34,636 bases of DNA from Candidatus Aenigmatarchaeota archaeon (lineage in GTDB: Archaea > Aenigmatarchaeota > Aenigmatarchaeia > Aenigmatarchaeales > JAHLMR01), in contig JAHLMR010000005.1 of the NCBI GenBank assembly GCA_018920255.1, positions 1 to 34,636 of the forward strand. The letters run 5' to 3'. The position numbers were made by a program, and so were the translations under genes. This document shows, in pieces, positions 1-34,636 of the stretch (the stretch's first letter is position 1; each line of letters opens with the position of its first letter). The notes beneath the pieces were generated by a model that worked only from the letters and a program-made list of their open reading frames with translations, searched no databases and was not told the DNA's origin.

Positions 1-915
1 CAAACAACTTCAACAGCAAGTTCTGGAATTTCACAAATTACAACAGGAATGTCCCAAAACTTTGTTATAGAAGCAGTTAGCGGAAAACAAATAACAATAA
101 GAAATACAGGACAAACCCCAATAACAAATTTTGCAATTTATGTAGATGAAAAACCAGTTAATTTTACTAATTCTTCAAAAATAGTTAATCCAGGAGAAAT
201 TTATACATTTTTTGTTTATGATTTTATTGATTATTCTTATCCAAGAACTTTAAAAATAACAATTCCTGGAATTGTGCAAACAAAACAAGTTGGAAAAGAA
301 AATTCAGACCCAAGTTTAATTGGATATTGGAAATTTGATGAAGGTTCGGGGACAATTGCTTATGATTCTTCTATTTATGGAAATGACGGAATTATTAATG
401 ATTCAATACGAGTAGATGGAAAATATGGAAAAGCATTATATTTTACTGGACTTAATACAAGCTTTGTTACTGTATTAGAAAATGATATTTTAGATCCAAA
501 AGAAATATCTTCTGAAGCTTGGATAAATATATTTGATTATAATTATGGAAATATCATAGAAAAGGGTGCAAATAATGGATATAGATATAGAATAGAAGGT
601 TCAGGTAAAATTAGGTTTTTTGATAGAGGTGCTAATAATTTTGTTTTTTCTAATGATATTCTTCAAAAGAATATATGGATATATGTGGTTATTTTAGGTA
701 ATGCAAGCGGTTTGTATATTTACATAAATGGTACTCTTTCAAATATGAATACTACTCAACCATACAGTGGAAGTAATACTATTCAAAATTTAACTATTGG
801 TAGATGTGATGATTATAAAGAAAATTTCAATGGAACAATCGATGAAATCCGCATATGGAATCGTGCACTAACACCTGAAGAAGTTTTGAATCATTATTTG
901 CATGGACCAGTTTAA
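1..915 (+). CDS. Pilin-like surface protein with LamG/concanavalin-like C-terminal domain; 5' end truncated by the window edge
   Basis: Frame is open from base 1 (QTTSTASSGISQITTGMSQNF...), so the ATG at 49 is probably internal. The stalk SQNFVIEAVSGKQITIRNTGQTPITNFAIYVDEKPVNF is shared with the protein at 17407-18507. C-terminal LamG signature SLIGYWKFDEGSGTIAYDSSIYGNDG...GTIDEIRIWNRALTPEEV. Confidence 0.8.
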   Translation, partial: QTTSTASSGISQITTGMSQNFVIEAVSGKQITIRNTGQTPITNFAIYVDEKPVNFTNSSKIVNPGEIYTFFVYDFIDYSYPRTLKITIPGIVQTKQVGKENSDPSLIGYWKFDEGSGTIAYDSSIYGNDGIINDSIRVDGKYGKALYFTGLNTSFVTVLENDILDPKEISSEAWINIFDYNYGNIIEKGANNGYRYRIEGSGKIRFFDRGANNFVFSNDILQKNIWIYVVILGNASGLYIYINGTLSNMNTTQPYSGSNTIQNLTIGRCDDYKENFNGTIDEIRIWNRALTPEEVLNHYLHGPV

Positions 916-946
916 GAAATAAAAAGTTTTAAATTTTACCTTAAAA

Positions 947-2155
947 CTATTCAATTTTCCATCTTAAAATAGCGCCAATTCCACCTAAACCATAAAACTG
1001 TTCTCCTTCTTTTGTATCCCTTGAAATTAATTCAATATTTGTACCATACTCTTTAGCAAGATCTTCAAAACTTTCAATTATACCTCTTTTCCCTAAAATA
1101 TTTGGCTTACTATTACAAGAGCTACATTTTATATTTTCTTCTGATTTACCAAAAACTTTTTCTGAATTTCCACAACTACAAACAATTTCAAATTCATAGT
1201 ATTCTAAATTTTCTGAAATTAAAATTGTTTCAACCGCACCTGCAATAACAGCATTTTTAACAGATTCTAATCCATAAGTTACTAATCCAGTTTCTTTTTG
1301 AAGATGTGTAAAAAACTTATTTAAAATTTCTTTTTCTTTTTGTATAGCAGCACCTGAAAGTACGTTTTTACTTTTTTCAACAAGTTCTTGAAGCCCATAT
1401 TCATCTGTATATCCAACATCAACAACATCTAAAACCTTTTTCTTTAATTCTGTATCAAGATAATCACCATTATAAAAATCAGATTTAGATGGACCTGGAC
1501 CACCTATTATTATACCTAAAATATTAATTGGTAATAATTCTTTAACACTTTCTGCTATTTCTTTAAAAAAATCATTTATTAATCCTTCCCTTACTCTTTG
1601 AAATCTCATTTGAGATTGACCACCTTTAATAAATTTTCCAGGTACAATAGAATCTAATTTTCTTAAAGTTTGAATTGTTTTTCCTTTTAAAATTCCTATT
1701 GTAGCTTCTTTAGTATCCATAACCAAAAGACCATAAACTTCTTTTTCCTTAATAATTTCTAAAAGAGGACTTAATTCAAATTTTTGATCACACCAATATA
1801 ATTTTATTTTTATAGGTTCAGGCGGCTCTAATGCCCAAATTTTAATATCACTCACTCCTTCTTTTTCTGAAACATTTCCACAAAAAATTACAAGTCCGTT
1901 TGGTGGAGTTTCTTTGTATAGTTTTAAATGTTGAATTATTTTTTCTAAAGCATCAACAACATTTTTTCTTGTAGATTTTGATTTAATATTTAATGCGGTT
2001 CCTTGTTCACTTTTTATTTGTGCAGCAATATCATTAATATTATATCCAGAAGGAATGTAAACACTAACAAGTTCAGTATGTCTGCCCTTTATTTTTTCAA
2101 GATCTTCAATAAGCTTTTTTAATTTATATTTAGGATCTTCTGTCATATCAAACAC
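947..2155 (-). CDS. prf1: Peptide chain release factor aRF1
   Basis: 402 aa; NIKS motif (LNIKSKSTRKNV), GGQ motif (FIKGGQSQMRFQRVREG), GGPGPSKSDF, C-terminal Cys pairs CSCGN/CSSC. Confidence 0.96.
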   Translation of the reverse strand: MFDMTEDPKYKLKKLIEDLEKIKGRHTELVSVYIPSGYNINDIAAQIKSEQGTALNIKSKSTRKNVVDALEKIIQHLKLYKETPPNGLVIFCGNVSEKEGVSDIKIWALEPPEPIKIKLYWCDQKFELSPLLEIIKEKEVYGLLVMDTKEATIGILKGKTIQTLRKLDSIVPGKFIKGGQSQMRFQRVREGLINDFFKEIAESVKELLPINILGIIIGGPGPSKSDFYNGDYLDTELKKKVLDVVDVGYTDEYGLQELVEKSKNVLSGAAIQKEKEILNKFFTHLQKETGLVTYGLESVKNAVIAGAVETILISENLEYYEFEIVCSCGNSEKVFGKSEENIKCSSCNSKPNILGKRGIIESFEDLAKEYGTNIELISRDTKEGEQFYGLGGIGAILRWKIE

Positions 2156-2187
2156 TTATTTTTAAAAGAATTTAAAATAAATTTTAG

Positions 2188-2784
2188 TTATACAAACTTT
2201 TTCCCTTCTTCTATTCCAAATTCAAATGAAGCTAAATTTTGTTCAACATTTCTTTTTATCGAGCATTTTATTGCTTTAATTATATTTTCTTTTTTTAATG
2301 GAATTAAACCTAAAGAAAATGCAAAACCTACTAATGCTATATTTCCATAAATAGGATTTCCAAATTTATTTTCACAATTTTTAGATAAATTTACAAAATA
2401 TATCTTTTTACTAAATTCCTTTAACATTTCCTTTATCTCTTCTTCAGAGGGGTAATGTTCATTTAAAATATTAGAATAAGGTGATTTGACTGGATTGTTA
2501 TCAATTATAAAAACTGTTTTTTCCTTACTTCCATATTTTGCATATCTTAATGCTTCAGAAGGTTCTGTAGCAATTATTAAATCTGCTTCTCCACGAGGAA
2601 TTGTTGGAGAATGAACATTTCCAAATCTTACAAAAACTGGTATTGAACCTCCTCTTTGTGAAAGACCATGCAATTGAAGACCCATAACATATTTTTCTTC
2701 AAATTCGGCAGCCCTAGCTATAACAACACCAGAAGTAAGCACTCCTTCACCACCAATTCCAGCTATAAGTATATTATATTTCAT
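2188..2784 (-). CDS. iorB: Indolepyruvate:ferredoxin oxidoreductase, beta subunit
   Basis: 198 aa; NILIAGIGGEGVLTSGVVIARAA...GLSQRGGSIPVFVRFG, typical of the POR gamma/IorB fold; overlaps iorA start. Confidence 0.92.
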   Translation of the reverse strand: MKYNILIAGIGGEGVLTSGVVIARAAEFEEKYVMGLQLHGLSQRGGSIPVFVRFGNVHSPTIPRGEADLIIATEPSEALRYAKYGSKEKTVFIIDNNPVKSPYSNILNEHYPSEEEIKEMLKEFSKKIYFVNLSKNCENKFGNPIYGNIALVGFAFSLGLIPLKKENIIKAIKCSIKRNVEQNLASFEFGIEEGKKFV

Positions 2785-4634
2785 TTTCTTTCACCTTGAA
2801 ATGCTTTTATAGCCTTTGCTGGGCAAATTTGTGAACACACAGAACAGCCCCAACAAAGTGAAGTATCTATCCAATATTTTTTACCATTTTCATCTCTTTG
2901 AATTGCAGGGCATGCAAATTTATCAATACATATTCCGCATTTTGTACATTTTTCTTGGTTTATTTGGAATTTAACAAAATCTTTTCCTTGCGAAAGTATT
3001 CTTCTCCTCATAAGAAGTCTACATTCTCCTCTTGCTATTAATACTCCTAATTCATTTGATTTCCAAAGTTTTTTCATTTTTTCCTGAAGTTCTTTTTGAT
3101 TCCAAGTATTAGCAATTTCAACGTTTTTTATTCCGATTGCTTTTACTATATCTTCTATTTTTATTTTATCTGTTGGTCCAAAACTATTAATTCCGGTTCC
3201 TGGATTTGGTTGATGTCCTGTCATAGCTGTTATTGAATTATCTAAAATTATAACAATTGGAGCAGAATTATTATATTTCATATTTATTATTCCTGGAATT
3301 GCTGCATGGAAAAATGTTGAATCACCAATAAAAACAACCGGACGTTTTGCTCCAACTTTATAAAATCCATGTGCAAACCCAGTACTTGCTCCCATTGATA
3401 TATCAAAATCTTGCGTTTTAAAAGGTTCATATATTCCTAATATATAACATCCAATATCTCCTGGCATAGGAGTATCTTTATCTACAATCTCTCTAATAGC
3501 AAAGAATGTTGATCTATGAGGACAACCTGGGCATAAAGCAGGTTTTCTAGTTGGAATTTTCATTTTTTTAATTAATTCATCTTCCTTGTTCCAATCTTTA
3601 ATTTTTATATTTAAAATAGGTGCAATTTTAGAATAAATTAAATCTGTTTCTAATTCATCAATTCTTGGAAATAAATCTTTTCCATATATTTTTAATTTAG
3701 GGTTAACATCTTTTGCAATTTGTCTTACATATTCTTCTATAAAAGGTTCAAGCTGTTCAACAACTATAACAACATCTAAATTTTTTATAAATTTAGAAAT
3801 AAATTTTTTTGGAAATGGATAAATAATATTTAGTTTAGCAATTTTTGCATAATTATAAATTTCTTTTTCCATTAAATATTCATAACATACTCCAGAAGTT
3901 ATAATACCTATCTTTGAATTTTCTTTTCCTGTTTCTATGTTAAAATTTTCATATTCTTTTTCTATTTCTTCTAGTTTTTTTAATACATTTTCATGTTGTT
4001 TTTGTATACCAGGTGTTATATTATAATACTTTTCAAAGTTTTTTTCAAAATTTCCTTTTGTTTTAATATTTTTAGGAATGTTTTTTAATTCAACTGTTCC
4101 TATAGCATGATTTACTTTTGTAGTTGTATGAAGTATAACTGGAATTTGATACTTTTCTGATAATTTAAATGCTTCTATAGTAAAATCTTTCGCTTCTTGT
4201 GGATTTGATGGCTCTAACATTGGTATATTTCCCATCCTTCCAACCCACCGCGTATCTTGTTCTGACTGAGCACTACTCCAACCATGAGGATCATCAGCAA
4301 CAACATAAACAAGCCCGGCATTAACACCTGTATAAACTACTGGAAGTAAAGAATCTAAAGCAACGTTTAATCCAAAATGTTTTACTGCAGTTAACGCTTT
4401 AACTCCACAAAAAGCAGCTCCAGCAGCAACTTCAAATGCAACTTTTTCATTTGTACTCCATTCAAAATATATTTTTGCATCCTTTGCAATACTTGCTAAC
4501 GCATTTCCAATTTCTGAACTTGGGGTTCCTGGGTAACATGCAACTAAGCCAACTCCTGCTTCTAATGCTCCACGAGCAATTGCCTCATTTCCAAGAAGCA
4601 CAATTTTTTTATTTTCTTCAAGTAAATATGACAT
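2781..4634 (-). CDS. iorA: Indolepyruvate:ferredoxin oxidoreductase, alpha subunit
   Basis: 617 aa; GNEAIARGALEAGVGLVACYPGTPSSEI, TPP domain PALCPGCPHRSTFFAI..GDIGCYILG, C-terminal two-cluster ferredoxin domain CTKCGICIDKFACPAI..CWGCSVCSQICPAKAI. Confidence 0.95.
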   Translation of the reverse strand: MSYLLEENKKIVLLGNEAIARGALEAGVGLVACYPGTPSSEIGNALASIAKDAKIYFEWSTNEKVAFEVAAGAAFCGVKALTAVKHFGLNVALDSLLPVVYTGVNAGLVYVVADDPHGWSSAQSEQDTRWVGRMGNIPMLEPSNPQEAKDFTIEAFKLSEKYQIPVILHTTTKVNHAIGTVELKNIPKNIKTKGNFEKNFEKYYNITPGIQKQHENVLKKLEEIEKEYENFNIETGKENSKIGIITSGVCYEYLMEKEIYNYAKIAKLNIIYPFPKKFISKFIKNLDVVIVVEQLEPFIEEYVRQIAKDVNPKLKIYGKDLFPRIDELETDLIYSKIAPILNIKIKDWNKEDELIKKMKIPTRKPALCPGCPHRSTFFAIREIVDKDTPMPGDIGCYILGIYEPFKTQDFDISMGASTGFAHGFYKVGAKRPVVFIGDSTFFHAAIPGIINMKYNNSAPIVIILDNSITAMTGHQPNPGTGINSFGPTDKIKIEDIVKAIGIKNVEIANTWNQKELQEKMKKLWKSNELGVLIARGECRLLMRRRILSQGKDFVKFQINQEKCTKCGICIDKFACPAIQRDENGKKYWIDTSLCWGCSVCSQICPAKAIKAFQGERK

Positions 4635-4668
4635 AAAAAATAATATTTTAAAAGAATATTTAAAGTTT

Positions 4669-7074
4669 TTAACTTATATCAATTTTTATACCAGAAGGAA
4701 GTTCATTATCCCTAACATATCCAAAACTTATCTCCTTTGCTTTAGTTGCAGTTTTTATATCATCTAAAAATTCTTTTAATCCTTCTCTTTGTTCAAAATT
4801 ACAATCTATTATTATTTTATTTAATTCGGCATTTAAAGCAATTTTTCTATCATGTTTCCATTTTCTTATAAAGGAAATAATTTCGATAGCTAAATCACCG
4901 TTTCTTTCAATACTTTCATCAAAAAATTCAAATTCCTCCGGCCAATTTGAAATATGAATAGAAATTTCTTTTTCTTTTCCTGAATATAATTTTTGATATA
5001 ATTTTTCAGTTATATGAGCTAAAATTGGGGCAAAAAGTTTTAATATAGATAAAAAACTATAATAAAGTGTATATTTTACAGCTTCATCATTTCCATTATA
5101 AATTCTTTGCTTTACAATTTCAAGATAATTATCGCAAAAATCATGCCAAAAGAAATTTTCAACGTATGCTGTAGCATCAGAATATTCGTATTTTTCATAT
5201 TCTTCGGTTGCTTTATTTATAACTTTATTTAATTTTAAAAATAACCATTTATCAATTGATTTTAATTCTATTTTTCTATTAGGTTTATAATTTTCAATAG
5301 AATTTGAAATTAATTTTGCCGCATTCCAAAGTTTAATAATTATTTTTTGTCCTCTTGCAACATCTTGTTCTTTAAATGGCAAATCATTTCCAAGTTTTGC
5401 GCTTGCAGCCCAATATCTTAAAGCATCAGCACTATATTTTTTTATAATTTCTTTTACTTCTACTATATTTCCTTTGCTTTTTGACATTTTTTTGCCATGT
5501 GGATCTAAACCATGACCATTTACCATTATAGAATTCCATGGAATTTTTCCAGTATGTAACCAGCATTTAGCTATTGTATAAAATGCCCATGTTCTTATTA
5601 TATCATGTCCTTGAGGTCTTAATGACATAGGATAAATTAAATCTACTAAATTTTCTTTTTCTGTCCATTTAGAATTTATTAAAGGCGTTATTGCTGATGT
5701 TGCCCAAGTATCCATTACAGATTTTTCAGGTTCAAAATCATTATAGCCGCAACTACAAGATTTCTTTGGTTTTTGATAAAATGGATCAATAGGAAGATCT
5801 TTTTTATCAGCTATAATAATTTTTCCACATTTTTTACAATACCAAACCGGAAAAGGTATTCCATAATATCTTTGTCTTGAAATACACCAATCTGTATTCA
5901 GTCCATTAACCCATGTATCATATCTATTTTTCATAGAGGCAGGATACCATTTTATTTGATTTCCTAATTCTAACCATTTTTCCTTTAAATCAGAAATTTT
6001 TATCCACCATTGTTTTGAAATTAAATATTCAATAGGAGTACCACATCTTTCATGAACATTTAGCGTTTGTTCAATATCTTTTTGTTCTATAAGTTTTCCT
6101 TCTTTCTTTAAATCTTCTGTAATTTCTTTTCTTGCTTCCTCTATTGTTAAACCAGAATACTTTCCTGCTAAATCATTTAATTTTCCTGATTCATCAATAA
6201 CAATTTTTGTTTCAAGATTATATTTTTTCCACCATTCAATATCAGTAGAATCACCAAAAGTACATACCATAACTATTCCTGTACCAAAATTTGGATCAAC
6301 TAATTCATCTTCCATTATTTTTACTTTTTGCCCAAAAATTGGTACGAAAGCATATCTTCCAATTAATTTTTTATATCTTTTATCGTTTGGATTAACAAAA
6401 ATACCAACACAAGCAGGAAGAAGCTCTGGTCTTGTTGTAGCGATTACAATTTCTTCATTGTTTTCTAATTTAAATTTTATATAATTTAATTTTGTTATTC
6501 TTTTAAAATCTTCAAGTTCTGCTTGTGCTACCGCAGTTTTACATTGAGAGTTTGGACACCAAGTTATAGGAGATTCTGCTCGATAAACTCTTCCCTTTTC
6601 ATATAAATCAATAAAAGAAAACTGTGAGATTTTTCTACAAAAATCATCTATAGTACTATAAGTTAAGTTCCAATCAACAGAAATTCCTAATAATTTCCAT
6701 ATTTCTTTAAATTCTTCCTCTCCTTTTCTTGTTTCCTCTAAACAAATTTTTATAAACTCATCTCTCGGAAGATTAACAGCTCTTATATTTCTTACATTTT
6801 CTACATATCTTTCTGTTGGTAATCCATTATCATCAAAACCCATAGGATAAAAGACATTAAAACCTCTCATTCTTTTATATCTAGCAATAAATTCTGCTTG
6901 AGAGTAACTCATTGCATGTCCAACATGTATCATTCCAGAAATTGTTGGTGGTGGTGTATCAATTGAAAAAATTGGTCTTTTATCATTAAATTTAAATTCA
7001 AAAATTTTATTTTCATCCCAAAAATCATGTATTTCTTTTTCTATTTTTTCTGCATTATAATTTTCTGTAAACAT
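4669..7074 (-). CDS. valS: Valyl-tRNA synthetase
   Basis: 801 aa; class I HIGH variant ISGMIHVGHAMSYSQAEFIARYKRMRGFNVFYPMGFDDNGLPTER, KMSKSKGNIVE. Confidence 0.94.
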   Translation of the reverse strand: MFTENYNAEKIEKEIHDFWDENKIFEFKFNDKRPIFSIDTPPPTISGMIHVGHAMSYSQAEFIARYKRMRGFNVFYPMGFDDNGLPTERYVENVRNIRAVNLPRDEFIKICLEETRKGEEEFKEIWKLLGISVDWNLTYSTIDDFCRKISQFSFIDLYEKGRVYRAESPITWCPNSQCKTAVAQAELEDFKRITKLNYIKFKLENNEEIVIATTRPELLPACVGIFVNPNDKRYKKLIGRYAFVPIFGQKVKIMEDELVDPNFGTGIVMVCTFGDSTDIEWWKKYNLETKIVIDESGKLNDLAGKYSGLTIEEARKEITEDLKKEGKLIEQKDIEQTLNVHERCGTPIEYLISKQWWIKISDLKEKWLELGNQIKWYPASMKNRYDTWVNGLNTDWCISRQRYYGIPFPVWYCKKCGKIIIADKKDLPIDPFYQKPKKSCSCGYNDFEPEKSVMDTWATSAITPLINSKWTEKENLVDLIYPMSLRPQGHDIIRTWAFYTIAKCWLHTGKIPWNSIMVNGHGLDPHGKKMSKSKGNIVEVKEIIKKYSADALRYWAASAKLGNDLPFKEQDVARGQKIIIKLWNAAKLISNSIENYKPNRKIELKSIDKWLFLKLNKVINKATEEYEKYEYSDATAYVENFFWHDFCDNYLEIVKQRIYNGNDEAVKYTLYYSFLSILKLFAPILAHITEKLYQKLYSGKEKEISIHISNWPEEFEFFDESIERNGDLAIEIISFIRKWKHDRKIALNAELNKIIIDCNFEQREGLKEFLDDIKTATKAKEISFGYVRDNELPSGIKIDIS

Positions 7075-7127
7075 AATAAATAAATATAAAAAGACATCTT
7101 TTTAAATATGTTTGATAAATATTTTTT

Positions 7128-8894
7128 ATGCAAACAAAATTTATTTTTATTCTTGGAGGAGGATATTCTGGCTTAGGTAAGGGTATTGTAACTTCTTCAA
7201 TAGCAAGAATTATTAAAAATTTAGGATTTAAAATAAAAATTTGTAAAATTGATCCTTATTTTAATTTTGGTGCTGGAGATCAAAATCCAAACGAACACGG
7301 AGAAGTTTTTGTAACAGAAGATGGCGGGGAAATTGATCAGGATTTTGGATATTATGAAAGATTTACTGCAGTTCCATGTAAAAAAGATTATAATATAACT
7401 TCTGGAAAAATATTTTGGAATGTAATAAATAATGGGCTCAAGGGAAAATATTTAGGAAAAACGATACAATTAATACCTCATATAAGAGATGAAATTAAAA
7501 GACAATTATATGAAATTTCAAAAGATACAGATTTCTTAATAGTAGAAGTTGGTGGTACAATAGGAGATGATGAATCTTTAATTTTTATTAGAGCAATAAG
7601 TAGTATGATTTATGAAGATAATATTCAATCAATGATTTTTGTTTTAGCACCACTAATATTTAATGATGCTGTTGGTGAACCAAAAACAAAAATAGTACAA
7701 AATGCAATAAAAGAATTAAATACATTAGGAATTAAAGCAGATGCAATAATTTTAAGAACTCAATATGCTAACTTTTTAGATGAAAAGAGAAAGGAAAAAA
7801 TAAATATTTTTTGTAATGTTTCAAAGGAGAATATTTTTGTTGACCCTGATATAGATACTGTTTATAAATTACCATTAATATTTTCAGAACAAAATCTTAC
7901 AAAAACAATAATTAAAAAATTTTCATTAGAAAGAAAGGAAGAAAATTGGAATGGATATTTAGATTTTATAAAAAAGATTGATGATGCATTAAAAAGAATA
8001 CCTATTGCATATGTTGGAAAATATGTTAGGGAGGGTAGTGGAGTACATAAAGATGCATATATTTCAGTTGAGGAAGCATTAAAACGTGCATGTATAGAAT
8101 TTGGTTTTCTTCCGGAAATACATAGAATTGATGCGTGCGAATGTGAAAAAGATTTATCAAAACTTTCTAAAGTTGCAGGTATAATTGTACCTGGTGGTTA
8201 TGGTTCAAGAGGGTTTGAAGGAAAAATTAATGCAATAAAATTTGCAAGAGAAAATAATATTCCATTTTTAGGTCTATGTCTTGGCCTTCAGTTAGGAGTA
8301 ATAGAATTTGCAAGAAATGTCTGTGGAATAAACGGAGCACATACAGATGAACAGGATGAAGAAGGTTATAGCTGTAATGGAGAGCATGTTGTTTGTATTC
8401 TTCCTGAGCAAGAAAAAATAAGAAAGGATTATGGTTTTATTGGAACACAAAGACTTGGAGATTTTGCATGCATTTTTAAAAAAGATTCGTTTATACAAAA
8501 ATTATATGAAAAATTAGGAAGACCTTCTAAAGAAGAAAGAGAAAAAATAAAAAAATATCCAGAATATAGAATTGGAAAAATAAAGGAAGATGATTTTATT
8601 GTTTTTGAAAGGCATAGACATAGAAGAGAAATAAATCCAAAATATCATGAAATTTTAGAAAAAAATGGAATGGAGTTTTTAGGAGTGCACAATACATTAG
8701 ATGGAACAATACTTGTTGAAGTTGCAACAATAAAAGGAAAACCTTGGTTAGCAACACAATTTCACCCAGAATTTAATTCAAATTATCTTTATCCAAACCC
8801 ATTTTTTTATTGGTTTGCAGGTCTCGCACAAAAAAGATGGGAAGTTATGCAGCAAGAAAATTTAGAAAAATTAAAAACAATAGTTAAAAAATGA
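7128..8894 (+). CDS. pyrG: CTP synthase (divergent amidoligase domain plus class I GATase)
   Basis: 588 aa; SGLGKGIVTSSIARI, HGEVFVTEDGGEIDQDFGYYERF, VEVGGTIGDDES, GATase FLGLCLGLQLGVIEFARN and QFHPEF. Confidence 0.93.
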   Translation: MQTKFIFILGGGYSGLGKGIVTSSIARIIKNLGFKIKICKIDPYFNFGAGDQNPNEHGEVFVTEDGGEIDQDFGYYERFTAVPCKKDYNITSGKIFWNVINNGLKGKYLGKTIQLIPHIRDEIKRQLYEISKDTDFLIVEVGGTIGDDESLIFIRAISSMIYEDNIQSMIFVLAPLIFNDAVGEPKTKIVQNAIKELNTLGIKADAIILRTQYANFLDEKRKEKINIFCNVSKENIFVDPDIDTVYKLPLIFSEQNLTKTIIKKFSLERKEENWNGYLDFIKKIDDALKRIPIAYVGKYVREGSGVHKDAYISVEEALKRACIEFGFLPEIHRIDACECEKDLSKLSKVAGIIVPGGYGSRGFEGKINAIKFARENNIPFLGLCLGLQLGVIEFARNVCGINGAHTDEQDEEGYSCNGEHVVCILPEQEKIRKDYGFIGTQRLGDFACIFKKDSFIQKLYEKLGRPSKEEREKIKKYPEYRIGKIKEDDFIVFERHRHRREINPKYHEILEKNGMEFLGVHNTLDGTILVEVATIKGKPWLATQFHPEFNSNYLYPNPFFYWFAGLAQKRWEVMQQENLEKLKTIVKK

Positions 8895-10123
8895 TTTTTA
8901 TGAAAATTTTACTTAAAAATTGCAGATATATTTTAACTCAAAATAAAAATAGAGATATCTTAGAAAACCAGTCTATTTTAATTGAAGAAAATAAAATTTC
9001 AAAAATATCAAAGTCTATTAAAGGAAATTTTGATGAAATAATAGATTGTAGCAAAAAATTAGTAATGCCTGGATTAATAAATTGTCATACTCATGTTGCA
9101 ATGACTTTAATGAGGGGCATTGCAGATGATATGAATTTAGAAGATTTTTTGAAAAAAACTTTTCGCTTAGATAAAGAAATGGATAAAGATAAAGTTAAAA
9201 AAGGAGCAGAAATTGGAATTATTGAAATGATAAAATCTGGAACAACATGTTTTCAAGATTTATATTATTATGAAGATGTTGTTGCTGAAGTTGCAGAAAA
9301 ATTTGGAATGCGTGCAGTGCTTGCATGGGCTGTTTTAGATAAAGAATACACAACCCAAAAAGGAGAACCATTGAAAAATGCAATTAAATTTTCTAAATCT
9401 ATAAAATCAGAATTAATAAAACCAGCATTTGGTCTTCAAGGAGTTTATGTATGTTCTAAAGAAACCTTTGAAAAGTCGAAAAAATATGCTAATGAAAAAA
9501 AACTACTACTTCATATGCATTTAAGTGAAACAAGAAAAGAAGTAGAAGAGCATATTAAAAAAACAGGAAAATCCCCAACAAAATGGCTTTATGAAATAGG
9601 ATTTTTATCTGAAAATTTATCTGCTGCCCATTGTGTTTGGCTTACAGATGAAGAAATAAAAATGTTAAATGAAAAAAATGTTTCAGTTGTTCATTGTCCT
9701 TCTTCTAATTTAAAACTTGCATCAGGCTGCATGCCCTGGAAAGAGATGAAAAAATTTGGAGTAAATATAAGCTTAGGAACAGATGGCTGTGCAAGTAATA
9801 ATAATTTAGATATGTTTGAAGAAATGCATATTTCTGCACTTATTCATAAATATGCTTCTATGGATGCAAGAGTTGCAAATGCACAAGAAATTTTAGATTC
9901 TGCTACTATTTTTGGTGCTAAAGCATTAAAAATTAATTCTGGGTCTGTTGAAGAAGGAAAGTTGGCTGATTTAATAACTCTGGACATTTCAGATTTAAGA
10001 TGGTTTCCTTTAAATAAAAACACATTAATTTCGCATATAGTTTATTCTATAAATAGTTCCTGTGTTATTGATAGTATAATAAATGGAAAAATTATTATGC
10101 GAGAAAGAAAAATTTTAAAATAA
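8891..10123 (+). CDS. Amidohydrolase, 5'-methylthioadenosine/S-adenosylhomocysteine deaminase-like
   Basis: 410 aa; VMPGLINCHTHVAMTLMRGIADDMNLEDFL, HMHLSETRKEVEEH, AHCVWLTDEEI, LGTDGCASNNNLDMFEEM. ATG overlaps the pyrG stop (ATGA); true start may be the ATG at 8900. Confidence 0.88.
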   Translation: MIFMKILLKNCRYILTQNKNRDILENQSILIEENKISKISKSIKGNFDEIIDCSKKLVMPGLINCHTHVAMTLMRGIADDMNLEDFLKKTFRLDKEMDKDKVKKGAEIGIIEMIKSGTTCFQDLYYYEDVVAEVAEKFGMRAVLAWAVLDKEYTTQKGEPLKNAIKFSKSIKSELIKPAFGLQGVYVCSKETFEKSKKYANEKKLLLHMHLSETRKEVEEHIKKTGKSPTKWLYEIGFLSENLSAAHCVWLTDEEIKMLNEKNVSVVHCPSSNLKLASGCMPWKEMKKFGVNISLGTDGCASNNNLDMFEEMHISALIHKYASMDARVANAQEILDSATIFGAKALKINSGSVEEGKLADLITLDISDLRWFPLNKNTLISHIVYSINSSCVIDSIINGKIIMRERKILK

Positions 10124-10270
10124 TTTTGCTGGATGCCAAACAAATTCTGGAATATCTTCTGGATCAAAAATATTTCTGCCAAATACTATTTCATCTTCAC
10201 AAAAAGGACAATCTAAAAACTCATTAAGCATATTAATAGAAAGTTTAATATTTTTTTCCTCCTCTGGCAT
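10115..10270 (-). CDS. Small 51-aa protein with CPFC motif (hypothetical)
   Basis: Hand translation of minus strand: MPEEEKNIKLSINMLNEFLDCPFCEDEIVFGRNIFDPEDIPEFVWHPAKLF*. Below the ORF-track cutoff; fills an otherwise empty gap and overlaps the 3' end of the amidohydrolase gene. Confidence 0.5.
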   Translation of the reverse strand: MPEEEKNIKLSINMLNEFLDCPFCEDEIVFGRNIFDPEDIPEFVWHPAKLF

Positions 10271-10330
10271 ATTTTTTATTAAAACAAGAAAATATTTAAA
10301 CTTTTTAAATTAAAAAAATTATTTAAATTT

Positions 10331-11509
10331 ATGAAGTTTGCAGATAGGACAAAATTTTTAAAATCTTCTGAAATAAGAGAAATGTTAAAATATAGTCAAA
10401 TGCCAGATATGATTTCATTTAGCGGAGGTTATCCAAATCCTCATGCATTTCCTTCTAGAGAAATTGTTAGAATAGTTGAAAAAATTATAGATAAAAATAA
10501 GTTTGTTTTACAATATGGACCAACAGAAGGAATAAAAGAATTAAGAGAAGCTTTGAAAAAAAGAATGCAGAAAAAAGGAATAAAAACAGATATAGATAAT
10601 ATTAAAATAACAACTGGATCTCAACAAGGCTTATTTTTACTGGGTGAAATTTTAATTAATCCTGGTGATAATATTGTCGTTGAAAGCCCAACATATTTAG
10701 GAGCATTAAATGCGTTTTCTATTTTTCAGCCAAATTATATTTCAATTCCAATTGATGAAAATGGAATGAAAATAGATGTTTTAGAAGAAAAACTAAAAAA
10801 AGAAAAAATAAAATTTGTATATACAATTCCAACATTTCAAAATCCAAGTGGAACAACACTATCTTTAGATAGAAGAAAATATCTTTTAGAATTAGCTGAA
10901 AAATATGATTTTTTTATTATAGAAGATGATCCATATTCAGAATTAAGATATTCTGGAGAAAATATAAAAAGTATAAAATCTTTAGATAAAAATAATTTAG
11001 TAATTTACTTAAGTACATTTTCAAAAATTTTATGCCCAGGATTTAGATTAGGTTGGATAATAGCAGATGAAGAGATTGGTAAAAAATTTGAAATAGCAAA
11101 ACAAAACGCTGATTTATGTAGCCCAAATTTTACTCAATATATAGCTGAAGAATATATCAATTCAGGAATAATAGATAAGCAAATAAAACTAATAAGAAAA
11201 ATGTATAAAAGAAAAAGAGATATTATGTTAAATGCTCTAAATAAATATTTTCCAAAAAATTCAAAATGGACTAAACCAGATGGCGGAATGTTTATTTGGG
11301 TGGAGTTTCATGAAAAGGTAGACGTAAAAAAACTTCTTGAATATGCAATTAAAGAAAAAGTAATTTTCATTTCAGGAGCTCCATTTTATGCAACAAATCC
11401 AAAATATAATACAATAAGACTTAATTTTACAAATACAGAAGATAACTTAATTGAAGAAGGAATAAAAAGACTTTCACAAGCACTTAAAAAAATAAAGGAA
11501 GGTGACTAA
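10331..11509 (+). CDS. PLP-dependent aminotransferase, class I/II (2-aminoadipate / aromatic aminotransferase-like)
   Basis: 392 aa; SFSGGYPNPHAFPSREI, VYTIPTFQNPSGTTLSLDRR, DDPYSELRY, PLP lysine STFSKILCPGFRLGWI. Confidence 0.92.
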   Translation: MKFADRTKFLKSSEIREMLKYSQMPDMISFSGGYPNPHAFPSREIVRIVEKIIDKNKFVLQYGPTEGIKELREALKKRMQKKGIKTDIDNIKITTGSQQGLFLLGEILINPGDNIVVESPTYLGALNAFSIFQPNYISIPIDENGMKIDVLEEKLKKEKIKFVYTIPTFQNPSGTTLSLDRRKYLLELAEKYDFFIIEDDPYSELRYSGENIKSIKSLDKNNLVIYLSTFSKILCPGFRLGWIIADEEIGKKFEIAKQNADLCSPNFTQYIAEEYINSGIIDKQIKLIRKMYKRKRDIMLNALNKYFPKNSKWTKPDGGMFIWVEFHEKVDVKKLLEYAIKEKVIFISGAPFYATNPKYNTIRLNFTNTEDNLIEEGIKRLSQALKKIKEGD

Positions 11510-11511
11510 TT

Positions 11512-11886
11512 ATGAAAAATTTATATTTAATAATAATTGTACTAAGTGTTCTTATAATAAGTAGTATAGGATTATATTATTTTTTCAATACAAATGAGAA
11601 AGAAGGTTGTCTTTATTGGGCATGTCCATCACTTGTAGGTGCAAAATTTCCAGATTCATGTATACCTAAATTATGTGATAAGACCAAATCATCATGTATA
11701 GATCTTGAATTTGATAGTTCAACACAACATCTTAGAAACACTTTAAATAATTATTATTCTGAAAGCTTTTCTAGATGTGTTAGGATAAAAGTTGCTGGAA
11801 ATACAATAGTGTTATCCTGTCCACCATTAGATCAAGCATGCGTTACAACATACAAATTTAAAGTTACTAATTTAACTATAATTTAA
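11512..11886 (+). CDS. Small exported/membrane-anchored Cys-rich protein, unknown function
   Basis: 124 aa; N-terminal TM segment NLYLIIIVLSVLIISSIGLYYFF followed by eight Cys residues. Confidence 0.65.
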   Translation: MKNLYLIIIVLSVLIISSIGLYYFFNTNEKEGCLYWACPSLVGAKFPDSCIPKLCDKTKSSCIDLEFDSSTQHLRNTLNNYYSESFSRCVRIKVAGNTIVLSCPPLDQACVTTYKFKVTNLTII

Positions 11887-11937
11887 ATTTTTATTAAAAG
11901 ATTAAATTTAAATAATTAAAATTCAAGGTAATAATTT

Positions 11938-12114
11938 ATGCCAAGACAAAAAATAGATGCAACATATGGTAGAATATATAATAGGCAATATGTTTGTATG
12001 AAGTGTAATGCTAAAATAAAAACAGATGCTGAAAGAGTTGCAGCAGGAAAAGTTAAATGCAGAAAATGTGGTTATAAAGGATTAAGACAAAAATCTAAAG
12101 AAAGAAAGGTATAA
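11938..12114 (+). CDS. rpl40e: Ribosomal protein eL40
   Basis: 58 aa by hand translation: MPRQKIDATYGRIYNRQYVCMKCNAKIKTDAERVAAGKVKCRKCGYKGLRQKSKERKV*. CxxC...CxxC zinc ribbon with CRKCGYKGLR signature. Below the ORF-track cutoff. Confidence 0.88.
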   Translation: MPRQKIDATYGRIYNRQYVCMKCNAKIKTDAERVAAGKVKCRKCGYKGLRQKSKERKV

Positions 12115-12117
12115 ATC

Positions 12118-12936
12118 ATGCGTTTTGTTTATTTAGAAATATTAAGACCTTCTGTATGTATTCTTACTGCCTTTGCAGTTTTAATAGGAGCTCTATTATC
12201 AAATAATTTTATTTTTACAAATACTATTTATGCTATTTTAGCAGCAGTATTAATAGCTGGATCAGGGAATATTTTAAATGATTTGTATGATTACAATATT
12301 GATTTAATAAACAAACCAAAAAGGCCACTTCCTTCTAAAAGAATAAGTATAAAATCAGCAAAAATATATGCCTTTATTCTTTTATTTTTTGCTATTATAT
12401 TTTTAATCCTTCTTCCTATTTATGCAATTCTTCTTGGTATATTTAATATATTAATTGTTTTTTTGTATGCATCAAGAATAAAAAGAACAATATTTGCTTC
12501 ATTTGTAGATAGTTGGTTAAGCGCATCAACTTTTATTTTTGGTTATTTTTCAGTTAGCCAAAATTTAATTAATACACCTATTATTATACTTGCAATGATG
12601 GCTTACTCTGCAAATGTAGGAAGAGAGATTGCTAAAGCAATAGAAGACATTAAAGGGGATTTAGCAGCAAATGTAAAATCAATACCAATTGTAGGTGGAA
12701 AAAATATTGCAATATTATTTTCTATATTTTTTGTTTTTTTAGCTATTATAATTAGTCCAATTCCATTTTTCATTAACATTTTTGGATATCTGTATCTCAT
12801 TTTAATATTCATCGCAGATATTCTTTTTATTGTTTCTTGTTATATGCTTTTCTTTTCCGCATCAAAATCTCAAAAAATTATGAAAATAGCAATGTTTATA
12901 GCACTTTTAGGGTTTTTAGCAGGAATTTATTTATAA
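12118..12936 (+). CDS. UbiA-family prenyltransferase (geranylgeranylglycerol-phosphate geranylgeranyltransferase-like)
   Basis: 272 aa, multi-TM; NDLYDYNIDLINKPKRPLPSKRIS (NDxxDxxxD) and a second Asp-rich region REIAKAIEDIKGD. Confidence 0.9.
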   Translation: MRFVYLEILRPSVCILTAFAVLIGALLSNNFIFTNTIYAILAAVLIAGSGNILNDLYDYNIDLINKPKRPLPSKRISIKSAKIYAFILLFFAIIFLILLPIYAILLGIFNILIVFLYASRIKRTIFASFVDSWLSASTFIFGYFSVSQNLINTPIIILAMMAYSANVGREIAKAIEDIKGDLAANVKSIPIVGGKNIAILFSIFFVFLAIIISPIPFFINIFGYLYLILIFIADILFIVSCYMLFFSASKSQKIMKIAMFIALLGFLAGIYL

Positions 12937-13356
12937 AAGATCAAAATCAATTTCTATTGGTTCTTTAGCTTTTCCACAATTCCAATTTCTACATATTTCC
13001 GGTCTAACAGGATAAATCATACATTTATGGGTTTCAATATCTAAAAAATAGCAAGGAAATGCAATTTTACTGCGGTGTCTTGGTATTCCGTCACAATTTT
13101 CTCTAGAAAGTAAAAATGCTACATAATTATTATCATTATATTTTATATCAACCCAGTTTTTCTCATTTAAAATTTCTTGAATTGTTTCTCGGTATTCTTT
13201 TTTAAATATATCCGGATCTTCATTGGCAGCATTAATAATGCTTGCAACATCATTTAATGTTATAATAAGTCCTGCTGGTGGAAAATAACAGCAGTGTGCA
13301 GTTTTACATTTTTCACATTCAGGATAATTGCTATTATATTGATTTGTGCTTTTCAT
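12931..13356 (-). CDS. YkgJ-like cysteine-cluster protein (putative zinc/iron-chelating)
   Basis: 141 aa; CEKCKTAHCC ... PCYFLDIETHKCMIYPVRPEICRNWNCGK matches the YkgJ/UPF0153 Cys pattern. Confidence 0.85.
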   Translation of the reverse strand: MKSTNQYNSNYPECEKCKTAHCCYFPPAGLIITLNDVASIINAANEDPDIFKKEYRETIQEILNEKNWVDIKYNDNNYVAFLLSRENCDGIPRHRSKIAFPCYFLDIETHKCMIYPVRPEICRNWNCGKAKEPIEIDFDLL

Positions 13357-13380
13357 AATTAAAATTAATTTTAAAAGTAA

Positions 13381-13415
13381 CCTTTAAAAATCTTTTTAAT
13401 GAGTTCGACAAAATT
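13381..13415 (-). promoter_or_regulatory. Island repeat/promoter element, copy A (upstream of ykgJ-like gene 1)
   Basis: + strand cctttaaaaatctttttaatgagttcgacaaaatt. Minus strand reads TGTCGAA-N6-AAAAAGATTTTTAAAGG; TATA-like TTTTTAAAG lies ~26 nt from the ATG. Confidence 0.65.
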
Positions 13416-13417
13416 TT

Positions 13418-14140
13418 TTATAAAACCTTAATTTCTGTATAAATAGCATCTTTCTCTGCTTTTAAAATTTTTTCAAGATTACTTATATCAAATCCATTAG
13501 CTATTTTTATATTTATATTATTGGTAATAGTATTTCTCAGTCTCCTTAATTTATTTTCCATTTCACCCGTAATAAATTCATATTTTTCATTTAAAAAAAT
13601 CTCTTTAACATTTTTATTATTTTTTAATATACCATTTGTATCAGTTAAAATTAACAAATTCTTAGCATTATAATAATTTGCTAAATATCCTGCTATAGTA
13701 TCGCTTGAAATAGCGCAATATCCTAAATTCAAATCTTTAACAATTCCACCAGTTATTAAAATAAAATATTCTTTTATATAATTTTCAATTTTTTCATTAT
13801 GAAATTTATTTATTTCATGATGATTTTTATTTCCAGTACTCTTTTTTTCAAATAATTCATTTGGAAGATATTTTACTAGTTTTTTATTATCTATTTTTTC
13901 TAAATTTTTTTTAAGTAAATTATTTATTTCTTCTGCGTGTTTTTCTTTAATCTTAATATTATTATTTTTAGATGTATCTGTTAAATTATATTTAATAGTT
14001 AAATCATGAAGTTTTTTACCACAACCAATTACAAAAATATTATATTCATTTTTTACAGTATTAAAAATTTCATTAAATAACTTAACATTTATATTTTCAT
14101 TTTCATATAATACAGAACCGCCTATTTTAATTACGTTCAT
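13418..14140 (-). CDS. Divergent amino-acid-kinase-fold protein (UMP kinase / isopentenyl phosphate kinase-like), substrate unknown
   Basis: 240 aa; IKIGGSVLYENENINV at N-terminus, LILTDTNGILKN, TGEMENKLRRL; starts 5 nt after the upstream fusion gene ends. Confidence 0.75.
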   Translation of the reverse strand: MNVIKIGGSVLYENENINVKLFNEIFNTVKNEYNIFVIGCGKKLHDLTIKYNLTDTSKNNNIKIKEKHAEEINNLLKKNLEKIDNKKLVKYLPNELFEKKSTGNKNHHEINKFHNEKIENYIKEYFILITGGIVKDLNLGYCAISSDTIAGYLANYYNAKNLLILTDTNGILKNNKNVKEIFLNEKYEFITGEMENKLRRLRNTITNNINIKIANGFDISNLEKILKAEKDAIYTEIKVL

Positions 14141-14145
14141 AAAAA

Positions 14146-15981
14146 TCAGTATTGAACTAGCGTATGTACATCATATTTTTCAAGCCCAATTCTTCCATTT
14201 TTTGTTGTAAGTTCTAATAAACTAAAAATTCCTGCGACTTTTCCACCAGCTATTTCTATTAAATCTACCATATTTCTCATTGTTTCTCCTGTTGCTATCA
14301 TATAATCTACAACTAGCACTCTATCGCCAGGTTTAATAGCTTCTTTTTGTAAAAGAATAACTCTTGAAGGATTATATTCATGAGCAAAAATTCTTTTATA
14401 GCAATCCCCTGGTAAATCCTTTCTGAATAAAGGAATTATTCCTGCTTTTAATTTGTGTGCTATTGCACCAGCCCAAAGCATTCCTTGCATATCCTTTGAA
14501 GCCACATATTTAATATTTGAAAATCTATAATATTCAGAAATATAGTTTATTAATTTATTAAAGAATTTTCCATCTCTTAAAAGTTGTGTTGTATCTTTAA
14601 AAATTATTCCTGGAATTGGAAAATCAATAAAAGTTCTAACTCTTTCTTTTATTTCCTTTTTAATTTCAAAATATTTGTTTATTTGTCTTAAAAATTCTCT
14701 TATTTTTTCATTATTAAGTATATATTCTAATGCTTGAGATTTATTTTCATTTTTAAACAATTCTTTTAAATTAAATGATTCAAGTCCTATTATTTCATTT
14801 GTATCAAAAATAATTTTTTGTGGTTCGATAAATTTTTTTACAGCAAATATTTTTATAAATTTATCATTTATTTTTTGAGGGTTTTTAGAACAATGTCTTA
14901 TTTTTGTTATTGGTATTAATTCTTCTCTAGAAACATCTAAAGAAAGTTCTTCTTTTAATTCTCTTATAGCAGCATCTTCATATGTTTCTCCTTTTTTTAA
15001 ATGACAGGAAACTGAAAAATCATATTTTTTATCATACCTTCTTTTAGCTAAAACTATTTCATTATTTTCATTGAATAATAAAACTACTGATTCTCGATGT
15101 AATAAACCCTTTTTATGAGTAATTTCTCGTGTTTCATTCTCAATAATTTTATCTGCATCATTTACTATATCTAAAACATCATTTTCTTCTTTTATTTCTG
15201 GCTTCATTGGAAGTTTTCTTATCCAAATATTTTCATATTTAGTTGGTAAAAGAATTTTTCCATTTCTTTTTATAGAGAATTTATTAATTTCTTTAATTAT
15301 TTTTTCTTTTATCTTTTCATCACATGAATTCCATTTATCTGATAAAATAAATGTTAAAAGCTTATCCATTTCTTCTTTATTATTTATACAATTTGTAATA
15401 TCTATGTAGGAATTTACATTTTCTGAAATGTATGGAATTTGTAAATTTGTAAGAATGTTTCTTAAAACTTTACCTGTAGATGATCCTCCACCAACAATTT
15501 TCTTTAATTTACAATGTGGGCTTTCTTCATTTTTTATAGAAATTATACATGTTCCGTTTTCATTTAATATATTAAAAATTTTAAATAAAGGATTTCCATT
15601 ATTTTCATTTTTCCATCCATCTAAAAAATAAATACTATTTATTGCTAATATTACATCTAATTTATCTTCATAATTTATATTTTCAAATTTCTCATTTATT
15701 ATTTTAAAATTTATATTTATTTTTTCAGCGTTTTCTTTAAACATTTCTAACATTTTAGTAGAAGGATCAACTCCTACAACAAAAACATTTTTATTAGTAT
15801 TTTCAATTATTTTAAGATCTACATCACCAGTTCCGCATCCTATACACATAATTTTAGAATTATTATCTAATTTTAATTTTGAAGATAAACTCTTAACAAT
15901 TTCATATTTATTATTTACTTTATCTAAATAATTCATATAAATATTGTCATCTTCATTGAAAAATCTCAAAATATTATTCAT
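14146..15981 (-). CDS. Three-domain fusion: class I SAM methyltransferase, IDI-like Nudix, adenine-phosphoribosyltransferase-like domain
   Basis: 611 aa. aa ~1-262: IMCIGCGTGDVDLKII..VVGVDPSTKML. aa ~268-425: DIVNDADKIIENETREITHKKGLLHRESVVLLFN..SVSCHLKKGETYEDAAIRELKEELSLD. aa ~440-611: RVRTFIDFPIPGIIFKDTTQLLRD..IKPGDRVLVVDYMIATGETMRNMVDLIEIAGGKVAG. Confidence 0.88.
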   Translation of the reverse strand: MNNILRFFNEDDNIYMNYLDKVNNKYEIVKSLSSKLKLDNNSKIMCIGCGTGDVDLKIIENTNKNVFVVGVDPSTKMLEMFKENAEKININFKIINEKFENINYEDKLDVILAINSIYFLDGWKNENNGNPLFKIFNILNENGTCIISIKNEESPHCKLKKIVGGGSSTGKVLRNILTNLQIPYISENVNSYIDITNCINNKEEMDKLLTFILSDKWNSCDEKIKEKIIKEINKFSIKRNGKILLPTKYENIWIRKLPMKPEIKEENDVLDIVNDADKIIENETREITHKKGLLHRESVVLLFNENNEIVLAKRRYDKKYDFSVSCHLKKGETYEDAAIRELKEELSLDVSREELIPITKIRHCSKNPQKINDKFIKIFAVKKFIEPQKIIFDTNEIIGLESFNLKELFKNENKSQALEYILNNEKIREFLRQINKYFEIKKEIKERVRTFIDFPIPGIIFKDTTQLLRDGKFFNKLINYISEYYRFSNIKYVASKDMQGMLWAGAIAHKLKAGIIPLFRKDLPGDCYKRIFAHEYNPSRVILLQKEAIKPGDRVLVVDYMIATGETMRNMVDLIEIAGGKVAGIFSLLELTTKNGRIGLEKYDVHTLVQY

Positions 15982-16002
15982 GTTAAATTTGAAGTAAAAT
16001 AA

Positions 16003-16037
16003 CCTTTAAAAATCTTTTTGTTGATTTCGACAGAAAA
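16003..16037 (-). promoter_or_regulatory. Island repeat/promoter element, copy B (upstream of the fusion gene)
   Basis: + strand cctttaaaaatctttttgttgatttcgacagaaaa; same layout as copies A and C, TATA-like element ~23 nt from the ATG at 15981. Confidence 0.65.
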
Positions 16038-16048
16038 CGTTTTGAAAA

Positions 16049-16393
16049 TTATTCTATTTTACATATTTTTGGTCTAACAGAAGAAATCATACATTCTTCT
16101 TTTTCACTTAGAAAATGACATGGATATACAGAAATTCCATGTACTTCCTTTTTGTTTTTTTCTGTATTAGGAATTAAAAAAGGATAACTATTATAATACT
16201 CAACCCATTTTTTCTCATTTAAAATTTCTTGAATTGTTTTTTGATATTCTTTTTTAAATATATAAAGATAATTATTAGCAGCATTAATAATGCTTGCAAC
16301 ATCATTTAATGTTATGCCAATTCCAAATTTTGGAAAATAACAGTCTTCTTGAAAATGATGATTACTATTAAAATATCTAATACTACACATCAT
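16049..16393 (-). CDS. Degenerate YkgJ-like paralog (cysteine motifs mostly lost)
   Basis: Start revised to MMCSIRYFNS... at 16393 because the longer ORF (to 16495) runs into tRNA-Pro. Shares GITLNDVASIINAAN..IFKKEYQKTIQEILNEKKWV and SVRPKIC with the 12931-13356 protein. Confidence 0.65.
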   Translation of the reverse strand: MMCSIRYFNSNHHFQEDCYFPKFGIGITLNDVASIINAANNYLYIFKKEYQKTIQEILNEKKWVEYYNSYPFLIPNTEKNKKEVHGISVYPCHFLSEKEECMISSVRPKICKIE

Positions 16394-16413
16394 AAAATTA
16401 GTTTTAAAAATAA

Positions 16414-16448
16414 TCTTTAAAAATCTTTTTGTTGACTTCGACAAAAAA
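16414..16448 (-). promoter_or_regulatory. Island repeat/promoter element, copy C (upstream of ykgJ-like gene 2, just downstream of tRNA-Pro)
   Basis: + strand tctttaaaaatctttttgttgacttcgacaaaaaa; near-identical to copy B; TATA-like element ~22 nt from the ATG. Confidence 0.65.
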
Positions 16449-16452
16449 CTAA

Positions 16453-16528
16453 TGGTGGGCCCAGGGTGATTTGAACACCCGTTTTCAGCTCCCAAGGCTG
16501 ATGTCCTACCAAGCTAGACTATGGGCCC
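16453..16528 (-). tRNA. tRNA-Pro (anticodon TGG), CCA encoded
   Basis: Minus strand GGGCCCATAGTCTAGCTTGGTAGGACATCAGCCTTGGGAGCTGAAAACGGGTGTTCAAATCACCCTGGGCCCACCA; 7-bp acceptor, anticodon stem TCAGC/GCTGA with loop CTTGGGA, T-arm GGGTG-TTCAAAT-CACCC. Confidence 0.95.
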
Positions 16529-16574
16529 TTTAAGTAAAATTATCTTTTAAAGAATTTAAAAACATTTAATATTT

Positions 16575-17417
16575 ATGAGTTTTTACAAAAAAATTTCAGA
16601 AAAATTAAAAAATAAAATTCCTGAAGAAAAATTAATTCTCCTTCCAAGGGGGTATAATTTATTTAATGATGTTCTTATTATAAAGCTTAAAAAAGAGTTA
16701 TACAAATATAAAAAAGAAATTGGAAAGGCTATTTTACAAACCCTTCCTTATGTAAAAACAGTTATTTTAGAAAAAGAAATAAAGGGAATAAAAAGAACTC
16801 CAAAAATAGAGATTATTGCAGGTAAGAAAAAAACAAAAACAATATTTTCTGAATTTAATTGTTATTTTTCAATAGATTTTTCTAAAGCAATGTGGTCAGG
16901 AGGAAATAAATTTGAAAGACAAAGAATTGTTAAACAAATAAAAAAAGATGAAGTTATTGTTGATATGTTTGCAGGAATAGGTTATTGGAGTATTTTTATT
17001 GCAAAGCTTTCACCAGCAAAAATAATTTATGCAATTGATTTAAATAAAGATGCAATAAAATTTTTAAAGAAAAATATAAAATTAAATAAAATATCAAATA
17101 TTCAAGTATTATATGGGGATTGTAGAAAATTTTCAAAAAAATTAGAAAATAAAGCAGATAGAATAATTATGGGATATCTTAAAGATACAGAAAAATTTCT
17201 TCCATATGCATTAAAAATTGCAAAAAAAGAATGTATAATACATTTTCATAGATTAATTCATGAGAAAGAAATTAATGAAGTTAAAGAAAAAATTTTAAGG
17301 ATTATAAGAGAAAATAAATGCAAAGGAAAAATTCTTAATATTCTTATTGTTAAATCAATGGCTCCAAAAATAAATCATTATGTTTTTGATATAAAAATAA
17401 ATAAAACTAACAGGTAA
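16575..17417 (+). CDS. tRNA-modifying class I SAM enzyme, Taw2 (wyosine aminocarboxypropyltransferase)/Trm5 family
   Basis: 280 aa; FSIDFSKAMWSGGNKFERQRIVKQI, VDMFAGIGYWSIFIAK, AIDLNKDAI, IIMGYLKDTEKFLPYAL, HFH. MGY..HFH favours Taw2 over Trm5. Confidence 0.8.
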   Translation: MSFYKKISEKLKNKIPEEKLILLPRGYNLFNDVLIIKLKKELYKYKKEIGKAILQTLPYVKTVILEKEIKGIKRTPKIEIIAGKKKTKTIFSEFNCYFSIDFSKAMWSGGNKFERQRIVKQIKKDEVIVDMFAGIGYWSIFIAKLSPAKIIYAIDLNKDAIKFLKKNIKLNKISNIQVLYGDCRKFSKKLENKADRIIMGYLKDTEKFLPYALKIAKKECIIHFHRLIHEKEINEVKEKILRIIRENKCKGKILNILIVKSMAPKINHYVFDIKINKTNR

Positions 17418-18507
17418 ACGTACAATTAGTAGTACCGGTATCATTATAGTTTATAGTTTTATTACATGTATTATTATATCCAATATTATTTACACCAGAT
17501 TGTATATTAATATCTACATTATTATTATTACAATAATACCCTTCAATAAATTTATTATTATTAGAATTCCATACTTCAATTCCGTCGGTATTTTGAACAG
17601 CCCAGTTATTTATTAGAATATTATTATTAGATCCGGATCCCGGCATCCCACCCATACAAAATCCGTACAAATTATTTTCTGCTCTGTTATTTATAAGAGT
17701 ATTATTATTAGAATTAGCTATCATTGCAATTCCATAATATGTATTTGAATCTGCAATATTATTTATAAGAGTATTATTAAATGATCCAGTGGTTAATCTA
17801 ATACCACTATGGAAATCTGAAAAAATACAATTTTTTATTGTGTTATTTTGCTTGCCATTCAAATAAATTCCATATGAATATGAAGTTCGGGTTCCATCGA
17901 TTCTATGACCCAAACAAGCAAAAATTTTATTACTAAAATTTGTTGGATTATTTATACAATATTGCTTCGAATAATCTAAAATGTCTTGTATTAAAATTAC
18001 TATAGAGTATTGGGAGTTATTTAAAGCTTGTGTGCAACTTTCACAACTATCACAAGTTGCTCCGTTCATTGGAGAATCAATATAATCTGCAAGATCAGGA
18101 TAAATATTTTTTATACTTATTGGAAATGATTGTGAAATTGTTTTAGTAGAAACTTTTATTGATTTTGAGTTTCTATAATCAATAAAATCATAAATTATAA
18201 ATGTATATAGTTCGCCGGGTTGAACTACTGCTGAAGAATTAATAAAATTAACTGGTTTTTCATCTACATAAATTGCAAAATTTGTTATCGGACTTTGCCC
18301 TATATTTCTAATTATAACTTTTTCACCAATAACAGATTCAATTATAAAATTTTGTGACAATCCAGAAACTATCTCTTGTGTTGTTTGACTTGCTGTTGAA
18401 GTTGTTTGAGAAAAAATACTAGAAAAGAAAAGATATCCTGCAGATGCCAAACTAATAGTTATTAATAAAATTAAAACAACTACTATTATTGCTGAAATTC
18501 CTTGCAT
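17407..18507 (-). CDS. Pilin-like surface protein with C-terminal right-handed beta-helix (NosD/PbH1-like)
   Basis: 366 aa; N-terminal hydrophobic helix MQGISAIIVVVLILLITISLASAGYLFFSSIF; stalk shared with the protein at 1-915; repeats NNNTLINNRAENN / FNNTLINNIADSN / SNNNILINNWAVQN. Confidence 0.82.
   Translation of the reverse strand: MQGISAIIVVVLILLITISLASAGYLFFSSIFSQTTSTASQTTQEIVSGLSQNFIIESVIGEKVIIRNIGQSPITNFAIYVDEKPVNFINSSAVVQPGELYTFIIYDFIDYRNSKSIKVSTKTISQSFPISIKNIYPDLADYIDSPMNGATCDSCESCTQALNNSQYSIVILIQDILDYSKQYCINNPTNFSNKIFACLGHRIDGTRTSYSYGIYLNGKQNNTIKNCIFSDFHSGIRLTTGSFNNTLINNIADSNTYYGIAMIANSNNNTLINNRAENNLYGFCMGGMPGSGSNNNILINNWAVQNTDGIEVWNSNNNKFIEGYYCNNNNVDINIQSGVNNIGYNNTCNKTINYNDTGTTNCTFTC
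17620..17795 (-). repeat. Short imperfect coding repeats in the beta-helix domain
   Basis: + strand ttatttattagaatattattattaga / ttatttataagagtattattattaga / ttatttataagagtattattaaatga, encoding successive N-N-[NT]-[TI]-L-I-N-N turns. Confidence 0.7.
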
Positions 18508-18647
18508 ATAAAAAATATTAAGAAATTAATTTTTAAAGATTTGAAATGAAGTTTTCTTATGCATGTTAAGCTAGTGGTAAGATTTATAAATTGAAATAAA
18601 AGAATTGTTTTCTATTTACCTCTATAAAGTTATTTTACAAATTAAAT

Positions 18648-18765
18648 TGGTCCCGAGGGGGAGACTTGAACTCCCAACCTTCCGGTTTCTATTGGAGCGT
18701 TGCTAAACAAGTAATGCAAATGCAAAACTCTACAGCCGGACGCTCCGCCATTGAGCTACCTCGGG
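18648..18765 (-). tRNA. tRNA-Tyr (anticodon GTA) with 43-nt intron at 37/38 (18687-18729), CCA encoded
   Basis: Acceptor CCCGAGG/CCTCGGG with C1-G72 (archaeal Tyr identity pair); anticodon stem TCCGG/CCGGA; exon loop CTGTAG + intron + A; CTGT/ATAG can form the 4-bp BHB central helix with bulges AGA and AAA; T-arm GGGAG-TTCAAGT-CTCCC. Confidence 0.9.
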
Positions 18766-18806
18766 TTGATAAATAAAATTTAAAATAAGAAGTATTTAAA
18801 ATTTGC

Positions 18807-19271
18807 TTATAATAACTCTACAAAATCAGCTGAGTTTTTTAAACTTGATGCTAAACCACGTTCAGCTGCAATTAAAATTACTTGTTTTCCCATTTCCTTT
18901 GCTTTTTGAATAAGAGCTAAAAAATCTGCATCTCTTGATGCAAGAGCAATAATGTCTATATTCTTATTATATATAGCTTCCATAGCATGTACAGTAATAG
19001 CAACATCAACATCTGTTTTTTGTTCTGGATCACCTAAAGCAATTATAGTTTCAAAACCTTCATTTGAGACTGCTTCTATTAGTTTTTCTGATGCAAATTG
19101 ATTAAGAAATACTTTTCCTATAACAATTCTTCCATATTTTTCTATTCTTCTTTTAAATTCCTTTAAATCTATATTAAACTCTTTTCTTATCATATTTGGA
19201 CCATCTATAAAAACAGCTATTCTTTTCTTTTCTGATATTCTAAATAATTTTTCAAAAACCATATGTACCAC
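18807..19271 (-). CDS. NYN-domain protein (TIGR00288/LabA-like putative RNase)
   Basis: 154 aa; IAVFIDGPNMIRKEFNIDLKEF, KTDVDVAITVHAMEAI, DIIALASRDADFLALIQKAKEMGK. Confidence 0.88.
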   Translation of the reverse strand: MVHMVFEKLFRISEKKRIAVFIDGPNMIRKEFNIDLKEFKRRIEKYGRIVIGKVFLNQFASEKLIEAVSNEGFETIIALGDPEQKTDVDVAITVHAMEAIYNKNIDIIALASRDADFLALIQKAKEMGKQVILIAAERGLASSLKNSADFVELL

Positions 19272-19309
19272 ATAAATAAGTTATTATTAAGAATTTAAAT
19301 ATTTGTTAT

Positions 19310-20104
19310 TTACATATCAAAACCTAAATTATAAAATTTATTCGAATTTTTTCCTGTTTGAAACCAAACTTCTTCAAATCCTATTTTTTTAACTTCGGCA
19401 ATTTCTTTTGCTGGAATTTTTATATTTATAGGAGTTCCTATTAAAAAATTACCTTTTTCATCTTTTCCTCCAAACCAAGGAGAATCTGTTTCAAGTAAAA
19501 TTTTTTCAAGAGGCATGTCTCTTACAATTTTTTTAATTGTTTTTGAATTTGCAATTAAAGGACCTACAGAAATATACCAATTGTTTTCTAAAACTCTATT
19601 AATAAACTTTTTTGCAGAAAATAAATGAAGTAAAACTTTTTCAGGAAAAATATCTTCTAAAATTTTAAACGCATCTTGAAATGCTATATCAGGAAAAGAT
19701 TTATCACCTCTTATATGAATAACAACTGGTTTTTTTAAATCCTTTGAAAATTCGAGCAATTCTAAAAATAGCTCTCTTTGCTTTCTTTGTAAATCTTTAT
19801 CCTTACACCAAAAATAATCTAAACCTATTTCTCCTATACCAACAATTTTTTCTTTTTTAATTTTTTCTAAATACTCATCTTTTTCACTTTCTTTTATTTC
19901 TGAAATGTATTCAGGATGAATTCCTGCTGTTGCAAAAACATAATTAGGAAATTTTTTAACAATTTCTATTGTTTTTTCAAAATCTTTAATATGAGCACAG
20001 CAGGTAATTATAGCTTTTATTCCTTCATTTTTACAATTTTCAATTGTTTTATCTAAAATACTATCAAATTCCTTTTGTTCTAAATGACAATGAGAATCTA
20101 TCAT
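19310..20104 (-). CDS. TatD-family metal-dependent hydrolase
   Basis: 264 aa; MIDSHCHLEQKEF, AGIHPEYI, GEIGLDYFW, VIHIRG, LLETDSPWF. Confidence 0.93.
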   Translation of the reverse strand: MIDSHCHLEQKEFDSILDKTIENCKNEGIKAIITCCAHIKDFEKTIEIVKKFPNYVFATAGIHPEYISEIKESEKDEYLEKIKKEKIVGIGEIGLDYFWCKDKDLQRKQRELFLELLEFSKDLKKPVVIHIRGDKSFPDIAFQDAFKILEDIFPEKVLLHLFSAKKFINRVLENNWYISVGPLIANSKTIKKIVRDMPLEKILLETDSPWFGGKDEKGNFLIGTPINIKIPAKEIAEVKKIGFEEVWFQTGKNSNKFYNLGFDM

Positions 20105-20106
20105 TT

Positions 20107-20460
20107 TTATTCCTCTAATACAATATATTTTTTTTGTCTTATATATGCTAATTTTCCTTTTTTATTTTTTATTTTTTTTCTTAATACAGAATCTTGTGTA
20201 GCAATAATATATTCATTAGATAAATTTAATAAAATATCATCTGAATTTCCTGTAATTTCTATGATTTTTATTTTATTATAAATCTTTAAAACAAGTTTTG
20301 CATATTTACTATCTTTTTTACATGATTTAGAAATTAAATTAATTTCTTCTATAACAGGTTTTATTGTATAAATATCAAAACCCTTCAATTGTTCATATAG
20401 ATCTATTTTAAATTTTATTGAATCTATTAAAAAATTTGTATCTAAAATTATTTTTTTCAT
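20107..20460 (-). CDS. PIN-domain protein, Fcf1/Utp24-like rRNA-processing nuclease
   Basis: 117 aa; ILDTNFLIDSIKFKID, VIEEINLIS, SDDILL, IIATQDSVLRKKIKNKKGKLAYIRQKKYIVLEE. Confidence 0.82.
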   Translation of the reverse strand: MKKIILDTNFLIDSIKFKIDLYEQLKGFDIYTIKPVIEEINLISKSCKKDSKYAKLVLKIYNKIKIIEITGNSDDILLNLSNEYIIATQDSVLRKKIKNKKGKLAYIRQKKYIVLEE

Positions 20461-20503
20461 AAATTCACCATATTTATAAAGTTAAATATAATTATATATT
20501 AAT

Positions 20504-21541
20504 GTGATTTTTATGAAAGTTTATATAGCAATATGTCCAATAGGGATTTTTGCAATAAATGAAAATAACAAAATTATAAAAAGTATAATATTTCAAAAAG
20601 ATCCAGAAAGGGTTGCTAAAACCATTTATGCTTTTGAAATGGGAGAACAAATACCTGAATTAGTAGAACTTATTGAAAAATTAACAGCATCTGGTATAAC
20701 AGATATAGAAACAACACAACCAAACCAAGCAAGTAAGTTTTTATCTGAAAAATTTAGAGAAATTGCACTAAAAGAAAAAATTTTTAAAGATAATACAGAA
20801 CTTAACTTATTTCTTTCTAAATTAGCTATTGTTAAATCAAAGCTTAAAATTTCAAAATTAGAAAGAAGAGATAAACTAATTATTCAAGCTGTTTCATCTT
20901 TAATTGATCTTGATAAAATTTTGAATTTAATGTCTGAAAGGCTTAGAGAATGGTATGGGATACATTATCCTGAATTAAAAATTAATGAACATAAGAAATT
21001 TGCTGAATTCATTGTTAAATATGGAAGAAGAGAAAATGATCCTAATTTTAAAACAAGTATGGGTATGGAAATAGATGAAAAAGATGAAAATATGTTAAAA
21101 ATATATGCAGAAAAATTAAAAGAAATGTTTGAACTTAGGGATGAAATAGAAAAATATTTAAGAGAAATTTGTAAAAAAGAAATACCAAATACAAGTGCAA
21201 TAGTAGGGCCTATAATTGCAGCCAGATTACTTGCTCATGCTGGATCTCTTGAAAAGCTTGCAAAAATGTCTGCATCTACAATTCAACTTTTAGGTGCTGA
21301 AAAGGCTTTATTTAAGTTTTTAAGGGAAAGGGAAAAGAAGAAAGGTGCAAAACCACCAAAATATGGTTTATTATATCTTGTTCCAGAAATAAATAGTGCT
21401 CCAAAAGAAAAGAAAGGAAAAATTGCAAGAATATTTGCATCAGAGCTTATACTCGCAATAAGAGCAGACTATTTTTCAAAAGTAGATAAAAGCGAAGAAT
21501 TTATTAAAAATTTAAAAGAAAAATTAGAAAAGGTAAAATAA
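20504..21541 (+). CDS. nop5: Nop5/Nop56-58 box C/D sRNP core protein
   Basis: 345 aa; WYGIHYPEL, NTSAIVGPIIAARLLAHAGSLEKLAKMSASTIQLLGAEKALFKFLR, PPKYGLLY. Start may be the ATG at 20513. Confidence 0.95.
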   Translation: MIFMKVYIAICPIGIFAINENNKIIKSIIFQKDPERVAKTIYAFEMGEQIPELVELIEKLTASGITDIETTQPNQASKFLSEKFREIALKEKIFKDNTELNLFLSKLAIVKSKLKISKLERRDKLIIQAVSSLIDLDKILNLMSERLREWYGIHYPELKINEHKKFAEFIVKYGRRENDPNFKTSMGMEIDEKDENMLKIYAEKLKEMFELRDEIEKYLREICKKEIPNTSAIVGPIIAARLLAHAGSLEKLAKMSASTIQLLGAEKALFKFLREREKKKGAKPPKYGLLYLVPEINSAPKEKKGKIARIFASELILAIRADYFSKVDKSEEFIKNLKEKLEKVK

Positions 21542-21542
21542 T

Positions 21543-22205
21543 ATGGAAATTAAAGAAAAATTTTCAGGAATTTATTTAATTGATAATAATTTAGCAACAA
21601 TAAACTCTGCTCCAGGATTTAAACCGTTTGGTGAACATACAGAAGTTATAGATAAAAAAGAATATAGATTTTGGGATCCATATAGAAGTAAAGCTGCTGC
21701 AGCAATTATTAAAGGAGTAAAAGAGTTCCCGATAAAAATTGGTATTAAAATACTTTATTTAGGGGCAGCACATGGTTATACATGTTCTTTTCTTTCAAAT
21801 ATAATTGGCAATAAAGGAATAATTTATGCTATTGAATTTTCTGAAAGATGCTTTCATGAACTTCTTCCTATTTGTGAAAAATATAAAAATATAGTTCCTA
21901 TATTAGCGGATGCTAGGAAACCTGAATTATATTCGTGGGTTGAAAAAGTTGATGTTGTATATTGTGATATTGCACAACCAGATCAAACAGAAATTGCAAT
22001 AAGAAACTGTAATGAATTTTTAAAAGAAAAAGGCTGGCTCATGTTAGCTGTTAAAACACAAAGTATTGATGTTACTAAAAGTACAAAAGAAATAACAAGA
22101 CAAGAAATTGAAAAATTAAAAAATGCTGGTTTTGAAATTATAGATTGGAAAATTTTAGATCCGTTTGAAGAAAAGCACAGTTTTATTATTGCAAGAAAGG
22201 TTTAA
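21543..22205 (+). CDS. flpA: Fibrillarin-like rRNA/tRNA 2'-O-methyltransferase
   Basis: 220 aa; FRFW-type YRFWDPYRSKAAAAI, KILYLGAAHGYTCSFLSNII, YAIEFSERCFHELL, VDVVYCDIAQPDQTEI. Confidence 0.96.
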   Translation: MEIKEKFSGIYLIDNNLATINSAPGFKPFGEHTEVIDKKEYRFWDPYRSKAAAAIIKGVKEFPIKIGIKILYLGAAHGYTCSFLSNIIGNKGIIYAIEFSERCFHELLPICEKYKNIVPILADARKPELYSWVEKVDVVYCDIAQPDQTEIAIRNCNEFLKEKGWLMLAVKTQSIDVTKSTKEITRQEIEKLKNAGFEIIDWKILDPFEEKHSFIIARKV

Positions 22206-23220
22206 TTTTCTCTATAAGTTTTTCTTTAAATATATTAATTTTATTTTTAGGTAATAAGGCACCAGCCGCATTTGGATGACCGCCAGCTGAAATATTTATT
22301 TCATTTGAAATTTCTTTAAAAATTTTTCCTAAATCTATATTTGAAATTCCGGTGCGTGCACTAACAGAAAATTTTCCTTTTCTTTCTTCATAAACAATAA
22401 AAATTTTACTATTATCTTCTGAGCAAAGCTCGGTAGAAACAGATGAAGATAATCTCTTATATTTTGAATTTAGTAATCCAAAAATAAGTCTACCGTCAAA
22501 TAAATTTTCTGATTTTTCTAAATATTTCTTTTTAAGTCTTTTAATTTCTTTTCTGTAATTTTTATATGTTTCTTTAAGAATTTTATTTTTTTCTAATTCT
22601 TCCAAAGATTTTGAATTAAACAATAATTCTATAACATCATTACAACTTGAAAAAATAGAATTTCCATAAAGCATATCTGCTATTTTCATTAGCTTTGATT
22701 TTGAAACATTTTCTTTTGTTGGATTTTTTATAAATTTAGAAATCAAATCTAAACAATCATCTATACCATAATCTGAAACCGTTCCTATTGCTGCAACCCA
22801 ATCGTAATCCTTTAATTCATCTTCAAAAATTTTATAAACTAAATAAGAGACTGGTTGATATACATTTTTTTCAAAATGAATATTATAATGTACTATATTT
22901 TCACTTGATAAATTTTTTATAGGAGGATGATGATCTATAATTAAAATTTTTATATTATCTGTTACTAATACTTCTTTCGCTTGATCAAACGGAATATCTA
23001 AAATAATAAATTTATTAAATTTTTTTACTAATGCGTTAAATACTTCTTCATCTTCAGATAAAGAAAAATCAAAAAATGATGCTGATAAATTATTTTTATA
23101 AAGAATTTTAAGCATAAGAACAGCAGAACAAATACCATCATTATCTCTATGATAAAGTATACAAATATTATCAGTATGTTTAAGATTATTTATAAAACTT
23201 TTAACATTAAAATAATTCAT
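22186..23220 (-). CDS. DHH-family phosphoesterase (RecJ/NrnA-like, with DHHA1)
   Basis: 344 aa; CILYHRDNDGICSAVLML, KILIIDHHPP, C-terminal INISAGGHPNAAGALLP. Confidence 0.9.
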   Translation of the reverse strand: MNYFNVKSFINNLKHTDNICILYHRDNDGICSAVLMLKILYKNNLSASFFDFSLSEDEEVFNALVKKFNKFIILDIPFDQAKEVLVTDNIKILIIDHHPPIKNLSSENIVHYNIHFEKNVYQPVSYLVYKIFEDELKDYDWVAAIGTVSDYGIDDCLDLISKFIKNPTKENVSKSKLMKIADMLYGNSIFSSCNDVIELLFNSKSLEELEKNKILKETYKNYRKEIKRLKKKYLEKSENLFDGRLIFGLLNSKYKRLSSSVSTELCSEDNSKIFIVYEERKGKFSVSARTGISNIDLGKIFKEISNEINISAGGHPNAAGALLPKNKINIFKEKLIEKIKPFLQ

Positions 23221-23226
23221 AGTTTT

Positions 23227-23808
23227 TCACTGCTTTTTTATTAAAAAACTTAAAAGATCTTCAGTATTTATAGAATTTATTTGCGATTCTATTCCGGCAT
23301 CTATCATATCTGCATAAAAAACTATTAATGCTTCCAGTGTTCTTGGATTTGCTCCTGCTGCCCCAAGATCTCCACCATGAGAAGCAACAATATGAATAAC
23401 TTCTTCAGGAAAATTTCTAGCATATAATTCTGCTGCAGAAAAAAATGCATGATCTAATAAAGTTCCTGAGAAATTCCAAACTCTTCCTTCTTTTTTAAGA
23501 ATAAAAACTTTCATTATGTCATGAAGTAAAGCTCCTGCTATTAAATAATCTTTGTTTATTTTTATTTTATACATTTTTTCAAAATTTTCTGAAAGCATTA
23601 AAGAAATATTTGTAACAGATTCTATATGATCAATTAACCCACCTTCATAATTATGGTGTCCAGAAACCCATGCAGGAACTTTTTCTAATTTTGATATTGG
23701 ATATATTATTTCAGAGTTTGATATTGTTGGTTCTTTTAAAATTTCTATTACCTTTTCTCTTAATTTTTTATTTTCTATTTTTTCTGCAAGTTTTATTAAT
23801 CTTTCCAT
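23227..23808 (-). CDS. HD-domain phosphohydrolase
   Basis: 193 aa; SGHHNYEGGLIDHIESV, AGALLHDIMKV, DHAFFSAAEL, HIVASHGG, ALIVFYADMIDA. Confidence 0.88.
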   Translation of the reverse strand: MERLIKLAEKIENKKLREKVIEILKEPTISNSEIIYPISKLEKVPAWVSGHHNYEGGLIDHIESVTNISLMLSENFEKMYKIKINKDYLIAGALLHDIMKVFILKKEGRVWNFSGTLLDHAFFSAAELYARNFPEEVIHIVASHGGDLGAAGANPRTLEALIVFYADMIDAGIESQINSINTEDLLSFLIKKQ

Positions 23809-23841
23809 GAAAATAAATACTTGAAAGAAATTTAAAAAGAT

Positions 23842-26800
23842 TTAATATTCTATTCCAAAACTATATTTTTTTCCTTCAAATTCAAAATTTTCTATTTTTC
23901 CTTTTGGCTTTTCAATTATATAAGTGCTATCTGTTTCATTTTCTATTTTCTTTATTTTTTCTTCATTAAATTTTATTTCTGAATATAACTTTATTTTTTC
24001 TCCTATTTTTAATCCTTCTTTCTTTCTTTTTTCTTGCACTGCCCTTATAAATTCTCTGAAAAACCATTCCTCCTTTAATTCTTCTGTAATAGAAGTATCT
24101 AAAGAAATTATTCCTCCAGTAATCTTTTTTCCTTCTTCTGAAATTTCTTCAAATTTTATATCTTCAGTGCTAATTTCAAATTTTTCTATTTTTGTTTTTC
24201 CTTTCTTTTCTATCTCTTTTTTTATTTTTTCTGCATCTATATTTTTCAATAATTCTGCTATTTCTTTAGAATCTTTTCCAAATTTTTTTCCTAAAACTGG
24301 CCAATTGGGTTTAACTATATATTTAACTTTCTTTAATTCAAAATTAATATTTCTAACATTACCTAATAACAAAATTATATGCTTAAGATTTTTTATAGCT
24401 TCTTTAATTTCTTCATTACCATAAACATTAATTGCATTTAATAAGTATTTTAGTTTAATATTTTTTTCTTGTCTTATTTCATATGATGCATTAATAATTT
24501 CTTTACATATTTCCATTTGTCTTTCTAAATCAGCATCAATTTTTTCTATTTCTGGCCATTTACAAATATGAACTGATATGCATTTTTCAGTTTTAGCAAA
24601 TAAATCTTGATATATTTTCTCTGAAATAAATGGGCATATTGGAGCTAACAATTTGATTAATTTATTTAAAACATATTCTAATGTTTGAAATGCAGCTGCT
24701 TTATCAGAACCTGTATAATAAGGAGCTGTTCTATCTTTAATTAATTTTAAATAAAATCTTGAAAGATCTGAAAGTATAAATTCTATTATTTCTCTACCAG
24801 CAACATGAAGCTCAAATTTTTCTATAGCCTTTGTAACTATATCTGTAAGAGTATTTATTCTTGAAATTATCCACTTATCTTCAGGAAGAAATTTTGGTTT
24901 TTGTTTTTTATAAAATTTTGAATATGTTACATAATACTGATAAACGTTCCATAGAGTATTAAGCACAGATATAATATTTTCAACTTCATTAGCACTAAAA
25001 TTCTTGGTTTCCCAAAGAGGTGTACTATAACAATAATAAAGTCTTATAGCATCGCTTCCTAATTTTTCAATTGCTTCATTTGCCCAAATTACATTTCCTA
25101 AGCTTTTTGACATTTTTTCTCCTTTTTCATCTAAAACCCATCCTATCATTCTTACTTGTTTATATGGTGACTTTCCAAATAATGCTGCTGAACAAAACAT
25201 TAAAGAATAAAACCATCCTCTTATTTGATCTTGAGATTCAGAAATTGCATCAACTTCCCATAGTTTTTCAAATAATTCTTTGTTTTTGTAAGGATATCCT
25301 AAAGATGCCCAAGGAGTTATTCCAGAATCAAACCAAACATTTAAAATATCTTCAACTCTTTTCATTTTTCCGCCACAATTACAAGTAAATGTAATTTTAT
25401 CTAATGTATTTCTATGTAAATCTATTTCATCAGGAAGTTTTGTATCAGAAAGCTCACGAAGCATAGCTTCAGAATCAACAACTATTATTTTTTCACAGTT
25501 TTCACATTTCCATATTGGCATTGGAATTCCCCAATATCTTTGTTGACTTAAGCACCAATCTATTGAATTTTCAAGCCAATTCCTAAATCTTTGTTTTGCA
25601 AAATTAGGAAGCCATTCAACTTTTTCATTCTCTTCAATCATAATATCTTTTATTGGATCTATTTTCAAAAACCATTGCTTACTATTTCTATAAATTAATG
25701 GTGATTTGCATCTCCAGCAAACTGGATAACTATGAACTATTGTTGACTTAAAAAGAAGTCTATTGTTTTTTTCTAATTCTTTTATAATTTCTTTATCTGC
25801 ATCTTTAACAAACATTCCTGAAAATTTTCCAGCTTCTTCTGTTAAAATTCCCTTTTCATTTACAGGAGAAACAACAGGAAGCTGATAATATTTTCCTATT
25901 TCATAATCACTTGGTCCGTGACCTGGAGCAGTATGAACAAGACCAGAACCCTCATCCATAGTTACAAATTCTGAAAACTCCTCTTCTTCCTTTTCTTCTT
26001 TTCCCATTCTATGTTTTTTATATTTCTTATGAACCATAACAGGAATAGAAAGAATAACTTTATGTCCACCTTTAAAATTTTGACACGGAACATTAAGAAT
26101 TGGTTCGTATTCTAAACCATCTAATTCTTCTCCATCAAATATATCTATAATTTCATATTTTTCTTTTAATAACTCTTCAAAAATTGGTTTTACTCTCTTT
26201 TCTGCTATAATATAAATTTCATTCCTAAATTTTACTTTAACGTATTTTTCTTTTGGGTTTACTGCAATAGCAACATTTCCTGGAAGCGTCCAAGGAGTTG
26301 TTGTGTATACGATTAAAAATTCGTTTTCTTTATTTTTTATTTTAAATTTTATATAAATTCCAGGATCAGAGAGATCTACATAACTATCAGTTACTTCATA
26401 ACCAGATAAAGCTGTCTCACATCTCCAACACCAAAAAATTGGTTTTTCACCACATACTAACAAGCCTTTTTCATGATATTTTTTTAATGTCCACCATGCT
26501 GATTCTATAAAATAATTTTTATATGTAAAATATGGTTCAAACCAACCACGCCATACACCAAATTTTTTATAAAAATCTAACCATTTCTTTTCGTTGTTCA
26601 AAACTTTAGATATACATGCATTAATAAAATTATCAACACCAATTTTTTCTATATCAGATTTTTTAGTTATACCTAGTTCTTTTTCAACTTTTGTTTCTAT
26701 TGGAAGTCCGTGACAATCAAAACCTGGTTGTAGCCAAACATTATAACCTTGCATTATTTTAAATTTAGCTAAAACGTCCTTTGAAAAAGTTGTTCTAGCA

Positions 26801-26961
26801 TGACCTATATGCGCTACATCATTTACATATGGTGGTCCATCTAATAAATAAAATTTTTTATTTTTTTCTCTGGATTTTTTTATAACTTCACTTATATTTA
26901 TTTTTTCCCAAAATTGTAAAATTTCATTTTCTATTTCTTTTGAATTATAATGTGTTGGCAT
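23842..26961 (-). CDS. ileS: Isoleucyl-tRNA synthetase
   Basis: 1039 aa; LLDGPPYVNDVAHIGHARTTFSKDVLAKFKIMQGYNVWLQPGFDCHGLPIE, KMSKSLGNVI, WFDSGITPWASLGYP. Confidence 0.96.
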   Translation of the reverse strand: MPTHYNSKEIENEILQFWEKINISEVIKKSREKNKKFYLLDGPPYVNDVAHIGHARTTFSKDVLAKFKIMQGYNVWLQPGFDCHGLPIETKVEKELGITKKSDIEKIGVDNFINACISKVLNNEKKWLDFYKKFGVWRGWFEPYFTYKNYFIESAWWTLKKYHEKGLLVCGEKPIFWCWRCETALSGYEVTDSYVDLSDPGIYIKFKIKNKENEFLIVYTTTPWTLPGNVAIAVNPKEKYVKVKFRNEIYIIAEKRVKPIFEELLKEKYEIIDIFDGEELDGLEYEPILNVPCQNFKGGHKVILSIPVMVHKKYKKHRMGKEEKEEEEFSEFVTMDEGSGLVHTAPGHGPSDYEIGKYYQLPVVSPVNEKGILTEEAGKFSGMFVKDADKEIIKELEKNNRLLFKSTIVHSYPVCWRCKSPLIYRNSKQWFLKIDPIKDIMIEENEKVEWLPNFAKQRFRNWLENSIDWCLSQQRYWGIPMPIWKCENCEKIIVVDSEAMLRELSDTKLPDEIDLHRNTLDKITFTCNCGGKMKRVEDILNVWFDSGITPWASLGYPYKNKELFEKLWEVDAISESQDQIRGWFYSLMFCSAALFGKSPYKQVRMIGWVLDEKGEKMSKSLGNVIWANEAIEKLGSDAIRLYYCYSTPLWETKNFSANEVENIISVLNTLWNVYQYYVTYSKFYKKQKPKFLPEDKWIISRINTLTDIVTKAIEKFELHVAGREIIEFILSDLSRFYLKLIKDRTAPYYTGSDKAAAFQTLEYVLNKLIKLLAPICPFISEKIYQDLFAKTEKCISVHICKWPEIEKIDADLERQMEICKEIINASYEIRQEKNIKLKYLLNAINVYGNEEIKEAIKNLKHIILLLGNVRNINFELKKVKYIVKPNWPVLGKKFGKDSKEIAELLKNIDAEKIKKEIEKKGKTKIEKFEISTEDIKFEEISEEGKKITGGIISLDTSITEELKEEWFFREFIRAVQEKRKKEGLKIGEKIKLYSEIKFNEEKIKKIENETDSTYIIEKPKGKIENFEFEGKKYSFGIEY

Positions 26962-26986
26962 ATAAAAATTTCAGAAAGAATATAAT

Positions 26987-28348
26987 TTAAAGATTTACTT
27001 GTTTAATTCTTTGATGCTTTATGTTATAAATTCTTTTTCCATTATTTATTTCTTTAAGAGAAATTTCATAAGGACGTTTATACATCTGCTTAGATATTAT
27101 TATGTTATCATGAGCTTTTATATGCCAATCATGAAGTTTTTCATACTCTTCAAAATTAATTTCTTGCCCCTCTTTTATTTGAGAAAATAAACTAATATTT
27201 TTAATAGCATCTTTATATTCATTTTGAACTATTCCATAATATGCACATGCAGAAGCCCCGCTTCCATATCCACCAAAAGCAATTTTTTCCTCACTAATAT
27301 CATTTTCTTTTTCTAAAAGCGAAGCAAGACCTAAAAATATAGAACCCGTATAAATATTTCCTATATGTTGTGATGCTTCTATTGAAGGTTTAACTTTTTT
27401 TTCAAAAGATTTTTTATAATATTCTGTTTCCATAAAATTTTTTATCCAGCCATAATATTCCTTTGAGTCTTTACTTGGTTCTTTTCCTATTTCTTTTTCA
27501 ATTTTTGAAAATTCTGGCTTATTTCTCATTTCATGTATTAAAAGTTGAGAAAAAGCTTTTTCAGCCATTTTTGGAAATGGAATATGAAATACAAAGCGAT
27601 CAAAAATTTCTAATGGCGATTTACCATCTACTTCAGAATGAGATTTTTTATAAATTTTCTTAAAATTATCATAAGCATCTTTCATTCTTTCTAAATAACA
27701 ATTTATAGAACCTTTACCATCTACAATTGGCGTTTTTCTCCCATCTGGTTTAAAAAAATCATATTCATCTGATGTAGAAACTACAAAATTTTTAGAAATT
27801 TCAGATAAATCAAGTATTCTTGGCTTTTCTTTAATACCTAAAGCAACAGCGCCAGCTCCTTGAGTAACTTCACCAGGATCTCTTTTTTCATACAATGCTA
27901 TATCTGTTGTAAGTACAATTTCAATAGCATTTTTATCTTCTCTACATTTTATACTATTCACAGCATTACGTAATTGAAAAGAACCAGCAATACATGCAAA
28001 TTTCATTTCGTCTGTTTCTACATGTGAAAAACTATTACCATATATTTCTTCAAGTATCCCTAATATATAAGTGCCTATTGGTTTTGATTCATCAATTCCA
28101 GATTCTGTTGCTACACGTATTGCTTTTATATCTTCAGGATTATAATTATTATTTTCTATTAATTTTATTATTGCGTTTGCACCAAGAACTACAGGATCTT
28201 GATTATAATCTGGAATTCTAAATTCATAAATACCTAATCCTTTATTTATTTTTTCTTTTTCTTGCTTTCTGTTTTCGCAAAATTCCTTTGGAAAATTAAA
28301 AGTTAATTGAGGTATATATAATCCTATTCCATCAATGCCTATTTTCAT
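26987..28348 (-). CDS. Hydroxymethylglutaryl-CoA synthase (bacterial/eukaryotic-type)
   Basis: 453 aa; Glu ATESGIDESKP, Cys MKFACIAGSFQLRNAV, His FVFHIPFPKMAEKAF, DFFKPDGRKTPIVDGKGSINCYL, IGNIYTGSIFLGLASLLE, YGSGASACAYYG. Confidence 0.9.
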   Translation of the reverse strand: MKIGIDGIGLYIPQLTFNFPKEFCENRKQEKEKINKGLGIYEFRIPDYNQDPVVLGANAIIKLIENNNYNPEDIKAIRVATESGIDESKPIGTYILGILEEIYGNSFSHVETDEMKFACIAGSFQLRNAVNSIKCREDKNAIEIVLTTDIALYEKRDPGEVTQGAGAVALGIKEKPRILDLSEISKNFVVSTSDEYDFFKPDGRKTPIVDGKGSINCYLERMKDAYDNFKKIYKKSHSEVDGKSPLEIFDRFVFHIPFPKMAEKAFSQLLIHEMRNKPEFSKIEKEIGKEPSKDSKEYYGWIKNFMETEYYKKSFEKKVKPSIEASQHIGNIYTGSIFLGLASLLEKENDISEEKIAFGGYGSGASACAYYGIVQNEYKDAIKNISLFSQIKEGQEINFEEYEKLHDWHIKAHDNIIISKQMYKRPYEISLKEINNGKRIYNIKHQRIKQVNL

Positions 28349-28397
28349 AAAAATGAAAATTAGTTATAAAATATATAAATTTAGTAATTATTATACG

Positions 28398-29099
28398 CTA
28401 TTTGTCTAATAATTTTATTACAACAATTTCTCTATTAAGTGGAAGTGCAACATTATAAATTGGAATACTTGCTTGTGCAAACTTTGTACCAAAATGAGCA
28501 TGGCCATGAATTGCAATAGTTAAAAAATTTTTATTAAGAATTTCATCTAATTTATGTGTAGCAAGTTGTGGTTTTATACTTTCCATTTCACCTTCAACAG
28601 TTAAATATGAGGGTGAATAATGAGTTAAAAGAATTTTTATATCTCCTTTCTCTTTTTTCACTAATTTTTTAATATTTTCTGCTATTTCTTCATATTTTTT
28701 TTCTATTTCAGGAATATTTCTTTTTTGCCATGGTGTTGGTTCATCTAAAACCCCTCTACTTCCAAAAATTGATATTTTCTTGTTTTCTACTTCTATTCTG
28801 AAAATTTCATTATTTAAAAAAACTATTTTACCTTTACAGATTTCTTTTATTAAATCTATATTTTCATCGAATTCTGTATTTCCTGGAACCGCAACAATAG
28901 GGCAAGAAATTTTTTCAAGTGCCTTAAGTATATTTTTCCATTGATTTGGATGAAATGCTTCTGACATATCTCCTGCTAAAAGAAACAAATCTGGCTTTTC
29001 TTTTAATTTTTTAAGAGATTCTAAAAACAAATCTTTATTTGTTGGATAATGAACATCTGATGTTGCAAAGATTAACATAAATAAAAGTATATTTTCCAA
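28398..29099 (-). CDS. Metallophosphoesterase (calcineurin-like)
   Basis: FATSDVHYPTNKDLF, LLAGDMSEAF, VPGNTEFD, LLTHYSP, AIHGHAHFGTKF. Probable true start is the internal Met (MLIFATSDVH, ~29078). Confidence 0.9.
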   Translation of the reverse strand: MENILLFMLIFATSDVHYPTNKDLFLESLKKLKEKPDLFLLAGDMSEAFHPNQWKNILKALEKISCPIVAVPGNTEFDENIDLIKEICKGKIVFLNNEIFRIEVENKKISIFGSRGVLDEPTPWQKRNIPEIEKKYEEIAENIKKLVKKEKGDIKILLTHYSPSYLTVEGEMESIKPQLATHKLDEILNKNFLTIAIHGHAHFGTKFAQASIPIYNVALPLNREIVVIKLLDK

Positions 29100-29144
29100 A
29101 ATATAAAAATTTATAAATTTTGAAAAATAATTTAAAGGAGGGTC

Positions 29145-29345
29145 ATGAATGTAGAAAATAAAAAAATTAAAGATTTTCTAAAGTATATGAAATTTTCTTC
29201 AATAACAATAGAAAATAAAGGAGAGGAAACGAATCTTTGGATTAATGGATTTTTATATATACTAAACAATAAAACAAATGAAATTTATCTTCCAAGACCA
29301 AATCATGAAAAAGAAGAAGGATATGATTTAATTAAAATATACTAA
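29145..29345 (+). CDS. Small hypothetical protein (66 aa)
   Basis: Preceded by AAAGGAGGGTC Shine-Dalgarno-like sequence; charged composition; fills an intergenic gap. Confidence 0.5.
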   Translation: MNVENKKIKDFLKYMKFSSITIENKGEETNLWINGFLYILNNKTNEIYLPRPNHEKEEGYDLIKIY

Positions 29346-29409
29346 AAACAAGGGAACTAAAAGTAACATATAAAAAATTTTATAAATAATTAACTTTTAA
29401 AATTAAAAT

Positions 29410-29829
29410 ATGAAAAATCTTTTGTTTATAGTTTTAATAATTGGAGTTTTCATTTCAGGGTGCGTTTCAGAATCTTCAATATCAAATTGTAAATCTGATA
29501 AAGAAAACGTTAAATGTGAAATTACTAAGGAAGGTATAGCTACAATTACTAATACTAATTTACCATCAAATGCTGTATTAACTTCAGCAAAAATTTCACC
29601 TTGTGAAATTACGGGAGAATTGTGGTCATGTAAAGAAATAGATATGTGGAAAATAAAAGACTGTGAAATTTTAAGTTCTTCACAGCCATTTAAAGTAAAA
29701 TGTCCAATTGAATCTGGTGCATGGATGATAAAGTTTAATATATTAAAACCAAGTGCATGCCCAGATCCTATTGATCCAAGTGTTTTAAGAGATTGTGAAG
29801 AAACAATTAGAATTTATCAAAAAATTTAA
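29410..29829 (+). CDS. Predicted lipoprotein, unknown function
   Basis: 139 aa; signal plus lipobox-like MKNLLFIVLIIGVFISGCVSES, then a Cys-rich ectodomain. Confidence 0.75.
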   Translation: MKNLLFIVLIIGVFISGCVSESSISNCKSDKENVKCEITKEGIATITNTNLPSNAVLTSAKISPCEITGELWSCKEIDMWKIKDCEILSSSQPFKVKCPIESGAWMIKFNILKPSACPDPIDPSVLRDCEETIRIYQKI

Positions 29830-29831
29830 AG

Positions 29832-30083
29832 CTAAAAAACTAGTTCAATTTCAGATTCAAAACCATTTTTCTTTAATTTTTCTTTTATTTCATTTGAAAT
29901 AACATTAATAAAACCACAACCAACACAGCCAAAATATGGTGGTTTTAAAACAATTTTTACTTTTTTATCTTTAATTGAAATATTTTCTATCATTTTTGAG
30001 CTAACTATTCCTATATTTGTATGTGGGTCTTTTATTTCATCTAATATTTTTTTAATTTTTTCTATTTCTGTTAACTTTTTCAT
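29832..30083 (-). CDS. MIP18/DUF59 (PaaD/SufT-like) family protein
   Basis: 83 aa; IKKILDEIKDPHTNIGIVSSKMIENISIKDKKVKIVLKPPYFGCVGCGFI. Confidence 0.85.
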   Translation of the reverse strand: MKKLTEIEKIKKILDEIKDPHTNIGIVSSKMIENISIKDKKVKIVLKPPYFGCVGCGFINVISNEIKEKLKKNGFESEIELVF

Positions 30084-30135
30084 ATAAAATTTAGAAACAT
30101 AGAAATATTTAAAACTAAAAAATCAAATTAATCTT

Positions 30136-33100
30136 ATGAAAAAACTAATAGTTTTTATTTTTTTAATATTAATTTTTAGTTATTGTAGTTATGCAAAAAA
30201 TGAAATAAATGAAAAAATTTCAGAGAAACTACTATTAGAAATTAAAGAAAAACCATATTCAGAAATTCCTATTATAGTAATTTTAAATGAAAGCATAAAT
30301 AATTTTGATTTTTCTAAATTTGAAGGAAAAATAAAGTATAAATATAAATCAATAAATGGATTTTCTGGAAAAATTTATGCAAATAAAATAGAAAATTTTG
30401 CTAAAAATTCAGAAGTAATTAAAATTTATTATGATGAGATAATTTCAATTCCTCCTTTTGAAAAAAATATTAATATTTCTTTAATTAATAGTACTCAAAT
30501 TATAGGGGCAAATTATGTATGGGAAAATCTAGGCTATTCTGGAAAAGGAATAAAAGTTGCTGTTATTGATACAGGAATAAATTATTCACATCCTGATTTA
30601 GGTGGTGGGTTTGGAAGTGGATATAAAGTTATAAGTGGTTATGATTTTGTTAATAATGATAATGACCCAATGGATGATAATGGTCATGGAACTCATGTTG
30701 CTGGAATAATTGCTGCAAATGGAAATATTAAAGGTGTTGCTCCTAATGCTTCTCTTTATGCTGTTAAGGTATGTGATTCTTCGGGGCGGTGTAGTAACAG
30801 CAATATTATTGCTGGTATTGATTGGTCTATTGCAAATAATGCAGATATAATAAGCATGTCTTTAGGTGGATTGATAATACCAAACGATGACTTTTCAGAT
30901 GTTATTAATCAAATTGTAAATTATGCTGTTGAAAAAGGAATATCTGTAATTGTTGCTGCTGGAAATAAAGGTCCTGGAACTGGAACAATATCATGTCCAG
31001 GATGTGCTATTAAAGTTATAACAGTTGGTGCATCAAATAGTAATAATACTATTGATATTTCAGATGATTCAATTGCATCTTTTAGTAGTAGGGGGCCTTC
31101 TGCATTTGGAAGATTAGATCCTGAAGTTGTAGCACCTGGCGTTAATATAAATTCTACATCAATTTCTGGAAGTTATATTACTCTTTCAGGAACTTCAATG
31201 GCAACTCCTTTTGTTTCTGGAGCTGTTGCTCTTTTAAAAGAAGCAAAACCTTATCTTACGCCTTTAGAAATAAGAGAAATTTTAATGCATACTTCTGAAA
31301 ATATCAGTGGTCATGTATTTGAAAAAGGAGCTGGAATAATAAATATTTCAAAGGCAATAATAAACAATATTTCTATTTATATAAATGATAATGATAGATT
31401 GGAATTTAGTATTATTCCTGGATATAATTCAACTGGAAAAATTCTTATAATAAATAATAATTCAAATTTAGTAAATTTAAGTTTTAATATTGAAGAAGAT
31501 GCAACAGATTTAGAAAAAAATAATATTATTTCTAAAAACAATTTTATTTTACCAAATGAAATTATAGTTGAACCAAATTCTAGAAAAATATTTAAAATTA
31601 GTTTTCTTGCACCTCAAGATGCTAAGCCGGGAATATATGGAACAACATTATTAATAAAAGAAATAAATAACAATATAACATATAGAATACCAATTTCTAT
31701 AACTATACCATTATTTGGTTCTGGAAATATTTCTGGATTAGTAAATGATGGCGATATTATTTACTATAAAATAAAATCATACAATGGAACATCATTAAAT
31801 GTTACATTAACTTGGAATAACACTAATGATGATTTAGATCTTTATCTTTTTGCACCAAATGGAAGATTAATAAATTATTCAGAAAGCCTTGCTGGAACAC
31901 TTGAAACATTGAGTCTTTCTAAAATGAATTATGATGAATACTGGATAGTAGTTTATGCTTATAAAGTATCTGAAATTAGTGAATATAATATAAGTGTTGA
32001 ATTTAAAAATTGGGGATTTATTGTATCTCCAAATTTTTGGCAGGGAAAATTAAGAAAAAATGAAAATATTAATTTAACATTTACAATTACAAATGATCAA
32101 AATATTAAAAATAATACAAATATTAGTGTAAAATATTTAAAAGAAGGAGAAAAGTATTTTAATACAAGTAATGTTAATTCTGGTTTAAATTTAATTTGGA
32201 GTAGAAATTTAACAGGCCTTAATACAACTTTTACAAAATATTTAAATGCATCTATAAAATGGAGTAATTATAATAATGATATTGATTTATTTTTTGCATA
32301 TTATAATGGAAGTAATTGGTTTTTTAGCGATAGATTTAGTTCTCAACATTTTAACAGTATTTTAAAAGAAGCATATGAAGAAATTAAAATGATAGACATA
32401 CAAGAATTTTTAAAATCAGAAAAATATACAGACATAGGACTTCTTACTTATAATTATAATAATCCAGAAGATGTAAATATAACTGTAAATTTAATTGATA
32501 TAGCTCCTTGGGATGCTGCAAAAGTTAGTGAAAATGTAGTTAATTTAAGTGCTAATGAAATAAAAGAAATAAATGTTACAATAAATAGTTCTTTACTTGA
32601 AGTTGGAAAAACATATAATGCTATATTTTCTATTTATAACTCCTCTTATGATTTTGCAACAATAAATATAGAAATCGAAGTTTTAAGCTATTCTGTTTGT
32701 AAAAGTGGTTGTGATTTTACAAGTATACAAGAAGCAATAAATAATGCAACAGATGGTGAAACAATATATGTTTATTCAGGAATATATAATGAAAATTTAA
32801 TTATTAATAAATCTATAAATCTTATAGGTGAAAATCAATATACAACTATAATAAATGCATCTGAAATTGCTATAAATATTTCTGCAAATTATGCTAGTGT
32901 TTCAAATTTTAATATAAATACAAATTCAAATATTGGAATATATTTAAATGCAAATAATTCAAAAATTTCAGAGAATTTTTTAAATACTTCTAATAAAATA
33001 GGAATTTATTTAGAAAATGTAAAAAATAACAACATAGAAAAAAATGTAATTAATTCTTATGAAAGCGGTTTAATTTTAAATAGTTCAGTTGAAAATTTAA

Positions 33101-34467
33101 TAAAAAATAATTTTATTTACAATAGTTCTTATGGAATTTTACTTGAAAACTCATCTAATAATTTATTAATAAATAATACTTTATTAAATAATACTTATGA
33201 ATTTTTTTCTAAAAATGATTCAATAAATAATTCTGCAATTAATACAAATATAAGTTTTATTATTTCGTTTAATGGAAAGGATTTTGGAATAAAAGAATAC
33301 AATTTAGCTTTACCTTTACCATTTAAATTTAAACATTTCAATAAAACAATTAATATTTCTAATACATCTTTAGATTCTTGGTTTGAATTAAATGTTAGTT
33401 ATTCTGATGAGGAAGTTAGAGGAATGAATGAAAGTAGAGTATCAATATACAAATGGAATTTTAGTGATTGGAATGAATTAGATAATGTAAGTATAAATAC
33501 AGAAATAAATAATGTTTATGTAAATACCTCAAATTTTGGAATAATATCTTTATTAGGAATTGATGATATTGGCCCCTTAATAACTATACACTCACCCGAA
33601 AACAAGGTATATAATTCAAATTTTGTGGATTTAAAAGTTTCAGCAAATGAAGATGTTAGTAGTTGGTGGTATTCAATAGGTAAAAATAATATAACCTTTA
33701 TTCCAAATATAACACTTCAAAATCTTGAAAATAAACAATATATCTTATATGTTTGGGCAAATGATATATTTAATAATACTGGATTTTCAAGCATTTCCTT
33801 TACTATAAATGTTCAACAAAATTATAATATTGGTGATGGAAGTTTTGGTGGTGGAGTTACTGGTAGTTTTATAATAGAAAATAAAACTAACATTTCTGAA
33901 TATACGGTTCCTCCAGTTGAATTAATTAATATAGAAAAAGTAAATAACTCTTTAACTATAATTTTAGAAAAATCTTCTGAAATAGGAATAGAAAATATAA
34001 GTTTTATTGTTTTAAAACCAAAGTATAATTTATCTTTTTATTTTTATAACTATACAAACGAATCATTTAAATTTGAAAATTTAAAAGTATATAAATTTAT
34101 TAGAATAGAAACAAAAAATATTAATGATAATGAAATTTCAAACGTGTCTATAATTTTTAAAGTTTCTAAAAACTGGATTTTAGAAAATAATATTGATGAA
34201 AATAAAATATATGTTTATAGATTTAATAAAACTTGGGAAAAACTTCAAACAGAATTAATAAAATACGATAAAGATTTTATTTACTATAATGTATTATCAC
34301 CAGGACTTTCTTCTTTTGTAATAGCAGGAGAAGAGAAAACAAAAATATTAGAATCTGAAATAAATATAACTTCAAAAAAAGAAGTTGATAGAAAATATGA
34401 ATTTTTAATATTACTTATTATAGTTTTTATTGTTATAGTTTTTGTAATTTTATATAAAAAAACTTAA
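30136..34467 (+). CDS. Large secreted S8 (subtilisin-like) protease with beta-helix and PGF-pre-PGF-like regions, C-terminal TM anchor
   Basis: 1443 aa; signal peptide; catalytic motifs VAVIDTGINYSHPDL, GHGTHVAGIIAANG, SGTSMATPFVSGAVALL; NosD-like SIQEAINNATDGETIYVYSGIYNENLIINKSINLIGEN; C-terminal NWILENNIDENKIYVYRFNKTWEKLQTE..LSPGLSSFVIAGE; TM FLILLIIVFIVIVFVILYKKT. Confidence 0.93.
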   Translation: MKKLIVFIFLILIFSYCSYAKNEINEKISEKLLLEIKEKPYSEIPIIVILNESINNFDFSKFEGKIKYKYKSINGFSGKIYANKIENFAKNSEVIKIYYDEIISIPPFEKNINISLINSTQIIGANYVWENLGYSGKGIKVAVIDTGINYSHPDLGGGFGSGYKVISGYDFVNNDNDPMDDNGHGTHVAGIIAANGNIKGVAPNASLYAVKVCDSSGRCSNSNIIAGIDWSIANNADIISMSLGGLIIPNDDFSDVINQIVNYAVEKGISVIVAAGNKGPGTGTISCPGCAIKVITVGASNSNNTIDISDDSIASFSSRGPSAFGRLDPEVVAPGVNINSTSISGSYITLSGTSMATPFVSGAVALLKEAKPYLTPLEIREILMHTSENISGHVFEKGAGIINISKAIINNISIYINDNDRLEFSIIPGYNSTGKILIINNNSNLVNLSFNIEEDATDLEKNNIISKNNFILPNEIIVEPNSRKIFKISFLAPQDAKPGIYGTTLLIKEINNNITYRIPISITIPLFGSGNISGLVNDGDIIYYKIKSYNGTSLNVTLTWNNTNDDLDLYLFAPNGRLINYSESLAGTLETLSLSKMNYDEYWIVVYAYKVSEISEYNISVEFKNWGFIVSPNFWQGKLRKNENINLTFTITNDQNIKNNTNISVKYLKEGEKYFNTSNVNSGLNLIWSRNLTGLNTTFTKYLNASIKWSNYNNDIDLFFAYYNGSNWFFSDRFSSQHFNSILKEAYEEIKMIDIQEFLKSEKYTDIGLLTYNYNNPEDVNITVNLIDIAPWDAAKVSENVVNLSANEIKEINVTINSSLLEVGKTYNAIFSIYNSSYDFATINIEIEVLSYSVCKSGCDFTSIQEAINNATDGETIYVYSGIYNENLIINKSINLIGENQYTTIINASEIAINISANYASVSNFNINTNSNIGIYLNANNSKISENFLNTSNKIGIYLENVKNNNIEKNVINSYESGLILNSSVENLIKNNFIYNSSYGILLENSSNNLLINNTLLNNTYEFFSKNDSINNSAINTNISFIISFNGKDFGIKEYNLALPLPFKFKHFNKTINISNTSLDSWFELNVSYSDEEVRGMNESRVSIYKWNFSDWNELDNVSINTEINNVYVNTSNFGIISLLGIDDIGPLITIHSPENKVYNSNFVDLKVSANEDVSSWWYSIGKNNITFIPNITLQNLENKQYILYVWANDIFNNTGFSSISFTINVQQNYNIGDGSFGGGVTGSFIIENKTNISEYTVPPVELINIEKVNNSLTIILEKSSEIGIENISFIVLKPKYNLSFYFYNYTNESFKFENLKVYKFIRIETKNINDNEISNVSIIFKVSKNWILENNIDENKIYVYRFNKTWEKLQTELIKYDKDFIYYNVLSPGLSSFVIAGEEKTKILESEINITSKKEVDRKYEFLILLIIVFIVIVFVILYKKT

Positions 34468-34470
34468 AAA

Positions 34471-34636
34471 TTACTTTTTCAATTTCTTAATAATTTTCTT
34501 TACCTTTGCTTTCTTTATTGCACGCTTTTTAAGAGCCCAAGCTAAAGATGAAATTACTAAAATTATTGCTATTACAAGAGGTGTTAATTGTTCAATTTTT
34601 GGACAATCTCCTGGACAATTATAAATAGTTTCGTTT
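34471..34636 (-). CDS. C-terminal fragment of a membrane-anchored protein (5' part beyond the right edge)
   Basis: Hand translation: NETIYNCPGDCPKIEQLTPLVIAIILVISSLAWALKKRAIKKAKVKKIIKKLKK*; one TM segment plus a basic tail, frame open to the edge. Confidence 0.7.
   Translation of the reverse strand, partial: NETIYNCPGDCPKIEQLTPLVIAIILVISSLAWALKKRAIKKAKVKKIIKKLKK

Follow-up and report, generated by a model that had tools for sequence, protein, structure and literature searches.

A single open reading frame of 611 aa in an Aenigmatarchaeota MAG was found to encode a methyltransferase, a Nudix domain and a phosphoribosyltransferase in one chain, with a kinase gene of the same orientation starting 5 nt after its stop codon (Table 1). 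Our preferred reading, a tentative one given rather less than even confidence, is that the fusion and the kinase together serve as a small accessory pathway for making or salvaging a methylated compound resembling a nucleotide. The window, that is, the whole stretch of DNA analysed, was 34,636 nucleotides long, and the host genome comprised 552,063 bases in 25 contigs (94.6% complete, 25.7% GC).

A first-pass annotation of this DNA had reported both frames, their spacing and common strand, and three motifs (CIGCGTGD, a Nudix box and VVDYMIATGET), and all of these were recovered as described. Its proposal of three enzymes in one chain was borne out as well, each domain scoring above its Pfam gathering cut-off. 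It had named a frame break between domains as evidence against a real fusion, and none was found: the gene lay in the middle of its contig in one uninterrupted open frame, making a frameshift or contig join an unlikely source of the fusion. At the local composition, the probability of 611 random codons staying open was about 1e-30.

Table 1. Features of the cassette and of the block around it (positions in the window; residues refer to the fusion protein)
Feature	Positions	Strand	Evidence
Fusion gene, methyltransferase + Nudix + phosphoribosyltransferase, 611 aa	14146..15981	-	single open frame; Pfam, NCBIfam and PDB domain matches
Domain 1, residues 1-258, HNMT-like class I SAM methyltransferase	15208..15981	-	profile and structure-model matches
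SAM-binding glycine motif CIGCGTGD, residues 46-53	15823..15846	-	sequence
Domain 2, residues 262-415, Nudix of the IDI / YfcD-like superfamily	14737..15198	-	Pfam NUDIX; 16-homologue alignment
Nudix box, residues 326-348, CHLKKGETYEDAAIRELKEELSL	14938..15006	-	alignment
Domain 3, residues 436-611, APRT-like type I phosphoribosyltransferase	14149..14676	-	NCBIfam, PDB, alignment
PRPP loop VVDYMIATGET, residues 557-567, with Tyr in place of the second acidic residue	14281..14313	-	alignment
Kinase gene, 240 aa, amino-acid-kinase fold, diverged IPK paralogue	13418..14140	-	Pfam AA_kinase 79 bits
CxxCxxCC (YkgJ-like) copy 1, Cys motif intact	12931..13356	-	PF03692 E 5e-8
CxxCxxCC (YkgJ-like) copy 2, most N-terminal cysteines lost	16049..16393	-	DNA identity to copy 1
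Promoter-like repeat upstream of the fusion gene, GTCGAAATCAACAAAAAGATTTTTAAAG	16004..16031	-	motif search
Same promoter-like repeat, upstream of YkgJ-like copy 1	13382..13409	-	motif search
Same promoter-like repeat, upstream of YkgJ-like copy 2	16415..16442	-	motif search
tRNA-Pro(TGG), border of the block	16453..16528	-	ARAGORN

Profile and model comparisons indicated that domain 1 has the fold of histamine N-methyltransferase (HNMT), the enzyme that methylates the imidazole of histamine. Pfam assigned it to generic families only (Methyltransf_31/25, 44 bits at residues 39-151), and its sole full-length homologue in the phylum was a protein with 29% identity (L100). A profile made from these two sequences matched human HNMT (E 6e-6) over a stretch that begins with the SAM motif and extends as far as the C-terminus. 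It also recovered four further DPANN relatives, giving a family of six with the window included. The profile of the six placed HNMT first in the PDB (E 5e-21, the next match being at 2.5e-12), and a family profile built without the window recovered the fusion from its own proteome at residues 7-256 (E 8e-26), the next methyltransferase of the host scoring 2e-5. The match was thus full-length, covering both the class I Rossmann methyltransferase fold and the HNMT C-terminal region. An AF2 (AlphaFold) model of the domain, of moderate quality (pLDDT 68, pTM 0.66), found HNMT as its best PDB match with Foldseek (1jqd/1jqe, TM 0.73-0.75, E 7e-16), the E value of the second-best fold being over three orders of magnitude worse. 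Residues G48, G50 and G52 were invariant in the six-member alignment. HNMT was the best whole-domain fold match, and the SAM glycine motif is kept in domain 1; domain 1 differs from it in being archaeal, about 21% identical and fused to a Nudix domain and a phosphoribosyltransferase.

The domains of the fusion were aligned separately with single-domain homologues. Domain 2 (Pfam NUDIX, 44 bits at residues 295-413) kept the Nudix residues E332, E344 and E345 and the REL(K)EEL sequence in an alignment with 16 homologues from the phylum. It had been annotated as IDI-like, and this held for its N-terminus (HKKGLLHRE) and its box, which place it with type I IDI and the YfcD-like Nudix hydrolases, but not for the isomerase cysteine: the corresponding position was Ser325, and the first position of the box was Cys326 instead of Gly. 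Models of IDI type in NCBIfam matched it below their cut-off, and the true IDI of this genome, which reads TNTCCSHPRKGE, was encoded by a separate gene overlapping the canonical IPK gene on contig C9. Because the Nudix glutamates were kept and the isomerase cysteine was absent, domain 2 is probably a phosphohydrolase and not an isomerase.

Domain 3 belonged to the type I phosphoribosyltransferases (Pfam Pribosyltran, 35.4 bits against a cut-off of 26.3, residues 465-589). Its homology to APRT was full-length: the NCBIfam APRT model covered residues 440-611 with an E value of 1e-35, at 122.8 bits just under the cut-off of 125, the PDB APRT 9vlf matched at E 1e-25, and identity to 15 APRTs of the phylum was 30-40%. 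It retained the FPxPGIxFKD and EY motifs and, within the PRPP loop, the ATG. However, residues 497-501 read DMQGM where the APRTs have ESRGF, and the loop read DY...ATGET where all 15 APRTs have DD...ATGGT. Three residues conserved in the APRT relatives were thus missing, namely the ESRGF arginine, a loop glycine and one acidic residue of the PRPP motif. Domain 3 also resembled APRTs less closely than the host's separate APRT did, and while APRT stands alone or behind MTAP, here it is joined at its N-terminus to a Nudix domain. These replacements suggest that an altered specificity is likely, a loss of activity being possible.

The kinase had been described as a divergent protein of the amino-acid-kinase fold, an identification that stood and could be narrowed, since by its sequence it appears to be a diverged IPK paralogue keeping the phosphate-binding His. 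In NCBIfam the acetylglutamate kinase (argB, 53.7 bits) and IPK (53.0 bits, far under the IPK cut-off of 120) models scored about equally, and all five of its matches in the phylum, as well as the genome's own paralogue, read as IPKs. Sixteen positions were invariant between the kinase and seven IPKs, among them K5, G7-G8-S9, G39, G41, H45, T191-G192-M194 and K197. The best 33 PDB matches of its AF2 model were IPK chains, a partly circular result because the alignment behind the model was built of IPKs. The kinase thus has the fold, the lysine, the glycine loops, the phosphate-binding His and the TGxMxxK of archaeal IPKs, but it is shorter, only 21-27% identical to them, and has lost the Asp of DVTGGM.

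A canonical APRT (contig C7) and canonical IPK and IDI (both on C9) were encoded elsewhere in the same genome, so the cassette is an extra set whose copies would be free for another substrate. Other mevalonate-pathway genes of the genome were those for HMG-CoA synthase (within the window), mevalonate kinase and a prenyl synthase. The kinase ranked 9 of 342 genes in GC content, among the most AT-rich of the genome; the methyltransferase was also AT-rich, and both contained about twice as much Asn as the genome mean. This composition points to fast drift or a foreign origin, and it fits fast drift as well as a new function.

The cassette lay in an AT-rich block of the minus strand between a UbiA gene (12118-12936, plus strand) and tRNA-Pro(TGG). 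Two YkgJ-like copies, 86% identical in DNA over 144 nt, flanked the operon on both sides, and no further CxxCxxCC copy was found in the host genome. The motif GTCGAANTCANNAAAAAGATTTTTAAAG, found ahead of the fusion gene and of each YkgJ-like copy, had exactly three occurrences across the host genome, all within the block, even when up to 5 mismatches were allowed; we liken it to a BRE/TATA element of archaea, perhaps combined with an operator. UbiA was also close to tRNA-Pro(TGG) in two relatives of the same order, but there the cassette was missing and the two genes shared a strand, whereas they are on opposite strands in the window; we therefore regard the block as a lineage-specific insertion or rearrangement. 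Neither an integrase nor a repeat of the tRNA 3' end was found in the window. An amidohydrolase gene matching 5'-deoxyadenosine and MTA-SAH deaminase models was located 3.3 kb from the cassette (8891-10123). The locus of the closest Nudix relative (G009), with methyltransferase and CxxCxxCC neighbours, was considered as ancestral synteny and discarded, its methyltransferase appearing unrelated to the HNMT-like one and its CxxCxxCC protein not being recognisably related.

The three-domain fusion was absent from all other genomes searched, about 940 in total (156 Aenigmatarchaeota, 34 of a second DPANN group, 371 of a large DPANN phylum and 380 Patescibacteria). In the two largest sets scoring was limited to the top three candidates of each genome, among which such a fusion should still rank. 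Matches in phage and plasmid records were only partial and never reached 80% of the fusion, those listed being of APRT type, and peptide-pattern scans of public genomes and viral contigs with the fusion returned no relative. The pair of fusion and kinase was likewise confined to one genome, and in every other genome seen the domains were encoded by separate, unlinked genes, an arrangement that the first-pass annotation had itself named as an argument against a functional fusion. The restriction of the fusion to one genome lends no support to a conserved function or system. The claim that this domain order had not been described fared better: no description of a methyltransferase-Nudix-phosphoribosyltransferase architecture was found in the open-access literature, and it appears to be undescribed.

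The genomic contexts of the other HNMT-like proteins were informative. One of them (L277, in G822) was fused to a SLOG domain (LDcluster4, TIGR00725), related to the LOG phosphoribohydrolases, and its gene overlapped that of GTP cyclohydrolase II; it resembles our fusion in joining an HNMT-like protein to a superfamily of base-ribose-phosphate type, but SLOG takes the place of the Nudix and phosphoribosyltransferase domains and the gene partner is another. A second (L275, in G809) belonged to a string of overlapping genes with a deoxyribosyltransferase-like protein and a PNP_UDP_1 nucleoside phosphorylase, and a third (L286, in G1055), fused to an unknown domain, lay about 0.8 kb from a phosphoribosyltransferase gene reading as PyrE, followed by PyrF. 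The remaining two, one adjoining LysS (L282) and one among toxin-antitoxin-like genes (L100), had no base-ribose link. Three of the six members, the window included, were thus tied to enzymes forming or cleaving base-ribose bonds, in a small, post hoc sample of six loci gathered with a shallow profile. The occurrence of these methyltransferases beside nucleobase-glycosidic enzymes in other DPANN is evidence independent of the window and supports a nucleobase or nucleotide substrate.

Fusions of APRT were also found in DPANN (L236, L240-L242), namely MTAP-APRT and, beside SAH hydrolase, adenosine kinase-MTAP-APRT. Like the protein studied here they carry a C-terminal APRT in a multi-enzyme salvage protein, but with other partner domains, canonical APRT residues and an adjoining SAH hydrolase, whereas our fusion gave no PNP_UDP_1 match in Pfam and so has no recognisable nucleoside phosphorylase domain.

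In the pathway that we favour, the APRT-like domain would couple PRPP with a purine-like heterocycle to yield a 5'-monophosphate, and the HNMT-like domain would methylate a heteroaromatic or exocyclic nitrogen. The kinase would add a second phosphate to the monophosphate, which is the type of reaction catalysed by IPK, and the Nudix domain would return the di- or triphosphate to the monophosphate, either in the salvage of incoming methylated nucleotides or in the control of the active form. The altered positions in the phosphoribosyltransferase and the kinase suggest a substrate other than plain adenine or isopentenyl phosphate. A nucleotide pathway is favoured by the domain identities, by the base-ribose links of HNMT-like proteins in other DPANN, by the extra status of the cassette beside canonical APRT, IPK and IDI, and by the MTAP-APRT base-salvage fusions known in DPANN; most of the catalytic positions that glycosyl transfer, phosphorylation by a kinase and hydrolysis call for were also kept. 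Our confidence is limited by the orphan status of the fusion and by the altered active-site residues of domain 3. The earlier suggestion of a single channelled pathway is only partly upheld: the co-oriented cassette is real and the DPANN contexts favour a nucleotide-like substrate, but channelling, although plausible, found no support, and neither did a specific product or conservation.

Nearly as likely, although doubtful when taken alone, is that three unrelated accessory enzymes were fused when stops and spacers were deleted in a reduced, gene-dense genome, with no common pathway, possibly under relaxed selection and with the kinase as a drifting IPK duplicate. The restriction to a single genome, the AT- and Asn-rich composition with the GC rank of the kinase, the active-site losses in the phosphoribosyltransferase and the decay of one flanking YkgJ copy all agree with such an origin, and two-domain HAD-Nudix joins present in relatives show that fusions arise readily in this phylum. 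It accounts less well for the retention of full-length folds and most catalytic residues in the three domains and the kinase, since useless genes should be shed from such a genome; the common promoter-like repeat, the 5-nt gene spacing and the nucleobase-linked contexts of the methyltransferase family elsewhere also count against it.

An isoprenoid role, which the first-pass annotation had mentioned, is still considered because IPK and IDI have diverged relatives in the kinase and the Nudix domain, but we judge it improbable. The kinase would make a prenyl-type diphosphate, the Nudix domain would hydrolyse it and the methyltransferase would C-methylate it, while the phosphoribosyltransferase would either make a cytokinin-like prenylated adenine nucleotide or be unrelated. 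The closeness of the kinase to IPK would agree with this, as would the membership of domain 2 in the IDI superfamily, the geranyl-diphosphate phosphohydrolase that was the first Nudix match of the fusion in the PDB (E 1e-6), the canonical adjacent IPK-IDI pair and other mevalonate-pathway genes of the genome, and the UbiA gene adjoining the block. Methylated cytokinins are, moreover, known chemistry, the Rhodococcus fas locus supplying methyltransferases for their synthesis (PMC8234997). The IDI catalytic Cys is absent, however, the methyltransferase resembles HNMT and not the prenyl-diphosphate methyltransferases, no isopentenyltransferase gene adjoins the cassette and UbiA is conserved at loci that lack it. 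Less probable still is a salvage role in which the attached methyltransferase produces SAM-derived thioethers and the APRT-like domain recovers their adenine: the adenosine kinase-MTAP-APRT fusions beside SAH hydrolase and the nearby amidohydrolase gene would suit such salvage, but the cassette is without a nucleosidase or phosphorylase to release adenine, a task for which the genome's own, more APRT-like enzyme already serves. The position of the block beside a tRNA gene, its AT-richness, lineage specificity and duplicated flanking genes, and the toxin-antitoxin-like neighbours of one methyltransferase relative (L100) would fit a mobile, fast-evolving conflict island with a modified-nucleotide antiviral or NAD/ADP-ribose pathway. 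We consider this the most improbable reading, since the window held no integrase or tRNA 3'-end repeat, a defence library gave only a weak generic Nudix match, and phage and viral collections yielded single-domain matches at most.

If the methylated-nucleotide pathway is correct, methylation, phosphohydrolysis and phosphoribosyl transfer with a dedicated kinase would form a compact route to a new methylated nucleotide in the DPANN archaea, whose genomes are tiny and whose nucleotide economies are poorly known. A broader and rather unlikely extension is that the HNMT-type methyltransferases of DPANN act in a group of so far unrecognised pathways, each directed to a methylated nucleobase or nucleotide metabolite, with base-ribose enzymes that vary by lineage. 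The partners would then be a phosphoribosyltransferase, SLOG, a nucleoside phosphorylase or GTP cyclohydrolase II, and the most compact form would be the cassette of the window, which brings a kinase and a phosphohydrolase of its own. The link between HNMT-like proteins and base-ribose enzymes offers a first clue to the role of the archaeal relatives of HNMT.

The fusions L027 and L117, both of a HAD phosphatase to a Nudix domain, were present in two Aenigmatarchaeota, and the one in L027 was flanked by genes reading as a mevalonate-pathway decarboxylase and a mevalonate kinase, hinting at a substituted or additional isoprenoid step. The tandem Nudix protein was at least 305 aa long, its frame being open at the contig edge. 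As for the histamine N-methyltransferase-like (HNMT-like) loci, no Pfam match was obtained for the C-terminal domain of the L279 fusion, which had pyrE/pyrF-like genes nearby.

In the window, the triplicated promoter-like repeat was unique within the genome and contained a GTCGAANTCA element, a candidate operator. The secreted protein appears to combine a subtilisin-like protease with beta-helix-type repeats that come after it.

Features of the compared loci and of the window
Feature	Location	Context
GTP cyclohydrolase II gene and SLOG(LDcluster4)-HNMT-like methyltransferase fusion gene	L277:207-2205	the two genes overlap
Overlapping deoxyribosyltransferase-like, PNP/MTAP-like phosphorylase and HNMT-like methyltransferase genes	L275:1201-3318	
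HNMT-like methyltransferase fused to C-terminal domain of ~260 aa	L279:1309-2982	
Double-Nudix protein, tandem domains	L105:1-915	an aenigmatarchaeon
Adenosine kinase-MTAP-APRT protein	L240:2536-5028	adjoins SAH hydrolase
Adenosine kinase-MTAP-APRT protein	L241:2561-4882	adjoins SAH hydrolase
Adenosine kinase-MTAP-APRT protein	L242:4353-6638	adjoins SAH hydrolase
HAD phosphatase-Nudix fusion	L027:728-1942	Aenigmatarchaeota
HAD phosphatase-Nudix fusion	L117:3436-4671	Aenigmatarchaeota
Secreted protein, 1443 aa	window 30136-34467	
Promoter-like repeat, three copies	window 13382-13409, 16004-16031, 16415-16442	

Two-domain MTAP-APRT forms were seen in L236, L238, L246 and L226. The three-domain adenosine kinase-MTAP-APRT proteins, of 762-831 aa and hosted by a DPANN phylum, apparently carry the salvage of SAM by-products on a single polypeptide.
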